A DNA stretch of 64,000 nucleotides, from NCBI RefSeq assembly GCF_010093225.1, contig NZ_PDWM01000007.1, positions 1 through 64,000 of the forward strand, given 5' to 3'. This DNA comes from Pseudoxanthomonas koreensis. Its GTDB lineage: Bacteria > Pseudomonadota > Gammaproteobacteria > Xanthomonadales > Xanthomonadaceae. A program made the translations under genes and the position numbers. Below, piece after piece: positions 1 through 64,000 of this stretch (within the stretch, counting starts at the first letter, position 1; each line of letters opens with the position of its first letter). The notes under the pieces were generated by a model. The model saw nothing but the letters and a program-made list of their open reading frames with translations. It made no database searches and was not told the origin of the DNA.

Positions 1-267
1 CGGTCTGGCCCGGGGCTGACCCACGAATACCTCCGGCGGACCCATTCCGCCGAATCCGGCCCGCGGCCGGGTAGACCAAAATGGGCGGCCCGCGCGACGT
101 CTCGCGCGCGGGTGAGACGATGCGGTGTCGCGCTGGCGTAGCGCGGCCGGCACGGCCGGGGGCCCGGGGGGGCGCGCCAGGGCCGGCGCCGGGGCGTCCT
201 GGCCGGAGCAGGCGGCCAGTGCCAGCAGCAGCGGCAGGGTCAGGCTGGCGAGGTGGCGCTTGGTCAT
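1..267 (-). pseudogene. Start of a lipoprotein gene, apparently disrupted (possible second DsbA-type lipoprotein)
   Basis: Read on the minus strand from the ATG at 267, the first 30 codons form a classic lipoprotein leader: basic MTKRH, a leucine-rich core and a LAAC lipobox. A ribosome site (GGAGAAC) lies just upstream. After about residue 30 the frame turns into arginine/proline-rich sequence that looks non-coding, following a run of seven G (plus strand) near 167-173; none of the three minus frames there resembles a known family. In related bacteria a second, lipoprotein-type DsbA often sits beside dsbA, so this may be a remnant of it, but that is inference. The frame stays open to the window edge, so an intact but unusual protein is not excluded. 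Confidence 0.35.
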
Positions 268-334
268 CGGTGTTCTCCTGCGGGAAGGATGGGACAGGGG
301 ACGTCAACGCCGGGTCGGCGCGCGGCCCGGTGGA

Positions 335-976
335 TCAGGGCCTGGCCTGGGCCTGGCGCTCGCGCGCCACCAGCCAGTCGGTGATGCGCAGCATCTCCGC
401 GAAGTCGTGGCCGAGCACGCGGTAGCGGCCGTCGACGATCAACGTCGGCGTCCCTTCCAGCCCCGACGCGCGGGCGAAGGCGGCGGCGCGGCGCATCTGC
501 TCTTCCACCTTCGGCTCGGCCATCGCGGCGCGGAAGCCGTCGGCGCTGGTGCCATGGCCGGCGTAGAAGGCAGCCAGTTCCTGCGCGCTGGGGTTGCGCG
601 GCAGCATGCCGGTCTCGTGCACCGCCTTGAACACCGCCTCGTGGGTGCGTGGCACCAGGCCCAGGTTGTAGGCGGCGAAGTAGGCGCGCGCCCAGCCGTT
701 CCAGGCGCCGCCGAACGCGGCCGGTATGGCGACGAAGTTCACGTCGTGCTTCTGCTGGGCCTTCCACGCCTGCAACTGCGGTTCCAGGTGCGCGCAGTGC
801 GGGCAGGAGTAGCCGAAGACCTCGGCGACCTCGATCGTGCCGGCCTTCGGCGCCCACGGCATGCCGCCCGGGATCTCCACGTAGTCGCGGCCGGACACCG
901 GGGCGTCGGCCGCCGCGGCCGTGCCGGGCAGCCAGGCCAGGGCGGCAAGCAGGAAACCGGTCAGCAGTGCCTTCAT
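335..976 (-). CDS. dsbA: Periplasmic thiol:disulfide oxidoreductase DsbA
   Basis: This 213-residue protein should introduce disulfide bonds into exported proteins in the periplasm, being re-oxidised by DsbB (family knowledge; no dsbB in the window). It has a signal peptide ending near AAAA at residues 20-23, the active-site motif C58-P-H-C61 in a thioredoxin fold, an inserted helical domain, and the cis-proline loop GTPT near residue 178. Length matches the family. It lies downstream of the cytochrome c4 gene on the same strand but a hairpin terminator separates them, so it is probably transcribed on its own. The identification is secure; whether it is the main DsbA or a paralogue is not decided by this sequence. 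Confidence 0.92.
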   Translation of the reverse strand: MKALLTGFLLAALAWLPGTAAAADAPVSGRDYVEIPGGMPWAPKAGTIEVAEVFGYSCPHCAHLEPQLQAWKAQQKHDVNFVAIPAAFGGAWNGWARAYFAAYNLGLVPRTHEAVFKAVHETGMLPRNPSAQELAAFYAGHGTSADGFRAAMAEPKVEEQMRRAAAFARASGLEGTPTLIVDGRYRVLGHDFAEMLRITDWLVARERQAQARP

Positions 977-1015
977 TCGATCGGGTCTCGCGGGTGGGCG
1001 CGGTGGCCGCCTGGG

Positions 1016-1045
1016 GAAAAAAGACGCCGGCCATGGGGCCGGCGC
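1016..1045 (-). terminator. Intrinsic terminator after the cytochrome c4 gene
   Basis: On the minus strand an 8-bp GC stem (CGCCGGCC pairing with GGCCGGCG, loop of four) is followed immediately by six T. It sits between the cytochrome c4 stop (1099) and the dsbA start (976), as expected for termination of the upstream gene. Confidence 0.8.
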
Positions 1046-1098
1046 AAGGTCTTTGAGAGAGGGACCGCGGTTCTTGGACCGCGCCGGCGCCGCGAAGT

Positions 1099-1959
1099 TC
1101 AGGAGCGCGGTTCGGCGGCGGTGGCCTCGACGTCGTCCGCGTGCGGGTGCAGGCCCTGCAGGTAGCTGGCCAGCGCGCCGATCTCCTGCTCGGTCAGGGA
1201 GTGGACGACCTTGGCCATGATGTTGAACTTGGCCGGGTCGCGTTCGCTGGTCACCCCGGCCTGGTACTCCTGCAGGCGGCGGGCGGTGTAGTCGGCCTGC
1301 TGGCCGGCCACGTGCGGATAGGCCGGGCCCGGGTTGCCGGCGCCGTCGGGGCCGTGGCAGGACATGCAGGCCGGGATGCCGCGGGCGGCGTCGCCGGCGC
1401 GGAACAGCTGCTGGCCGATCTCGTAGTACTTCAGGCCGGCGTAGGGGCCATCGGCCACCTCCGCGTCGTCGGCGACGCCGGCGCTGGACTTCTGCCCGGC
1501 GAAGAAGGCGCCCACGTCGCGCATGTCCTGCGGGCTGAGCGCCTGGGCGAACGGGGCCATCACCGCGGCCAGGCCGCTGTGGCGCTCGCCGCTGGCGAAC
1601 AGGGCCAGCTGCTGGGCGATGTAGCGCTCGCTCTGGCCGGCGATGCGCGGGTACATCGACATCCCCTCGGCGGGGTTGCCGTCCGGCCCGTGGCAGGCGG
1701 CGCAGGCGGCGGCCTTGGCTTCGCCGGCGGCGGCATCGCCCCAGTGGGTCTTGCCCAGGTCCACCTCGAGCGGGGCAGTCTGCACCGGCGCATTGTCCGG
1801 CACCGGGACCACCGTGGCCGGGGCCGCGGGGTCGGCCGTAGCCGCCGCGGCGGCCGTGGTGGCCGGCGCCGGCACCGACGCGGTCTGGGTGGCGTAGGCG
1901 GCGACGGCGGTGACCGCGAGGGCCAGTCCGGTGAGGGCGAAAACGCGAGCGTGGCGCAT
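1099..1959 (-). CDS. Di-haem cytochrome c4
   Basis: A 286-residue exported di-haem cytochrome c. Two haem-binding sites are visible, C86-AA-C89-H90 and C198-MS-C201-H202, in two similar domains, each followed by GPDG as in cytochrome c4. The N-terminus has a signal peptide and then an alanine/proline-rich stretch of about 40 residues before the first domain. Cytochrome c4 carries electrons in the periplasm towards terminal oxidases (family knowledge). The ATG at 1959 was chosen because GGAGC lies seven bases upstream and the signal peptide begins there; the longer open frame upstream has no leader-like sequence. It is divergent from engB, an arrangement common in xanthomonads. Confidence 0.9.
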   Translation of the reverse strand: MRHARVFALTGLALAVTAVAAYATQTASVPAPATTAAAAATADPAAPATVVPVPDNAPVQTAPLEVDLGKTHWGDAAAGEAKAAACAACHGPDGNPAEGMSMYPRIAGQSERYIAQQLALFASGERHSGLAAVMAPFAQALSPQDMRDVGAFFAGQKSSAGVADDAEVADGPYAGLKYYEIGQQLFRAGDAARGIPACMSCHGPDGAGNPGPAYPHVAGQQADYTARRLQEYQAGVTSERDPAKFNIMAKVVHSLTEQEIGALASYLQGLHPHADDVEATAAEPRS

Positions 1960-2118
1960 GCTAAAGCTCCGGGAACCCGATCGGCGCGGTCGCCGCAATG
2001 GGTGTGGCGACCGCGAAACGTCCGGATTATCCCTGTGGCGGGGCGCGACGGTCAACGAAACCGCCGCCCGGCCCGGCCCGCTGGCCAGTCTGCCCGCGGC
2101 TCGTGCGATCCTGTACCC

Positions 2119-2721
2119 ATGTCCAATCCACTCGAGAAGGCCCGTTACCTGGCCTCGGCGCACATTCCCCGGCAGCTGCCGCCCGACGGTGGCTTCGAGG
2201 TCGCCTTCGCCGGCCGCTCCAACGCCGGCAAGTCCAGCGCGCTCAATGCGCTGACCCGGCAGAACGCCCTGGCGCGGGTGTCCAAGACCCCGGGCCGCAC
2301 CCAGCAGCTGGTCTATTTCGAAGTCGCCCCCGACCGCTACCTGGTCGACCTGCCCGGCTACGGCTACGCCAAGGTGCCGCTGGAAATGAAGGCGCACTGG
2401 GAGAAATTCCTCGACGGCTGGTTCCGGACCCGCGAGGCCCTGCGCGGGCTGGTCGTGGTAATGGACATCCGCCATCCGCTCAAGGACTACGACCGGCAGA
2501 TGATCGGCTATGCGGTGGCCCGCGGCCTGCCTGCGCATGCGCTGCTGACCAAGGCCGACAAGCTCGGTCGCGGCCAGCAGGCGCAGGCGGTGCAGGCGGT
2601 GCGCAAGGAACTGGTCGCGGCCGGCGCCGGGGCCGTCGGGGTGCAGGCCTTCTCCAGCGAGAGCAAGCAGGGCGTGGACGAGGCCCGCGCGGTGGTCAGC
2701 GGCTGGCTCGACCTCCTGTAG
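2119..2721 (+). CDS. engB: Ribosome biogenesis GTP-binding protein EngB (YihA/YsxC)
   Basis: A 200-residue TrmE-Era-EngA-EngB-type GTPase needed for assembly of the large ribosomal subunit (family knowledge). GTPase motifs appear in order: G1 GRSNAGKSS at residues 32-40, G2 with the conserved TPGRTQ, G3 DLPGYG at 77-82, and G4 TKADK at about 147. Length is normal. Start at 2119 gives the usual N-terminus, with the GTPase core about 25 residues in. The stop codon TAG lies inside an intergenic TGTAGGAGC repeat, so the repeat inserted at or supplied the very end of the gene. Confidence 0.94.
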   Translation: MSNPLEKARYLASAHIPRQLPPDGGFEVAFAGRSNAGKSSALNALTRQNALARVSKTPGRTQQLVYFEVAPDRYLVDLPGYGYAKVPLEMKAHWEKFLDGWFRTREALRGLVVVMDIRHPLKDYDRQMIGYAVARGLPAHALLTKADKLGRGQQAQAVQAVRKELVAAGAGAVGVQAFSSESKQGVDEARAVVSGWLDLL

Positions 2722-2748
2722 GAGCTCCCTTCAGGGGCGACCCGACGA
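2717..2748. repeat. Single unpaired arm of the TGTAGGAGC repeat family
   Basis: The segment from TGTAGGAGCTCCCTTC to the GGGGCGACCCG end resembles one arm of the four long inverted repeats in this window, but no clear matching arm follows. It overlaps the engB stop codon. It may be a decayed or half element. Confidence 0.6.
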
Positions 2749-2857
2749 CGTTCGAAGGTGCCGCGTTCGACGGTGAATCTCCGGAGCGGTCGCGCCCAGC
2801 GCGGCTACGACCAGCGCCCCCGGTTCGCCGCGCGCCATACGCGCCGGGACGGCAGGC

Positions 2858-2863
2858 TATAGT
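2858..2863 (+). promoter_or_regulatory. Probable -10 box for gshA
   Basis: TATAGT lies 51 bases upstream of the TTG start of gshA. The -35 region is poor, which is common in these genomes. Assigned by resemblance only. Confidence 0.4.
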
Positions 2864-2914
2864 GCGCGCTCCGCCGGTGCCCCCCACCTGCCGGCGTCGC
2901 ACCCTGAGCCGCCC

Positions 2915-4306
2915 TTGTCGAGCCCCAGCCACGTCACCGATACCCCGATCACCCAGCGCTCGCAGCTGGTCGAATACATCGCGTCGGGCGAGAAGCCGGA
3001 GCGCGACTGGCGCATCGGCACCGAGCACGAGAAGTTCGGTTTCCGCCTCGACGACCTGCGGCCACCCACCTTCGATGGCGCGCGCGGCATCGAGGCCCTG
3101 CTCGAAGGCCTGGTCCGCTTCGGCTGGACGCCGGTGCAGGAAAGCGTGGACGGCAACCCGCCGCGCACCATCGCCCTGACCCGCGACGGCGCCTCGGTCA
3201 CCCTGGAGCCGGCCGGCCAGCTGGAACTGTCCGGCGCGCCGCTGGAGAGCATCCACCAGACCTGCGTGGAGGTGGGCACCCACCTCAACGAGGTGCGCCA
3301 GGTGTCCGACGAGCTGCAGCTGGGCTTCCTCGGCATGGGCTTCCAGCCGAAGTGGTCGCGCGCGGACATGCCGTGGATGCCCAAGGGCCGCTACCGGATC
3401 ATGCGCGACTACATGCCGAAGGTCGGCTCGCTCGGCCTGGACATGATGACCCGCACCTGCACGGTGCAGGTCAACCTGGACTACGCCTCCGAAGCGGACA
3501 TGGCGAAGAAGTTCCGGGTGTCGCTGGCGCTGCAGCCGGTGGCCACCGCGCTGTTCGCCGACTCGCCGTTCACCGAAGGCCGGCCCAACGGCTACCTCAG
3601 CTACCGCTCGCACATCTGGACCGACACCGATCCGGACCGCACCGGCATGCTCGACTTCGTGTTCGAGGACGGCTTCGGCTACGAGCGCTACGTCGACTAC
3701 CTGCTCGACGTGCCGATGTATTTCTCGTATCGCGACGGGGTGTACGTGGATGCCTCCGGCAAGTCGTTCCGCAGGTTCCTGAAGGGCGAACTGGACGTGC
3801 TGCCCGGCGCGCTGCCGACCCTGCGCGACTGGTCCGACCACATGACTACCGCCTTCCCGGAAGTGCGGCTGAAGAAGTTCCTGGAGATGCGCGGCGCCGA
3901 CGGCGGGCCGTGGGCGCGGCTGTGCGCGCTGCCGGCGTTCTGGGTCGGCCTGCTCTACGACGACGCGGCGCTGGACGCGGCCTGGGACCTGGTGAAGGAC
4001 TTCAGCGCCGCAGAGCGCCACGCGCTGCGCGACGGCGTGCCGAAGCATGCGCTGAAGCTGCCGGCGCGCGTCGGCAATGTGCGCGCGCCCGTGCGCGACC
4101 TGGCGGTGGAGGCGCTGAAGATCCCCGCCGCCGGCCTGCGCCGGCGCGCCCGCCTCAACCAGGACGGCATCGACGAATCGCGCTTCCTGGAAACCCTGGT
4201 CGAAATCGCCGAAAGTGGGCAGACCGCCGCCGAGCGCAAGCTCGAGCTGTTCCACGGCGAGTGGAACGGCAGCGTCGACCCGGTTTTCCGCGCATTCGCC
4301 TATTGA
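2915..4306 (+). CDS. gshA: Glutamate-cysteine ligase (GshA, plant/proteobacterial type)
   Basis: First enzyme of glutathione synthesis: joins L-glutamate and L-cysteine through the gamma carboxyl group using ATP, in the cytoplasm. The 463-residue protein resembles the plant-type family, with [10 protein letters not shown] near residues 33-42 (nucleotide and metal binding), [10 protein letters not shown] near 100, a central [11 protein letters not shown] and [14 protein letters not shown], and [10 protein letters not shown]. The usual start is TTG at 2915; no ATG gives the conserved N-terminus. It is followed directly by a remnant of frmR and by frmA/fghA, which use glutathione to remove formaldehyde, so the cluster makes metabolic sense. 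Confidence 0.92.
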
Positions 4307-4315
4307 GGCGCGCCG

Positions 4316-5618
<1,303 letters not shown>

Positions 5619-5628
5619 GGCCGTCGCC

Positions 5629-6519
5629 ATGGAACGCATCGAACACCGCGCCTGCTTCGGCGGCTGGCAGGATGTGTACCGGCACGAGTCGAAGGTGCTC
5701 GGCTGCACGATGACATTCGCCGTGTACCTGCCGCCGCAGGCGGTGCCGGGCGCGAAGCTGCCGGTGCTGTACTGGCTTTCGGGCCTGACCTGCACCGAGC
5801 AGAACTTCATCACCAAGGCCGGCGCGCAGCGCTATGCGGCCGAGCATGGCGTGGTCATCGTCGCCCCGGACACCAGCCCGCGCGGCGACGGCGTGGCCGA
5901 TGCCGAGGGCTACGACCTGGGCAAGGGCGCCGGCTTCTACGTCAACGCCACGCAGGCGCCGTGGGCGGTGCACTACCGCATGTACGACTACGTAGTGGAC
6001 GAACTGCCCGCGCTGGTGGAGGCGAACTTCCCGGTGGGCGACGCGCGCGCGGTCAGCGGCCATTCGATGGGTGGCCACGGCGCGCTGGTGGTGGCGCTGC
6101 GCAACCCGGGGCGCTATCGCAGCGTCTCGGCGTTCTCGCCGATTGTTGCCCCGTCGAAGGTGCCGTGGGGCGAGAAGGCGTTCGGCGCCTACCTGGGCGA
6201 GGATCGCGAGGCGTGGAAGGCGTACGACGCCACCGAACTGGTGAAGGCCGCGCCGGAGAAGCTGCCGCTGCTGATCGACCAGGGGGGCGACGACGAATTC
6301 CTCGACGACCAGCTGCGCCCGCAACTGCTGCAGGCCGCCGCGGTCGCCGCCGGCCACCCGCTGCAGCTGCGCATGCGCCCCGGCCACGACCACAGCTACT
6401 ACTTCATCGCCAGCTTCATCGGCGAGCACATCGCCCACCACGCCGCCGCGCTGCATGGCGAGGCCAGGGAGCATGCCGGCCTAGCCCCGCACCATCACCA
6501 CGACGGCTGCGGCCACTGA
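5629..6519 (+). CDS. fghA: S-formylglutathione hydrolase
   Basis: Hydrolyses S-formylglutathione to formate and glutathione, completing formaldehyde removal begun by frmA. The 296-residue alpha/beta hydrolase (esterase D family) has the oxyanion and entry motif [12 protein letters not shown], the nucleophile elbow [10 protein letters not shown] near residues 144-153, the acid in [12 protein letters not shown] and the catalytic histidine in GHDHSYYF. The C-terminus adds an unusual histidine-rich tail ([11 protein letters not shown]), which might bind metal; that is inference. It is co-transcribed with frmA and followed by a long inverted repeat. Confidence 0.94.
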
Positions 6520-6533
6520 CAAGCCCCGCTTTG

Positions 6534-6629
6534 TGTAGGAGCTGACTTCAGTCGGCGACAACGCCCCTGGCACAGGCGACGCCGCCATGATTCCAGCGCC
6601 CGCGTCGCCGACTGAAGTCAGCTCCTACA
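6534..6629. repeat. Long inverted repeat, 26-bp perfect arms
   Basis: Arms 6534-6559 and 6604-6629 are perfect reverse complements starting TGTAGGAGCTGACTTCAG and are separated by 44 bases. This is one of four such elements in the window; this copy is a GACTTCAGTCGGCGAC variant. It lies between convergent genes, where a folded transcript could end transcription from both sides. Confidence 0.9.
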
Positions 6630-6658
6630 GGAAGGCGGGCCGCCAGCCGCCGGCAGTC

Positions 6659-7003
6659 TCAGCCATGGCTGACGTTGCGCATCTCCCAGCGGTTGCCGGC
6701 CAGCCAGCGCAGCCGCTGCTGCAGGATGTCGCCAGGGATCGCGGTCACCGCGACCAGGTCGATCGACAGGTCGCGCTGTTCGCCGCTGACGCGGGCGCCG
6801 GGATCGGTAGCGCCCAGCGCCGGATCGACTTCGTCCGGCTCGTCCTGCATCGCCCGCCAACGCTCGAACAGCGCCGGCGTGCGCAACGCGTCCTGCAACT
6901 GCTCGGCGAAGGCCTCGGCGCCGTGCGCGCTGAATGACAGCGACGGCTCGCTGCCGCGTGCCTGCGCCGGATCGGGCAGGCGGATCTGGTAACGGACGGG
7001 CAT
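6659..7003 (-). CDS. Conserved hypothetical protein
   Basis: A 114-residue acidic soluble protein with no signal peptide or membrane segment. The N-terminus (MPVRYQIRLPDPAQARG) looks like a beta strand, followed by an alpha-helical middle (AEAFAEQLQDAL) and a C-terminal VTAIPGDILQQRLRWLAGNRW. I do not recognise the family. Coding is supported by clean GC-rich codon use, an ATG with reasonable spacing, and its position between DegV and the repeat on the same strand. Confidence 0.65.
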   Translation of the reverse strand: MPVRYQIRLPDPAQARGSEPSLSFSAHGAEAFAEQLQDALRTPALFERWRAMQDEPDEVDPALGATDPGARVSGEQRDLSIDLVAVTAIPGDILQQRLRWLAGNRWEMRNVSHG

Positions 7004-7070
7004 GGCACGACTCCGCGGTGACGAGGCCCCAATCTAGCAGCCCGCGTGCGAAGCCGGCGTGGCCGTCCGG

Positions 7071-8012
7071 TCAGGCGAACTTGTGCGGCCCCGCGGCGAA
7101 GCCCACCACCACCGCGCCCTTGCCGACGTTGACCATGCCGGTCAGGCTCATCACGCTCTCCAGCAGCTCCACGCTGTTGTCGGCGCAGACCTCGCGCAGG
7201 CGTGCGTAGCCTGGCAGCGCGCGCAGCTCCGCCAGTTCGCCGCCATAGCTCACGCACAGCGTCGGCGTCATCAGCCCGGCGCGGATGCGCTCGATGGTGA
7301 AGTCGAACAGCTTCTGCACCGCGGCGTCGAAGCCCTTGATCTTGCCCACCGGCGCGGTCTCGCCGCGGTTGCAGTGCAGGATCGGCTTGATGTCCAGCGC
7401 GGTGCCCAGCGCGGCGCTGAACAGGCTCACGCTGCGGTCGCCCTTGGTCCGGGCGCGGTTGCGCAGGTAGTACAGGTCCGGCGGCACCATGTAGCCGTGG
7501 GTGTTGAGCGCCAGTTCCTCCAGGCGTTCGCGGATCTTCTGCACGCCGTCGCCGGCATCGCGCATGCGCACCGCTTCGACGACTCCTATGCCTTGGGCGG
7601 CGAACAGGTTCTGGCTGTCGATCACCCGCAGCGCGAACGGCGAATTGTGCCCGGCCGCCTGCCGCACCGGCTTGTAGTCGTTGAGGATGGCGAAGCTGGC
7701 CTGCACCGCGTGCTCGTGGATCGGGCTGCGGTTCTTCGTCACGGTCAGGCAGAACACGTGGTCGTAGTCGACCACGAGCTTGCCGAGGAAAAGGTCGCGG
7801 ATCTGTTCGACCGAATAGGGAAGGGTCTCGGCCTCGTGGCCGCGCTCGGCCACGTGCGCGTGCAGGAAGCTGAGGGTGGCTTCCTCGTCGCGGTGGTCGG
7901 CCAGGACCGCGTCGCCGATGCGCACGGTGATCGGCAGCAGGATGACGTTGTTGCGTTCGATGTACTCGGAGGGCAGGTCGCAGGTCGAGTCGACCACGAT
8001 TCCGATGCGCAT
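7071..8012 (-). CDS. DegV family fatty-acid-binding protein
   Basis: A 313-residue DegV-fold protein. The family binds a fatty acid between two domains, and some members (FakB) present it to a fatty acid kinase; no kinase partner is visible here. Family features are the N-terminal IVVDSTCDLP, VFCLTVTKNRSPIHEHA where the family has its TSSK/TISS-type loop, VIDSQNLFAAQG (the DS(x)N/G loop) and GMVNVGKGAVVVGF at the end. In the second loop it has NRSP rather than the usual SGT sequence, as in the proteobacterial branch. It is transcribed alone, convergent with fghA. Confidence 0.82.
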   Translation of the reverse strand: MRIGIVVDSTCDLPSEYIERNNVILLPITVRIGDAVLADHRDEEATLSFLHAHVAERGHEAETLPYSVEQIRDLFLGKLVVDYDHVFCLTVTKNRSPIHEHAVQASFAILNDYKPVRQAAGHNSPFALRVIDSQNLFAAQGIGVVEAVRMRDAGDGVQKIRERLEELALNTHGYMVPPDLYYLRNRARTKGDRSVSLFSAALGTALDIKPILHCNRGETAPVGKIKGFDAAVQKLFDFTIERIRAGLMTPTLCVSYGGELAELRALPGYARLREVCADNSVELLESVMSLTGMVNVGKGAVVVGFAAGPHKFA

Positions 8013-8093
8013 GGGGACCTCGGCGTAGGGACGTGCACGTAGATGCGTGAACCCTATCGCAAAAACGCCGCGCCTGGCGACTGCCGGTAAGCC

Positions 8094-8723
8094 TCAGCGG
8101 GCGCGTTCGACGCCCACCGGAAGCACGGCCACGCCGGCCAGCGGGCCTTCGCGCAGCAGGCCGGGATCGTCCAGCACCGCCAGCATCAGCTCGTGGCTGT
8201 CGTTGCCCCAGAACAGGTCCTCGCCGATGGCCAGGGTCGGCACCCCGAACACGCCGGCGGCCAGGGCCGCGTCGGTGTTGGCGCGCAGGGCGTCCTTCAC
8301 CGCCGGGTCGGCGATCGCGCCCGCGACGTCGGCGATCCCCAGCGCGGCGCCCTCGCCGGCCAGCGCCGCGGCGCTGTCGGGCAGGCGGCCCTCGCGCCAG
8401 ATCGCGTCGAAGAGGGTGCCGATCGCCGCCGGGGTGGCGCCGGCGGCCACGCACAGCCGCAGCGCGGGCAGCGGGTTGAACGGGTGCTGTGGCGGGAACG
8501 CGATCGCGGTGCCGTCGCGACGCGCCTGCCACACCGCCTGGCGGTAGATGAACTCGCGCTTGCGCGGGATCTCGGCCGGGCCGCGGATCTGCAGCGCGGC
8601 GAGCACCGCGCCGAACACGATCGGTACCGGCTCGACCCGGCCGGCCTCGGCCAGCGGGCGGATCTTCTGCCAGTGCAGGTAGGAGAACGGCGAGATGAAA
8701 TCGAAGTACCAGCGTGCCTGCAT
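8094..8723 (-). CDS. DsbA-family protein similar to 2-hydroxychromene-2-carboxylate isomerase
   Basis: A 209-residue thioredoxin-fold protein of the kappa-GST/HCCA isomerase type. The N-terminus YFDFISPFSYLHW has serine (SPFS) where DsbA has the CxxC pair, so it cannot do disulfide exchange. GVFGVPTLAIGEDLFWGNDSHELM is the family C-terminal signature. Members isomerise hydroxychromene carboxylates with glutathione in aromatic degradation, but many chromosomal copies have no known substrate and no such pathway is nearby. Start 8723 puts the first strand at the N-terminus. It lies 14 bases downstream of the DUF1761 gene and is probably co-transcribed with it. Confidence 0.82.
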   Translation of the reverse strand: MQARWYFDFISPFSYLHWQKIRPLAEAGRVEPVPIVFGAVLAALQIRGPAEIPRKREFIYRQAVWQARRDGTAIAFPPQHPFNPLPALRLCVAAGATPAAIGTLFDAIWREGRLPDSAAALAGEGAALGIADVAGAIADPAVKDALRANTDAALAAGVFGVPTLAIGEDLFWGNDSHELMLAVLDDPGLLREGPLAGVAVLPVGVERAR

Positions 8724-8737
8724 GTCCGCTCCCGCGT

Positions 8738-9130
8738 TCAGTGCCACAGCCCCAGCACCAGCCCGTACAGCGCGAACTGGACCACGTGGTAGCCGCCGTC
8801 GATCAGCCACATCTTCAGCGAGCGGCCGGCGAACAGGTAGTTGATGCCGAAGCTGGCCGCGACCCAGCACAGCCCGGTGACCGCGCCGGCACCGACCGCA
8901 TGGCCGACCGCCGGGGCCGGACCCAGGAACCAGGCGAACGCCGCGGCGGCGACCAGGCTCGCCACGAACGCGCCGCCGAACACCAGCGCCGGATGCCCGC
9001 CGGGCGCGTCCGGATCCAGGCCGGCCTCGCGGCACCAGGCCTTGCGGAACAGCGGCCCGTACCAGATGCCGCCGAGCAGGAACGCCGACAGCGCCGCGGC
9101 CAGTACCGCCCACAGGTTCAGGTCAGCCAT
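8738..9130 (-). CDS. DUF1761 family integral membrane protein
   Basis: A 130-residue membrane protein with four predicted hydrophobic segments: LWAVLAAALSAFLLGGIWY, LVFGGAFVASLVAAAAFAWFLG, AVGAGAVTGLCWVAASFGINYLFA, and HVVQFALYGLVLGLW. The GGIWYGPLF near residues 20-28 and the final D/GGYH region resemble DUF1761 proteins, whose function is unknown. It overlaps no neighbour, and sits between the amidohydrolase pair and the HCCA-like isomerase on the same strand. Confidence 0.75.
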   Translation of the reverse strand: MADLNLWAVLAAALSAFLLGGIWYGPLFRKAWCREAGLDPDAPGGHPALVFGGAFVASLVAAAAFAWFLGPAPAVGHAVGAGAVTGLCWVAASFGINYLFAGRSLKMWLIDGGYHVVQFALYGLVLGLWH

Positions 9131-9146
9131 GTCTTGTCCCTCCGCT

Positions 9147-10462
9147 TTACGGGCGCGAGTACGCCGGCGGCAGCCCGCTTTCGCCGGTGCCGTGCAGGTA
9201 GCGGTCGCGCAGTTCGGTCTGGCGCGAGCGCATCGGCATGGCGCGGCCGCCGAGCCAGACCTGCCGTGCGGTGTTGATCACGTCCAGCGGATCGCCGCTC
9301 CACAGCACCAGGTCGGCGGACCGGCCCAGCGCGATCGTGCCGACGCGGTCGCCCACGCCCAGCGCCTGCGCCGGTACCCGGGTCAGCCCGGCCAGGCCCG
9401 CTTCCCAAGGCAGGCCGTTGGCCACGGCGTTGCCGGCCAGCTGCCGCACCTTGCGTGCGTTGTGCGAGGCATCGCCGGACTGGGTGAAGCTGACCTCCAC
9501 GCCGGCGGCCTGCAGCAGCGCCGCGTTGCGCAGGGTCGCGCCGATCTGGTCGAAGTTGCCCGGCAGGTCGGCCAGCGCATCGACGAACACCGGCACCTGC
9601 GCCTGCGCCAGTTGCGACGCCAGCTGCCAGGCTTCGGCACCGCCGGCGATGGCGATGCGCACGCGCTCGCGCCCGGCCCAGCGCAGCAGCTGGCGGATGT
9701 CGGCGGCGCGGTCGACCTTGACCACGATCCGGCCCTGGCCACCGAGGAAACGCGCCAGCACCGCGCGACCGGCCGGCGTGAGCAGCGCGTGCGGCGAATC
9801 GGCCGCGACCCGGCCGCGCGCCTCGGCGACCATCTGGTCCAGCAGCATCCACTGCGCCGCGCGCGACTTGCCGCTCATCTCCGCCGCCTCGGCGCCGAGG
9901 CGGACGAACAGCACGCGCGGGCCGACCGGATCGGCGCTGCCGTCCAGCCGCACCACGCCGCCCTGGCCGCCGACGATGGCGGCGCCATTGCCCGCCGCCA
10001 GCAGGGTGAAGCCGATGCCTTCCACCCGCGCCACCGGCACCAGCACCGAGGCCGGGTTGTAGGCCAGGGTCACGTCGAATTCCGGGCGCACCGGCTGCTC
10101 TTTCAGGGTCAGCTGGCTGTCGACGGTGGGCGCCTCGGCGGAGACCTCTTCCAGGCCGATCTCGCTGATGCCGCCGAACAACGCCGGGGTCAGCGGCTGC
10201 CCGTTCGCCTCCACCACCGGCACCCCGGCCGGCGCGGACAGGCCGGTGCCCACGGCGCGGATGGTGCCGCCCTGGACCAGCACATCGGCGCCGTGCAGGG
10301 TGCCCTGCGCGCCGGCAGTGTGGACGGTGGCGTTGCGTACCAGCAGGTCCTGCGCGGCCGCGTTCGCGGCCGCGAACAGGCCGACCGAGAGCACGCCGGC
10401 GGCGAACAGGCCGGCGCGGACTCCGCGGACCATGCGGCCCGGCTTGATCGAAGCGGAACGGC

Positions 10463-10466
<4 letters not shown>
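9147..10466 (-). CDS. Secreted amidohydrolase-like protein lacking metal ligands
   Basis: A 439-residue exported protein related to imidazolonepropionase-type amidohydrolases. It retains the N-terminal beta-sandwich (LLVRNATVHT, ADVLVQGGTIRAVG) and the C-terminal ADLVLWSGDPLDV signature. Where the active family has an HxH metal site after the TPG.ID strand it reads TPALFGGISEIGL, and the final aspartate region reads FTQSGDASHNARK. It therefore probably cannot bind the usual zinc. The start is GTG at 10466, because GTGA overlaps the stop of the upstream amidohydrolase, giving tight translational coupling; an ATG eleven codons later would also leave a signal peptide. It may act as a partner subunit of its neighbour (inference). 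Confidence 0.8.
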
Positions 10467-11905
<1,439 letters not shown>

Positions 11906-12144
11906 GGGGTTTCCCCGGATGGAACGCCGGGCGAACCTAAACGGATGGAGGCGGGGGCGCAATGTGCCGGCGGTCGGGTCGGCTGCGGTCGCGGTCACGG
12001 ATCGGGGGCGGTGCGTGCGGCCAGGAGCGGTTTCCGTGGCGTCGCCGCCGCGCCGGGGGTCATCGCCCGAGGGCGCGGCGCCCGGTTTACGCATGCGCAA
12101 CGGCACATGCGGCATCCTCGCCCGACTGCGGAGCGGAGAACGAC

Positions 12145-12681
12145 ATGGCGGTGGCAGCGGAAGTGGTGCGGTTCTGGCGCGACGCCGGCGTGGCGTCCTG
12201 GTTCAACGGCGGCGAAGCCTTCGACCGCGAATGCGAGGCGCGCTTCCTGGAGGCGCACCTGGCCGCGGCGCGGCGCGCGCACGAGGACTGGCTGGACAGC
12301 GCCGAGGGCGCGCTGGCGCTGCTGCTCCTGCTCGACCAGATCCCGCGCAACGTGTTCCGCGGCAGCGGCCATGCCTTCGCCACCGACGGACTGGCGCGGC
12401 ATTACGCCGGGCGCGCACTGGCGGCAGGCCACGATGCGGCGACCGCGCCGGACCTGCGTGCGTTCTTCTACCTGCCGTTCGAGCATTCGGAAGACCTGGC
12501 CGACCAGCAGCGCTCGGTCGCGCTGTTCCGCCCGCTCGGCAACGAGGTCTACACGAATTACGCGGTCGCGCACCTGGAGGTGATCGAGCGTTTCGGCCGC
12601 TTCCCGCACCGCAACCGCGCGCTGGGGCGCGAAAGCACCCCGGAGGAGCAGGCCTGGCTGGAAGCCGGCGGCGGATTCTGA
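12145..12681 (+). CDS. DUF924 family protein
   Basis: A 178-residue cytoplasmic alpha-helical protein of the DUF924 family. Signature segments are VVRFWRDAGVASWFNGGEAFDRE at the N-terminus, LALLLLLDQIPRNVFRG in the middle, FFYLPFEHSEDLADQQRSVALF and the final RFPHRNRALGRESTPEEQAWL. Function is unknown; structures in the family are TPR-like. ATG 12145 was chosen because GGAG lies eight to eleven bases upstream (gagcggagaacgac) and it gives the conserved start. It is a single gene, divergent from the amidohydrolases. Confidence 0.88.
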   Translation: MAVAAEVVRFWRDAGVASWFNGGEAFDRECEARFLEAHLAAARRAHEDWLDSAEGALALLLLLDQIPRNVFRGSGHAFATDGLARHYAGRALAAGHDAATAPDLRAFFYLPFEHSEDLADQQRSVALFRPLGNEVYTNYAVAHLEVIERFGRFPHRNRALGRESTPEEQAWLEAGGGF

Positions 12682-12762
12682 GGGGCGCCCCGCGGCGCTC
12701 CCGCCTGTCGCGCCGCACGTCGCCCCGCCATGCGCCTGAAGCCGGGCAAGCCCGGCTCCACG

Positions 12763-13689
12763 TCAGTAGCGCGGGACCGAGGTGTCCACTTCCTGCGACC
12801 AGCGGTCGATGCCGCCGTCGACGTTGAACACGTTGGTGAAGCCCTTGCCGCGGAACTCCTCGGCCACCTGGGCGCTGCGCCCGCCGCCGTGGCACAGGAA
12901 CGCCAGCCGGGTGTCCTTCGGCAGCGCCTCGATCTCGGCGCGGCCGTTGCCATCGAAGCTGCGGTGGGCGATGGCGACCGCGGCGATCGCGCGCTCGTCG
13001 GCCGGACGCACGTCCACCAGCACCAGCTCGCCGGCGCGGACCTGGCGGTCGGCTTCGGCCGGGGTGATCGCCTGCACGGGCTTGGGCGCGTTCGGGTTGT
13101 CGATCGCCAGGCCCTGGCCGCGGAAATCGTCGACCCAGTCGATGGTGATGCCGTTGGCACGGCGCGCGCTGGCCGGGTCGAACTGGATGCGCAGGCCGGC
13201 GGTTTCCACGACGATGGCGTTGTCGTTGCGCGGCGCGATCTGGAAGCGTGGCTGGAAGCGCGCGTCGATCGTCAGCCCCAACGCGGCATCGCCGGCGTCG
13301 GCCAGTGCGCCGCGCAGCTTTTCGGCGGCGGCGGCGGTGACGGTGACCTGCGGCGGAGTGCGGTCCGGCGCCGGCAGGCCCAGCAGTTGCGACAGCTCGC
13401 CGCTGGAGGCCAGCTGCTCGATGATGTCGCTGCCGCCGACCAGTTCGCCGTCGATGTACAGCTGCGGGATGGTCGGCCAGTTGCCGAACGCCTTGATGCC
13501 CTCGCGGATCTCCTGGTCGGCCAGCACGTTGACGTGGGCGTAATCCACGCCCAGGTCCTCCAGCACGCCGGTGGCCTTGGCCGAGAAGCCGCATTGCGGC
13601 ATGCCGGGCTGGCCCTTCATGAAGAGCACGACGCGGTTGGCCTGGAGCAGCGATTCGATGCGCGAACGCAGGGCGGGATCGAGGGACAT
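12763..13689 (-). CDS. Three-domain monothiol glutaredoxin-HesB-like-rhodanese protein
   Basis: A 308-residue fusion. Residues 1-105 are a Grx4-type monothiol glutaredoxin with C33-GFS, the motif that holds a 2Fe-2S cluster with glutathione. Residues about 113-200 resemble an A-type iron-sulfur carrier (TVTAAAAEKLRGAL, LGLTIDARF) but lack its three cysteines. Residues about 210-305 are a rhodanese domain with C266 in CHGGGRS, able in principle to carry a persulfide. Family knowledge suggests a role in iron-sulfur cluster handling; how the three parts cooperate is inference. It is monocistronic, with its start 78 bases from the divergent deacetylase gene. Confidence 0.88.
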   Translation of the reverse strand: MSLDPALRSRIESLLQANRVVLFMKGQPGMPQCGFSAKATGVLEDLGVDYAHVNVLADQEIREGIKAFGNWPTIPQLYIDGELVGGSDIIEQLASSGELSQLLGLPAPDRTPPQVTVTAAAAEKLRGALADAGDAALGLTIDARFQPRFQIAPRNDNAIVVETAGLRIQFDPASARRANGITIDWVDDFRGQGLAIDNPNAPKPVQAITPAEADRQVRAGELVLVDVRPADERAIAAVAIAHRSFDGNGRAEIEALPKDTRLAFLCHGGGRSAQVAEEFRGKGFTNVFNVDGGIDRWSQEVDTSVPRY

Positions 13690-13767
13690 GGCGGACTCGG
13701 AAAAAAAGGGGGGAAAGACCGGGGAAAGCCCGGGCTGGCCATTCTACCCCCGTGGCATCATGCGGCG

Positions 13768-14547
13768 ATGAGCGCAACGGCAACGCTGCATCGCATTCCG
13801 CGCCGCCCGCATGCGTGGCTGGCCGGGCTGCTGCTGTCGCAGCTGGCGGTGGCGGCGCTGTGGTGGCGGCTGGGCTGGCACTGGGGGCTGCCGGCGCTGC
13901 TGCTCTCGCACCTGGCCTTGCTGCTGCCGGTGTTCCTGCCGCGCGCGTCGCTGTACATGCCGGTGCTGGGGCGGTTGCCGGCCCACGGCCGCGAGGTCTG
14001 GCTGACGATCGACGACGGCCCCTCCGCCGACACCGCCGCGATCCTGGAGGCGCTGGACCGGCACCAGGCGCGGGCCACCTTCTTCCTGGTCGGCGCCCGC
14101 GCCCGCGCGCGGCCGGACCTGGTCCGCGAGATCCACCGCCGCGGCCACGGTATCGGCAACCACAGCCAGAGCCATCCCTCGGCCCGTTTCTGGGCGCTGG
14201 GGCCGCGGGCGCTGGCCGATGAAGTCGGGCAGGCGCAGCAGGTGCTGGCCGAACTGGCCGGCGAACCGCCGCGCTGGTTCCGGGCGGTGGCGGGGCACGC
14301 CAATCCGTTCCTGGCCGCGCCGCTGCGCGCCCACGGCCTGGCGCGGGCGGCCTGGAGCGCGCGCGGTTACGACGCGGTCGACGGCGACCCGGTGCGGGTG
14401 CTGCAGCGGATCGGCCGCGGCCTGCGCCCGGGCGCGATCGTGCTGCTGCACGAAGGTGCCGCGCACGGCCGCAGCGTGGAGATCGTGGAGGCCACCCTGT
14501 GCCTGCTGCGCGAGCGCGGCTTCGATACCGTCGCGACGCCGCAGTGA
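13768..14547 (+). CDS. Membrane-anchored polysaccharide deacetylase (NodB domain)
   Basis: A 259-residue protein. Residues about 15-55 contain two hydrophobic segments (WLAGLLLSQLAVAALWWRLGWHWG and LPALLLSHLALLLPVFL) that should anchor it in the inner membrane. A NodB carbohydrate esterase domain follows, with TIDDGPS near residue 76 (catalytic base and metal aspartate), HSQSH near 132 (metal histidines), and the closing IVLLHEG. The substrate, perhaps an N-acetylated cell wall or exopolysaccharide sugar, cannot be told. No glycosyltransferase lies nearby. ATG 13768 precedes the first membrane segment. Confidence 0.82.
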   Translation: MSATATLHRIPRRPHAWLAGLLLSQLAVAALWWRLGWHWGLPALLLSHLALLLPVFLPRASLYMPVLGRLPAHGREVWLTIDDGPSADTAAILEALDRHQARATFFLVGARARARPDLVREIHRRGHGIGNHSQSHPSARFWALGPRALADEVGQAQQVLAELAGEPPRWFRAVAGHANPFLAAPLRAHGLARAAWSARGYDAVDGDPVRVLQRIGRGLRPGAIVLLHEGAAHGRSVEIVEATLCLLRERGFDTVATPQ

Positions 14548-14592
14548 GCAACGGCGCCACGGCGTGGCTGACCATGCACGCGGCGGGTCCGC

Positions 14593-15312
14593 TCAGTCGC
14601 GCGCGGCGACCACCAGCCAGTTGTTGAACGGCGTATCGCCGGCCAGCGGCGAGAACGTGCCGCGCAGCCCGGCGGCGTCGAAGCGCGCGCGCAGCGCCTC
14701 CGTTTCCGGATAGTGGACCGGCGCGGCGTTCATCCAGCCCAGCAGCCGCGCCAGGTGGTCGGTGGCGCGGGTGATGCGCGCGCTGCGGCTGCCGTCGTCC
14801 AGGCCGGTGCGGATCACCAGTTTCGCGCCCGGTTCGAGCATGCCGGCCGCCGCGTCGACGATTTCGAGCTGCCGCGCCGGCTCGAAGAACTGCAGCACGT
14901 CCAGGATCGCCACGCTGCCGCGGTGCGGCGACAGCGCGCACGACAGGTCCAGGGTTTCGAAGCTGGCATCGTCCAGCCCGGCGCGCGTGGCGGCGCGGCG
15001 CGCGGCAGCGATCTTGCGCGCGTCGTTGTCCACCCCGCGGTAGCGCAGCGCGATGCCATCCTGGGCCAGCGCATGGGCGAGCAGGCCCAGCCCGCAGCCC
15101 AGGTCGAGCAGCGGCGCGCGGGTGCCGTGCAGGGCCGCGCACACGCCTGGGTACAGCGGGTCGCTGCGCAGCTTCGCGCGGGCGTAGTAGTAGTGGTAGC
15201 GGTTGCCGAACAGGGTGCCGGGAAGGAACGCGGCGGCGATGCGCCGGGCATGTTCGCGTGGCAGCGGCCGCAGCGCGGTGGCGTCCGCGGCGCTGCCTGC
15301 GCCGGTGTTCAT
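14593..15312 (-). CDS. Class I SAM-dependent methyltransferase
   Basis: A 239-residue methyltransferase. Motif I is LLDLGCGLGLLAHAL near residues 70-84, the acidic end of strand 2 is in RGVDNDARKI, and motif IV is in VAILDVLQFF. The N-terminal FLPGTLFGNRYHYYYARAKLRSDPLYPGV suggests a lipid-type or small-molecule methyltransferase; in xanthomonads such genes sit in fatty acid or pigment clusters, but no such cluster is seen here. ATG 15312 overlaps the stop of the upstream SGNH hydrolase gene by four bases (ATGA), so the two are translationally coupled. Confidence 0.82.
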   Translation of the reverse strand: MNTGAGSAADATALRPLPREHARRIAAAFLPGTLFGNRYHYYYARAKLRSDPLYPGVCAALHGTRAPLLDLGCGLGLLAHALAQDGIALRYRGVDNDARKIAAARRAATRAGLDDASFETLDLSCALSPHRGSVAILDVLQFFEPARQLEIVDAAAGMLEPGAKLVIRTGLDDGSRSARITRATDHLARLLGWMNAAPVHYPETEALRARFDAAGLRGTFSPLAGDTPFNNWLVVAARD

Positions 15313-15962
15313 CCGCGCAGCGCCTGCCGGGCCGCAGGCAGCGCCAGCGCCGCCCACAGCGCGTACATCGCCGCCGAGGGATGCAGGCCATCGTCGGCGA
15401 GCATCCGCGCTTCGCCGCCGCGCGCGCGGCTGACCGCGGCGGTGTCGACCCAGTGCGCGCCGGCCCGCGCCGCTTCCTCGCAGCACACGGCGTTGAACCC
15501 GTCGATCTGCATGGCTACGAGCGCCGGATCGCGCCCCTGCGCGGCCGCGAACGGGGTCACGCCCCAGTCCGGGATCGCCAGCACCAGCACGCGCGAGGCC
15601 TGGCCACCGGCGAAGGCGGTCGCGCGCTGCAGCAGCGCGGCGAACTGCGCGCGGAACTCGTCCAGCGGGCGGCCGCGGTACTGGTTGTTGACCCCGACCA
15701 GCAGGCTGGCCAGGGCGTGGTCGGCAGGGAGGGGTGCTTGCGCCTGCGCGGCGTCGATGCCGGCGTCGAGCTCGTCGGTGGTCCAGCCGGTGGTCGCGAT
15801 GATCCGCGGCGCGCCGATGGCGATGCCTTCGGCGCGCAGCAGGGCCGCCAGCAGCACCGGCCAGCGCCCGTCGGGATCGACGCCTTCGCCGATGGTGTAG
15901 GAGTCGCCGAGCGCCAGGAACGCCGGTGCGGTCGCGCTGCGGGAACCGGCCGGATCCGCCAT
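15309..15962 (-). CDS. SGNH/GDSL-family hydrolase
   Basis: A 217-residue esterase/lipase-fold protein. Block I is FLALGDSYTIGEG with the nucleophile serine near residue 21, block III is LLVGVNNQYRGR, and block V is DDGLHPS with the catalytic Asp-His pair. There is no signal peptide, so it should be cytoplasmic. Substrate unknown. The start ATG at 15962 shares one base with the stop of the upstream aminotransferase (TGATG), and its own stop overlaps the methyltransferase start, so three genes are read as one coupled unit. Confidence 0.85.
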   Translation of the reverse strand: MADPAGSRSATAPAFLALGDSYTIGEGVDPDGRWPVLLAALLRAEGIAIGAPRIIATTGWTTDELDAGIDAAQAQAPLPADHALASLLVGVNNQYRGRPLDEFRAQFAALLQRATAFAGGQASRVLVLAIPDWGVTPFAAAQGRDPALVAMQIDGFNAVCCEEAARAGAHWVDTAAVSRARGGEARMLADDGLHPSAAMYALWAALALPAARQALRG

Positions 15963-17239
15963 CAGGCCGCCGCGTTGCGCGCCTTGGCCTTCAGCGGCAC
16001 CACCTTGTTCGCCGCCTCGGCGCGCCGCGCCAGTGCGCGGTCGATGCGCGCGAACACCTCGCGCATGACCTCGGCGTGCGGCAGCAGGGTCACCCGGAAG
16101 TGGGCGCGGTAGGGCACGTTGAAGCTGGAGCCGGGCACGATCAGCACGTCCTCTGTTTCCAGCAGTTCCAGCGCGAAGCCGTGGTCGTCGAAGCCGCGCG
16201 CGGCCGGGCCGGTCACCGAGGGGAACGCGTACAGCGCGCCCTTCGGCTCGACCAGCTGCAGGTGTTCGCTCGCGGCGCAGGCCTCGATCACCGCGCGGCG
16301 GGTCTCGTACAGGCGGCCGCCGGGGGCGCACAGTTCGCTGATCGTGTCCGGGCCGTTGACCGCCGCGGCGATCGCGTACTGGCCGGCGACGTTCGCGCAC
16401 AGGCGCAGGCCGGACAGCAGGTCCAGCGCGTTGCGGTAGTCGGCGGTGCGCGCGTGGATGCCGGTGAGCACCGCCCAGCCCACGCGCCAGCCGCAGGCAC
16501 GGTGGACCTTGCTCAGGCCGGAGAAGGTGATGCACGGGTGGTCGCCGGCGATCGGCGCCAGCGGTTCGAACTCCGCGCCGTCGTACAGCACCTGGTCGTA
16601 GATCTCGTCGACCAGCAGCAGCAGGTTGTGGCGCTGGGCGATGGCGACCAGGCGTTCGAGCAGTTCGCGCGGGTAGACCGCGCCGGTGGGGTTGTTCGGG
16701 TTGATCAGCACGATCGCGCGGGTGCGCGAGGAGACCAGGCCTTCGACCTCGACCGGGTCGGGCATGAAGCCGTTCTCCGGCGCGCAGCGGTAGTACACCG
16801 GGCGGCCGTCGTTGAGGATGGTCGCCGCCGACCACAGCGGGTAGTCGGGCGAGGGCACCAGCACCTCGTCGCCCGGGTTGAGCAGCGCGCGCAGGGTCAT
16901 GTCGATCAGTTCGGACACGCCGTTGCCGACGAACACGCGGTTGGAATCCACGTGCGGCGCGTTGCGCGCGCGGTAGGCCGCGGCCAGCGCCTCGCGCGCG
17001 GCGGGCAGGCCGAGCTGGTGGGTATAGGGATCGGTGTGGTCGATGTCGTCGATGATCGCGCGCTGCAGGTGCGCGGGGGCGCGGAAACCGAACGCACCGG
17101 GGTTGCCGATGTTGAGCTTGATCAGCTTGCGTCCTTCCGCTTCGAGCGCGTGGGCTCGCCGGTTCAGTTCTCCGCGGATCTCGTAGCGGACTTCCGACAG
17201 GCGCTCGCGGACGCCGAGCGGTGTTTCGGTGGACGACAT
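15962..17239 (-). CDS. alaA: Alanine-type aminotransferase (AlaA-like)
   Basis: A 425-residue class I PLP-dependent aminotransferase. KLNIGNPGAFGFRAP near the N-terminus, NGVSELIDMTLRALLNPGDEVL, INPNNPTGAVYP, VDEIYDQVLYDG and the PLP lysine in SGLSKVHRACGWR match AlaA, which makes alanine from pyruvate and glutamate. It carries a 20-residue C-terminal extension rich in lysine and alanine. ATG 17239 gives the family start; a further in-frame ATG upstream would add about ten residues. It is the first gene of the three-gene coupled unit and is divergent from rsgA. Confidence 0.88.
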   Translation of the reverse strand: MSSTETPLGVRERLSEVRYEIRGELNRRAHALEAEGRKLIKLNIGNPGAFGFRAPAHLQRAIIDDIDHTDPYTHQLGLPAAREALAAAYRARNAPHVDSNRVFVGNGVSELIDMTLRALLNPGDEVLVPSPDYPLWSAATILNDGRPVYYRCAPENGFMPDPVEVEGLVSSRTRAIVLINPNNPTGAVYPRELLERLVAIAQRHNLLLLVDEIYDQVLYDGAEFEPLAPIAGDHPCITFSGLSKVHRACGWRVGWAVLTGIHARTADYRNALDLLSGLRLCANVAGQYAIAAAVNGPDTISELCAPGGRLYETRRAVIEACAASEHLQLVEPKGALYAFPSVTGPAARGFDDHGFALELLETEDVLIVPGSSFNVPYRAHFRVTLLPHAEVMREVFARIDRALARRAEAANKVVPLKAKARNAAA

Positions 17240-17439
17240 GGTGGCATGGACGATGGGGGGTACGAGCTTGGCATGGTATCGAAAAAGACCGCGCAAGTGC
17301 CTGTCCGGGCTGGAGAATGGGGGTGGTATCGATTTCATGCGAAACCTGCCGTTCTGCAGGTGCGTCGCGACCGCAGGGGCGCCCCGGGAGGGACCGGCCG
17401 GCTTCGACCTGTCTGCGGCTGCGCCCGGACTGCGGCGAA

Positions 17440-17445
17440 TACAAT
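17440..17445 (+). promoter_or_regulatory. -10 box of rsgA
   Basis: TACAAT ends seven bases before the ATG at 17453, so transcription probably starts at or next to that codon, giving a leaderless or nearly leaderless message. It overlaps the alternative ATG at 17444, arguing against that start. Confidence 0.5.
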
Positions 17446-17452
17446 GCGGCCC

Positions 17453-18571
17453 ATGGATGCCGCCGACTTCGACTTCGCCCCCCTGCGCCGGATCGGCTGG
17501 CCATGGGTGGGGGCGGCCGAAGAGGTGGCCTGGCAGGCGGCCTTCGCCGCCCATCCCGGGGCGCGGCCGGCGCGGGTCAGCGAGCAGCACCGGACCGGCT
17601 ACGTGCTGGCCGATGCGCCGGACTCCGGGTTCCGTGCCGAGTCGCCGCCGGAATGGCAGCGGCGGCCGGTGTTCACCGCCGACGGGGTGCCGCTGCACGA
17701 GCGCGCCGCGGTCGGCGACTGGGTGCTGCACGACGGCCGCCGGATCCTGGCGCTGCTGCCGCGACGCAGTGCGATCAAGCGCGCGGCGGCCGGCGAGCAC
17801 TACCAGCAGCAGGTGATCGCGGCGAATGTGGATACCGCGTTCGTGGTCTGCGGGCTGGACGCGGACTTCAATCCGCGCCGGATCGAGCGTTACCTGCTGC
17901 TGGTCGGCGGTGGCGGGGTGCAGCCGGTGGTCGTGTTGACCAAGGCCGACCGCGACGGCGCCGATGCCGCCGCCGCGCTGGCGGCGCTGGACGACCTGCG
18001 CGCGCAGGGCGTGCCGGTGCTGGCGCTCAACGCCAAGGATGCGGAGGCGGTGGCCGCGCTGGCGCAGTGGCTGCAGCCGGGCATGAGCGCGGTGCTGGTC
18101 GGTTCGTCGGGCGCGGGCAAGTCGACCCTGACCAATTCGCTGCTCGGCGAGCAGAGGATGAAGACTGCCGCGGTGCGCGAGCACGATTCGCGCGGCCGCC
18201 ACACCACCACCCACCGCGCGCTGATCGCGCTGCCTTCCGGCGCGTGCCTGATCGACACGCCGGGCATGCGCGAGCTCAAGCCCACCGGCGAGGAGGAACT
18301 GGCCGATGGCGGCTTCGCCGACCTGGAGGCGCTGGCCGCGCAGTGCCGCTTCAGCGACTGCGTGCACCGCAGCGAGCCCGGCTGCGCGGTGCGCGCGGCG
18401 ATCGAGGCCGGCGAGCTGGACCCGGCGCGCGTGGCCAACTACCTGAAGTTGCGCGACGAGGTGGCCGGCGCCGCCGACCGCCTGGCTACGCGGATGGCGC
18501 AGAAGGCCGACGCGCGCGTGCAGGGCAAGGCGTTGCGCAAGCGGCTGGACGAGAAGTACCCGCGGCGGTGA
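17453..18571 (+). CDS. rsgA: Ribosome small-subunit GTPase RsgA
   Basis: A 372-residue circularly permuted GTPase that helps late maturation of the 30S subunit. The G motifs come in the permuted order typical of the family: G4 VVLTKAD near residue 160, then G1 GSSGAGKST near 217, then G3 DTPGMRE near 267. The C-terminal zinc site C-F-S-D-C-V-H followed by GC is present (CRFSDCVHRSEPGC), and the N-terminal OB-fold is shown by VGDWVLHDG. An ATG nine bases upstream (17444) is in frame but lies within the -10 box. Confidence 0.93.
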   Translation: MDAADFDFAPLRRIGWPWVGAAEEVAWQAAFAAHPGARPARVSEQHRTGYVLADAPDSGFRAESPPEWQRRPVFTADGVPLHERAAVGDWVLHDGRRILALLPRRSAIKRAAAGEHYQQQVIAANVDTAFVVCGLDADFNPRRIERYLLLVGGGGVQPVVVLTKADRDGADAAAALAALDDLRAQGVPVLALNAKDAEAVAALAQWLQPGMSAVLVGSSGAGKSTLTNSLLGEQRMKTAAVREHDSRGRHTTTHRALIALPSGACLIDTPGMRELKPTGEEELADGGFADLEALAAQCRFSDCVHRSEPGCAVRAAIEAGELDPARVANYLKLRDEVAGAADRLATRMAQKADARVQGKALRKRLDEKYPRR

Positions 18572-18620
18572 GGTCCAGCCGGGCTTGCCCGGCTACCCCG
18601 TCGGGTCCAACCTAGCGGCC

Positions 18621-19880
18621 ATGGCCGCCATCGCACACGACCTGGCCCACCATGCCGCGCTCGACGCGCGCATGGTCGAGGCGGTGCGCGGGATCCGCCT
18701 GCTGGCGCTGGCGAGTTGGCCGGCGCGCACCCAGGCCGAGTTCCTCGAAGGCTGGCACCGCGGCCAGCCGGCGCTGCCGCGGGTGGAGTACCCGCGCCTG
18801 GATTTCAGCGATGCACGGCGCGAATTGGCGCTGATCGTCGCCGCATCCGACGACGACCATCCGCTGGGCATCTACCTGCGCGAATCGGCCGCCAGCTGGA
18901 GCCGCGCGGCCAGCCTGCTGGAGGTGCTGGGCACCCACCAGGCCTGCGTCGAATCGATCGCGCTGTTCGGCCGCCCGGACGAAGCGCTGCCCGGCGACGG
19001 CCCGACCACGCGCGAGGCCGCCGACCACTTCATCGAGATCGCTGGCGAACTGGACCACGAACTGGTCTCGCCGCAGGAACAGGTCCCGGTCTCGGCCACC
19101 GCGCTGGCGCTGCAGCTGCAGTCCGACCTGGACGATTTCTTCGACGCGCGGGTGATCACGGTCGAACTGGACCCGGACCTGATCGCCAAGGCCGCCGCCG
19201 GCCCCAGCCGGATCCGCCTGCGCGCCGGCGCCGCCTTCAGCGACTACGACCGCCGCCAGCTGTTCCACCACGAGGCGCTGGTTCACTCGCTCACCGCGAT
19301 CAACGGCCGCGCGCAGCCACACCTGGCCAGCCTGGGCCTGGCCTCGCCGCGGATCACCGCCACCCAGGAAGGGCTGGCGACCTTCGCCGAACTGGTCACC
19401 GGCAACATCGACATCGGGCGGCTGAAGCGGATCAGCATGCGCATCGAGGCGGTGGCCATGGCCCTGGAAGGCGCGGATTTCCTCCAGGTATTCCGCTTCT
19501 TCCTCGACGGCGGCCAGAACGAGACCGAGAGCTTCGTCTCGGCGCAGCGCGTGTTCCGTGGCGTGCCGGTGACCGGCGGCAGCGCCTTCACCAAGGATGC
19601 GGTGTACCTGCGCGGACTGATCGGCGTGCACACTTTCTTCCGCTACGCCCTGCAGCAGGACCGCCTGCGCCTGTGCCGCTGGCTGTTCGCCGGCAAGATG
19701 AGCCTGCGCGACGCGGTCAGGTTCGAGCCGCTGTTCGAGGACGGCACCCTGGCGCCGCCGCGCTGGCTGCCGCCGTGGATCACCCGCGCCAACGGCCTGG
19801 CCGGGCAACTGGCGTTCTCCCTGTTCGCCAACCGCATCCGCATGGACCGCATCGACCAGAAGCCGATGCGCAAGGGCTGA
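18621..19880 (+). CDS. QEGLA-motif metallopeptidase-like protein (flavohaemoglobin expression-modulating family)
   Basis: A 419-residue protein of the family named after its QEGLA motif (here TQEGLA near residue 252). HHEALVHS near residue 216 gives a HExxxH zinc-type motif, and the glutamate of QEGLA is the likely third ligand, as in MATCAP-like tyrosine carboxypeptidases (family knowledge; bacterial substrates unknown). The C-terminal half is helical. ATG 18621 is preferred over the TTG at 18585 because the conserved sequence begins MAAIAHDLAHHAAL. It follows rsgA by 50 bases and ends before a long inverted repeat. Confidence 0.84.
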   Translation: MAAIAHDLAHHAALDARMVEAVRGIRLLALASWPARTQAEFLEGWHRGQPALPRVEYPRLDFSDARRELALIVAASDDDHPLGIYLRESAASWSRAASLLEVLGTHQACVESIALFGRPDEALPGDGPTTREAADHFIEIAGELDHELVSPQEQVPVSATALALQLQSDLDDFFDARVITVELDPDLIAKAAAGPSRIRLRAGAAFSDYDRRQLFHHEALVHSLTAINGRAQPHLASLGLASPRITATQEGLATFAELVTGNIDIGRLKRISMRIEAVAMALEGADFLQVFRFFLDGGQNETESFVSAQRVFRGVPVTGGSAFTKDAVYLRGLIGVHTFFRYALQQDRLRLCRWLFAGKMSLRDAVRFEPLFEDGTLAPPRWLPPWITRANGLAGQLAFSLFANRIRMDRIDQKPMRKG

Positions 19881-19921
19881 GCGCCCCCACCGTCGACCGT
19901 CGCCGGCACCCGGCGCCCCCT

Positions 19922-20055
19922 TGTAGGAGCCCACTTCAGGGGGCGACCCGAGGGGGATGGAAGCATTCGCGGTCAACGCGGCCCGCCCGGAGGGGGCGCG
20001 TTGAACACAGCGACTCCAGGCGGCGTCGGGTCGCCCCCTGAAGTGGGCTCCTACA
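19922..20055. repeat. Long inverted repeat, 29-bp perfect arms
   Basis: Arms 19922-19950 and 20027-20055 are perfect reverse complements (TGTAGGAGCCCACTTCAGGG to GCGACCCG), with 76 bases between. An inner inverted pair (GGTCAACGCG with CGCGTTGA) suggests the whole element folds as a branched hairpin. The arm sequence is identical to that at 56353. Confidence 0.92.
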
Positions 20056-20221
20056 GGGGGGGCTTCGCGCGCAAGTTGTCCACAGAAGCGCCTCCCAGCC
20101 CGGTTTTTGACCGGCCCCGTGCGCGCCTGAAACCGGTGTCACCCCGCGTTTCCCCGCCCCTGTGCCCATTTCGTCATCCCGGCCGGCGCCTTCGGCCGGG
20201 ACCTCGCCGTCGGTGGCCGCG

Positions 20222-20227
20222 TAGAAT
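20222..20227 (+). promoter_or_regulatory. -10 box of maeB
   Basis: TAGAAT lies 28 bases before the ATG of maeB, which would give a leader of about 22 bases. No good -35 is seen. Confidence 0.45.
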
Positions 20228-20255
20228 CCGGGGCCTGCCCACCGCCGTGACGGAC

Positions 20256-22550
<2,295 letters not shown>

Positions 22551-22582
22551 GCGGGGTAACGATTTTCTGACCGTGCATTCGG

Positions 22583-22611
22583 AACCGGCCTATCCATAGG
22601 CCGGTTTTGTT
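22583..22611 (+). terminator. Intrinsic terminator of maeB
   Basis: A 10-bp perfect stem AACCGGCCTA / TAGGCCGGTT with loop TCCA runs into TTGTT, 33 bases after the maeB stop. Confidence 0.85.
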
Positions 22612-22690
22612 ATGAGATAGGTAGACGGCCGACCAAGTCGGTCGCGCGGGCCAGGGTGGCCCGATGCGCAAACAGCCAAGGAGTGGTGTC

Positions 22691-22936
22691 ATGCGTAGTC
22701 TCAAAGAGTCAGAACTCAATATGGTGGCTGGCGGCAACGGCGCATCTACGAATAGCGCAGCCCGGGATGCGGCCATCAAGCAATGCCGTGGACTGCCCGA
22801 CAACACGAAAGTCAAATTCACGATCCAGATTTCGTCGAACGTCAGCGGGAAAGTAAGTGGAGTTGGTGGTGCGGCCACTACGACCCAGACGGTCGAGATC
22901 GAAACCACTTGCGGTGAACTTCGAAAGGCCGCTTAG
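22691..22936 (+). CDS. Putative secreted peptide with double-glycine leader
   Basis: An 81-residue protein whose first 15 residues, MRSLKESELNMVAGG, match the leader consensus of class II bacteriocins and related peptides cut after Gly-Gly by C39-peptidase ABC exporters. The remaining 66 residues hold two cysteines (32 and 74), basic and polar sequence (NTKVKFTIQISSN) and a Gly/Ser/Thr-rich middle. AAGGAG lies seven bases before ATG 22691, a strong ribosome site; a longer frame from upstream lacks one. Base composition is richer in A and T than the neighbours. No C39 transporter is in the window. The leader call is from pattern; antimicrobial, signalling or other function is unknown. Confidence 0.7.
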   Translation: MRSLKESELNMVAGGNGASTNSAARDAAIKQCRGLPDNTKVKFTIQISSNVSGKVSGVGGAATTTQTVEIETTCGELRKAA

Positions 22937-22943
22937 GCCGAGA

Positions 22944-22974
22944 AGCGGCACGTGTCCTTGAGGCGCGTGCCGCT
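22944..22974 (+). terminator. Hairpin between the leader peptide gene and the HExxH gene
   Basis: A 9-bp stem AGCGGCACG / CGTGCCGCT with a 13-base loop starts eight bases after the peptide stop and is followed by CTCCTATTCC rather than a T run. It could reduce, but not fully stop, transcription into the next gene, or protect the peptide message. Confidence 0.45.
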
Positions 22975-22995
22975 CTCCTATTCCGGGACGTGACG

Positions 22996-23820
22996 ATGGG
23001 CGTATTCAATCCTGGGGCTTTCATCATGCAGGCTCTTGTCGTCGCCATTGACCCCTCGATATGGACACCCGCAGGTGCGATCGCATGGCCCGGCCAAGAA
23101 AGGGCGGTAACCGTGGTGGATACCAGTCAACCGGACTACGCAGGTCAATGCGCATCATTGCTGCAAATCCAACGTCCCAATAGCGCTGGCTATTCGTTTC
23201 GAATGGGTGAGGAATGCCAAAAGCTCTTTGTCTTCATGGACCTTGGTGGAGGGGTCAATGGAGGGGAGCCATCGATCTGGTTCCTTGCGCGCCATGAATC
23301 CTTTCATATTGCTGCACAGATGTACGGCAGCAGGATTCCTGTCGATTTCATTCAGATCGACCCGGAATTGGTTCGTGACTTTTCTGATGGCACGGAGTTC
23401 GCCGGGCTCTACCACGAGCTTGCGTTGCTGACGACCAGCATCGTAAATGGATCTCCGCGATCATGTAAAAGCGTGGAGCTCGCCTACGTATCGTTGAGCG
23501 AGCGATCACGCACGTATCTGGACTACAAGATATTTTGGGAATGGCCAGCGGAGTTCTATGCTCAACAGGCAAGTTTCCCCGGTGATTTCGGCAAATACGA
23601 GTCCTTTAGGTCGCAGCTTTATGTTGGCGGCGATCCTGGCTATGAACTGTTCGTATCAGGAGTCAGAACCGGACTGGCTCTGGACGCCTTGGTTGGCAGG
23701 TCGAATTGGCAATCCGATGTAGCGCAAGGACAATCGATGTTCCACCTGCTTATGGCTCATGGTGGATGCCAATCCAGAAAGTTCGACCCTACAGTCCGCA
23801 TGAGGCGGGTAGAGCTTTGA
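22996..23820 (+). CDS. Putative HExxH metalloprotein, unknown family
   Basis: A 274-residue protein I do not recognise as a whole. WFLARHESFHIAAQM contains H100-E-S-F-H104, the zinc signature of gluzincin metallopeptidases, in a helix-like setting. Glutamates at 182 and 186 in WEWPAEFYA could provide the third ligand. A hydrophobic stretch near residues 9-18 (FIMQALVVAI) is short for a signal peptide, so location is unclear. Cysteines at 51, 74, 157 and 258 might form disulfides if exported. GTG 22990 is an alternative start two codons upstream. It follows the double-glycine peptide gene by 59 bases and shares its composition, suggesting a processing, immunity or effector role (inference). 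Confidence 0.6.
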   Translation: MGVFNPGAFIMQALVVAIDPSIWTPAGAIAWPGQERAVTVVDTSQPDYAGQCASLLQIQRPNSAGYSFRMGEECQKLFVFMDLGGGVNGGEPSIWFLARHESFHIAAQMYGSRIPVDFIQIDPELVRDFSDGTEFAGLYHELALLTTSIVNGSPRSCKSVELAYVSLSERSRTYLDYKIFWEWPAEFYAQQASFPGDFGKYESFRSQLYVGGDPGYELFVSGVRTGLALDALVGRSNWQSDVAQGQSMFHLLMAHGGCQSRKFDPTVRMRRVEL

Positions 23821-23939
23821 CCGACTGGCTGTGATTTCCCGGCAGGCTGTTCATGCGGGGCATCATTGTGATGAGTGTAATGAGGCCAGTAGTGTCGCCA
23901 ATGATTGAGGGCGGCTCATCCCATCCAGAGGGCATTCGG

Positions 23940-24083
23940 ATGCCGAAGACCAGGAAGCTGGATGTCGCCATAACAGGCGTATTGTTGACTTTCTTCATGG
24001 CGTGGCATTACCGCGCGGACCTTGTCGAGGTGTGGCGCGCAGCTGCGAAGACCAGCGCTGCACTCGTCCAGGAGTGCGAGTAG
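23940..24083 (+). CDS. Small putative membrane protein
   Basis: A 47-residue ORF starting MPKTRKLD with a single hydrophobic segment, VAITGVLLTFFMAWHY, and a positively charged N-terminus, so the C-terminal helix would face outwards. AGAGGG lies six bases before the ATG. The frame is open further upstream to an ATG at 23853, and that longer version contains a second Gly-Gly (SPMIEGG). It lies downstream of the HExxH gene on the same strand and shares its composition. Small single-pass proteins often act as immunity proteins in peptide systems, but nothing here proves that. Confidence 0.4.
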   Translation: MPKTRKLDVAITGVLLTFFMAWHYRADLVEVWRAAAKTSAALVQECE

Positions 24084-24132
24084 GTCGTGGCAAGCCTAGA
24101 TGGCGGCCGGGTTGTTCCGGCGTGGGGCCGCC

Positions 24133-24522
24133 TCAATCCTCGTCATCCCCTTCCACGATCTTCCTCTGCATCGCATCCAGGTACGCGTCCGCTTCGGCCA
24201 TCGAGGTGAAGATCTCGCCCAGTGGCACGGCCTTGACCATGTCGAACACCTTCTGGATCTGCGGCTGCGGGTTGACCACCAGCACCTTGCCGCCACGTGC
24301 CGACAGCGCCTTGCGTGCCTTGAACACCGAGCGGATGCCGGCGCTGCTGATGTAGTCCAGGCCGGCCAGGTCCAGCACCAGCGAGGTGACCGCGTTGTTG
24401 GCCAGCAGCGGTGCCAGGGCCTGGTCCAGTTCGGCGTAGGTGTGGGTGTCCAGGCGGCCGCCGATGGCCACGCGCTGGCGGCCGCTGGAAGGGGGGGCGA
24501 TCTCGGTCCGCAGGTTGCTCAT
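24133..24522 (-). CDS. STAS-domain anti-sigma-factor antagonist
   Basis: A 129-residue single STAS domain. LVLDLAGLDYISSAGIRSVFKA matches the phosphorylation loop of SpoIIAA/RsbV-like antagonists, with serines 59 and 60 as candidate phosphosites. An acidic tail (EGDDED) ends the protein. Its ATG overlaps the stop of the upstream phosphatase/kinase gene by four bases, so the two are made together; that protein carries both a PP2C-type phosphatase and an RsbW-like ATPase, the two enzymes that would set this protein's phosphorylation state. No sigma factor lies beside it. Confidence 0.88.
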   Translation of the reverse strand: MSNLRTEIAPPSSGRQRVAIGGRLDTHTYAELDQALAPLLANNAVTSLVLDLAGLDYISSAGIRSVFKARKALSARGGKVLVVNPQPQIQKVFDMVKAVPLGEIFTSMAEADAYLDAMQRKIVEGDDED

Positions 24523-26936
24523 GCCTTGCTCTCCATGTCGTTCGCGGCATCGAGCCGCAGGCTGATCCGAAGGATGTTGGAACCGTCGATGCGCTGGTAG
24601 TCGATGGCGTCGGCCAGTTCGCGCACCAGGAACACGCCCAGGCCGCCGATGTCGCGTTCGGCGATGTCGGTGTCCAGGTCCGGTGCGTCGCGCGTGGTGG
24701 GGTCGAAGGCCGGGCCACGGTCGCGGAACTCCAGCCACAGCTGGCCGTCGGCCACGCGCGCGTGCATCTCCAGCGGTGCGCCGGGCGTGACCGCGTGTTC
24801 GACCGCGTTGCAGGCCACTTCCTCGACGATCAGGCGGGCGTCGTGCATGGACGTCTGGCTGGCGCCGTGGCAGGCCAGCAGCGCTTCGATCGCGTCGGTC
24901 ATCCGCAGCACGTCCGCGGACGACTGGGCCACGCTCACGTGCACCGAAGTCTCCCCTTTGGCGCCGACAGCATGCGCCTGGGTGGTATCGATGTCGAGGT
25001 CGCGGGTGTGGCTGATGGCCAGGATCGTGGTGTCGTCCGAAGGTGGCGCGCCATCGACGAAACGGCGCACGTCGGCGAGCACCTGCGCGCATGTCGCCGC
25101 CGCACCGGTGCCGCCATGCCGTGCCAGCGCCTGCCGCAGGCGCTCGTCGCCGTAGGCTTCGTCGGCCAGGTTGAAGGCCTCGGTGACGCCATCGGTATAG
25201 GCGACCAGGCAGTCGCCCGCGGCCAGCGCGCCCTGCCACGACGGGAAGTCGCTGCTCAGCTCGAATCCCAGCGGCGGGCCGCTCTCCACCGCCAGCGGCT
25301 GCACCCGGCCGTCGCCATGCAGCAGCAGCGGCGGATCGTGGCCGGCGCTGGCCAGGGCGAGGTTGCCGTGCAGGTCGATGCGCCCGCACAGCACGGTGGC
25401 GAACATGCAGGTGTCGTTGCCCTGCACCAGCCGGCGCGAACCTTCGGCCAGCGCCTGCGACGGCGAGGTGGCGGTCTGGATCGCCACTTCCAGCACCGTC
25501 ACCGCGCGGGCCATGAACAGCGCCGCCGGCACGCCCTTGTCGGAGACGTCGCCGACCACGAACCACAGTTCGCCGTCCTCGCGCTCGATGAAGTTGTAGA
25601 AGTCCCCGCCCACCGCCTTGGCCGGCTCCAGCAGCGCCTGCGCTTCCAGGTGCTCGCTTCCCTGGCCCAGGGTGCGGCCCTGCGGCAGCATCGCCTGCTG
25701 GATGTCGCGCGCGATCGACAGCTCGCTCTCCAGCTTCTGCCGCGCCGCGCCCAGCTGCTCGATCTCGCCCAGCTGCCCCCGGATCGAGTGCCGCGCCCGC
25801 TCCAGCGTGCGCGCCAGCACGCCGACTTCGTCCCGCCGCTGCTGCTGCGCCAGCGGCACCTCGCGGCCGTCGACGATGGCGTCCACCGCCGAGCCGGCCA
25901 GCGCCTCCAGCGGCTTGCTGATCTGCCGGCCGATCCGGCGCACCAGGAACGTACCGGCCGCCGCCAGCACCAGGCTCACCAGCACCAGCGCGAGCAGGGC
26001 GCGGTCGAAGCGGTCCATGATCAGGTCGTAGGACTGCCCGACCAACAGCGTCCAGCCGGTGTCGCCGACCGGTTCGACCGAGGTGTAGCGCATGCGTCCG
26101 ATGTTGGCGTCGCGATGCCCCAGGTAGGCCTGGCGGCGTTCGCGCGCCGCCGCGGCCACCTCCGCCAGATCGCCGCGGTCCTGGCGCGCGATGAAGGCGT
26201 CGAACGTTTCCTGCGCCCGCGCGCCCGGGATCGTGCTCAAAGCGATGGTGCCGCCCGGGGCGAGCAGGGTGACGCGCATGCCCGGCAGGTGCGCCAGGGT
26301 TTCGATCGGTGCGATCAGGTCGTCGACCGGGATGTCCAGGCTGGCCATGCCGGTGCCCAGCGGCCGCAGCGGCACGTTGTAGGTGGCCATCCACACCTGG
26401 CCGGCGGTCTGGTTGAGGTAGGGCTCGGACCACCAGCCGGCCGGCGCGGCCTGGGTGGCTCGGTACCAGGGCTGGGCGTGGTAGTCGTAGCCGTCGGCGA
26501 GGAAGTCGCGCTCGCCGAGCGGGCCCATGTAGCGTGTGTACGCCAGCCCTCCCGGCTCACGCGGCTCCACGATCAGCAGCGTGCCGGCTGCACCCGGGAT
26601 CGAGTCGAGCACCGCGGCCTGCGCCTGCCGCAGCTGTTCGTGGTCCAGCGATGCGCGCGAGACCAACTGTGCCAGGTTGCCGGTGGCGACCGTCAGCGTG
26701 CGCAGGCTGGTCTCCAGCCGCTCGGCGGCCTCGCCGGCGGTGGCGCGGTTGTCGCGCTGGGCGTTGTCGAGGATCTCGCGGCGCAGGTACGCGGCGGTGG
26801 CCAGGGTCACCGCGAGCAGGAACAGCAGCGTGCTCAGGCCCGACCACAGGGCGATGCGCGTGCGCAGGCTGTGGTACCAGCGCACGGACTCGTGCGGCGG
26901 CGCGGCGCCAGTGGCGTCGGACGCTTCGATCGGCAT
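24519..26936 (-). CDS. Membrane receptor-HAMP-SpoIIE phosphatase-HATPase regulator
   Basis: An 805-residue inner-membrane signalling protein. Membrane segments lie near residues 28-50 and 313-335, with a periplasmic sensor of about 260 residues between them, of double-Cache type by its GYDYHAQPWYRA and WWSEPY. A HAMP domain (about 335-385) and a coiled helix lead to a SpoIIE/RsbU PP2C phosphatase with metal residues in GGDFY (about 443), GDVSDKG (462), YTDGVTEA (580) and DDTTIL (634). A C-terminal RsbW-like HATPase has EEVACNAVEH (705) and DRGPAFDP (739). Combined with the overlapping STAS gene it forms a full partner-switching module in two genes. Confidence 0.9.
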   Translation of the reverse strand: MPIEASDATGAAPPHESVRWYHSLRTRIALWSGLSTLLFLLAVTLATAAYLRREILDNAQRDNRATAGEAAERLETSLRTLTVATGNLAQLVSRASLDHEQLRQAQAAVLDSIPGAAGTLLIVEPREPGGLAYTRYMGPLGERDFLADGYDYHAQPWYRATQAAPAGWWSEPYLNQTAGQVWMATYNVPLRPLGTGMASLDIPVDDLIAPIETLAHLPGMRVTLLAPGGTIALSTIPGARAQETFDAFIARQDRGDLAEVAAAARERRQAYLGHRDANIGRMRYTSVEPVGDTGWTLLVGQSYDLIMDRFDRALLALVLVSLVLAAAGTFLVRRIGRQISKPLEALAGSAVDAIVDGREVPLAQQQRRDEVGVLARTLERARHSIRGQLGEIEQLGAARQKLESELSIARDIQQAMLPQGRTLGQGSEHLEAQALLEPAKAVGGDFYNFIEREDGELWFVVGDVSDKGVPAALFMARAVTVLEVAIQTATSPSQALAEGSRRLVQGNDTCMFATVLCGRIDLHGNLALASAGHDPPLLLHGDGRVQPLAVESGPPLGFELSSDFPSWQGALAAGDCLVAYTDGVTEAFNLADEAYGDERLRQALARHGGTGAAATCAQVLADVRRFVDGAPPSDDTTILAISHTRDLDIDTTQAHAVGAKGETSVHVSVAQSSADVLRMTDAIEALLACHGASQTSMHDARLIVEEVACNAVEHAVTPGAPLEMHARVADGQLWLEFRDRGPAFDPTTRDAPDLDTDIAERDIGGLGVFLVRELADAIDYQRIDGSNILRISLRLDAANDMESKA

Positions 26937-27063
26937 GCCGGTCCCCCCGTGCGGACGCCGGCATCATAGCGCCGTGCCGCACGCCGCGAACGCCTGCGCC
27001 TGGCTGCCCGTTGCCGGTGCGCCGCGCACGGGCGCGGCCGGCATGCCGGCGCAGCGTGATCGC

Positions 27064-29064
27064 TTATTCCCGCTGCCGGCTGATCGCCAGGATGGTGATG
27101 TCGTCGGACTGCGGCGCCGCGCCGGCGAAGCGGCGCACGTCGTCGAGCAGGCGCCGGCACGCCGCCTGCGCGCTGGCGCCGGGCGCCAGCGCGCGCAGCA
27201 GGCGTTCGCTGCCGTAGGCGCGGTTGTCCGGGTCGAAGGCCTCGGTCACCCCGTCGGTGTAGCCGACCAGGGTCGCGCCGGCCGGCAGCACGCCTTCGTA
27301 CAGAGGGAACGCATCGCCCGGCTCGAACCCCAGCGGCGCGCCGGCAGCCACCTCCAGCAGTGCGCAACTGCCGTCGGCCTGCAGCAGCAGCGGCGGCTCA
27401 TGCCCGGCGCTGGCCAGCTGGATGCGCCCGCTGGCCACCTCCAGCCGCCCGCACAGCACGGTGGCGAACATGCAGGTCTCGTTGTTCTCGGCCAGCCGCA
27501 CCGAGGCGGAGGCCAGGATCTTCTCCGGCGTGCCGTGGCGCCGCGCCATCTGCTCCAGCACGGTGAGCGTGCGCGCCATGAACAGCGCCGCCGGAATGCC
27601 CTTGTCGGACACGTCGCCGACCGCGAACCACAGCACGCCCGGCTCCAGCTCGGAGAACTGGTAGAAGTCGCCGCCCACCTCGCTGGCCGGTTCCAGCAGC
27701 GCGTGCGCTTCCACGTGCATGTGCCCGGTGTCGAAGCCGCGCCCGGCCGGCAGCATCGACTGCTGGATGTCGCGCGCGATCGACAGCTCGCTCTCCAGCT
27801 TCTGCCGCGCACTGGCCATGCGCCCGATCTCGTGCATCTGCCCGCGGATCGAATCGCGCGCGGTGTCGAACGCGCGCGCCATCACCCCGACCTCGTCCTC
27901 GCGCTGCACGTACGGGATCGGCCGGTCGAACCGGCCCTGGCTGAAGTGGTGCGCGCTGTCGGTGAGCTCCTCGATCGGCGCGGCCAGCGCGCTGCCGTAG
28001 CGCCGCGCCAGCCACAGCGCCACCAGCAGCGCGAACAGGCTGGCCAGCGCCACCATCAACGCGATCCGGTCCAGCCGATGCAGGAACCAGCGGTCGGACA
28101 CGGTGAGCGCATAGGTCCAGCCGCTGTCGCCCACCGGCAGCACCACCGTGCCCAGCGCGTCGCCGCGCGCGTCGTGGTGCTCGAAGGTGGTGGCCTGGCG
28201 CGCGCCGATCGCCGCGACCAGCGGCGCCAGCCCTGCGCCGCCCGGCTGCGCCAGCAGTTCGCCGGCGTTGCGCCGCATCCGCACGTCCGCCTCCGGATGC
28301 CCCACCGCCAGCCCTTCGGGCGAGAACAGCATCGGCTGCAGGCCGGCGCCGCCCGCCTCGCCATGCCCGCCGACCAGCGCGGCCAGCCGTTCCACCGGCA
28401 CGTCCAGGCTGACCATGCCCACCGCCGGCGAGCCGGCCGCATCGCCCGGCCGCCGCAGCGGCAGGTTGAAGGTGGAGAAATATTCGCCGGCGGTGGCCGC
28501 GTTGGCGTACGGCTCGGACCACCACGGCCGCGGCGAGGCGACCGTGCGCAGGTACCACGGCATGGTCCGGTAGTCGTAGCCCAGGTCGGCCACCGACTGC
28601 TCCACCAGCGTGGCGCCATCGCGGCGGATGTACCAGGTGAAGCCGTCGGCGTCGCCCGGCAACTGGCCCGGTTCGATGATGACCATCGCCCCGGCGATGT
28701 CCGGGTCGCCGGCCAGGCTGGCCACCAGCAGCGCGCGCAGGCTGGACGGCTGCGCGCCCACGCCGGTGGCACTGGCGGCCAGGGTGCGGCCGCTGACCTG
28801 CACCGAATCCAGCGTCGCCTCCAGGCTGCGCACCGTCTGCCGCGCCAGGCTGTCGGCTTCGGCGCGCGCGTTCTCCACGATCAGCGCACGCGCGCCGAAG
28901 TAGAACGCCAGCGCGGTGAGCAGCAGCAGCCCGGCGTTGAGCAGGCTGGACCACAACACCATCCGCGTGCGCAGGCTGTCGCGCCAGCGCACCGCGCGGC
29001 GGGTGGGCGCGCCGGCCGCGTCCGCCGTGGTGGAGCCAGACGCGACCGCGTCCTCGCCGGACAT
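27064..29064 (-). CDS. Membrane receptor-HAMP-SpoIIE phosphatase
   Basis: A 666-residue paralogue of the neighbouring regulator, with the same order: membrane segment near residues 35-56, periplasmic Cache-like sensor (LGYDYRTMPWYLR, PWWSEPYANA), second membrane segment (ALMVALASLFALLVALWLA), HAMP, and a SpoIIE phosphatase with GGDFY, GDVSDKG, YTDGVTEA and DDITIL. It ends right after the phosphatase and has no HATPase domain, so it can dephosphorylate but not phosphorylate an antagonist. It may feed a second signal into the STAS protein at 24133 (inference). ATG 29064 has GAAGGAG seven bases upstream; ATGs further upstream lack such a site. Confidence 0.88.
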   Translation of the reverse strand: MSGEDAVASGSTTADAAGAPTRRAVRWRDSLRTRMVLWSSLLNAGLLLLTALAFYFGARALIVENARAEADSLARQTVRSLEATLDSVQVSGRTLAASATGVGAQPSSLRALLVASLAGDPDIAGAMVIIEPGQLPGDADGFTWYIRRDGATLVEQSVADLGYDYRTMPWYLRTVASPRPWWSEPYANAATAGEYFSTFNLPLRRPGDAAGSPAVGMVSLDVPVERLAALVGGHGEAGGAGLQPMLFSPEGLAVGHPEADVRMRRNAGELLAQPGGAGLAPLVAAIGARQATTFEHHDARGDALGTVVLPVGDSGWTYALTVSDRWFLHRLDRIALMVALASLFALLVALWLARRYGSALAAPIEELTDSAHHFSQGRFDRPIPYVQREDEVGVMARAFDTARDSIRGQMHEIGRMASARQKLESELSIARDIQQSMLPAGRGFDTGHMHVEAHALLEPASEVGGDFYQFSELEPGVLWFAVGDVSDKGIPAALFMARTLTVLEQMARRHGTPEKILASASVRLAENNETCMFATVLCGRLEVASGRIQLASAGHEPPLLLQADGSCALLEVAAGAPLGFEPGDAFPLYEGVLPAGATLVGYTDGVTEAFDPDNRAYGSERLLRALAPGASAQAACRRLLDDVRRFAGAAPQSDDITILAISRQRE

Positions 29065-29343
29065 GGCGGCTCCTTCGATGCTGCGCTGCGGCGAAGCGGG
29101 GGACATCGCGAGCCCATGCATGGCGGAGTCGCCACGATCATAAGCACGAACCGGCATGCTGCACTGCGACATCGCCGCGCTGTCCCCGCGACTGTCCCGG
29201 ACAACCGATGATTGCAGCGGAAACCGACCCGCCACGCCCCCCTGTACGCCGCCGTAGCGAGGCGGCCGCAAGGGCCGGTGCGTTAAACTCCACGGTCCAT
29301 GACGAACATCGCGCCGCGGCCCACGCGCGGCATAGGGAGTGAC

Positions 29344-32037
29344 ATGAACTGGCTGAACGAGGTGCTGCAGAACGATCCGGATCCGGTCGAGACCCGTGAA
29401 TGGATCGAATCGCTCAAGGCGGTCATCGACCGCGACGGCCCCGAGCGCGCGCACCAGCTGCTGGAGGATATGGTCGAACTGCCCCGCCGCTCCGGCGCGT
29501 TCCTGCCGTTCTCCCCGACCACCGAATACGTCAACACCATCGCCCCGCACCTGGAGGCCAAGAGCCCGGGCAACGCGGACCTGGAATGGCGGATCCGCTC
29601 GATCATCCGCTGGAACGCGATGGCCATGGTCGTGCGGACCAACCGCAAGCCCGGCGACCTCGGCGGCCACATCGCCTCGTTCGCCTCCGGCGCCACGCTC
29701 TATGACGTGGGCTTCAACCACTTCTGGCGCGCCCCGTCCGACAGCCACCCGGGCGACCTGCTGTTCATCCAGGGCCACAGCTCGCCCGGCATCTACGCCC
29801 GCTCGTTCCTGGAAGGCCGCATCAGCGAGGACCAGCTCGACAACTTCCGCATGGAAGTGGACGGGCGCGGCATCTCGTCCTACCCGCACCCGTGGCTGAT
29901 GCCGGATTACTGGCAGACCCCGACCGTGTCGATGGGCCTGGGCCCGCTGGCGGCGATCTACCAGGCGCAGTTCATGAAGTACCTGGAGCACCGCGGCCTG
30001 ATCGAGAAGTCCGACCGCAAGGTCTGGTGCTTCATCGGCGACGGCGAGTCGGACGAACCGGAGACCCTGGGCGCGATCTCGCTGGCCGGGCGCGAAGGCC
30101 TGGACAACCTGGTGTTCGTGGTCAACTGCAACCTGCAGCGCCTGGACGGCCCGGTGCGCGGCAACGGCAAGATCATCCAGGAACTGGAAGGCGTGTTCCG
30201 CGGCGGCGGCTGGAACGTGATCAAGCTGCTGTGGGGCAGCTACTGGGATCCGCTCCTGGCGCGCGACAGCAACGGCGTGCTGAAGAAGCTGATGATGGAG
30301 ACCGTCGACGGCGAGTACCAGAACTGCAAGGCCTTCGGCGGCGCGTACACCCGCGAGAACTTCTTCGGCAAGTACCCGGAGACCGCGGCGATGGTCGCCT
30401 CGCTCTCCGACGAGGACATCTGGCGCCTGAACCGCGGCGGCCACGACCCGCACAAGGTCTACGCCGCCTACCAGCAGGCGGTGAACACCAAGGGCATGCC
30501 GACCGTGATCCTGGCCAAGACGGTCAAGGGCTACGGCATGGGCAGCGCCGGCGAGTCGCTCAACCCGACCCACCAGACCAAGAAGCTGGACGACGACGCG
30601 GTGCGCGCGTTCCGCGACCGCTTCAACATCCCGCTCAGCGACAAGCAGCTGGAAGAAGCCGAGCAGGTCCCGTTCTACCACCCCGGCGAGGACTCGCCGG
30701 AAGTGCAGTACCTGAAGGAGCGCCGCGCCGCGCTTGGCGGCTACCTGCCGCAGCGCCGGCGCAAGGCCAGCAAGTCCTTCACCGTGCCCACCCTGGACAA
30801 GTACGAGCGCCTGCTCAAGGACAGCGGCGAGCGCAGCTACTCGACCACCATGGCCTTCGTGCAGACGCTCAACATCGCCCTGCGCGACAAGGAACTGGGC
30901 CCGCACCTGGTGCCCATCGTCGCTGACGAAGCGCGCACCTTCGGCATGGAAGGCCTGTTCCGCCAGATCGGCATCTACGCCCCGTTCGGGCAGAAGTACA
31001 AGCCGGTCGACTCGGACCAGCTGATGTACTACCGCGAAGACCAGGCCGGCCAGGTGCTGCAGCAGGGCATCAGCGAGCCCGGCGCGATCGCCTCGTGGAT
31101 GGCCGCCGGCACCAGCTACTCGGTGTCCGACGTGCCGATGCTGCCGTTCTACATCTACTACTCGATGTTCGGCTTCCAGCGCGTGGGCGACCTCGCCTGG
31201 CAGGCCGCCGACATGCGCACCCGCGGCTTCCTGCTCGGCGGCACCGCCGGCCGCACCACGCTCAACGGCGAAGGCCTGCAGCACGAGGACGGCTTCAGCC
31301 AGATCGTCGCCGGCGGCATCCCCAACGTGCGCAGCTACGACCCGACCTTCGGCTACGAAGTCACCGTGCTGCTCCAGCACGGCATGAAGGCGATGATGGA
31401 GGACCAGATCGACGAGTACTGGTACCTCACCCTGATGAACGAGAACTACACCCACCCGGAGATGCCGGCGGGTGCGGAGACCGGGATCATCAAGGGCATG
31501 TACCTGCTCAAGGACGCCGGCAAGCCGAAGAAGGGCGAACTGCGCGTGCAGCTGCTGGGCAGCGGCACCATCCTGCGCGAGGCGATCGCCGCGGCCGAAC
31601 TGCTGGACAAGGACTTCGGCGTGACCGCGGACATCTGGTCGTGTCCGAGCTTCAACGAGCTGCGGCGTGACGGGTTCGACGTGGAGCGGTGGAACCGGAT
31701 GAACCCGGAAGCCAAGAGCCCGCGCAAGGCGTACGTGACCGAGCTGCTGGAAGGGCGGCAGGGGCCGGCGATTGCTGCGACGGACTACGTGCGCGGGTTC
31801 GCCGACCAGATCCGGGCGTTCGTGCCGATGGCCTATACCGTGCTGGGCACGGACGGGTTCGGGCGTTCGGACACGCGCGCCAACTTGCGGCGGTTCTTCG
31901 AGGTCGACCGGTACTACATCGCGCATGCGGCCATCGCCGCGTTGGCGAAGGACGGGAAGATGACCGGGAAGGATGTGGCCAGGGCGATCAAGCAGTACAG
32001 GATCGATCCGGAGAAGGCGAATCCGGTTGGGGTTTGA
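29344..32037 (+). CDS. aceE: Pyruvate dehydrogenase E1 component, homodimeric type
   Basis: An 897-residue thiamine diphosphate enzyme that decarboxylates pyruvate and acetylates the lipoyl domain of E2. Visible are FIQGHSSPGIYARSFLEGRI, the ThDP motif GDGESDEPE running to NLVFVVNCNLQRLDGPVRGNGK, and the C-terminal transketolase-like part with TLNGEGLQHEDG and GTDGFGRSDTR. ATG 29344 (MNWLNEVLQNDPDPVETREW) has GGGAG at good spacing and matches the family start; an in-frame ATG at 29299 would add 15 residues. E2 and E3 genes are not next to it, as is usual in xanthomonads. The final 100 codons use visibly different synonymous codons (more ggg/gcg) than the rest. Confidence 0.95.
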   Translation: MNWLNEVLQNDPDPVETREWIESLKAVIDRDGPERAHQLLEDMVELPRRSGAFLPFSPTTEYVNTIAPHLEAKSPGNADLEWRIRSIIRWNAMAMVVRTNRKPGDLGGHIASFASGATLYDVGFNHFWRAPSDSHPGDLLFIQGHSSPGIYARSFLEGRISEDQLDNFRMEVDGRGISSYPHPWLMPDYWQTPTVSMGLGPLAAIYQAQFMKYLEHRGLIEKSDRKVWCFIGDGESDEPETLGAISLAGREGLDNLVFVVNCNLQRLDGPVRGNGKIIQELEGVFRGGGWNVIKLLWGSYWDPLLARDSNGVLKKLMMETVDGEYQNCKAFGGAYTRENFFGKYPETAAMVASLSDEDIWRLNRGGHDPHKVYAAYQQAVNTKGMPTVILAKTVKGYGMGSAGESLNPTHQTKKLDDDAVRAFRDRFNIPLSDKQLEEAEQVPFYHPGEDSPEVQYLKERRAALGGYLPQRRRKASKSFTVPTLDKYERLLKDSGERSYSTTMAFVQTLNIALRDKELGPHLVPIVADEARTFGMEGLFRQIGIYAPFGQKYKPVDSDQLMYYREDQAGQVLQQGISEPGAIASWMAAGTSYSVSDVPMLPFYIYYSMFGFQRVGDLAWQAADMRTRGFLLGGTAGRTTLNGEGLQHEDGFSQIVAGGIPNVRSYDPTFGYEVTVLLQHGMKAMMEDQIDEYWYLTLMNENYTHPEMPAGAETGIIKGMYLLKDAGKPKKGELRVQLLGSGTILREAIAAAELLDKDFGVTADIWSCPSFNELRRDGFDVERWNRMNPEAKSPRKAYVTELLEGRQGPAIAATDYVRGFADQIRAFVPMAYTVLGTDGFGRSDTRANLRRFFEVDRYYIAHAAIAALAKDGKMTGKDVARAIKQYRIDPEKANPVGV

Positions 32038-32056
32038 GGTCGGATATTGAGGAACG

Positions 32057-32085
32057 AAAAAAGCGGCCGAAAGGCCGCTTTTTTT
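32057..32085. terminator. Bidirectional terminator between aceE and the cytosine methyltransferase gene
   Basis: AAAAAAGCGGCC / GGCCGCTTTTTTT with loop GAAA forms a long stem with A and T tracts on both sides, so it can stop transcripts from aceE (plus) and from the convergent methyltransferase gene (minus), whose stop is at 32087. Confidence 0.9.
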
Positions 32086-32086
32086 G

Positions 32087-33403
32087 TCATATGGTCAATG
32101 ATGTCTGTGCGGCGTCGATGTCTCTTTGCCTTCGCTTCTTGGCGCCGCTTTTCCGGTCGCGCTGGTTGATCGGATTCTGGATCCCCCAGTAAGCGGCCGC
32201 TTCCGCGGTGCTCATGCGCAACAGTTCGGTTTTGCCCAGGCGCACCTCCTTGGAGGGGCGTTTCGGCTTCGTTCCCATCGCCTTCATCACCTGGGATGCG
32301 ACGGCCCGCGCAAGCGGTGGAGGCACGGCGTTGCCGATCTGGCGAGCGCCATGCCATTTGGTTCCATTGAGGCGAAACCAGTCGGGGAAGCCGTGTAGGC
32401 GCGCCATCTCGCGAACCGTTACGCAACGGTCCCACTTATAGTGAATCGGGCGCGGACTGGTGAATGCGCCGCGTGCAGAGTCGGTGCCGGCGCGCAGCGT
32501 ATTGGACACCCCGTCGGCCGGAAGTTTGAAGAATCGAGAGATGGGTTCCACTTCCCCCGGGAGGGTGGAGGCAAAACGGCGTCGCGAAATCTTCGTATGC
32601 TCGGACCGCATGCTGGAAGTGAGCGAATCGGGGTCCCACTTCCGCTTGTAGCCGTAGGCCCAGCCTTCGGGTGTATCGCAACGCATGAGCTTGGCGTACT
32701 CGCTAGCCCTGATGGACTTTTTTGCCTTCGTTTCGTCGGAGTACTTCAACCGCTCGTAACGCTCCGCGTCCGGCAGGTCGCCCAGCGCCTGGGAGCAAGT
32801 CGGCGCGTTCGGAAGCTTGCCGCCCTTGCCGGGCTTCGACGTGATAGGGGTCGGATACTCTGGAAGTCGCATCCCCGTCTTCGCGCCGAGCAGGAAGAGG
32901 CGCTGGCGATCCTGCGGTACGCCGTACTCGCAGGCGTTCAGGACCTTCCAGCTCTTGACGACGTCGTAACCGGCCTGGCCGAACTCTTCGATGATCTCGT
33001 CGAGGAACTTGCGATGCTTGCCTACGGTAAGCCCCTTGACGTTCTCGAATACGAAATAGCCGGCGTCCAGTTCGCGGACGATGCGCACGAAATCCTTGAC
33101 CAACGAATTCCGTGGGTCGTCCAGGGCGCGTTGGCCGATCAGGGAAAAGCCTTGGCAGGGTGCGCCACCGAAGACCACATCGACCTGCCGCGACCCTATC
33201 CCGGCGGCCGCACGGATCTTCTCTCCGCTGAGATCGGTGACCGAGCGGGGGATTACCGCGCAGTCGGGGAAATTGAACTCGTGCACGGCTGCGTGGACGG
33301 GATCTATCTCCACGGCGGCGACGACGTCGAAGCCGGCCTGCTCGAAGCCGAGGCTGAGGCCGCCGGCGCCGGCGAAGAGATCGATTCCGATGGGTCTGCT
33401 CAT
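32087..33403 (-). CDS. DNA (cytosine-5-)-methyltransferase, Dcm type
   Basis: A 438-residue C5 methyltransferase with the conserved motifs in order: I DLFAGAGGLSLGFEQAG (residue 8 on), IV with the catalytic cysteine in GGAPCQGFS, VI FVFENVKGL, VIII QDRQRLFLLGAK, and IX/X VTVREMARLHGFPDW and GNAVPPPLA. The C-terminus extends past motif X with a lysine-rich tail. ATG 33403 follows a TATACT -10 box by seven bases, which suggests a leaderless message; an ATG at 33460 with a possible ribosome site would add 19 residues. Divergent vsr and a probable restriction enzyme make this a type II restriction-modification locus. Target sequence cannot be read. Confidence 0.92.
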   Translation of the reverse strand: MSRPIGIDLFAGAGGLSLGFEQAGFDVVAAVEIDPVHAAVHEFNFPDCAVIPRSVTDLSGEKIRAAAGIGSRQVDVVFGGAPCQGFSLIGQRALDDPRNSLVKDFVRIVRELDAGYFVFENVKGLTVGKHRKFLDEIIEEFGQAGYDVVKSWKVLNACEYGVPQDRQRLFLLGAKTGMRLPEYPTPITSKPGKGGKLPNAPTCSQALGDLPDAERYERLKYSDETKAKKSIRASEYAKLMRCDTPEGWAYGYKRKWDPDSLTSSMRSEHTKISRRRFASTLPGEVEPISRFFKLPADGVSNTLRAGTDSARGAFTSPRPIHYKWDRCVTVREMARLHGFPDWFRLNGTKWHGARQIGNAVPPPLARAVASQVMKAMGTKPKRPSKEVRLGKTELLRMSTAEAAAYWGIQNPINQRDRKSGAKKRRQRDIDAAQTSLTI

Positions 33404-33410
33404 GGGGGGA

Positions 33411-33416
33411 AGTATA
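33411..33416 (-). promoter_or_regulatory. -10 box of the cytosine methyltransferase gene
   Basis: TATACT on the minus strand ends seven bases before ATG 33403, so the message would start at or near the start codon. Confidence 0.5.
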
Positions 33417-33532
33417 GTGGGGGTCCGATCGTTTGTCGATCGGAAGAGATCGTCCTGCATGGTCGGAGTTCCTTCTCCTGACGAGGCCCTAGAGTGTGGC
33501 GCGGCTGTCTCACCGGATGAGACGGAGGGCGT

Positions 33533-33937
33533 ATGGACCGGTTGACGTCCGAGCGCCGCAGTTGGCTCATGTCCCGGATCGGCTCCAGGAACACAAAGCC
33601 GGAGCTCGCGCTCAGGTCGTTGCTGCATCGGCTCGGGTACAGGTTCCGCCTGCATCGAAGGGATCTTCCGGGAACGCCCGATGTGGTCCTGCCCGGACGG
33701 CGTACGGTGATCTTCGTCCATGGGTGCTTCTGGCATGGACATGCGTGCAAGCGCAGTAAGATGCCTAAGTCGAGGATCGACTACTGGGGGCCAAAGATCG
33801 ACGCCAATAGACGTCGGGACGCGAGGAAGCGAAGAATGCTTCGGGCTCTCGGGTGGCGTGTCCTCACCGTATGGGAGTGCGAATTGAAGGATTCTGGCAA
33901 GCTGTCCGATAGAATCGTTCGAATGCTCGGCGATTGA
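33533..33937 (+). CDS. vsr: Very short patch repair endonuclease
   Basis: A 134-residue Vsr nuclease, which nicks next to T:G mismatches produced when 5-methylcytosine is deaminated. RIGSRNTKPELALRSLLHRLGYRFRLHRRDLPGTPDVVLPGRR leads to the catalytic aspartate (PDVV) and to FVHGCFWHGHACK with the metal and zinc histidines and cysteine. Length is normal. GGAGGGCG lies just before the ATG. Its position next to a cytosine methyltransferase is the usual setting. It is divergent from the methyltransferase and 10 bases upstream of the probable restriction gene, so vsr and the nuclease share a transcript. Confidence 0.95.
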   Translation: MDRLTSERRSWLMSRIGSRNTKPELALRSLLHRLGYRFRLHRRDLPGTPDVVLPGRRTVIFVHGCFWHGHACKRSKMPKSRIDYWGPKIDANRRRDARKRRMLRALGWRVLTVWECELKDSGKLSDRIVRMLGD

Positions 33938-33947
33938 AGGGGGGGTA

Positions 33948-34763
33948 ATGGTCGAACTGAAGGAAAAGAAGGCGAATCGTTACTCGGCGATCATCGCCGA
34001 GGTTTTCGACCGTCATTACGAGGAGGGCAAGACCCGCATCGCATTCGAACGGGACGAGTTCGAAGAGATCATGGCCGAGAAAGGCATGAAGCGGATAAAG
34101 AATCCGGGCGACCCGATTTACTCGTTTAAGTACCGGTACCCGCTTCCCGCAGCTATCGTGGAGACTGCCCCCGAGGGTTACGAATGGGGGATATTCGGGG
34201 TGGGCCGGGCGAAGTACGAATTCCGGTTGGTTGTTCCCTTGGATATGACTCCTCGGATGAGCAAGTTGGCAATCAAGATTCCGGATGCAACCCCCGAAAT
34301 TATCGGTGCGTATGCCCTTGGCGACGAGCAGGCCCTTTTGGCCAAGGTTAGATACAACCGTCTAATCGACGTATTTCTGGGAGTTACAGCCTCGTCGCTT
34401 CAGAATCATCTGCGTACGACCGTCAAGGAGATTGGACAAATCGAAATCGATGAACTGTATGTCGGTATTGATCGGAGCGGATCGCAGTACGTTGTCCCCG
34501 TGCAAGCTAAGGGCGGAAGGGATCGGCACGGCAGGCAGCAGACGGAACAGGACATAGCCTGTTGCCGGCAGAAGTTTCCCGACTTGAGGTGTCGGCCGGT
34601 ATCCGCACAGTTCATGTCGAATGGACGTATCGCGATGTTCGAACTGGCGATGCAGGGCGACGACATCAAGGTCGTGGCTGAAGAACACTATGAGTTGGTT
34701 CCCGCCAAATCGATCACTAAGGAAGATCTTATGCTCTATCGCAGGGGGGCGGGAATCGATTAA
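33948..34763 (+). CDS. Probable type II restriction endonuclease (PD-(D/E)XK-like, QxK variant)
   Basis: A 271-residue soluble protein with a likely nuclease site near its middle: a conserved-looking helix (LRTTVKEIGQIEIDE, E169), an aspartate at 175, and Q186-A-K188 at the end of the strand QYVVPVQAK. The order fits PD-(D/E)XK nucleases in which Q replaces the second acidic residue, as seen in some restriction enzymes. The N-terminal half (helical, YSAIIAEVFDRHYEEGKTRI) may recognise DNA. Placement after a cytosine methyltransferase and vsr supports a restriction role; cleavage site unknown. A G-rich ribosome site lies before ATG 33948. Composition is more AT-rich than the chromosome around it. 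Confidence 0.72.
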   Translation: MVELKEKKANRYSAIIAEVFDRHYEEGKTRIAFERDEFEEIMAEKGMKRIKNPGDPIYSFKYRYPLPAAIVETAPEGYEWGIFGVGRAKYEFRLVVPLDMTPRMSKLAIKIPDATPEIIGAYALGDEQALLAKVRYNRLIDVFLGVTASSLQNHLRTTVKEIGQIEIDELYVGIDRSGSQYVVPVQAKGGRDRHGRQQTEQDIACCRQKFPDLRCRPVSAQFMSNGRIAMFELAMQGDDIKVVAEEHYELVPAKSITKEDLMLYRRGAGID

Positions 34764-34874
34764 ATGGTGGAAAACATCGAAAACAGCGGTCAGAGCGTCC
34801 TAAAAGGGAGCAGGTTCATTTTCTATGGGCAGCTGCCAGCGGCTGATCATCTTGAGGTGAGCACTCAGCAATGA
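34764..34874 (+). CDS. 36-residue translationally coupled ORF
   Basis: A short ORF encoding MVENIENSGQSV followed by LKGSRFIFYGQLPAAD and ending STQQ. Its ATG follows the stop of the nuclease gene with no gap (TAAATG) and its stop overlaps the start of the next gene (ATGA). Such tight coupling on both sides is strong evidence that it is translated, either as a small protein or as a device passing ribosomes to the next gene. It has no membrane segment and I recognise no family. Confidence 0.6.
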   Translation: MVENIENSGQSVLKGSRFIFYGQLPAADHLEVSTQQ

Positions 34875-35743
34875 CCGAGGGGGATGGTCTCAGGCTCGCT
34901 GACTATGTCGTCTGTTTCCTGGATTTATTGGGTCAGAAGCAGGCAATGGCGGGTCAATCGCTACTTCCCAGCGTCGAATCCCCGGAGCAGTACGCGGGAT
35001 TCATACGGCAGGTGAAGGCGTCCGTTGGCAAGATTCTTGGTATCCAGCGAAACGCGGAGCTCATGTTGAACGGGATGAGGCAGGACAGAGATCCGCCCGG
35101 CCCTTTGAGTGAAGAGCAACATCAGCAGTGGCTGGACTTCCGGCGGGACAACACAAAGACCCAGCGGTGGTCAGATGGCCTGATGCATTTCTCATGCATG
35201 GGAGACGCGTCCAGGGTCCAGCAGATCAACGGCGTCTATTCCCAGATATGCATGGCCGGCGCTATGTGCCTAATCGGACTGGCTGCCAAAGGCCCTGTCA
35301 GGGGTGGCATCGATATCGCGTGGGGCGTGGAGCTACATCCAGGCGAGCTGTATGGGCCTGCGGTGGCCAATGCATACCATCAAGAGAGTGTTGCTGCGCA
35401 GTTTCCACGCATTGCGGTAGGGAATAAGTTGGTGGAGTTCCTCAAGGGGGCTACGCTTTCTACGGGAGAAGAAGTATCGGACCGCGTAGCGAAAGGCATG
35501 GCATCGCTATGTTTGGGCATGTTGGACAGGGACGATTCTGGGCAAGCATATGTCCACTATCTCTCCAGCGGATTCGAGCAGGCGGTCACCGGCGCGTACA
35601 TTCGCGAACTGTGGCCTCGGGCCAGAGGTTTCATCGGCGATCAGATAGACCTGCATACCGCGAATAGAGACGAGAAGTTGCTTGGAAGGTATTTGCGGTT
35701 GGCGGAGTACTTCGATCGTCATCCTTCGCAGAGCAGCGAGTGA
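34871..35743 (+). CDS. Cyclase-fold-like protein of unknown function
   Basis: A 290-residue soluble protein resembling a widespread family of unnamed proteins with a class III nucleotide cyclase-like core. YVVCFLDLLGQKQ puts D18 where cyclases have their first metal aspartate, and WSDGLMHFS puts D102 near the second; KGPVRGGIDIAWG (R144-GG) and LYGPAVANAYHQESVAAQFPRI are the family's most typical segments. Catalysis is unproven. It is the last gene of the vsr-nuclease operon, coupled through the 36-codon ORF, and is followed by the 21-bp repeat array. Cyclic nucleotide enzymes occur in phage defence (for example Pycsar), so a defence role is plausible but inferred. Confidence 0.6.
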   Translation: MTEGDGLRLADYVVCFLDLLGQKQAMAGQSLLPSVESPEQYAGFIRQVKASVGKILGIQRNAELMLNGMRQDRDPPGPLSEEQHQQWLDFRRDNTKTQRWSDGLMHFSCMGDASRVQQINGVYSQICMAGAMCLIGLAAKGPVRGGIDIAWGVELHPGELYGPAVANAYHQESVAAQFPRIAVGNKLVEFLKGATLSTGEEVSDRVAKGMASLCLGMLDRDDSGQAYVHYLSSGFEQAVTGAYIRELWPRARGFIGDQIDLHTANRDEKLLGRYLRLAEYFDRHPSQSSE

Positions 35744-35780
35744 GTCCCAAGCAGGAACGGGGCAGGTTCACTTCCAGGGG

Positions 35781-36032
35781 GAATCCAGGACTCCGTCCTC
35801 CGAGTCCCGAACCCGGAGCGCCGAGCTCCAACCTCCGTAGCCCGAGTTCGGAACTCGATGCATAGAGCTCTGAACTCCATCGTCCGAGTTCCGGACTCGG
35901 CACGCCGAGTTCTGAACTCCATCGGCCGGGTTCCAGGCTCGGCGCGCCGGGTTCCGAACTCCATCACCCGGGTTCCAGGCTCGGATCGCCGAGTCCAGAA
36001 CTCGGTCGCCCGAGCTTTTTGCTCGGCGTGTG
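35781..36032. repeat. 21-bp tandem repeat array, about 12 units
   Basis: Cores of the form GAGTTCCGAACT recur exactly every 21 bases with starts at 35781, 35802, 35823, 35844, 35865, 35886, 35907, 35928, 35949, 35970, 35991 and 36012. Units vary at several positions, but most keep GAG/GGG-TTC-N-GAACT/GGCT, giving each unit an imperfect palindrome. The array lies in a 544-base gap with no convincing gene; frames across it are open on both strands only because 21 is a multiple of three, yielding seven-residue repeats rich in Asn, Ser and Arg. The unit length equals two helical turns, so palindromes face the same side of the DNA. Confidence 0.9.
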
Positions 36033-36048
36033 AGGCAAAAAAGCTCGG
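36010..36048. terminator. Bidirectional hairpin closing the defence-like island
   Basis: CCGAGCTTTTTGC pairs with GCAAAAAAGCTCGG (one extra A) across a 12-base loop; T and A tracts within the arms fit termination on either strand. The left arm is the last unit of the 21-bp array. Confidence 0.6.
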
Positions 36049-36108
36049 TTCTGTGGATAACCTGGGCTGCAGACGGTTCCACGTTTGCTACTTGGCCTGA
36101 GGTTCCAC

Positions 36109-36137
36109 GGAAACAGGGGGTCAGAGTGCACTTTCCG
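36109..36137 (+). repeat. Dispersed GGGGTCAGAGTGCACTTTCC element, copy 1
   Basis: GGAAACAGGGGGTCAGAG followed by TGCACTTTCC. Three other copies are at 38704, 42046 and 43464. Similar motifs are common beside REP-associated transposase genes in this group, from memory; no transposase is present in this window. Confidence 0.7.
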
Positions 36138-36287
36138 CTCAACTCCGCTCGAGCGGCTGCCAACGGAGCTGTGCCTGCCACCCGCTCCGACGGAACTCCC
36201 CCAGACTTTGGTCACTTGTTACGCCTGGAGGCCCGGCCGCATCGTCGCCCGAACCGCGCTTCCGCCCTTGTGGCCCCTGGAGCTCCT

Positions 36288-37550
36288 GTGTCCCGATTCC
36301 GACCGCTGTTCGCTGCCTGCCTGCTGTTCGTGTCCGCCCATACCACCGCCGCCACGCCGCGCGAGGCGGTCGCGCAGGTCGCCGACACCATCGAGCAGGA
36401 CTACTTCGATCCGCAGCGCGCCACTGCGATCGCCGCGGCGCTGCGCGCCGATGCCGCCGGCGGGCGCTACGACCGCTATACCAACCCGCAGGACCTGGCC
36501 ACTGCGCTGACGACCCGGCTCAAGGCCGAGGACCGGCACTTCAACGTGCGCTGGTCCGATGCGCCGCCGGAACAGCGTCCCGGGCCGGGCCCGGGCGCCG
36601 ATCCGGCGCGCACCAACTTCGGCATCCGTCGTGCCGAGGTGCTGCCGGGCAATGTCGGCTACCTGGACCTGCGCTCCTTCGCCGATATCGACTTCGACGA
36701 TCCGCGCGATCCGGCGCGGCAGGCCATCGACGCGGCGCTGCATCTGCTCGGCAATACCGATGCGCTGGTCATCGACCTGCGCGACAACGGCGGCGGTTCG
36801 CCGGCGATGGTCGGTTACCTGGCCAGCGCCTTCGTCGCGCCCGATGCCGACATCTACAACACCTTCCACTCGCGCCGCGGCACGATGTCCGAAGCCCCGG
36901 TCACTGCCCACGCGGCGCCGCGCACGAAGCTGCCGCTGTACGTGCTGACCAGTGGCCGTACCGGATCGGCTGCGGAGGCCTTCGCCTACACGCTGAAGAA
37001 CGCCAGGCGCGCGACCGTGGTCGGCGAGGCCAGCGGCGGCGCTGCCAATCCCGGGCGGCCGTTCCAGCTGGACGACGGCTTCAGCGTGTTCGTGTCCACC
37101 GGTTCGCCGGTCAGCCCGATCACCGGCGGCAACTGGGAAGGCGACGGCGTGCAGCCGGACGTGGCGGTGGCATCCGCCGATGCGCTGCTGCGCGCGCAGC
37201 CGCTCGCGCTGGCCCGACTGGTCGAGGAGGGCGCCGACACGGCCGCGCGCTGGTCGCTGGAAGCGCTGACCATCGAGCCCCCGGCGCAGGTGCAGGCCGC
37301 CATCGGCGCGCTGGTCGGCCAGTACGGTGTCGTCGCGATCGAAGCGGCCGGCGATCGCCTGCAGTTGCGCCAGGGCCGCCGTCCGCCGCTGCGCCTGCAG
37401 CCGCTGGCGACGGACCTGTACTTCGTCGAGGGCGACCCGACCCGCCGCGTGCAGTTCGAGCGCACGCCGGTGGGCGAGGTGGCCGCGCTGGAAGTGCGAT
37501 GGGCCGACGGCAATGTCGCCCGCCATGTGCGCGGCCCGAACGGATCCTGA
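36288..37550 (+). CDS. Secreted S41-family peptidase (tail-specific/IRBP-like)
   Basis: A 420-residue exported serine peptidase. GTG 36288 follows GGAG by five bases and starts a signal peptide (RFRPLFAACLLFVSAHTTAA). NVGYLDLRSF and ALVIDLRDNGGGSPAMVGYLASAF are S41 strands; LTSGRTGSAAEAFAYTLK carries the probable nucleophile serine, followed by ARRATVVGEASGGAANPG. The N-terminal helical part and lack of a PDZ domain fit the IRBP-like branch. A C-terminal tail of about 100 residues (VQAAIGALVGQYG onward) looks like a beta-rich domain seen in secreted esterases. Target proteins unknown. The open frame upstream of 36288 runs into repeats and is not coding. Confidence 0.85.
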   Translation: MSRFRPLFAACLLFVSAHTTAATPREAVAQVADTIEQDYFDPQRATAIAAALRADAAGGRYDRYTNPQDLATALTTRLKAEDRHFNVRWSDAPPEQRPGPGPGADPARTNFGIRRAEVLPGNVGYLDLRSFADIDFDDPRDPARQAIDAALHLLGNTDALVIDLRDNGGGSPAMVGYLASAFVAPDADIYNTFHSRRGTMSEAPVTAHAAPRTKLPLYVLTSGRTGSAAEAFAYTLKNARRATVVGEASGGAANPGRPFQLDDGFSVFVSTGSPVSPITGGNWEGDGVQPDVAVASADALLRAQPLALARLVEEGADTAARWSLEALTIEPPAQVQAAIGALVGQYGVVAIEAAGDRLQLRQGRRPPLRLQPLATDLYFVEGDPTRRVQFERTPVGEVAALEVRWADGNVARHVRGPNGS

Positions 37551-37677
37551 TCGCCGCCCTGGCGGGCGCCGCAGCGCGGCGTCGCGTCTTTGGGAAAAAT
37601 GGAAAAAAATGGGGCTCCTTTTGCGGCCCGCGGCGCCCCGCGCCAGACGCGTTCCCGTCCTGCAAGGAGATCCTGGG

Positions 37678-38679
37678 ATGAAGTCGATCGCATGCTTCGC
37701 GTTCCTCTCCGCAACCGTGCTTTCCGCGCCCGCGCTGGCGGCGCCGGCCGTGCCAGCGCAGACGCCCGAGGCCTACGCCGCCGCCGGCGAGCGCGTCACC
37801 ATCGCCCCGGGCCGTGCCTTGAACCTGCGCTGCAGCGGTGAGGGCGCGCAGACCGTGCTGCTGGAAGCCGGCGGCAACGCCGACTCGACCTCCTGGTTCC
37901 GGGTCCAGCCGCTGCTGGCGTCGCAGGCGCGCGTGTGCGCCTACGACCGTGCGGGTTACGGCTTCAGCGACGAAGGCCCGCTGCCGCGGAATCTTGAGGC
38001 TGACGTCGCCGATCTCGCCGCGCTGGTCACTGCGGCCGGGCTGCGCACGCCCCTGGTCCTGGTCGGGCATTCGCTGGGCAGCAACATCGTGCGCGCCTAT
38101 GCGCAGCAGCATCCGCAGGACGTGGCCGCGCTGGTGCTGGTCGATCCGCCCGAGCAGGGTGCCGATGCGCGGTTGCCCCAGGCCTGGCAACAGGAGGACG
38201 AAGCCGGGCGCGCGCAGCGCAATGCGTTCCTCGATGCCTGCCTGGCCGCGGCCGAGGCCGGTACCCTGGACCAGGCCGCCGCCCCGCTGGCGTCCTGCCT
38301 GCGCGCCGCGCCGCCGTGGCAGAGCGCGGCGGTCGCCGCCGCCATCCGCGCCTGGAAGCTCAAGCCCGGCTACTGGCGCACGCTGCGCTCGGAGCTCGAC
38401 GCCAACACCGCGATCTTCGCCGCACCGGTACCGGAGGCCGAGTCCTACGGCGAGCTGCCACTCGTTGTCGTCATCGCACCCGTCGACGGCATGCAGGGCG
38501 TGCCCGCCGAGGTCGGCAAGATCCTGCAGGCCGCACGCGAGCAGACCCACGCACGCCTGGTCGCAGCCTCGCGCAACGGTCGGCGCGTGGACGTGGTGGA
38601 CAGTTCGCACGACGTGCAGCTGGACGCGCCGGAAGCCGTCGCGGCCGCGGTGGCCGGCGTGCTCGCGCCGGCGCGATGA
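37678..38679 (+). CDS. Secreted alpha/beta hydrolase
   Basis: A 333-residue exported alpha/beta hydrolase. Signal peptide ends near ALAAPA (residue 22). VLLEAGGNADSTSW is the oxyanion strand, VCAYDRAGYGFSDEG the following strand, and VLVGHSLGSNIVRAYA the nucleophile elbow with Ser near residue 140; the closing VVDSSHDVQLDAPEAV carries the catalytic histidine. AAGGAG precedes the ATG at good spacing. Substrate unknown. It is 127 bases downstream of the S41 peptidase, which may share its transcript. Confidence 0.85.
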   Translation: MKSIACFAFLSATVLSAPALAAPAVPAQTPEAYAAAGERVTIAPGRALNLRCSGEGAQTVLLEAGGNADSTSWFRVQPLLASQARVCAYDRAGYGFSDEGPLPRNLEADVADLAALVTAAGLRTPLVLVGHSLGSNIVRAYAQQHPQDVAALVLVDPPEQGADARLPQAWQQEDEAGRAQRNAFLDACLAAAEAGTLDQAAAPLASCLRAAPPWQSAAVAAAIRAWKLKPGYWRTLRSELDANTAIFAAPVPEAESYGELPLVVVIAPVDGMQGVPAEVGKILQAAREQTHARLVAASRNGRRVDVVDSSHDVQLDAPEAVAAAVAGVLAPAR

Positions 38680-38703
38680 CGTGGCGGCGAGTGCAGCCTG
38701 TCA

Positions 38704-38732
38704 GGGGAAGTGCGCTCTGACCCCGGTCTGGC
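38704..38732 (-). repeat. Dispersed GGGGTCAGAGTGCACTTTCC element, copy 2 (inverted)
   Basis: Minus-strand copy reading GACCGGGGTCAGAGCG followed by CACTTCCCC, with one transition from copy 1. It lies between the hydrolase gene and the small lipid/outer-membrane-assembly-like gene. Confidence 0.65.
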
Positions 38733-38840
38733 TTTTGCTGCTGTGCGGAACACGGCCCACACCCGCTGTGCTATAGATCGACAACCCGGCGTCAATTACC
38801 GGGGAAACGTGCAGGTTTTCCATCTCCCAGGAGGATTGCC

Positions 38841-39236
38841 ATGCGTATTCTCGTTCCAGGCATGCTCGCGCTGATCGCGTTGCCCGCCATGGCCGGCACC
38901 CCGACCGATGCCCGGATGGCCGAGCGTCTGGCGGCACTCGAAAGCCGGGTGGCGCAGTTGGAAGAGTCGTCCACCCATGCCGATTCGCACTTCAGCAGCA
39001 AGGCCCAGGTCAGTGGCAACTGGCTCAGTTGCAGGCAGGGCATGAGCAAGGCCGAGGTCCAGTCCCTGCTCGGACAGCCGCTGCTGGTGCCGCAAAGCCA
39101 GCGCGACGCGGTCAAGCTGTATCACGGCTCGGAAGTGTGGCTGTACCGCACCCAGGCCAAGGAGGGTCCGGGTTACGTGATCTTCCGCGACGGCAAGCTG
39201 GTCGAGTGCGCCAGCCCGCAGTTCAATTCGGCGTAA
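38841..39236 (+). CDS. Small exported protein, SmpA/OmlA-like
   Basis: A 131-residue exported protein. Signal peptide MRILVPGMLALIALPAMAG, a short coiled region (RMAERLAALESRVAQLEES), then GMSKAEVQSLLGQP leading to VWLYRTQ and GYVIFRDGKLVE, which follows the SmpA/OmlA (BamE-like) fold: helix with the LLG.P turn followed by beta strands. GGAGGA lies before ATG 38841. It lacks a lipobox, so it should be soluble in the periplasm. Cys 64 and Cys 123 could pair. Role not known; BamE relatives bind other envelope proteins. Confidence 0.72.
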   Translation: MRILVPGMLALIALPAMAGTPTDARMAERLAALESRVAQLEESSTHADSHFSSKAQVSGNWLSCRQGMSKAEVQSLLGQPLLVPQSQRDAVKLYHGSEVWLYRTQAKEGPGYVIFRDGKLVECASPQFNSA

Positions 39237-39442
39237 ATGAAACCAGGGATCGGCGCGCAGTTTCCCGGGTGTCCTCGCATGCCCGGGACCGCCGGCCCTG
39301 ACCCTCTCGCCCGCGCATACACGATCCCGTAATCGCCCCTGGCCTACGATCCATGGCCTCGGGCGCGGGCGGCCGTCGATGTGTCGCGGCCAACGCGAAC
39401 CCACCGCTTCGGCGCCGGCGTGCGCCCTTTTTGGAGGTTGTC

Positions 39443-40198
39443 ATGGCAGGGTTCGAAGGCAAGGTCGCGCTGGTCACCGGCGCCGGTTCCGGCCTGGGCG
39501 AGGCGATCGCCAAGGCGCTGGCGGCGCGTGGGGTGAAGGTCGTGGCGACCGACATCCAGCAGCAGGCGGCCGAGCGCGTGGTGGCGGAGATCGTGGCGGC
39601 GTCGGGTACGGCGATCGCGCTTCGCCAGGACACCGCGAGCGCCGATGACAACGCCGCGGCGGTGGAGCGTGCGGTGGCCGAGTACGGCGCGCTGCATTAC
39701 GCGGTCAACAACGCCGGCATCGGCGGTGCGCAGGCGCCGGTGGGCGAGCTGGACGTGGCCGAGTGGCAGCGGGTGATCGACATCAACCTCAACGGCGTGC
39801 TCTACGGGATGCGCTACCAGATCCCGCGGATGCTGCAGGCCGGCGCGGGCGAGTGCGCGATCGTCAACATGGCCTCGATCCACGGCATGGTCGCGGCAAT
39901 CGGCAACAGTGCCTACACCGCGGCCAAGCACGGCGTGGTGGGGATGACCCGCAACGCGGCCGCCGAGTACGGGCCGCGGGGCCTGCGCATCAACTGCGTC
40001 GGCCCGGGCTACATCGACACGCCGCTGCTCGAAGCACTGCCCGACGAACAGAGGGCGGCGCTGGTCGCGAAGCATCCACTGGGGCGGCTGGGCCGGGCGG
40101 AGGAGGTCGCCGCGCTGGTGGTGTTCCTGCTGTCGGCGGAGGCTTCGTTCATCACCGGCGGCTACTACCTCATCGACGGCGGCTACACGGTGGTGTAG
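39443..40198 (+). CDS. Short-chain dehydrogenase/reductase
   Basis: A 251-residue classical SDR. TGAGSGLG near residues 12-19 binds the cofactor, D37 after VVATD suggests a preference for NAD over NADP, NNAG follows, and the catalytic set is serine in NMASIHG, Y155-xxx-K in YTAAKHG. GPGYIDTPLL and the terminal GGYYLIDGGYTVV are typical. GGAGG lies before the ATG. Substrate unknown. It is followed after 101 bases by a zinc alcohol dehydrogenase on the same strand; the two may act on related carbonyl compounds. Confidence 0.87.
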   Translation: MAGFEGKVALVTGAGSGLGEAIAKALAARGVKVVATDIQQQAAERVVAEIVAASGTAIALRQDTASADDNAAAVERAVAEYGALHYAVNNAGIGGAQAPVGELDVAEWQRVIDINLNGVLYGMRYQIPRMLQAGAGECAIVNMASIHGMVAAIGNSAYTAAKHGVVGMTRNAAAEYGPRGLRINCVGPGYIDTPLLEALPDEQRAALVAKHPLGRLGRAEEVAALVVFLLSAEASFITGGYYLIDGGYTVV

Positions 40199-40299
40199 GC
40201 GCGGAAGCAGGGTGCGTGGCGCCGGCCGGACCGGCGCCCGCGCGCATCCTCCCGGAAGCGTATCTTCGGCTTCTTCTTCCGGTCGCCGAAGGACCCGCC

Positions 40300-41316
40300 A
40301 TGACCCGCTACCGAGCATGGGCCGCACAGAAGCCCGGTGCCACCCTGGAACCCTTCGAGTACGACCCCGGCCCGCTCGGCGCCGAGGAGGTCGAGATCAC
40401 GGTCGAGCACTGCGGCATCTGCCATTCGGACCTGTCGATGCTGGACAACGAGTGGGGGTTCACCGGGTATCCGTTCGTGCCCGGCCATGAGGCGGTCGGG
40501 CGGGTCACCGCGCTGGGGGCGAACGCCAAGGGCGTGGTGATGGGCCAGCGGGTCGGCCTGGGCTGGAATGCGAGCAGTTGCCTGCACTGCGATCCCTGCC
40601 TGGCCGGCAACCAGCACCTGTGCCGTGAGCTGCAGCCGACCCTCGCCGGTCGCCATGGTGCCTTCGCCGACAAGGTGCGCGCGCACTGGGTCTGGGTGAT
40701 GCCGATCCCCGAGGGCCTGGACCCGGCCGAATGTGGACCGCTGCTGTGCGGCGGCATCACCGTGTTCGCGCCGCTGCGCGAGCTGGGCATCGCGCCGACC
40801 GCGCGCGTCGGGGTGGTCGGCATCGGCGGGCTGGGCCACATGGCGCTGAAGTTCTGCCGCGCCTGGGGCTGCGAGGTCACCGCGTTCACCAGCAGCGCCT
40901 CGAAGGAAGAGGAGGCGCGCGCGTTCGGCGCCCACCACGTGATCGCCACCGGCGATGCGGCGGCGCTGGAGAAGCTGGCCGGCAGCTTCGACCTGATCAT
41001 CGACACGGTGAACGTGCCGCTGGACTGGAACGGCCTGCTGGCCGCGCTGGCGCCGAAGGGCCGGCTGCACGTGGTCGGCGCGGTGCTGGAGCCGATCCCG
41101 GTGCCGGTGTTCCCGCTGCTCATGGGGCAGAAGTCGCTGTCGAGCTCGCCGACGGGCTCGCGTGGGGCGCTCGACAGCATGCTGGGGTTCGCCGCCCGGC
41201 ACGGCGTGGCGCCGCAGACCGAGCACTTCCCGATGAGCCGCGTCAACGAGGCGATGGACCATCTGCGCGCAGGCAAGGCGCGCTACCGGATCGTGCTGGA
41301 CGCGGATTTCGGTTAG
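40300..41316 (+). CDS. Zinc-dependent NAD(P) alcohol dehydrogenase (cinnamyl-type)
   Basis: A 338-residue medium-chain dehydrogenase. Catalytic zinc ligands in CGICHSD and PGHEAVG, structural zinc cysteines in CLHCDPCLAGNQHLC, and the coenzyme loop GVVGIGGLGHMALKF. The ASKEEEARAFGAHHVI segment is typical of cinnamyl-type NADP-dependent aldehyde reductases such as YahK. GAAGGA lies nine bases upstream of the ATG. It ends just before a hairpin. Confidence 0.88.
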   Translation: MTRYRAWAAQKPGATLEPFEYDPGPLGAEEVEITVEHCGICHSDLSMLDNEWGFTGYPFVPGHEAVGRVTALGANAKGVVMGQRVGLGWNASSCLHCDPCLAGNQHLCRELQPTLAGRHGAFADKVRAHWVWVMPIPEGLDPAECGPLLCGGITVFAPLRELGIAPTARVGVVGIGGLGHMALKFCRAWGCEVTAFTSSASKEEEARAFGAHHVIATGDAAALEKLAGSFDLIIDTVNVPLDWNGLLAALAPKGRLHVVGAVLEPIPVPVFPLLMGQKSLSSSPTGSRGALDSMLGFAARHGVAPQTEHFPMSRVNEAMDHLRAGKARYRIVLDADFG

Positions 41317-41320
41317 CGCA

Positions 41321-41370
41321 ATGAAGACAGCCCCGCTTGCGCGGGGCTGGTTGCCTTCATGTTGCGAACG
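41321..41370. repeat. Hairpin repeat, copy 1 (likely terminator)
   Basis: ATGAAG, then AGCCCCGC, loop TTGC, GCGGGGCT and CTTCAT form a stem with a small internal bulge, followed by GTTGCGAACGCG. It begins four bases after the dehydrogenase stop, and its other side faces the 3' end of the convergent antitoxin gene. A closely similar element is at 43496. Confidence 0.75.
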
Positions 41371-41377
41371 CGCGCGG

Positions 41378-41668
41378 TCAGCAGGCCAAGGCCTTCAGTA
41401 CGTGCTTCGGGTCCTTCTCTATCGCCCTGAGCAAGGCCTTCGCCGGGCCAGTCGGTACGCGCCGGCCCTGTTCCCAGTTCTGCAGTGTCGTGACCTGGAC
41501 ATTGATGACGCGGGCGAACCTGGCCTGCGACAGGCCGGTGGCCGCACGCACTTCCTTGATCCGTACCGATTCGGGGCGCAGCTCGCGCGACGGCGCGCGC
41601 TCGCCGCGCGTGATCTCGCCCATCTGCTCCATGCTCCGGGCGAGTTCCGCAAAAAGGTTCTTGTCCAT
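41378..41668 (-). CDS. Helix-turn-helix antitoxin, NadS/HigA type
   Basis: A 96-residue Xre-type DNA-binding protein. VRIKEVRAATGLSQARFARVINVQVTTLQNWEQGRRVPTGPAKALL is a full helix-turn-helix domain (about residues 35-80); the N-terminal 30 residues (MDKNLFAELARSMEQMGEI) are the part that usually contacts the toxin. Its ATG shares one base with the toxin stop (TGATG), as in higBA-type operons where the toxin comes first. It would bind the toxin and, with it, the palindrome upstream. Confidence 0.88.
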   Translation of the reverse strand: MDKNLFAELARSMEQMGEITRGERAPSRELRPESVRIKEVRAATGLSQARFARVINVQVTTLQNWEQGRRVPTGPAKALLRAIEKDPKHVLKALAC

Positions 41669-41982
41669 CACTGCCACCTGTCTTTGATTGCCTTCAGTTG
41701 CCTGCGCTGGTCGGGCGTGAGGTCGTCCTGTACTCCCTTCCTGTACATCAGCAGCATCCTCAGCTGCCTGGCGTGATCCACACAGTAGTAGATGACTCTG
41801 ACCCCGCCGCTCTTTCCCTTGCCGCCCTGCTTCCAGCGGACCTTCCGCAGCCCGCCCGTGCCTTCGATGACGTCGCCGGCTTCCGGGTTCTCCATAAGGA
41901 ACCGTTGAAACTGCGCGTATTCGTCGTCCGAAAGCAGATCGAGAACCTGTCTGGTGAAGACCGGGGTTTCTATGAAGAGCAT
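41668..41982 (-). CDS. RelE/HigB-family toxin
   Basis: A 104-residue RelE-superfamily protein, presumed to cut mRNA on the ribosome. FIETPVFTRQVLDLLSDDEYAQFQRFLMENPEAGDVIEGTGGLRKVRWKQGGKGKSGGVRVIYYC matches the family that pairs with NadS-type antitoxins, including the basic GGKGKSGGVRV strand that carries catalytic arginine and lysine residues. Length normal. It is the first gene of the operon, ten bases downstream of a palindromic operator. Confidence 0.9.
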   Translation of the reverse strand: MLFIETPVFTRQVLDLLSDDEYAQFQRFLMENPEAGDVIEGTGGLRKVRWKQGGKGKSGGVRVIYYCVDHARQLRMLLMYRKGVQDDLTPDQRRQLKAIKDRWQ

Positions 41983-41990
41983 CCGTGCCC

Positions 41991-42018
41991 GCCATTGGCG
42001 TATACGCCAATGGCGTAT
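41991..42018 (-). promoter_or_regulatory. Palindromic operator/promoter of the toxin-antitoxin operon
   Basis: Positions 41991-42014 form a perfect 24-bp palindrome centred on GTATAC (GCCATTGGC-GTATAC-GCCAATGGC), and the CGCCATTGG/CCAATGGCG half-sites continue into a second TATA-containing repeat to 42018. Minus-strand -10-like sequences (GTATAC, TTATAC) lie inside it. Its position just before the toxin start is what is expected for autoregulation by toxin-antitoxin complexes. Confidence 0.8.
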
Positions 42019-42045
42019 AAGTTAGCTCGTCGATCGTCTCAGCGC

Positions 42046-42069
42046 AAATTCCACTCTGCCCCCGGTTTC
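42046..42069 (-). repeat. Dispersed GGGGTCAGAGTGCACTTTCC element, copy 3 (inverted, diverged)
   Basis: Minus strand reads GAAACCGGGGGCAGAGTGG then AATTT. It lies upstream of the toxin-antitoxin operon. Confidence 0.55.
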
Positions 42070-42157
42070 CGGGTAGTGTGGGCGGCGTCCGGAAAGCGGT
42101 CCGGTACTTCGCCGGCAGGGGAATGCCCTGCCCGGGAACCTCGAGCTAGGGGAAGCC

Positions 42158-43462
42158 ATGCGCGCAATCACCCTCCGGGCCGCTCTGGCGGCGCTCCTGG
42201 CATCGAGCGGCGCGGCGCATGCATCGCCGCTGGCCGAGGCGATCGACGACGACTATCCGTATCTGGACGCGCTGTTCCGGCATCTGCATGCCAATCCCGA
42301 GTTGTCGCTGCAGGAGGTCGAGACCTCCAACCGCCTGGCCCATGAGCTCGAACAGCTGGGGTTCGCGGTCACCCGCGGCATCGGCGGAACCGGCCTGGTC
42401 GGCACGCTGCGCAATGGCGACGGGCCGGTGTTGCTGATCCGCGCCGACATGGACGCGCTGCCGGTGCAGGAGAAGACCGGGCTGCCCTACGCATCGACCC
42501 GGCGGCAGGTGAACCTGGAAGGGCTGGAGGTGCCGGTCATGCACGCCTGCGGCCACGACATGCACGTCACCACGCTGGTCGGCGTGGCACGGCGCATGGT
42601 GGCGCTGAAGGACCAGTGGCGAGGCACGCTGCTGCTGGTCGGCCAGCCGGCGGAGGAAGGCGGCGGCGGCGCCAGGGCGATGGTCGCCGACGACATCTAC
42701 GGGCGGGTAGGCCGGCCGGACCATGCGCTGGCATTGCACGTGACCGCCAAGTACCCGGCGGGCAAGATCGCCTTCAGCGACGGGCTGATGTATTCCAGCG
42801 TCGACACGGTCCGGATCAATGTCCGCGGCATCGGCACCCATGGGGCGTCGCCGCACCAGGGCATCGACCCGGTGGTGGTCGGCAGCCAGATCGTGCTGGC
42901 GCTGCAGAACATCGTGACCCGCGAGATCTCGCCGATCGAGCCGGCGCTGATCACGGTGGGCGCGTTCAACGGCGGCACGGCCCCGAACATCATTCCCGAC
43001 CACGCCCGGCTGGACATCACCGTGCGCTCGAACAGCGAGGACACCCGTGCCAGGCTGCTGGTCGCCATCGAGCGGGTCGCGCTGAACACCGCGCGCGCGG
43101 CGGGCGTTCCCGAAGACCTGTTGCCGGAGGTGGTGGTGTCGGCCGACGGCTCACCGACCACCACCAACGACGCCACACTCGCCCAGCGGGTGCGTGCGGC
43201 GATGCGCGCCGGGATGGGCGGAGAGGCGTTCGTGCGCTGGCAGCAGACGGACATGGGCGCCGAGGACTTCCCGGACCTGGTCAGCGTTACTCCACCCATC
43301 CCCAGCGTCTACTTCGAGGTGGGCGGCACGTCGCCGGAGAAGCTCGCATCGGGCCAGTGGGCGGACCACCATTCGCCCTTGTTCGCCATCGAACCGGAAC
43401 CGTCGATCAAGGCCGGCGTGGAGGCGATGACCCTGGCCGCACTCGACCTGCTGCGCAAGTAG
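42158..43462 (+). CDS. Exported M20-family amidohydrolase (hippurate hydrolase-like)
   Basis: A 434-residue exported metallopeptidase-fold hydrolase. Signal peptide ends near GAAHAS (residue 22). LLIRADMDALPVQEKTG, HACGHDMHVT (metal ligands), GQPAEEGGGGA with the catalytic glutamate, and GIGTHGASPHQGIDP in the dimerisation domain all match M20D amidohydrolases, which cleave N-acyl amino acids. GGGGAAG lies just before the ATG. It stands alone, flanked by dispersed repeats and followed by a hairpin. Confidence 0.9.
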   Translation: MRAITLRAALAALLASSGAAHASPLAEAIDDDYPYLDALFRHLHANPELSLQEVETSNRLAHELEQLGFAVTRGIGGTGLVGTLRNGDGPVLLIRADMDALPVQEKTGLPYASTRRQVNLEGLEVPVMHACGHDMHVTTLVGVARRMVALKDQWRGTLLLVGQPAEEGGGGARAMVADDIYGRVGRPDHALALHVTAKYPAGKIAFSDGLMYSSVDTVRINVRGIGTHGASPHQGIDPVVVGSQIVLALQNIVTREISPIEPALITVGAFNGGTAPNIIPDHARLDITVRSNSEDTRARLLVAIERVALNTARAAGVPEDLLPEVVVSADGSPTTTNDATLAQRVRAAMRAGMGGEAFVRWQQTDMGAEDFPDLVSVTPPIPSVYFEVGGTSPEKLASGQWADHHSPLFAIEPEPSIKAGVEAMTLAALDLLRK

Positions 43463-43463
43463 A

Positions 43464-43492
43464 GCCTGAAACCGGGGTCAGAGTGCACTTTC
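43464..43492 (+). repeat. Dispersed GGGGTCAGAGTGCACTTTCC element, copy 4
   Basis: GCCTGAAACCGGGGTCAGAG then TGCACTTTC, directly after the hydrolase stop and just upstream of the second hairpin repeat. Confidence 0.7.
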
Positions 43493-43495
43493 TCC

Positions 43496-43545
43496 ATGAA
43501 GGCCAGCCCCGCTCGCGCGGGGCTGGCCTTCATGTTGCGAACGCA
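43496..43545. repeat. Hairpin repeat, copy 2 (likely terminator)
   Basis: A perfect 17-bp stem, ATGAAGGCCAGCCCCGC against its complement, with loop TCGC, followed by GTTGCGAACGC. Apart from a few paired changes it is the same element as at 41321. Confidence 0.85.
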
Positions 43546-43604
43546 TCTGTGTCACTTCCGCCTTCCAGCCACGTCATGGTTCGTACCCACCACATGGAGC
43601 GACC

Positions 43605-44807
43605 ATGAACGCCGAGACCCTGGACCTGATGCTGCGCACCGAACTGCCTGCCGCCCGGCGCGGCAACCGCGAGGCTTTCGGGCGGATCGTCAGCGCCTGC
43701 CAGAACACCGTCACCGCCATCGCGCTGGCGATCACCCGCGATGTGCAGGCCAGCGAGGACATCGCCCAGGAGGCGTTCCTTTCCGCATGGCAGAGGCTGG
43801 ATCGGCTGCGCAACAGCGCCAGTTTCCTGCCGTGGCTGCGCCAGATCACCCGCAACCTGGCCCGTGACTGGTTGCGGGCGCAGGCGCAGCGTCCGCTGTC
43901 GGGCGAGGCGGCCGAGATCGCCATCGGCATGGCCGCCGATCCTTCGCCCGAGCCGAGCGACCGGCTGCTGCGCGGGGAAGCCGAGGCCGCGGCCGAGGAC
44001 ATCATTTCCGCGCTGCCCGAGGACAGCCGCGAGGTGTTGCTGCTGTTCTACCGCGAGGGCCAGAGGTCGCGGCAGGTGGCGGCGTTGCTGGGCTTGAGCG
44101 ACGAAGTGGTGCGCAAGCGGCTGTCGCGCGCCCGGACCAGCGTGCGCGAGGAACTGGTGCAGCGGTTCGGCGAGTTCGCGCGTTCCACCGCGCCATCGGC
44201 TGCGTTCGGGCTGGCGTTGGCCGGTGCGCTGGCTACCGCCGTCCCGGCCACGGCCACGGCGGCGGTCGTCGGTTCGGGCGTACTGGGTACCGGTGCGGGC
44301 AAGCTCGGCATGGGAGGGCTGGCGACCGGCGGCGCGGCGGGTGGCGTCGCCGGTGGCTCGCTCGGCCTGATCGTGCAGACCTTGACCCAGCAGCCCGGCC
44401 TGCTGCCCGGCATCGTCGTCGGCACGATCGCCGGTGCCCTGGTCTCCGCGCTGACCTGGTGGTACCTGGCGCGCTTCTGCCAGACGCCGCGAGAGGCAGG
44501 ACAGATACGCCGTTTCATGCGCCTCAGCGCCGTCACCGGCGCGCTGTTGCTGCTGTGCCTGATGCTGGCGGTGGTCTTCGGCAACGCTTGGGTGGCGGTG
44601 ACGGTCGCGGTCGTCGGCCTGGCGGTGGCGAACTACCAGCACCTGGTCGTGCTGCGAAGGATCATGGAGCCGATCCTCGCCCATCCGGCCAATGCTTCCC
44701 GTCGCGGCGAATACGGCTACGTGATGGGGGCGAAGTCGGCATGGCTCGGCACCGCCATCGCGCTGGCCGCCATCGTGTTCGCGCTGTACCGCCAGGGGCG
44801 CTTCTGA
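43605..44807 (+). CDS. ECF-type sigma factor fused to a membrane domain
   Basis: A 400-residue protein. Residues 1-95 form sigma region 2 (AFGRIVSACQNTVTAIALAITRDVQASEDIAQEAFLSAWQRL), and residues about 125-180 region 4 with a helix-turn-helix (RQVAALLGLSDEVVRKRLSRARTSVREEL). From about residue 195 to the end it has several hydrophobic segments: a glycine/alanine-rich stretch, LLPGIVVGTIAGALVSALTWWYLA, SAVTGALLLLCLMLAVVFG, WVAVTVAVVGLAVANY and WLGTAIALAAIVFALY. The sigma part would thus be tethered to the inner membrane. No separate anti-sigma gene is beside it; the membrane part may play that role (inference). Confidence 0.85.
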   Translation: MNAETLDLMLRTELPAARRGNREAFGRIVSACQNTVTAIALAITRDVQASEDIAQEAFLSAWQRLDRLRNSASFLPWLRQITRNLARDWLRAQAQRPLSGEAAEIAIGMAADPSPEPSDRLLRGEAEAAAEDIISALPEDSREVLLLFYREGQRSRQVAALLGLSDEVVRKRLSRARTSVREELVQRFGEFARSTAPSAAFGLALAGALATAVPATATAAVVGSGVLGTGAGKLGMGGLATGGAAGGVAGGSLGLIVQTLTQQPGLLPGIVVGTIAGALVSALTWWYLARFCQTPREAGQIRRFMRLSAVTGALLLLCLMLAVVFGNAWVAVTVAVVGLAVANYQHLVVLRRIMEPILAHPANASRRGEYGYVMGAKSAWLGTAIALAAIVFALYRQGRF

Positions 44808-45072
44808 GGCCGGACGAATCGCGGGAGTATCGGGACGGTGCGTGCGGTGCTTGCTCCGCTCCCCATGGGGCTTCAAACGAAGCCAATGCAACCGAGCGGC
44901 CAACCGTGCCGGAGCAGGCCGGAACGGCAGGTCCGGATCATCTCCGGTCCCGCAACCCGGCTGTTTTTTCGTGATTTCCATCACATTTCCTTGATGGGTC
45001 CGGAGGCCAGGAGTAGGGTCCAGCGACCGGGAATGTCCCCGGTGTCTGTTCCACCACTCTGAAGGAATAGCC
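44808..45072. other. Intergenic region without recognised features
   Basis: The 265 bases between the sigma factor and the small exported protein contain no ORF with coding character, no repeat copy and no clear terminator. A GAAGGA ribosome site for the next gene lies at its end. Confidence 0.5.
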
Positions 45073-45513
45073 ATGAAACGCGTGCTCGTCATGCTGGCGG
45101 CGCTCCTTGCATTTGCGGTAGCGACAGCCGGCGCACAGGAAAAGCGCAGCTATGAAGAAGGCCCTGTCACGATCGTCACCTCGGTCAAGATCGTGGATGG
45201 CCAGTACGACAATTACCTGGCATATCTGGCCAAGACCTACAAACCGGTCATGGAAGCCCAGAAGGAAGCCGGCCTGATCCTGCGTTACGCCGTATACGAC
45301 AGGTATCCGCGGGCCAAGGACGAAGGAGACCTGTACCTGGTGGTCACGTATCCGAACATGGCCGCCTTCGATGGATTGCGCGACAAGGCCGAAGCGGTGG
45401 CCAGCAAGGTCACCGGCATGAGCCGGGAGAAGGCGACGGTGGCGGCGGTCGATCGCAACAAGATGCGCACCATCCTGGGCGACGAGATGATCCGCGAAGT
45501 GCTGTTGAAGTAG
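45073..45513 (+). CDS. Exported hypothetical protein
   Basis: A 146-residue exported protein: signal peptide MKRVLVMLAALLAFAVATAGAQ, then a compact domain with alternating strands and helices (VTIVTSVKIVDGQYDNYLAYLAKTY, GLILRYAVYDRYPR, DLYLVVTYPNMAAFDGL), which resembles a ferredoxin-like dimeric alpha+beta barrel. It has no cysteine. GAAGGA precedes the ATG. Function unknown. Confidence 0.78.
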   Translation: MKRVLVMLAALLAFAVATAGAQEKRSYEEGPVTIVTSVKIVDGQYDNYLAYLAKTYKPVMEAQKEAGLILRYAVYDRYPRAKDEGDLYLVVTYPNMAAFDGLRDKAEAVASKVTGMSREKATVAAVDRNKMRTILGDEMIREVLLK

Positions 45514-45616
45514 GCGCGATCGATGGGCGCGAGGGGGCGGCATGCTTCCCTTCCCCTCAGGGGGAATGTCCGCCCCCCGGAAGCCATCGTGGCTGCTGTG
45601 GCCGGCGTGGCCGGAC

Positions 45617-47011
45617 TCACGCCGGCCCGGCGCCGGCCCGCGGATCCGACGCGAACAACCGTGCCAGCGGCCGCGCGATGAGCAGCGTGGCGACGAACGG
45701 AGCGAAGGCCAGCGCCGCATGCAGCCAGAAGAAGCCCGCATGGCTCATCGTCTCCCACCAGGCGGCCAACGTGCCGCTGAGGACATTGCCGATGAAGGTC
45801 GAGAAGAACAGCATGCCCATCATGGTGGAGGTGACCGCAGCCGGCGCGGCGCGCGAGAACAGCGCCAGCAGGGTCGGCCAGTAGTAGAGGAAGCCCAGCG
45901 CGTTGAACGCGAACAGCAGCACCGGCCAGACCATGCCCACGCTCGTGGCGCCGGCATCGAGCCGCATCGCCGGCAGCACCATCAGCGCGCTGGCGATGGC
46001 GGTGACCAGGTAGCCGATGGCGATCTTGTGCATGTCGTCCGGTTCGCGCCCGCGCCGTGCCTGCCAGCGCCAGAGCATGACCAGCGGCGGCACCAGCACG
46101 ATGCAGAACAGGCCGTCCAGCGCGTTGAAGGTATTGGTCGGGATCGTCCAGCCCAGCCACTGCCGGTCCACCGATTCCTCGATCATCAGCAGGCCGCTGA
46201 TGAAGGCCTGGTTGTAGGACAGCCCCGGCAGGATCGCCAGCGCGCTGACCAGCAGCAGCGCGGCGATGACCCGCCAGTCGTGCGCGCCGAGCGCCGGTCC
46301 GCGGCCGGCGTCGCGCCGGCGCATGACGTCGGGTGCCAGGTGGCGGCGACCGGCCACGTAGATCGCCATCGCCACCAGCATCATCACCCCGGCGGCACCG
46401 AAGCCCACGTGCCAGCCATACGCATCGGCCAGCAGCGCACACACCAGCGGCCCGAGCAGGACGCCGACGTTGATCGCGGCCGAGAAGATCGCGAACGCGC
46501 GCGTGCGCCGGCCTTCCTCGTGCGGGCCGTAGAGGTGGCCGACCTGGACGGAGATATTCCCCTTCAACAGGCCGCTGCCGATGATCAGCAGCACCAGCGC
46601 GACCAGGAAGGCGGCCGCGAACGCCATCAGCGCGTGCCCCAGCACCATGAGCGCGGCGCCCAGCAGCACCGTGCGCCGCTGGCCCAGCAGTCGGTCTGCC
46701 AGCAGGCCGCCGAACACCGGGGTGAAGTACACCAGCCCGGAATAGAGCCCGTAGACCTGGGCGGCGAAGGCCTGGTCGGTCAGCGGCCCGGTCATCCGTT
46801 CCAGCGCCGCACGGAACATGCCGAGGCCGAACACGCCGCCCACCACTTCGGGGGTCAGCAGGTGCTGGATCATGTACAGCAGCAGCAGCGCCGACATCCC
46901 GTAGAACGAGAAGCGCTCCCAGGCTTCGGTGAAGGCCAGGTAGGCCAGTCCCGGGGGGTGGCCGAAGAAGCCGCGTGCTGGGCGCTCGCCGCCGGAATTG
47001 GCCACTGCCAT
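45617..47011 (-). CDS. Proton-dependent oligopeptide transporter (POT/PTR family)
   Basis: A 464-residue inner-membrane transporter with about 12 to 14 membrane helices. The N-terminal FFGHPPGLAYLAFTEAWERFSFYGMSALLLLYM contains the ExxERFxYYG motif (here EAWERFSFYG) that couples protons, and VYGLYSGLVYFTPVFGGLLADRLLGQRRTVLLG and GSGLLKGNISVQVGHLY are the other family signatures. GGAGGGG lies upstream of ATG 47011. It should import di- or tripeptides. Transcribed alone, divergent from the stress protein gene. Confidence 0.9.
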   Translation of the reverse strand: MAVANSGGERPARGFFGHPPGLAYLAFTEAWERFSFYGMSALLLLYMIQHLLTPEVVGGVFGLGMFRAALERMTGPLTDQAFAAQVYGLYSGLVYFTPVFGGLLADRLLGQRRTVLLGAALMVLGHALMAFAAAFLVALVLLIIGSGLLKGNISVQVGHLYGPHEEGRRTRAFAIFSAAINVGVLLGPLVCALLADAYGWHVGFGAAGVMMLVAMAIYVAGRRHLAPDVMRRRDAGRGPALGAHDWRVIAALLLVSALAILPGLSYNQAFISGLLMIEESVDRQWLGWTIPTNTFNALDGLFCIVLVPPLVMLWRWQARRGREPDDMHKIAIGYLVTAIASALMVLPAMRLDAGATSVGMVWPVLLFAFNALGFLYYWPTLLALFSRAAPAAVTSTMMGMLFFSTFIGNVLSGTLAAWWETMSHAGFFWLHAALAFAPFVATLLIARPLARLFASDPRAGAGPA

Positions 47012-47143
47012 CGGTTTTCCCCTCCGGTGCTGGCGCAAACTAGCACACGTCCCCGGACTGGACCGGCGCCGTCTTGATCCTGGTCAATGAGCGCGGTCCC
47101 GGCCGGGGGGACACTGCATGGACCCCAGATGGAGAACGTGGAC

Positions 47144-47593
47144 ATGTACAAGCATCTTCTCGTCCCTACCGATGGTTCGCCGCTGTCCGACTACGCGGTC
47201 GACCAGGCACTGGCACTGGCCAAGGCACTGGGTGCCAGGGTCACCCTGTTCACCGCGATCGAGCCGTTCCGCGTGTTCGCGCTGACGCCCGAGCAGGTCG
47301 TCGAAACCCGCGACGCCTACGACCGGCACGCCAAGGTCGCCGCCGACAGGTGCCTGGCGCAGGCCGCGGAGAAGGCTGCCGCGGCCGGCATCGCGCATGC
47401 GACCGTGGCCACCGGCAGCGACAATCCGCACGAAGCGATCATCGCCACCGCCCGCGAGAAGGGCTGCGACCTGATCGCGATGGCCTCCCACGGCCGGCGT
47501 GGCGTGAATGCACTGGTGCTGGGCAGCGTCACGGCCAAGGTGCTCACCCACTCGGAACTGCCGGTGCTGGTCTACCGCAACAGCGGCGCCTGA
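47144..47593 (+). CDS. Universal stress protein family protein
   Basis: A 149-residue Usp domain: HLLVPTDGSPLSDYAVDQALALA at the start, and the ATP-binding signature GCDLIAMASHGRRGVNALVLGSVTAKVLTHSELPVLV (G-2x-G-9x-G-S/T) at the end, which suggests an ATP-binding member. GGAG lies upstream; an ATG five codons earlier (47129) is possible. Such proteins respond to starvation or redox stress; exact role unknown. Divergent from the peptide transporter. Confidence 0.9.
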   Translation: MYKHLLVPTDGSPLSDYAVDQALALAKALGARVTLFTAIEPFRVFALTPEQVVETRDAYDRHAKVAADRCLAQAAEKAAAAGIAHATVATGSDNPHEAIIATAREKGCDLIAMASHGRRGVNALVLGSVTAKVLTHSELPVLVYRNSGA

Positions 47594-47642
47594 GCAGCCT
47601 GCACTGTCCGGCCGCGGCGGTTGCGGGCCGTGCCGGGGGCGC

Positions 47643-47648
47643 TAGCAT
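47643..47648 (+). promoter_or_regulatory. -10 box of the deoxyribosyltransferase-like gene
   Basis: TAGCAT lies eight bases before ATG 47657, so a leaderless message is likely. Confidence 0.45.
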
Positions 47649-47656
47649 CGTGGCCC

Positions 47657-48193
47657 ATGGCTCCGACGATCCATTCGCTCTACCTTGCCGGTCCCGATGT
47701 GTTCCGGCCCGATGCGCGCCAACGCGGGCGCGAGCTCCAGGCATTGTGCGCGCGGCACGGCTTCGAAGGCCTGTTCCCGCTCGACCAGGAGGTGCCGGCG
47801 CACATCACCGACCCGGGCGCGCAGGCGGCGTGGATCTACCGCGCCAACATCGCCCTGATCGAACGCGCCGACGCGGTGCTGGCCAACCTCGACTTCTTCC
47901 GCGGCCCGGAGCCGGACAGCGGCACCTGCTTCGAAGTCGGCTACGCGGTGGCCAGGGGCAAGCCGGTGTTCGGCTACATCCCCGAGCACGGCAGCTTCGC
48001 CGAGCGCATCCGCGAACGGCATCCGCATGCGATCGGCGCGGACGGCGTGCTCGACGTGCACGGCTGGAGCATCGAGGAGTTCGGCCTGCCACTGAACCTG
48101 ATGCTGTCGGTGCCGGCGCCGCTGGTCGTGGGCGATGCCGACGCGGCGCTGGCGCACCTGGTGCGGCACCTGTCGCGCACCGCTGCCGGCTGA
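47657..48193 (+). CDS. Nucleoside 2-deoxyribosyltransferase-like protein
   Basis: A 178-residue protein. SLYLAGPDVFRPDA at the N-terminus, FPLDQEVP, and DAVLANLDFFRGPEPDSGTCFEVGYAVARGKPVFGY, with the catalytic glutamate in FEVG, match the nucleoside 2-deoxyribosyltransferase family, which moves deoxyribose between bases or acts as a nucleotide hydrolase in salvage and pool clean-up. The GPEPDSGT loop is typical of the proteobacterial branch. Probably transcribed alone from the -10 box just upstream. Confidence 0.87.
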   Translation: MAPTIHSLYLAGPDVFRPDARQRGRELQALCARHGFEGLFPLDQEVPAHITDPGAQAAWIYRANIALIERADAVLANLDFFRGPEPDSGTCFEVGYAVARGKPVFGYIPEHGSFAERIRERHPHAIGADGVLDVHGWSIEEFGLPLNLMLSVPAPLVVGDADAALAHLVRHLSRTAAG

Positions 48194-48264
48194 ACCGGCC
48201 GCGTGAACCGGCGCCGGGCGGTTTGCGGGTAAGGTGTCGCCACGCATCGACCGAGGAAACGACG

Positions 48265-49152
48265 ATGAAGCGACTGACCGCCCGCGACTTTTCCCCCGAG
48301 CTGCTGGAGCTGTACGACGGCTACGTGCATGGCCGCATCAGCCGGCGCCAGTTCCTCGACCGTGCCGGTGCCTTCGCCGTGGGCGGGCTGACCGCCGCCG
48401 GCATCCTCGCCGCGCTGAGCCCGGACTACGCCCTGGCCCAGCAGGTGCAGTTCACCGACCCGGACATCGTCGCCGAGTACATCCACTATCCCTCGCCGCA
48501 GGGCCATGGCCAGGTGCGCGGCTACCTGGTGCGCCCGGCCAAGGCCGAGGGCCCGCTGCCCGGCGTGGTGGTGGTGCACGAGAACCGTGGCCTGAATCCC
48601 TACATCGAGGACGTGGCCCGGCGCGTGGCCAAGGGCGGCTTCATCGCGCTGGCACCGGACGGGCTCAGCTCCGTGGGCGGCTATCCGGGCAACGACGACA
48701 AGGGCCGCGAGCTGCAGCGCCAGGTCGATCCGGAGAAACTGATGAACGATTTCTTCGCCGCGATCGATTACCTGCTCGCCGAAGGGCGCACCACCGGCAA
48801 GGTCGGCATCACCGGTTTCTGCTACGGCGGCGGGGTGTCGCATGCCGCGGCGGTGGCCTATCCGGAACTGGCCGCGGCGGTGCCGTTCTACGGCCGCCAG
48901 GCCAAGCCGGAGGACGTGGCGCGGATCAAGGCGCCGCTGCTGGTCCACCTGGCCGAGAACGATGCGAACGTCAACGCGACCTGGCCGGCCTACGAGGCGG
49001 CGCTGAAGGCCGCCGGCACCACCTACGAGGCACACATCTACCCCGGCACCAATCACGGTTTCCACAACGACTCCACCCCGCGCTACGACGAAGCGGCGGC
49101 GAAGCTGGCCTGGGAGCGCACGCTGGAGTGGTTCCGCCGCTACCTCATCTGA
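48265..49152 (+). CDS. Tat-exported dienelactone hydrolase family protein
   Basis: A 295-residue hydrolase. The N-terminus has a twin-arginine signal, SRRQFLDRAGAFAVGGLTAAGIL, near residues 26-48, so it should be exported folded. The alpha/beta hydrolase core has VVVVHENRGLNPYIEDVARR with the conserved glutamate, GFCYGGG with the cysteine nucleophile typical of dienelactone hydrolases, and the acid/histidine pair in LAENDANVN and NHGFHNDST. GAGGAAACGACG precedes the ATG. Substrate unknown; there is no aromatic pathway nearby. Confidence 0.88.
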   Translation: MKRLTARDFSPELLELYDGYVHGRISRRQFLDRAGAFAVGGLTAAGILAALSPDYALAQQVQFTDPDIVAEYIHYPSPQGHGQVRGYLVRPAKAEGPLPGVVVVHENRGLNPYIEDVARRVAKGGFIALAPDGLSSVGGYPGNDDKGRELQRQVDPEKLMNDFFAAIDYLLAEGRTTGKVGITGFCYGGGVSHAAAVAYPELAAAVPFYGRQAKPEDVARIKAPLLVHLAENDANVNATWPAYEAALKAAGTTYEAHIYPGTNHGFHNDSTPRYDEAAAKLAWERTLEWFRRYLI

Positions 49153-49173
49153 GCGGCGCCGCAGCTGCCCTTC

Positions 49174-49303
49174 TGTAGGAGCCCGCATGAGGGCGACCCG
49201 CAGGCGCTGGAATATGCCGCGGTGAAAGCGGCCGATCCGGAGGGGCCGCGTTGTGCGTGGTGCCTTCCGACGGTGTCGGGTCGCCCTCATGCGGGCTCCT
49301 ACA
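49174..49303. repeat. Long inverted repeat, 27-bp perfect arms
   Basis: Arms 49174-49200 and 49277-49303 (TGTAGGAGCCCGCATGAGGG then CGACCCG) are perfect complements; 76 bases lie between. This copy carries CGCATGAG in the arm in place of CACTTCAGG, with matching changes in both arms. Confidence 0.92.
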
Positions 49304-49322
49304 GGGGGCCAGGCAGGGCGGC

Positions 49323-49354
49323 AAAAAAGATGCCGCCCCGGGTGGGGCGGCATC
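49323..49354 (-). terminator. Intrinsic terminator of the DUF1232-like gene
   Basis: On the minus strand an 11-bp stem GATGCCGCCCC / GGGGCGGCATC with a four-base loop is followed by TTTTTT, 43 bases after the gene's stop. Confidence 0.88.
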
Positions 49355-49397
49355 GGCGAGGGGAGGGAAGCGGCCGCAGCGGCCGCCATGCGACGGC

Positions 49398-50054
49398 TCA
49401 ATGGATCCGGAACATGGCCGACGGTGCGGGCACGTAGCTGCTCTCGCGCACGCGGCGCCGGTGCGCGGCCAGAGCCGCTTCAGCCTCGCGCGCGACCTGC
49501 CATGCGGTGCGGTTGAAATGCAGTTCTTCCGGCGTGCAGCCGCGCAGGTCCGCTTCCACGCCACGCAGGCGGGCGAAGTCGCGGTAGCTGGCGGTCTCGC
49601 CGCCCAGCAGCGGCCAGGCGGCGTCCACCACGATGGCTTCGTCCAGGCGGCCCACGCGCGGCAGCCAGTCCGGGATCAGGCCGCAGGGGTCATTGACGTA
49701 GTCGATCACCAGGCGGGCGCAGTCGGCCACGTCGTTGGCGGCCTGCCAGTCTGGATCGGTGACCATCGCCGCGACCGCTTCGATCCACGAAATCCGTTCG
49801 GCGATACATGCGGGGGCGTCATCGCCCATGGCCGCCGACAGCTGCCGTGCCGCGGTGGCCAACCGGTCGATGTCCAGCGGGGCGCTGTGCCGGCCCAGCC
49901 GGGACAGCAGGCGGTTGAAGCGCTCCAGGTCCGCCGAAGCCGGGCGGTAGTCGCCGATGCTCTTGCGGCGGTGCAGCAGGCTGAAGGTCGGGGGGGCGTC
50001 CAGGACGGAAGGCAGCGGCTGGACCAGGGAGCAGGTTGTCATCACAGCGTTCAT
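49398..50054 (-). CDS. DUF1232 (YkvA-like) protein
   Basis: A 218-residue protein. The middle segment LVIDYVNDPCGLIPDWLPRVGRLDEAIVVDAAWPLL follows the DUF1232 pattern (Y-x3-P-x-DLIPD-x-P-x-G-LDD), though without an obvious flanking membrane helix pair. N-terminal half helical (ADLERFNRLLSRLGRH). ATG 50054 has GGAGACGAGCC in front; an upstream in-frame ATG at 50132 would add arginine-rich residues and overlap the promoter region of the divergent regulator. Function unknown. Confidence 0.68.
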   Translation of the reverse strand: MNAVMTTCSLVQPLPSVLDAPPTFSLLHRRKSIGDYRPASADLERFNRLLSRLGRHSAPLDIDRLATAARQLSAAMGDDAPACIAERISWIEAVAAMVTDPDWQAANDVADCARLVIDYVNDPCGLIPDWLPRVGRLDEAIVVDAAWPLLGGETASYRDFARLRGVEADLRGCTPEELHFNRTAWQVAREAEAALAAHRRRVRESSYVPAPSAMFRIH

Positions 50055-50196
50055 GGCTCGTCTCCAGGAAGGGGATAGGGCGCGGCATCGCCGGCGCGTG
50101 GCCAGAGTCGCCGTTCGCTGGAAGCCGGTCATGAGGACGCTGCGACCGTTCCATGCGGGTTCGCTGAATCCATGAGGCGATCATGAGGAATTGGCG

Positions 50197-52605
50197 ATGA
50201 GGCCGGGGAACGACCCGCCAGCGGGCGGCGGCGAGGCCGCGCGCTACCGTTTCGACGGCATCGTGGTGGACGCGGCCGCGCACACCGTGACCCGTGACGG
50301 CCATGGCCAGGCGCTGGAGCCCAAGGCCTTTGCCGTGCTGCTGGCGCTGCTGCGCCGCCCCGGCGAGCTGCAGGTCCGCGACGACCTGCTCGACCAGGTC
50401 TGGGGCCACCGCCACGTGACTCCCGGCGTGCTGACCCGGGCCATCGCCCAGCTGCGCGCGGCGCTGGACGACGATTCGCAGCACCCGAAGTACATCCAGA
50501 CCCAGCATGCGCTGGGGTACCGGTTCATCGGCCAGCTCGAGGCGGGGGAGGCGGAGGCGCCGGGTGGAACCGGGGCGGCGCCGATGGCCGTGGCGGGGGG
50601 GCCGGCCGCCACCGGTGACGGCACGGGTGCGCAGCCGGGTGTGGCACCGGGTGATGTGGCGGCGGTCGTGCCGGGCGCGGGGGCGGCGCCTGCAACGGGA
50701 CCGCCACCCGCACCTGAATTCGCGGCACCGGCCACGTCTGCCGTACCTGCCGCGGCCGCCGCGTCTGCTGCTCCGGCTTCACCCGCGTCACCTGCCGCAC
50801 CTGCCGCGCCTGCCGCCGCCGCTGCTGCCGTCGCCCCCGCCTCCGTCGCACCCACTGCAGCGCCGGACGATGCGTCCGCACCCGGTCGCGGCCGGCTCGG
50901 CGGCACCGTGCTCACGCTCCTGCTGGCGGTGCTGGTCGGCGTCTGGCTGTGGCGCGGCGACACGCCGCCGGCGGCGCCGGCGAGCACGTCGATCGCGGTC
51001 CTGCCCTTCACCCCCCTGAGCGACCGCCGCGAGGACCAGTATTTCGCCGAGGGGCTGTCGATGGAGATGCTCGACGCGCTGTCGGGCGTGCACGGGATGA
51101 AGGTCGCCGCGTGGCGGCCGCCGGAGGCGATCGACCGCAGCCAGGGTGTGCAGGCCCTGGGCAAGCTGCTGGGCGTGGCCGCGGTGCTGGACGCCAGCGT
51201 CCGCCGCGACGGCGAGCGCCTGCGCATCAGCGCGCGCCTGTCCGATACCCGCAGCGGCTACACCCTGTGGTCGCACAACTACGAAGGCACCGCCGACAGC
51301 GTCTTCGACACCCAGACCGACATCGCCAACGCGGTGACCGCCGCGCTGCTGGAGGTCCTGCCCGAAGAGCGCGAGGCGCTGCGCCGGCGCCTGGCGCCGA
51401 CCCGCAATGCGATGGCGTTCGACGCCTACCTGCTCGGCCTGAAGCAGCTGGTGCACCCGCAGGGCGAGGGCGCCGCACAGGATGCGGCGAAGCATTTCCG
51501 CACTGCGCTGGAGGCCGATGCCGGCTTCGCCCGCGCCCAGGCGGGGTTGTGCCGCTGGGAACTGTGGAACTTCGAGTCCAACCACAACACCGAGGCGTTC
51601 GCCAAGGCCAGGCTGGCGTGCCTGCGTGCGATGAACATGGATCGCTCGATGGGCGAGGTCAGCCTGGCGCTGGGTGACCTGTACCGGATCCAGGGCGAAC
51701 CGGCGCAGGCGATGAAGTACTACAACGACATCATCGAGGATCCGCGGATGCGCTGGCAGGCGCTGGTCGGGCGCGCCAAGCTGGCCATGGACGAAGGCCG
51801 CGAGGAAGACGCCATGCGCGACTTCCGCCTGGCCCTGCAGGAAAGCCCGGGCAACGCCCAGGTGCATGCCGAGCTGGGCTACCAGCAGTACCGGCTCGGC
51901 CATTACCGCGAAGCGATCGACTCGTACCGCGCGGTGGTAGCGCTGCGCCCCGACTCGGCGATCATGTGGAGCATCCTCGGCGGCCTGCTGGTCACGGCGG
52001 GCGACAACGAGGAAGGCGAGGCGGCGCTGCAGCGCTCGCTCGCGATCGAGCCCAGCGAAGCACCGCTGGCCAACCTGGGCACGTTGCGCTACGAAAAGGG
52101 CGACTATGCCGGCGCCGCGGAGCTGTACCGCCGCGCCAGCGAACTCAATCCCGGCGACTTCCTCTACCTCGGCTACCTGGCCGACGCGCTCGACGCCGAT
52201 CCGCGCACCGCCGCGCAGGCACGGGAGCCGTACGGGCAGGCGGCCATGCTCGCGCAACGCTTCATCGAGGCCAAGCCCGACCATGCCAGGGCGGTCGCCC
52301 AGCTTGGCTGGTACCGGGCGCAGCTGGGCGAGCGCGAGGCCGCGCTGGGCCTGGCCGAGCGCGCCGCGGCGCTGCGCGACGAGCCGGCCGAGGTTGCGTT
52401 CCTCGGCGCGACCACCTTTGCCGTACTCGGCCTGCCCGACCGCGCGCGCGGCGCACTGCAGGCCGCGCGTGCCGCCGGCTTCCCGGAATCGCGCATCGCC
52501 AGCAATGCAGTCCTGCGCCGCACCGGCCTGGCCGACCCGGCCGCGCCAGCGCCTGAGGCCGCATCCGAACCCCCCGCGAACGCGGTGGCACCACGAGGAG
52601 AATGA
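50197..52605 (+). CDS. CadC-like membrane transcription regulator with TPR domain
   Basis: An 802-residue protein. Residues about 18-110 are an OmpR/CadC winged helix (LEPKAFAVLLALLRRPGELQVRDDLLDQVWG, KYIQTQHALGYRFI). A roughly 120-residue alanine/proline-rich linker leads to one membrane helix near 237-254 (VLTLLLAVLVGVWLW). The periplasmic part begins with a TolB/FlgO-like domain (SIAVLPFTPLSDRREDQYFAEGLSMEMLDALS) and continues with about eight TPR-like helical pairs (about 400-740). It resembles one-component membrane regulators that bind DNA while reading a periplasmic signal. GAGGAAT lies before ATG 50197. The 71-residue gene follows after one base. Confidence 0.88.
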   Translation: MRPGNDPPAGGGEAARYRFDGIVVDAAAHTVTRDGHGQALEPKAFAVLLALLRRPGELQVRDDLLDQVWGHRHVTPGVLTRAIAQLRAALDDDSQHPKYIQTQHALGYRFIGQLEAGEAEAPGGTGAAPMAVAGGPAATGDGTGAQPGVAPGDVAAVVPGAGAAPATGPPPAPEFAAPATSAVPAAAAASAAPASPASPAAPAAPAAAAAAVAPASVAPTAAPDDASAPGRGRLGGTVLTLLLAVLVGVWLWRGDTPPAAPASTSIAVLPFTPLSDRREDQYFAEGLSMEMLDALSGVHGMKVAAWRPPEAIDRSQGVQALGKLLGVAAVLDASVRRDGERLRISARLSDTRSGYTLWSHNYEGTADSVFDTQTDIANAVTAALLEVLPEEREALRRRLAPTRNAMAFDAYLLGLKQLVHPQGEGAAQDAAKHFRTALEADAGFARAQAGLCRWELWNFESNHNTEAFAKARLACLRAMNMDRSMGEVSLALGDLYRIQGEPAQAMKYYNDIIEDPRMRWQALVGRAKLAMDEGREEDAMRDFRLALQESPGNAQVHAELGYQQYRLGHYREAIDSYRAVVALRPDSAIMWSILGGLLVTAGDNEEGEAALQRSLAIEPSEAPLANLGTLRYEKGDYAGAAELYRRASELNPGDFLYLGYLADALDADPRTAAQAREPYGQAAMLAQRFIEAKPDHARAVAQLGWYRAQLGEREAALGLAERAAALRDEPAEVAFLGATTFAVLGLPDRARGALQAARAAGFPESRIASNAVLRRTGLADPAAPAPEAASEPPANAVAPRGE

Positions 52606-52606
52606 A

Positions 52607-52822
52607 ATGCAAAGGCTCGAAAAGAAGCGCCTTTCGATCGAACTGGCGGAAGGCGTATACATCGATGTCGACGTCCAGCCAGTCCTCAGCGGGACGGCTG
52701 TGCCCATACCGCCGCCCAAGCTGATCGCCCGGTTCGCGGTGGGCGTCGACGACTGCTCTGGAAAGTCGCAACCGATGGAACTGGAGATCCTGGTCGCCGT
52801 CAGCCACCGCTCCGCTGATTGA
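52607..52822 (+). CDS. Small hypothetical protein coupled to the CadC-like regulator
   Basis: A 71-residue protein starting MQRLEKKRLSIELAEGVYIDVDVQP and ending EILVAVSHRSAD. GAGGAG lies seven bases before ATG 52607, only one base after the regulator stop, so it is in the same operon. It is soluble, strand-rich, with one cysteine, and has no family I recognise. It could modulate the regulator or be its target; neither is shown. Confidence 0.6.
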   Translation: MQRLEKKRLSIELAEGVYIDVDVQPVLSGTAVPIPPPKLIARFAVGVDDCSGKSQPMELEILVAVSHRSAD

Positions 52823-52860
52823 GCGCGTGGTTGCATCCAGCACAGGCGGGTCCCGGCTGC

Positions 52861-53703
52861 TCAGCGCCGCTGTGCCAGCACCCCGTCCAGCGCTGGCTGC
52901 GCGCGGAAGCCGGCCTTCTCCAGCCGCCTGGCCACCTCTCGCGGCACGTCGCGGCCGCTGGTCAGGCGGTTCGGCGTGCCGGTGTAGTGGAACAGGCTGC
53001 CGCCGCGGCGCAGGACCCGCGCGAGCTGGTCGTAGAACGCCTGCGAATACAGTTCGCCGGCGATGCCGAAGCGCGGCGGGTCGTGCAGCAGCGCATCGAA
53101 GGAAGCATCGGGCAAGGATGCGATCGCCTGCGACACGTCGTCATGGCCCAGCGGCAGGCGCCCGCCGCTGGTCGCCGCGTCCGGATCGGGCGACCACGGG
53201 TTGAGCGTGCGCAGCCACAGCACGCTGTCGTTCTTTTCGAACGAGAGGATCCGCGCCACGCCAGCATCGAGGCAGCAGGCGGCGAAATAGCCCAGCCCGC
53301 CACAGGTATCGAGCACGGCCTTGCCGTGCGGCTGCACCAGCGCGACCTTGCGCCGCGCGTCGTCCAGCGGCGACTCCTTCGAGGTCGGCAGCATCTTGAT
53401 GCCGTCGATCTCGAAGGTCGGAGCGCCCCAGGGGGTGGGCACCAGCTTTATCAGCGAACCGGCGTAGCGCGATACCACGGCCCAGTCGTCGCCGTCGAAC
53501 CAGTGGATCGTGCGTTCCCTGGGCGGTTCGGGGTACGGATAGGCCGTTCCGCGCCAGTGCCACTGCGCGGCGTCGAGCCGCGCTTCGCCGTCACTGCGGC
53601 CCAGGTCGAGCGAACCGGTCCAGGCCCGCGCGCCGCGGTCGCGCGCGTCCAGCAGTGCCTGCGCGGTGTCGCGGATCAGCAATGGGCCGGTGTAGTGGGG
53701 CAC
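52861..53703 (-). CDS. SAM-dependent methyltransferase-like protein
   Basis: A 280-residue protein. VLDTCGGLGYFAACCLDAG is motif I, ILSFEKNDSVL the second acidic motif, and DALLHDPPRFG carries a DPPR motif IV like that of some RNA methyltransferases; the set resembles the archaeal-type predicted methyltransferases of COG2521. GTG 53703 is used as start, since AGGAACC precedes it and no ATG lies nearby; it begins 14 bases after the stop of the GST gene, so both are likely co-transcribed. Substrate unknown. Confidence 0.75.
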   Translation of the reverse strand: MPHYTGPLLIRDTAQALLDARDRGARAWTGSLDLGRSDGEARLDAAQWHWRGTAYPYPEPPRERTIHWFDGDDWAVVSRYAGSLIKLVPTPWGAPTFEIDGIKMLPTSKESPLDDARRKVALVQPHGKAVLDTCGGLGYFAACCLDAGVARILSFEKNDSVLWLRTLNPWSPDPDAATSGGRLPLGHDDVSQAIASLPDASFDALLHDPPRFGIAGELYSQAFYDQLARVLRRGGSLFHYTGTPNRLTSGRDVPREVARRLEKAGFRAQPALDGVLAQRR

Positions 53704-53717
53704 GGTGGTCTGGTTCC

Positions 53718-54374
53718 TCAATCGCGGTCCGGCGCACCCAGCGGGAAGTACGCACGGAACGGCCGTGCCTCGTCCACCGCGCGGGCGAACGAGGGGCGCG
53801 CCAGCAGCCGCGTACGGTAGGCGTGCACGCGGGCGTGGTCCGGCGCGATCGCATGGGTCCAGTCGGCGTAGAACAGGAACGGCGCCGCGCCGCAGTCGGC
53901 CAGGCTGAACTGCGCGCCTGCCGCCCACGGGCGGTCGTCGGCCAGGTGCCGTTCCAGCCAGGCATAGGCGGTGTCGAGCATGCGCCGTGCCTCGGCCACG
54001 CCGTACGGGTCGCGGTCGGCTTCGGCGCGGATCGCGTCGAACACGATCTTCTGTTGTGGCGTGGACACGTAGTTGTCGAAGAAGCGGTCGAGCATGCGCA
54101 CCTCCAGCGCCGCGCGCGGATCGGCGGGCAGCAGTTGCACCGGACCGGGATGGTGCAGCTGCAGGTATTCGATGATGGTGCTGGCCTCCAGCACCGTGCG
54201 TTCGCCGTCGACCAGCACCGGGAAGCGCTTGATCGGCCACAGCGCCTCGAGCGCCTGGCCGTGCGCGCGGTCTTCCAGGTTGCGGTACTCGAACGCGGTG
54301 GCGTTCTCGTACAGCGCCACCAGCACCTTCTGGCAGTAGGAGGAGAACGGATGGGCGTAGAGGGCGGGAAGCAT
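53718..54374 (-). CDS. Glutathione S-transferase family protein
   Basis: A 218-residue GST. The N-terminal thioredoxin-like domain reads LYAHPFSSYCQKVLVALYEN, with serine and cysteine near residue 12-15, and includes FPVLVDGERTVLEASTIIEYL (the glutathione-binding ES/AS turn). The helical C-terminal domain has FSLADCGAAPFLFYADW. It likely conjugates or transfers glutathione in the cytoplasm; substrate not readable. It follows acpH on the minus strand by 62 bases. Confidence 0.87.
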   Translation of the reverse strand: MLPALYAHPFSSYCQKVLVALYENATAFEYRNLEDRAHGQALEALWPIKRFPVLVDGERTVLEASTIIEYLQLHHPGPVQLLPADPRAALEVRMLDRFFDNYVSTPQQKIVFDAIRAEADRDPYGVAEARRMLDTAYAWLERHLADDRPWAAGAQFSLADCGAAPFLFYADWTHAIAPDHARVHAYRTRLLARPSFARAVDEARPFRAYFPLGAPDRD

Positions 54375-54436
54375 GGGCGGGCTCGCGGTGGGAGGGAGTG
54401 GGCGATGCAGGGTGCGGCGCGGCGCGGGGTCAGGGC

Positions 54437-55042
54437 TCAGATGCCGGCGAACGGCGGCTCGCGCCGCAGCGCGGCCACGTACGCGACCAGTTGCGGGAAG
54501 AACACTTCGAAGCCCGCAGCGATTTCCGCTTCGTGCCGGCGCAGGTCGTCCAGGCAGGCGACCAGGCGCTCGCCGTTGCGCGACAGACGGGTGGCGATGC
54601 GGGCGACGGCGCGGTCGACGTTGCCGCGCTCGCGGTACGAGCCGAGCCAGTCGTGCGCGGCCATCAGCGGTGCGATCCGCTGCAGCCGTTCCGGCAGCAC
54701 ATCCGCGCGCGCGAGCAGGTGGCGATAGAACGGCGCGGTGAACGCATCCAGCGGCCCTTCGGCATGACGCTCCCAGTCGCGCGCCAGGCAGTGGTCGTAG
54801 TACACGTCCAGGGCGATGCCGGCGTAGCGCTGGCGGCCCTCGCCGAACAGGCGCCGCGCGCCGGCCACGACCGGGTGGTCGTCGGTGTAGCGATCCACCC
54901 GGCGGTGGACCAGGATCTCGCGCCGCTCCACCGGGCTCCAGTCGTCCAGCGCGGCCAGGCCGAACACGAAGTCGCCCAGCAGCGCGCCGAGCATCGCTTC
55001 GTGGTCGGGACGGGCGAGGTAGAGGTGGGCCAGGTAGTTCAT
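54437..55042 (-). CDS. acpH: Acyl carrier protein phosphodiesterase
   Basis: A 201-residue AcpH, which removes the phosphopantetheine arm from holo-ACP. MNYLAHLYLARPDHEAMLGALLGDFVFG at the start, the HD-like HRRVDRYTDDHPVV and the metal region IALDVYYDHCLARDW match the family. ATG 55042 overlaps the stop of the serine hydrolase gene by four bases (ATGA). Confidence 0.9.
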   Translation of the reverse strand: MNYLAHLYLARPDHEAMLGALLGDFVFGLAALDDWSPVERREILVHRRVDRYTDDHPVVAGARRLFGEGRQRYAGIALDVYYDHCLARDWERHAEGPLDAFTAPFYRHLLARADVLPERLQRIAPLMAAHDWLGSYRERGNVDRAVARIATRLSRNGERLVACLDDLRRHEAEIAAGFEVFFPQLVAYVAALRREPPFAGI

Positions 55043-56268
55043 CGCGGTGCGTCGTCCTGGCCGCGCGCCATCGCTTCCTCGATCGCGGTGAACGCCGAGT
55101 GCCGGCCCGGCGCCGCGTCTTCCATGCCGGTGGCGAAATAGACCACGCCGGTGCCGGCGGCGCGGTCCAGCCACAGCCCCGAAAGCAGGCCGTAGGCCGA
55201 GCCGCTGTGGCCCACGCGCGCCACGCCGTCGCCGAACAGGTCGTTGTGGCAGCCGGGCACCGGCGTGGCCAGGCTTTGCGTGGCCAGCCCGTAGCGGCAG
55301 AAGAAGCCGGCGCGCGACTGGCCGCTGTCGTCTTCCTCGGCGGTGACGCCGTTGCCGTCCACCAAAGTCCATTGCGGCGCGAACAGTGCCTCCACCGATG
55401 CCGGCCGCAGCAGGCGCACGCCGTCGAGTTCGCCGCCGCGCAGCAGCAGCTGGCCGATCCTGGCCAGCCCGTTGGCGGAGATGCGCATGCCGCCCTGCGG
55501 CGAGAACAGCGCGCCGTTCGCACCGGGGCGCCACAGTGAAAGATCGCAGCCGCCGTCGCGCGCCGGGCGTACCGGACAGGCCGGGCGTGCGCCGCGAAGG
55601 TCGTCGGTGGCCGGCGCGCCCTGCGCGTCGTACTGGACCACCGCGTGCGACACCGCCGCGTCGCTGCAGGTGACCCAGCCGAAGCAGGCGTCCAGGTTGA
55701 GCGGTTCGAACAGCAGGCGTCGCATCAGCAGGTCGAAGCGTTCGCCGCTGGCGCGCTCCATCACTGCGGCCACCAGCGGGAAGTTGAGGTTGGCGTAGCG
55801 GAACCAGCCGCCCGGTGCGTGCGCGGCGTCCCAGGCGCGCGGATCGGCGAGCAGGTCGCGCACTTCGCCGTCCAGCGGCACCTGCCAGTAGCCGGCCGCG
55901 TCGGTGATGCCGCTGGTATGCGACAGCAGCAGGCGCAGGCTGATCGGCACGTCCGGATGGGCCGGATGGCGCAGGGTCCAGCCCAGCAACGGCGACACGT
56001 CCGCATCCAGGTCGAGCTGGCCGGCCTCGACCATGCGCATCACCGCGATGGCCACGGCCAGCTTGGAGATCGAGGCCATGCGCACTGGATCGTCTGCACT
56101 GACGGCGCGGCCACTGGCGGTGTCCGCTACGCCGGTCGCGCGGGAAGCGGTGATCGCCTCGCGGTCGAAGGCCACCCGCACTTGCGCCACCGGCGTGGCC
56201 GCGGTCGCGGGCAGCCAGGGGAGGGCGAGCAGGACAACCAGGCAGGGCAGGGAACGCTTCGAGCGCAT
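55039..56268 (-). CDS. Exported beta-lactamase-fold serine hydrolase
   Basis: A 409-residue exported serine hydrolase of the beta-lactamase/penicillin-binding class C fold. Signal peptide MRSKRSLPCLVVLLALPWLPATA; the SxxK motif is SISK near residue 67 (RMASISKLAVAIA), YANLNF gives the YxN motif near 159, and GHSGSAYG near 365 is in the KTG position. It is likely an esterase or peptidase rather than a true beta-lactamase. It is the first gene of a minus-strand cluster with acpH, and probably the GST and methyltransferase. Confidence 0.87.
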   Translation of the reverse strand: MRSKRSLPCLVVLLALPWLPATAATPVAQVRVAFDREAITASRATGVADTASGRAVSADDPVRMASISKLAVAIAVMRMVEAGQLDLDADVSPLLGWTLRHPAHPDVPISLRLLLSHTSGITDAAGYWQVPLDGEVRDLLADPRAWDAAHAPGGWFRYANLNFPLVAAVMERASGERFDLLMRRLLFEPLNLDACFGWVTCSDAAVSHAVVQYDAQGAPATDDLRGARPACPVRPARDGGCDLSLWRPGANGALFSPQGGMRISANGLARIGQLLLRGGELDGVRLLRPASVEALFAPQWTLVDGNGVTAEEDDSGQSRAGFFCRYGLATQSLATPVPGCHNDLFGDGVARVGHSGSAYGLLSGLWLDRAAGTGVVYFATGMEDAAPGRHSAFTAIEEAMARGQDDAPR

Positions 56269-56352
56269 GGGATCGCATCCCGGACGGAAGGCCGCCGCCT
56301 CCCACGCCCGCTAGGATGCCGCGCTCCGCCCGGCCCCGGCCAGTACGCCCCC

Positions 56353-56487
56353 TGTAGGAGCCCACTTCAGGGGGCGACCCGACGAGGCTGGAATACGCGG
56401 TTCTCAACGCGCAATCTCCGGATCGGCCGCGTTGGACGTGGCCGAATCCGTGCGCCACCGGGTCGCCCCCTGAAGTGGGCTCCTACA
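56353..56487. repeat. Long inverted repeat, 29-bp perfect arms
   Basis: Arms 56353-56381 and 56459-56487 are perfect complements and identical in sequence to those at 19922-20055. The element fills most of the 338-base gap between the divergent serine hydrolase and fabV genes; no gene is seen in that gap. Confidence 0.92.
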
Positions 56488-56606
56488 GGGAGGGCGACAC
56501 CTGCCATACGCCACGGAAGGGTCGCTTCGCGCCGGAGCATTTAGACTGTGTCGCTTCGCCGGCGCCACGCGCGCCGGTGCTTCCATCCGCTTCCGTGAGA
56601 GTCCCC

Positions 56607-57812
56607 GTGGTCATCCATCCGAAAGTCCGAGGCTTCATCTGCACCACCGCCCACCCGCTGGGCTGCGCGAAGAACGTGCAGGACCAGATCCGGTTCGTGC
56701 AGGCGCAGGGCGTGCGCGACGGCGGCCCCAAGCGGGTGCTGGTGATCGGCGCCTCCACCGGCTACGGCCTGGCCGCGCGCATCACCGCCGCCTTCGGCTA
56801 CGGCGCGGCCACCCTGGGCGTGTTCTTCGAGAAGCCGGGCACGGAGAAGAAGACCGGCAACCCCGGCTGGTACAACTCGGCCGCCTTCGACCGCTACGCC
56901 AAGGAAGCGGGCCTGTGGAGCCGCTCGATCAACGGCGACGCGTTCTCCGACGAGGTGCGCGCCAAGGCGATCGAACTGATCGGCGAGATGGGCGGCCCGG
57001 TCGACCTGGTGGTGTACTCGCTGGCCTCGCCGGTGCGGCGCCTGCCCGACACCGGCGAGCTCAAGCGCTCGGCGCTCAAGCCGATCGGCGCGCCCTACCA
57101 GGCCACCGCGGTGGACACCAACCGCGACCAGATCATCCAGGCCACGGTCGAGCCGGCCAGCGACGAGGAAATCGCCGACACCATCCGGGTGATGGGCGGC
57201 GAGGACTGGGAACTGTGGATCGATGCACTGGCGCGGGCCGGCGTGCTCGCGCCCGACGCGAAGACGGTGGCCTTCAGCTACATCGGCACCGAGATCACCT
57301 GGCCGATCTACTGGCACGGCGCGCTGGGCAAGGCCAAGGAAGACCTGGACCGCGCCGCGCACGCGCTGGACGCGAAACTGGCGCCCGGCGGCGGCCAGGC
57401 CAATGTGGCGGTGCTCAAGTCGGTGGTGACCCAGGCCAGCGCGGCGATCCCGGTGATGCCGCTGTACATCGCCATCGTCTACCGGATCATGAAGGAGAAG
57501 GGGCTGCACGAGGGCACGATCGAACAGCTCGAGCGCACCTTCCGCGAGCACCTGTACGCGGCCGCGCCGCCGCCGACGGATGATTCCAACCGCCTGCGCC
57601 TGGACGACCGTGAACTGCGCGACGACGTGCAGCAGGCCTGTCGCGACCTGTGGCCCACGGTGACCACGGAAAACCTGTTCGAGCTGACCGACTACGCCAG
57701 CTACAAGCACGATTTCCTCAAGCTGTTCGGCTTCGAGCGGCAGGACGTGGACTACGACGCCGACACCGACCCGGTCACCCCGTTCGACGTGGTCGACCTG
57801 ACCGGCGAGTAA
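56607..57812 (+). CDS. fabV: Trans-2-enoyl-ACP/CoA reductase FabV
   Basis: A 401-residue single-chain enoyl reductase that completes each round of fatty acid elongation; FabV enzymes are typically tolerant of triclosan (family knowledge). [20 protein letters not shown] is the family start; GASTGYG binds NADH; the catalytic Tyr-x8-Lys is in [30 protein letters not shown] and [10 protein letters not shown] are also diagnostic. The start is GTG 56607, which gives the conserved N-terminus. It is monocistronic. Confidence 0.95.
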
Positions 57813-57995
57813 CCCCCGCGGGGCGTACACGGCACGCGTGGCGTCGTGCGGCGCGCGTGCCATGTGGCATGCGCGGCTCGCATCACGTAGAGCGGGGCTT
57901 GCCCCGCTGCCGGCATATCCCGCGCATGAACAGGGTGGCGGACGCACGGGAACTCATCGCCGTCGCGGAGGGTCAGCCGCAGGTCCGCATCGAGC

Positions 57996-59003
57996 GTGCC
58001 TTCTCCGAACGTGCCCCCCACCACTCCGTGGCCCGAAGATCTGTTGCCGCGAGCGCTGGCCCTGTGCGGGTCGGTGCTGCTGCTGGCGCTGGCGGGGAAA
58101 CTGCTGCTGGGACCGGTGCGCACGACGCTGTCGATGGCACTGCCGGAGGAGCGCATCCGCCTGGTGTTTTCGGTGCGTGCGCCGGAAGCCGCGCCACCCG
58201 AATCGCCGGATGCGCCCCGCGCCACGGGCCAGCGGCGGCCAGGCGTGCCGCGCATGGACAGGGCAGCGCCTGCGCCGGCGCCGCCGTCGGTGCCTTCCGG
58301 CACGCGCGCGGCGGTGCAGCCGCCGCGGGTGCAACTGTACGGTGACGATGGCCGCCCGTACGTGCCGGCCGAGACCCGCGACCAATGGATCCGGCCACCC
58401 ACCGCGGTGCCGGGCCTGCCGCGCGCGCCCACGCAGGCCGCGGTTGATCCGCTGCACCGGCCCACGCCGGTGCAGCCACGCACGACCCGCTTCGCCAAAG
58501 ACTGGATCAGCGACGGCGACATCGCCGACGTGACCGCGCAGGAGATCATGCGCGCTCAGCGCAAGATCGCCAAGTTCCTGCTGGGCAAGGACATCGAGCA
58601 CGCGCGGGCCCGGCCTTCGCCGGAGGTGCGGTTCAACCCGGCGCGCCACGAGCGCGCCGGCGACCTCGGTAGCGAGGCCACCGGCGACGCCTACAAGGCC
58701 GCGCCGATCGACTACGAACCGGCACCGGGCCTGGACGGCGAAGCCAGCCGCCGCATCCGCGAACAGGTGGCCGCGCTGGAGACGGCGTACGCACGCTGCG
58801 ACCGCACCCGCCTGCGCGCGCTGATGCAGCCGCTGCTGCTGCACCTGGACGAACTGCAGAAGGCCGAGGCCGCGTTCGCCCGCGGCGCCGACCCGGTGCG
58901 TGCCGAGCACATGCTGCCCAACGCCGCCAATGCCGCCTGGGACCTGGCCCGGCGCGCGCTGTGGCACGCCGACGCGCGCATGGCCGGCTGCGCGGCGCGC
59001 TGA
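57996..59003 (+). CDS. Conserved hypothetical protein with one membrane segment
   Basis: A 335-residue protein. One hydrophobic segment (ALALCGSVLLLALAGKLLLG, residues about 20-39) is followed by a proline-rich region (about 65-165) and a helical C-terminal part (RRIREQVAALETAYARC onward). GTG 57996 begins the frame; GTG 58011 is an alternative. I recognise no function; similar proteins occur in related genomes from memory. It lies between fabV and DUF3297 with no overlap. Confidence 0.6.
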   Translation: MPSPNVPPTTPWPEDLLPRALALCGSVLLLALAGKLLLGPVRTTLSMALPEERIRLVFSVRAPEAAPPESPDAPRATGQRRPGVPRMDRAAPAPAPPSVPSGTRAAVQPPRVQLYGDDGRPYVPAETRDQWIRPPTAVPGLPRAPTQAAVDPLHRPTPVQPRTTRFAKDWISDGDIADVTAQEIMRAQRKIAKFLLGKDIEHARARPSPEVRFNPARHERAGDLGSEATGDAYKAAPIDYEPAPGLDGEASRRIREQVAALETAYARCDRTRLRALMQPLLLHLDELQKAEAAFARGADPVRAEHMLPNAANAAWDLARRALWHADARMAGCAAR

Positions 59004-59040
59004 ACGAAGCCGTGGCCGCGGCCGCGGCCTGCGGCGTGGC

Positions 59041-59283
59041 TTACTTGGACTCGATGAAGTAGGGCTCGACCGTGCCCTTGACCTTGATCGTCATCGGGTT
59101 GCCGCGGCGGTCGCGCGAGCGGCCGACCTGCACCCGGATCCAGCCTTCGCTGACCGAATACTCCTCCACGTTGTCGCGCTCCTGGCCGTTGAAGCGCACG
59201 CCGACGCCGCGGTCGAGCAGGGCCGCATCGTGGAACGGGCTGCGGGGGTCCATGGACAGGCGGTCGGGAGGCGTATCGCTCAT
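59041..59283 (-). CDS. DUF3297 family small protein
   Basis: An 80-residue protein. MSDTPPDRLSMDPRSPFHD, GVGVRFNG and WIRVQVGRSRDRRGNPMTIKVKGTVEPYF match the DUF3297 family, of unknown function. Start 59283 is the conserved one. Confidence 0.87.
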   Translation of the reverse strand: MSDTPPDRLSMDPRSPFHDAALLDRGVGVRFNGQERDNVEEYSVSEGWIRVQVGRSRDRRGNPMTIKVKGTVEPYFIESK

Positions 59284-59369
59284 CGGTGCGGTCTTGCGGC
59301 GTCGGTGGAGGCGCAAGGATACCGCCGAAGCGGCGCCGACGTGCCGCACACCCCGCCGCGGGCCGCGCG

Positions 59370-59375
59370 TATCAT
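59370..59375 (+). promoter_or_regulatory. -10 box of yaeQ
   Basis: TATCAT lies 62 bases before the yaeQ ATG; the -35 region is weak. Confidence 0.4.
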
Positions 59376-59437
59376 GCGACGCCTTGCCCACCCGCACCGC
59401 CGATTCCGGCCCGTGGGGGGCGCGACCAGGACATCCC

Positions 59438-59992
59438 ATGGCGTTGAAATCCACCGTGGTCCGTGCCGAGCTGCAGGTCAGCGACATGGACCGCCACCAT
59501 TACGGCACCCATCCGCTGACCCTGGCCCAGCATCCGTCGGAGACCGACGAGCGGCTGATGGTGCGGCTGCTGGCGTTCGCGCTGTACGCGGACGAGCGCC
59601 TCGAGTTCGGCCGCGGGCTGAGCACCGACGAGGACCCGGACCTGTGGCAGCGCGACTACACCGGCCACGTCCAGCGCTGGATCGAACTCGGGCAGCCGGA
59701 CCCGTCGCGGATCCGCAAGGCCTGCGGTCGCGCCGACGAGGTGGTGGTGGTCAACTACGGCGGCCGCGCCGCCGACCTGTGGTGGGAGAAGAACGCGCGC
59801 GAACTGTCGCGCCACGACAACCTGGTGGTGGTCGATCTCCCCGCCGCGGAAGTCGAGGCGCTGCTGGCGCTGTATGCGCGCAGCGTGCGGCTGACGGTGA
59901 TGATCCAGGACGGCGAGGTGCACCTGCTCGCCGCCGACGGCGCCGAAGCGGTGCTGCGGCCGCTGGCGCGCATGGGCGCGCAGGCGGCCTGA
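59438..59992 (+). CDS. yaeQ: YaeQ family protein
   Basis: A 184-residue YaeQ protein with a PD-(D/E)XK nuclease-like fold known from structures; function is not settled. MALKSTVVRAELQVSDMDRHHYGTHPLTLAQHPSETDERLMVRLLAFAL is the family start and WIELGQPDPSRIRKACGRADEVVVVNYGGRAADLWW carries the conserved core residues. It is followed after seven bases by the HI0933 oxidoreductase, so the two share an operon. Confidence 0.92.
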   Translation: MALKSTVVRAELQVSDMDRHHYGTHPLTLAQHPSETDERLMVRLLAFALYADERLEFGRGLSTDEDPDLWQRDYTGHVQRWIELGQPDPSRIRKACGRADEVVVVNYGGRAADLWWEKNARELSRHDNLVVVDLPAAEVEALLALYARSVRLTVMIQDGEVHLLAADGAEAVLRPLARMGAQAA

Positions 59993-59999
59993 GCCGCGC

Positions 60000-61190
60000 G
60001 TGGGCGGACCGTACGACGCGATCGTCATCGGCGCCGGCGCGGCCGGGCTGATGTGCGCGCTCACCGCCGGCGGCCGTGGCCTGCGGGTGCTGGTGGTCGA
60101 GCACGCCAACAAGGTCGGCAAGAAGATCCTGATGTCCGGTGGCGGCCGCTGCAATTTCACCAACACCGGCACCACCCCGGACAACTACCTCTCGGCCAAC
60201 CCGCACTTCTGCAAGTCGGCGCTGGCCCGCTACACGCCCTGGCATTTCATCGACCTGGTCGACAGGCACCACATCGCCTGGCACGAGAAGACCCTGGGGC
60301 AGCTGTTCTGCGACGTCTCCTCCAAGCTGGTGGTGAAGATGCTGCTGGACGAGTGCGCCGCGGCCGGGGTGGAGGTGCGCACCCATTGCGCGATCGAGCG
60401 GGTGGAGGCGACCGACGCCGGCGGCTTCCGCCTGCGCACCGCGCAGGGGTCGTTCGCCGCGCCGGCGCTGGTGGTGGCCAGCGGCGGGCTCTCGATTCCC
60501 AGCCTGGGCGCCAGCGGCTTCGGCTACGAACTGGCGCGGCAGTTCGGCCACGCCGTGCTGCCGACCCGTGCCGGCCTGGTGCCGCTGACCCTGAGCGGCA
60601 GGCACCAGGAACGGCTGCAGGACCTCAGTGGCGTGGCTCTGGAAGTGGAGGCGCGCTGCAACGGCCGCAGCTTCCGCGAGGCGCTGCTGTTCACCCATCG
60701 CGGCGTGAGCGGACCCGCGATCCTGCAGATTTCCTCGTACTGGCAACCCGGCGACGAACTGCGCCTGGACCTGCTGCCCGGCCGCGACGCGCACGAATGG
60801 CTGCGCGCGCAGCAGAAGCAGCGCCCGGATGCGGAGCTGAAGACGGTGCTGGCCGAGGCGTTGCCGCGCCGCTTCGCCCAGCGCCTGTGCGAGGTATGGC
60901 TGCCGAATCGGCCGATGCGCCAGTACGACCCGCCGCAGCTGCGCGATGCCGCCGCGCTGCTGCGCGACTGGCCGCTGGTGGCCAGCGGCACCGAGGGCTA
61001 CCGCACTGCGGAGGTGACCCTGGGCGGGGTCGATACCGACGGGGTGTCGTCGGCGACGATGCAGTCGCGGCGGGTGCCGGGGTTGTTCTTCGTCGGCGAA
61101 GTGCTGGACGTCACCGGCTGGCTCGGCGGCTACAACTTCCAGTGGGCCTGGGCCTCCGGCCACGCCGCCGGCGAAGCCATCCTCGCGTAG
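60000..61190 (+). CDS. HI0933/BaiN-family flavoprotein oxidoreductase
   Basis: A 396-residue flavoprotein. FAD-binding Rossmann motif IVIGAGAAGLMCAL at the N-terminus, KKILMSGGGRCNFTN (family signature), and the C-terminal GLFFVGEVLDVTGWLGGYNFQWAWASG. Members reduce or dehydrogenate poorly known substrates (BaiN acts on bile acids). GTG 60000 is the only reasonable start, seven bases after yaeQ. Substrate here unknown. Confidence 0.9.
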   Translation: MGGPYDAIVIGAGAAGLMCALTAGGRGLRVLVVEHANKVGKKILMSGGGRCNFTNTGTTPDNYLSANPHFCKSALARYTPWHFIDLVDRHHIAWHEKTLGQLFCDVSSKLVVKMLLDECAAAGVEVRTHCAIERVEATDAGGFRLRTAQGSFAAPALVVASGGLSIPSLGASGFGYELARQFGHAVLPTRAGLVPLTLSGRHQERLQDLSGVALEVEARCNGRSFREALLFTHRGVSGPAILQISSYWQPGDELRLDLLPGRDAHEWLRAQQKQRPDAELKTVLAEALPRRFAQRLCEVWLPNRPMRQYDPPQLRDAAALLRDWPLVASGTEGYRTAEVTLGGVDTDGVSSATMQSRRVPGLFFVGEVLDVTGWLGGYNFQWAWASGHAAGEAILA

Positions 61191-61302
61191 GGCGCCGTGG
61201 GCCCCGGCTTCGTCGGCCCATTCCCGGTTCCGTCGCATGCGGGCTTGCCGGCGCCCGGCACGGGGCTATGCTCCGCGGCACCTGAAACGCTCCGGTGCCT
61301 CC

Positions 61303-62559
61303 GTGTCCTCCAGCCTGTTCCTGATTCTGCGCATCCTCTTCGCCTGGTCCGTGGCGATCCTGCTGGCCGGCATCCTCTGGGAAGGCCTGTTCGGCGACAC
61401 CGGTGCGATCTTCTGGCTGCTGGCCTGGGGCGCGATCGTGCTGGCGATGCTGGGCGCGGTCACCCACCTGCGCCGGGTGCGCCTGGCCGCCGGCCGGCTC
61501 GACGCGGCGGTGCTGAGCAACCACCAGCAGCGCCGGATCGAGGTGCCGCTGGATGCCGGCGCGGCGTTCGACCTGGTCGAGGCCGCGGTGCGCGAACTGC
61601 CGCGGGTGGAAGACATCGAAGCCTCGCGCGGCAGCCTGCAGGTGCGCGCCAAGGTGCGCCGCAGCGATCCGTTCGGCGGCAACCAGCCCTCGCGCTGGAA
61701 CCTGCTGGCGCGCTTCGCCATCACCCGCGACCGGGTGCTGGCCACCGTGGTGCCCGGCGACGGCACCAGCAGCGCCACCCTGCTGTGCGAACCGGACGCG
61801 CCGCACTGGGTCGACCTGTTCGCGCTCGACGAGGGCACCAGCTACGAGAACGCCGAGGCGCTGCAGCGCTCGGTCACTCGCCGCGTCGCCGAGCAGCGCC
61901 GCGACGAGCAGGCCGCCGCCGAGCGCAGCGCCACCGACAACGCGCTGACCGTGGCCCGGCTGAACCTGCTGCAGGCCCAGGTCGAACCGCACTTCCTCTA
62001 CAACACCCTGGCCAACGCCCAGGTGCTGGCGCGCACCGACCCGCCGCGCGCCGACGAGATGCTCGGCCACCTGATCCAGTACCTGCGCCGCTCGCTGCCG
62101 CGCGAGCACGACACCCTGTCGACCCTGGGCGAGGAACTGGAGCGCACCCGCGCCTACCTGGAGATCCTCAAGATCCGCATGGGCGCGCGGCTGGAACTGC
62201 AGGTGGAGGTGCCCGAATCGCTGAAGGCGCTGCAGCTGCCGTCGATGATGCTGCAGACCCTGGTCGAAAACGCGATCAAGCACGGGCTCGAACCCAAGCC
62301 CGGCGGCGGCACGGTGTGGATCCTGGCGCGCCGCTTCGACGACCACGCCACGGTCACCATCGCCGACGACGGCCAGGGCTTCGGCAACGCCACCACGGGC
62401 ACCGGGATCGGCCTGAAGAACCTGCGCGAGCGCCTGCGCCTGACCTGGGGCGAGCGCGCATCGTTCTCGATCGTGTCCAACTTCCCCAGCGGCGTGGCCG
62501 CGACCCTGACCCTGCCGCTGCCGGACGGGATCGCCGGCGAGGAGCGCCACGATGGTTGA
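61303..62559 (+). CDS. LytS-type sensor histidine kinase
   Basis: A 418-residue histidine kinase of the LytS/YehU group. Two membrane helices lie near the N-terminus (LFLILRILFAWSVAILLAGILW; AIFWLLAWGAIVLAMLGAV). After a domain of about 130 residues, ARLNLLQAQVEPHFLYNTLANAQVL carries the phospho-histidine, and the HATPase has LVENAIKHGLEP and ADDGQGFGN. GTG 61303 gives the first helix at the start. Its stop lies inside the start region of the response regulator (8-base overlap), so the pair is co-translated. Confidence 0.9.
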   Translation: MSSSLFLILRILFAWSVAILLAGILWEGLFGDTGAIFWLLAWGAIVLAMLGAVTHLRRVRLAAGRLDAAVLSNHQQRRIEVPLDAGAAFDLVEAAVRELPRVEDIEASRGSLQVRAKVRRSDPFGGNQPSRWNLLARFAITRDRVLATVVPGDGTSSATLLCEPDAPHWVDLFALDEGTSYENAEALQRSVTRRVAEQRRDEQAAAERSATDNALTVARLNLLQAQVEPHFLYNTLANAQVLARTDPPRADEMLGHLIQYLRRSLPREHDTLSTLGEELERTRAYLEILKIRMGARLELQVEVPESLKALQLPSMMLQTLVENAIKHGLEPKPGGGTVWILARRFDDHATVTIADDGQGFGNATTGTGIGLKNLRERLRLTWGERASFSIVSNFPSGVAATLTLPLPDGIAGEERHDG

Positions 62560-63322
62560 TTGCATCGTCGCCGAAGACGAAGAGCTGCTGCGCACCTCGC
62601 TGCTGCTGCAGCTGGGCGAGGCCTGGCCGGGGCTGCGCATCGTGGCCGAATGCGAGGATGGCGCCTGCGCGCTGGAAGCCATCGCCGCGCACCGGCCGGA
62701 CGTGGCCTTCCTCGACATCCGCATGCCCGGGCTGACCGGGATCGAGGTTGCCGCCGCCTTGCCGGAAGTGAGCCCGCAGACCCAGGTGGTGTTCGTCACC
62801 GCCTACGACCAGTACGCGATCGATGCCTTCGAGCAGGGCGCGGTCGACTACCTGCTCAAGCCGGTGGCGCGCGACCGCCTGCAGGCCACGGTGCAGCGGC
62901 TGCAGGCGCGGATGGCCAACGGCCGCCCGGACCCGGCCACGCTCGACGCGCTGCTGCGCCACCTGGTGCAGCGCCCCGCTGAGCCGTCGACCACCCCGCC
63001 GCTGGCCTGGATCACCGCCAACAGCGGCCGCGAGACCCGGCTGATCATGCTCGACGACGTGGTCTATTTTCGCGCCGACAGCAAGTACACCGTGGTCGCC
63101 ACCGCCGACGGCGAATCGCTGCTGCGCACGCCGCTGAAGGAACTGCTGGAGGTGCTGGACCCGCGCCAGTTCCGCCAGATCCACCGCTCCACCATCGTCA
63201 ACCTCAAGGCGGTGGCCTCGGTGGTCCGCGACGACAGCGGCAAGGGCACGCTCCGGCTCAAGGGCCGCAGCGACGAGCTGCCGGTAAGCGTGCCCTACAT
63301 GGCCCTGTTCCGCGGCATGTGA
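62552..63322 (+). CDS. LytTR-type response regulator
   Basis: A 256-residue regulator. The receiver has the acidic pair in AEDEE, the phospho-aspartate near residue 55 in FLDIRMPG, and the lysine of YLLKPV. Residues about 150-256 are a LytTR DNA-binding domain (DDVVYFRADSKYTVV, FRQIHRSTIVNL, LRLKGRSDELPVSVPYM). It overlaps the kinase gene by eight bases and is its obvious partner; target genes unknown. Confidence 0.92.
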   Translation: MVDCIVAEDEELLRTSLLLQLGEAWPGLRIVAECEDGACALEAIAAHRPDVAFLDIRMPGLTGIEVAAALPEVSPQTQVVFVTAYDQYAIDAFEQGAVDYLLKPVARDRLQATVQRLQARMANGRPDPATLDALLRHLVQRPAEPSTTPPLAWITANSGRETRLIMLDDVVYFRADSKYTVVATADGESLLRTPLKELLEVLDPRQFRQIHRSTIVNLKAVASVVRDDSGKGTLRLKGRSDELPVSVPYMALFRGM

Positions 63323-63366
63323 CCGCCGCTCCGCACGCACCACTCCCCTGCGTTCCGAGGTGTGAC

Positions 63367-63744
63367 ATGCAACTGCTGACCACATTGCTTTCCTGCCTGC
63401 TCTCGCTGTTCGGAAGCCTGGATCCGGCCAGTACCGCCAGCATCACCCGCGTCGCCGGCCGCGACGGCGATGCATTGTTCAGCAAGACCACCCTGGCCGA
63501 TGGCGTGGCCACGTTCGAGTGTTTCGCCAGCGCCAGTGGCGGCTGCCACTACCGGGTCTACGAAGAGGCCTGCGCGGGGGTGCCGGCAACGATGGCGCCA
63601 CCCGTGAAATCCGCTGCCGACGCATGCAGCCGGCGCACGCTGGACGTGTTCGCGCTCGACGTCGGCAAGCGCCGCGAGGTCGAAGGCCTGCCGGCCGGCT
63701 TCCGCCATTGCGTCGCGCAGGACGACGCGGCCACCTGCGGCTGA
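63367..63744 (+). CDS. Small exported cysteine-containing protein
   Basis: A 125-residue protein with a signal peptide (MQLLTTLLSCLLSLFGSL) and six cysteines after it, spaced in pairs (CFASASGGC, CAG, CSR, CVAQ, TCG), suggesting disulfides. Strand-rich (RVAGRDGDALFSKTTLADGVATFECF). No family recognised. Coding supported by the signal peptide and cysteine pattern; it lies between the LytTR regulator and msrB. Confidence 0.62.
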   Translation: MQLLTTLLSCLLSLFGSLDPASTASITRVAGRDGDALFSKTTLADGVATFECFASASGGCHYRVYEEACAGVPATMAPPVKSAADACSRRTLDVFALDVGKRREVEGLPAGFRHCVAQDDAATCG

Positions 63745-63783
63745 GCCTGCACCTCGAGCCGCGCCACCGGCCGCGCCGGGCCT

Positions 63784-64000
63784 TTACGCCGGTCCGGACT
63801 CGGCGCCGCCGCGTTGCAGCGGATCGGGCAGCGGTTGGCCGGCGTCCACGAAGGACAGCGAGACCGAGTTCAGGCAATGCCGCTCGAAGGTCGGCGGCGG
63901 CCCGTCCGGGAACACGTGGCCCAGGTGGCTGCCACAGCGCGTGCACACGATCTCGGTGCGGACCATGCCGTGGCTGGTGTCGTGGATGCGGCGCACGTGT
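63784..64000 (-). CDS. msrB: Peptide-methionine (R)-S-oxide reductase MsrB, C-terminal part
   Basis: The window cuts the gene: about 72 residues are seen. [33 protein letters not shown] is diagnostic of MsrB, with the second zinc-binding CxxC in CTRC and the catalytic cysteine in RHCLNS. Reduces the R form of methionine sulfoxide with thioredoxin. A short tail rich in Pro and Gly ends it. The N-terminal half lies beyond 64000. Confidence 0.9.

What the first reader, a model, noticed from the sequence alone, without database searches (positions are those of the whole stretch)
22691..24083. Possible new peptide system: double-glycine leader peptide, HExxH protein and small membrane protein
Seen: a strong ribosome site precedes an 81-residue protein whose first 15 residues fit the Gly-Gly leader consensus, followed by a 274-residue protein with HESFH (residues 100-104) and a 47-residue protein with one membrane segment. 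All three share a composition richer in A and T than the flanking genes, and lie between a maeB terminator and an unrelated operon. Known: Gly-Gly leaders mark peptides exported by C39 ABC transporters, and HExxH marks gluzincin metallopeptidases. Inferred: the three form one acquired cassette (peptide, processing or resistance protease, immunity/anchor). The core peptide and the protease match no family I know.
Basis: partly seen in the sequence, partly recalled or inferred. Interest (0 to 1): 0.75.

Follow-up and report, generated by a model that had tools for sequence, protein, structure and literature searches.

The report
Bacteriocin-like peptide with metalloprotease-like partner
A bacterium of the genus Pseudoxanthomonas carries a small gene pair, a peptide tagged for export and a protein that looks like a zinc protease, in a chromosomal spot where its relatives carry many different peptide-plus-partner gene sets; the partner may be what protects the cell from its own peptide.

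Summary
In detail: an 81-residue double-glycine-leader peptide (P0001), a 274-residue HESFH protein (P0002) and a 47-residue membrane protein (P0003) lie in an AT-richer island after maeB. P0001 and P0002 are a real pair: 7 of 9 peptide loci have a P0002 relative beside them, three inside HlyD/C39-ABC export operons. The window's genome has a C39-ABC exporter and an HlyD gene elsewhere. HExFHxxxQ and EWPAxxY (Glu182) are invariant in 9 of 9 aligned homologues; no known family or solved structure matched. The site after maeB is a genus-wide hotspot: 15 of 16 genomes carry GG-leader peptides there (24 on the maeB strand, 0 on the other). Peptide families tend to have their own partner: HExxH, CAAX-protease-like, LspA-like, or a leaderless relative of the peptide. 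P0003 is not part of the HExxH unit; it is an orphan of the last kind. Best reading: P0001 is an exported bacteriocin-like peptide and P0002 its self-protection protease. Export and pairing are well supported; the immunity role and the zinc site are inferred, and the location of P0002 in the cell is unclear. New variant of a known kind.

The parts
22580..22609 (+). hairpin after maeB (its terminator, inferred), separates the cassette from maeB
   Evidence: 13-pair stem, 4-base loop, 3' arm ending in UUUUG; z -5.15. Not listed by the consensus scan
22678..22683 (+). AAGGAG ribosome-binding site of P0001
   Evidence: read directly
22691..22936 (+). P0001, 81-aa GG-leader precursor peptide; leader residues 1-15 (22691-22735), core 66 aa with two conserved Cys (C32, C74)
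   Evidence: 12 peptides of this family, itself included, in 7 of 395 family genomes; invariant M1 G14 G15 C32 P36 D37 C74 G75 R78 in the 12-row alignment
22940..22977 (+). hairpin between the peptide gene and its partner gene (attenuator or processing site, inferred)
   Evidence: fold; hairpins of different sequence at the same position in other loci
22996..23820 (+). P0002, 274-aa HExxH protein; HESFH codons 23293-23307, EWPAEFY codons 23539-23559 (Glu182 = 23539-23541)
   Evidence: HExFHxxxQ and EWPAxxY invariant in 9 of 9 aligned homologues; both motifs in modelled helices, that of Glu182 at pLDDT about 87-89, that of HESFH only about 67-77
23940..24083 (+). P0003, 47-aa protein with one hydrophobic stretch: orphan leaderless relative (type I) of a two-peptide unit
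   Evidence: its closest relative follows peptides A and B at the same site in G247; similarity to A-type peptides

Best explanation
P0001 is the precursor of a secreted, bacteriocin-like peptide. Its 15-residue leader is cut after Gly14-Gly15 by the C39 domain of the ABC exporter encoded elsewhere in the same genome (contig C53), which works with the HlyD-type adaptor (contig C55). The exported core is 66 residues with two conserved cysteines, probably one disulfide. P0002 is its dedicated partner: a zinc-metallopeptidase-like protein (HExxH plus Glu182) that most likely protects the producer by cutting or binding the peptide. Its expression is probably held lower by the hairpin between the two genes. 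The site after maeB is a genus-wide exchange site for such peptide-plus-partner units; P0003 is a leftover protection gene of another unit. Shown by computation: leader, exporter, conservation, pairing, hotspot. Inferred: leader cleavage, disulfide, metal binding, antibacterial action, immunity, the brake by the hairpin.
For: Leader: only strict hit in the window, 0 in 20 Markov copies; conserved in relatives. Exporter: PF03412/ABC protein at C53 with Cys, His and Asp in the expected motifs, read by eye; HlyD at C55. In G155, G203 and G198 peptide and HExxH gene lie between an hlyD-like and the C39-ABC gene. In G010, G215 and G172 the C39-ABC gene itself lies after maeB. Pairing: 7 of 9 peptide loci have HExxH adjacent; distances correlate over seven loci (Mantel r 0.61 and 0.68; 118 and 72 of 5040 permutations). 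Other peptide families at the site have a PF02517 neighbour (6 of 6), an LspA-like one (2 of 2) or, for A+B pairs, a leaderless relative (5 of 5). Some CAAX proteases are reported to give bacteriocin immunity (abstract of PMC9298176). An intact HExxH gene in G086, which has no PF03412 match, fits protection better than maturation. Five of nine homologues (G198, G155 second copy, G203, G166, G086) start with a signal-like stretch, judged by eye and hydropathy.
Against: No activity, cleavage or metal binding was tested. No signal-peptide predictor was run: of the four maeB-site copies two (G227, G087) have no hydrophobic N-terminus, and two (the window's and G155's) have a hydrophobic stretch (mean hydropathy 2.28 and 1.97) without a basic residue before it, so where P0002 acts is open. 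Two peptide loci (G087 C39 site, G113) lack HExxH beside them. P0002 has 274 aa, more than the 51-216 aa given for confirmed class II microcin immunity proteins (passages of PMC9746304). In one bacteriocin locus a CAAX protease deletion argued against immunity and for processing (PMC9298176 abstract). PF02517 genes also occur without an own GG peptide called in front (L037). Foldseek found no PDB match at E 0.001, with a moderate model (mean pLDDT 67.8). P0002 has a weak ribosome site. The Mantel result is confounded by species history.
Confidence: 0.5

Rival explanations
1. P0002 is a maturation protease: it makes a further cut in the peptide before or after export.
For: Two of nine homologues clearly lack a hydrophobic N-terminus and two more, the window's among them, have no basic residue before theirs, which would suit work in the cytoplasm. 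SilX, a CAAX protease beside a bacteriocin locus, was linked to processing of a signal peptide and not to immunity (PMC9298176 abstract).
Against: G086 keeps an intact copy without the peptide beside it and without a PF03412 match. Two peptide loci have none beside them. C39 domains already remove the leader (established knowledge; passages).
Confidence: 0.2
2. The peptide is a signal, and P0002 turns it over or senses it.
For: C39-type exporters carry bacteriocins and peptide pheromones (PMC6637879 passages). The peptide core is kept at 52-71% identity among the four maeB-site copies, more than P0002 at 37-52%.
Against: The same site holds several unrelated peptide families with unrelated partners, which looks like antagonism more than one signalling circuit. 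No receptor or regulator was recognised among the ORFs read in the cassette.
Confidence: 0.15
3. The peptide is an inhibitor or carrier for the HExxH protein, which is itself the active enzyme.
For: Five of nine homologues have signal-like N-termini by eye; protease-inhibitor pairs are a known gene arrangement (recalled).
Against: The peptide has its own GG leader and relatives in C39 operons; the window's P0002 has no convincing export signal; two peptide loci have no HExxH neighbour.
Confidence: 0.08
4. The three genes form one co-inherited cassette of peptide, protease and small immunity or anchor protein.
For: They lie in one AT-richer stretch of 1.4 kb.
Against: P0003 relatives follow A+B peptides in G247, G087, G227, G172 and G250, and stand at the site without P0001 or P0002 in G249 and G188; G155's maeB-site P0001+P0002 pair has no P0003 relative in the stretch searched.
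Confidence: 0.05

Closest known systems
Class II microcins and their C39-ABC/MFP/TolC export systems (e.g. microcin V, CvaAB)
   Same: GG-leader precursor, C39 peptidase ABC transporter and membrane fusion protein in the genome, a partner gene beside the peptide
   Different: No NCBIfam model matched the peptide above cut-off; partner is a 274-aa HExxH protein, not a 51-216 aa inner-membrane protein; exporter is not adjacent in the window
Xanthomonas RaxX / RaxAB
   Same: Same bacterial family; GG-leader peptide exported by a C39-type ABC/HlyD pair (PMC6637879 passages)
   Different: RaxX is one tyrosine-sulfated 60-residue peptide in a cluster with RaxST; here several unrelated peptides share one site, with protease-like partners
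CAAX-protease (CPBP/Abi, PF02517) proteins of bacteriocin loci
   Same: Protease-family gene directly downstream of a GG-leader peptide; PF02517 members stand there in six relatives
   Different: P0002 is an HExxH protein with no PF02517 match
Gluzincin metallopeptidases (HExxH + distant Glu)
   Same: Invariant HExxH and an invariant Glu on a second modelled helix
   Different: No Pfam match of P0002, no related PDB sequence, no PDB fold match at E 0.001; the EWPAxxY motif is its own
Two-peptide (class IIb) bacteriocins, for P0003's parent unit
   Same: Two adjacent GG-leader peptides A and B followed by a small protein with one hydrophobic stretch
   Different: The third protein is a leaderless relative of peptide A, which I recall from no described class IIb locus; one search listed two papers, neither on this

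Membership tests
Class II microcin-like (C39-exported) peptide | GG-type leader at the precursor N-terminus | tested here: met
Class II microcin-like (C39-exported) peptide | C39 peptidase-containing ABC transporter with Cys/His/Asp in the genome | tested here: met
   motifs ECG, NHFVV, DPA read by eye (triad passages)
Class II microcin-like (C39-exported) peptide | HlyD-type membrane fusion protein in the genome | tested here: met
Class II microcin-like (C39-exported) peptide | TolC outer-membrane channel | not tested
   not searched
Class II microcin-like (C39-exported) peptide | Cognate small inner-membrane immunity protein (51-216 aa) | tested here: not met
   partner P0002 is 274 aa; whether its hydrophobic N-terminus is a membrane segment is open; range passages
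Class II microcin-like (C39-exported) peptide | Antibacterial activity | not testable with these tools
   needs a bench assay
Gluzincin metallopeptidase | HExxH motif conserved in the family | tested here: met
   9 of 9 homologues in the alignment; the G136 remnant was not aligned
Gluzincin metallopeptidase | Third ligand Glu on a second helix | tested here: inconclusive
   Glu182 invariant and in modelled helix 169-193; geometry not measured
Gluzincin metallopeptidase | Fold similar to a solved metallopeptidase | tested here: inconclusive
   no Foldseek match at E<=0.001, model mean pLDDT 67.8
CAAX protease / CPBP family (PF02517) | PF02517 match | tested here: not met
   P0002: no Pfam match up to E 1; the nine homologues together gave only three unrelated sub-threshold families, one member each
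RaxX-type peptide | Adjacent tyrosine sulfotransferase | tested here: not met
   Pfam of the genes beside P0001 shows none; whole genome not searched for it

The most novel reading that the evidence does not exclude
Pseudoxanthomonas-type bacteria keep an exchange site after maeB for secreted peptide toxins in which the self-protection slot is filled by interchangeable proteases of unrelated folds (HExxH, CAAX-type, LspA-type, and M23 at the exporter site), or by a leaderless relative of the toxin itself. P0002 would be an HExxH peptidase dedicated to destroying the producer's own exported peptide, and P0003 a member of a protection class that works by mimicking the toxin.
Probability: 0.35. 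Interest if true: 0.82.

Novelty: new variant of a known kind. Interest (0 to 1): 0.72.

Why it matters
It gives a new family of exported two-cysteine peptides and a new family of HExxH proteins tied to them, with a clear genetic test. The hotspot supplies matched peptide/partner sets, so the question whether a protease is the immunity factor can be asked for several unrelated protease types in one genus. The leaderless relatives of peptide A suggest protection by a retained copy of the toxin, which I recall from no described bacteriocin locus.

Tried and rejected
Chance ORFs: rejected. Plasmid or virus origin of P0002: no match in plasmids, none confirmed in viral contigs, no PHROG or PADLOC family at 0.01. 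A remnant of peptides A/B near P0003 in the window: none above shuffles (best 21 against a mean of 21.5 and a maximum of 31 in 200 shuffles). Consensus promoter/terminator scan of 22500-24200: no promoter-like site in front of P0001, counts near the shuffles, and neither the maeB hairpin nor the 22940 hairpin listed. Rows dropped: G022 and G076 (E 0.004 and 0.009), not found by the profile search; G647 (44 residues, E 4e-5), a fragment; G111, G216, G093, G178, G230 and G231 (E 0.001-0.01), not found by the profile search. In some searches only six candidates per genome were scored, so distant relatives may be missed. The perfect-stem count misses the window's own hairpin, which is seen only in the fold. 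The scan misses some peptides read by eye, by its range or motif (L047 8280-8429; L039 7678-7926 and 9075-9332; L044 8587-8880), and found none in 6 of 13 C39-site loci, the window genome's among them. dN/dS: dS saturated; only pN (0.24-0.43) below pS (0.64-0.78) can be said. Peptide model: mean pLDDT 59.1, not used.

Literature searches (listings read, only the top rows of each) showed no paper on Pseudoxanthomonas GG peptides with an HExxH partner; the library lacks most subscription journals. Papers: PMC6637879, PMC13174018 and PMC9746304 (passages seen), PMC9298176 (abstract and outline seen); all others in search listings only.

Full report
WHAT IS THERE. The three genes are at the stated places: P0001 22691-22936, P0002 22996-23820, P0003 23940-24083, all on the + strand. 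They follow maeB and a 13-pair hairpin and are followed by an operon read on the other strand (SpoIIE/HATPase protein). GC is 0.553, 0.535 and 0.590 against 0.698 for the window. P0001 is the only strict GG-leader hit with a ribosome site in 64 kb; 20 Markov copies of the window gave none (pattern written after reading P0001). None of the three matched Pfam at E 1 or PHROGs or PADLOC at 0.01. NCBIfam gave two sub-threshold hits for P0001 (E 0.15 and 0.22) and none for the others; 12 peptides of the family gave four sub-threshold families, best a RibA model at 0.0086 and a CTB bacteriocin model in two members at 0.017. PDB sequences: none for P0002; two unrelated ones at E 0.17 and 0.27 for its alignment.

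RELATIVES. The window's genome is G000 (3.05 Mb, 93 contigs). A profile of nine P0002 homologues (A1) matches 10 of 395 sampled family genomes, 6 of 17 genus genomes and 4 of 398 sampled order genomes, all four of the genus. These are nine intact genes, one remnant (G136) and one fragment that I drop (G647). A profile of 12 peptides (A2) matches 7 of the 395 genomes with 12 peptides. Invariant in nine P0002 homologues: W23 H100 E101 F103 H104 Q108 C157 E182 W183 P184 A185 Y188 R205 G222 W238 G245. Invariant in 12 peptides: M1 G14 G15 C32 P36 D37 C74 G75 R78.

PAIRING. The 12 peptides lie in nine loci. In seven the HExxH gene is next door: G000, G155 (maeB site), G155 (C39 site), G227, G087 (maeB site), G203, G198. 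In two it is not: G087 (C39 site; the genome has one at its maeB site) and G113. HExxH without a P0001-type peptide beside it: G086 (alone, signal-like N-terminus, no PF03412 match at 1e-5 in the genome), G166 (about 0.5 kb from a C39-ABC gene) and the G136 remnant at the maeB site. Pair distances correlate over seven loci (Mantel r 0.611, 118 of 5040 permutations; r 0.684 with the other peptide of the two-peptide loci, 72 of 5040). This is confounded by species history.

EXPORT. PF03412 finds two proteins in G000: a 702-residue C39-ABC transporter on C53 and a 238-residue C39-like protein on C21. An HlyD protein lies on C55. C55 reads hlyD, a 53-aa GG peptide, then a transposase start and the contig end. 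C53 begins, read towards the transporter, with the rest of such a transposase, then a GG peptide (L047 8280-8429), a small hydrophobic protein, and the C39-ABC gene. The matching element in L038 has HTH_Tnp_1 and rve domains. So the export locus is there, probably split by an insertion element; the contigs were not joined. A relative of the transporter is found in 16 of 17 genus genomes. In G155, G087, G203 and G198 P0001-type peptides lie between an hlyD-like gene (named by likeness; Pfam run only on the C55 one) and the C39-ABC gene. In G010, G215 and G172 the C39-ABC gene itself follows maeB.

HOTSPOT. 16 of 17 genus genomes show the maeB end. In 15 of these 16 at least one GG-leader peptide follows within 2.5 kb on the maeB strand (1.2 kb for G249, where the contig ends): 24 peptides, with none on the opposite strand of the same stretches. 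The exception, G136, has the HExxH remnant. With 13 C39-site loci the scan gives 41 peptides (24 + 17; 6 of the 13 loci gave none) that fall into families by core sequence (phmmer E < 1e-3). Partner by family: P0001 type with HExxH (7 of 9 loci); the six-member family of G010, G113, G203, G215, G227 and G239 with a PF02517 protein above cut-off (6 of 6); G248 and G249 with a PF01252 (LspA-like) protein (2 of 2); a Gly/Ala-rich peptide, alike by eye in G239 and G203, with PF01551 (M23) at the C39 site (2 of 2); peptides A and B with a small leaderless protein I in G087, G172, G227, G247 and G250 (5 of 5; the G250 A and B were not joined to the families by score). PF02517 proteins also occur after the HExxH gene of G087 with no own peptide called, weakly in G155 (E 0.0024, below cut-off) and after the five peptides of G188. 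Partners were assigned by me from ORF listings, not blindly; peptides without a called partner also exist.

P0003. A model of five I proteins finds nine I genes (those five included) in eight genomes over 33 stretches searched, and then three of the A peptides at E 2.4e-6 to 2e-4. On the C-terminal 28 residues 12 of 15 A-I pairs are matched by at most 6 of 2000 shuffles (the other three, all with the A of G172, by 55-94); the 15 B-I control pairs by 26-1802. I of G087 and both I of G172 score best with the A of their own locus; that of G247 does not (34 against 47 with the A of G087). P0003 scores 41, 29 and 38 with three A peptides. In G247 the order A, B, I at the same site ends in P0003's closest relative. 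P0003 is therefore an orphan I gene, as are those of G249 (no clear start codon, contig ends) and G188.

HAIRPIN. MFE folds of ten gaps between peptide and partner genes, the window's included, are all better than shuffles (z -2.46 to -6.48; 0-3 of 200 shuffles as good). By a stricter rule 12 of 20 gaps (1280 bases in all; some gap ends rest on uncertain starts) hold a perfect stem of at least 10 bp, against 8 such stems in the whole 64-kb window (0.125 per kb). Two gaps have shorter ones (7 and 9 bp) and six none of 7 bp or more: the window's and G172's, whose stems are imperfect, and four not folded (G249, G247, G203-M23, G227-CPBP). Sequences differ, position is kept. A brake on partner expression is my inference.

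STRUCTURE. AlphaFold2 on four sequences gives mean pLDDT 67.8; residues 121-250 stand at 80 or above by blocks of ten, residues 91-120 at 58-77, residues 1-66 below 50. HESFH lies in helix 90-110 (about 67-77) and Glu182 in helix 169-193 (87-89), as expected of a two-helix zinc site, but the geometry was not measured. Foldseek found no PDB match at E 0.001.

HOW IT LIKELY WORKS. Shown: leader, exporter, conservation, pairing, site. Inferred: the C39 domain cuts after GG; the 66-residue core leaves the cell; P0002 protects. For protection speak the slot shared with CAAX-type proteins (a family with reported immunity members, PMC9298176 abstract), the gene in an exporter-less genome, and signal-like N-termini in five of nine homologues by eye. 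Against it speak the maeB-site copies, two without a hydrophobic N-terminus and two (the window's and G155's) with a stretch that lacks a basic residue before it (no predictor was run), the two loci without an HExxH neighbour, and SilX, where deletion argued against immunity. If P0002 acts in the cytoplasm it would have to meet the precursor or re-entering peptide; this is the weakest step.

COMPARISON. It works like a class II microcin system and meets three of its sequence criteria, but its partner does not fit the known immunity size, TolC was not searched, and activity is untested. P0002 is gluzincin-like by motif only. Verdict: a new peptide family and a new partner family within a known kind of export system, in a hotspot not described in any paper that the seven searches listed, as far as titles and abstract starts show.

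Noticed in passing
L053 7803-8121 and L047 8280-8844 (contig ends C55 and C53 of the window's genome): The hlyD - GG peptide - C39-ABC export locus seems to be split by an rve/HTH_Tnp_1 type insertion element; both contigs end in it.
   Followed up: partly
L105 2308-2870 and 6383-6535; L037 9557-10132; L103 4280-4916: Two-peptide units A+B followed by a leaderless relative of A; in G087 and G172 it resembles the A peptide of its own locus most, in G247 not. Possible protection by a retained copy.
   Followed up: partly
L104 4013-4528 and L102 261-782: LspA-like (PF01252) proteins directly after a GG-leader peptide with a hydrophobic core; could be extra targets or proteases.
   Followed up: partly
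L108 4976-5941 and L039 9485-10285: M23 peptidase-family proteins after a Gly/Ala-rich GG-leader peptide in the C39 export operon.
   Followed up: partly
L109 (reverse strand), about 80-1200 bases after the C39-ABC gene: Five GG-leader peptides in a row (G188), short and mostly proline-rich cores; a PF02517-like ORF (L109 170-619) follows them.
   Followed up: no
L048 4950-5666: Second C39-like protein of the window's genome, with a signal-like start and without ABC part, beside a long repeat-rich protein; reminiscent of a functional-amyloid locus (recalled).
   Followed up: no
L035 7145-7552 and L044 8950-9459: Two proteins alike by eye (the L035 one without Pfam match) in the C39 export operon near GG peptides; another possible partner family.
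   Followed up: no
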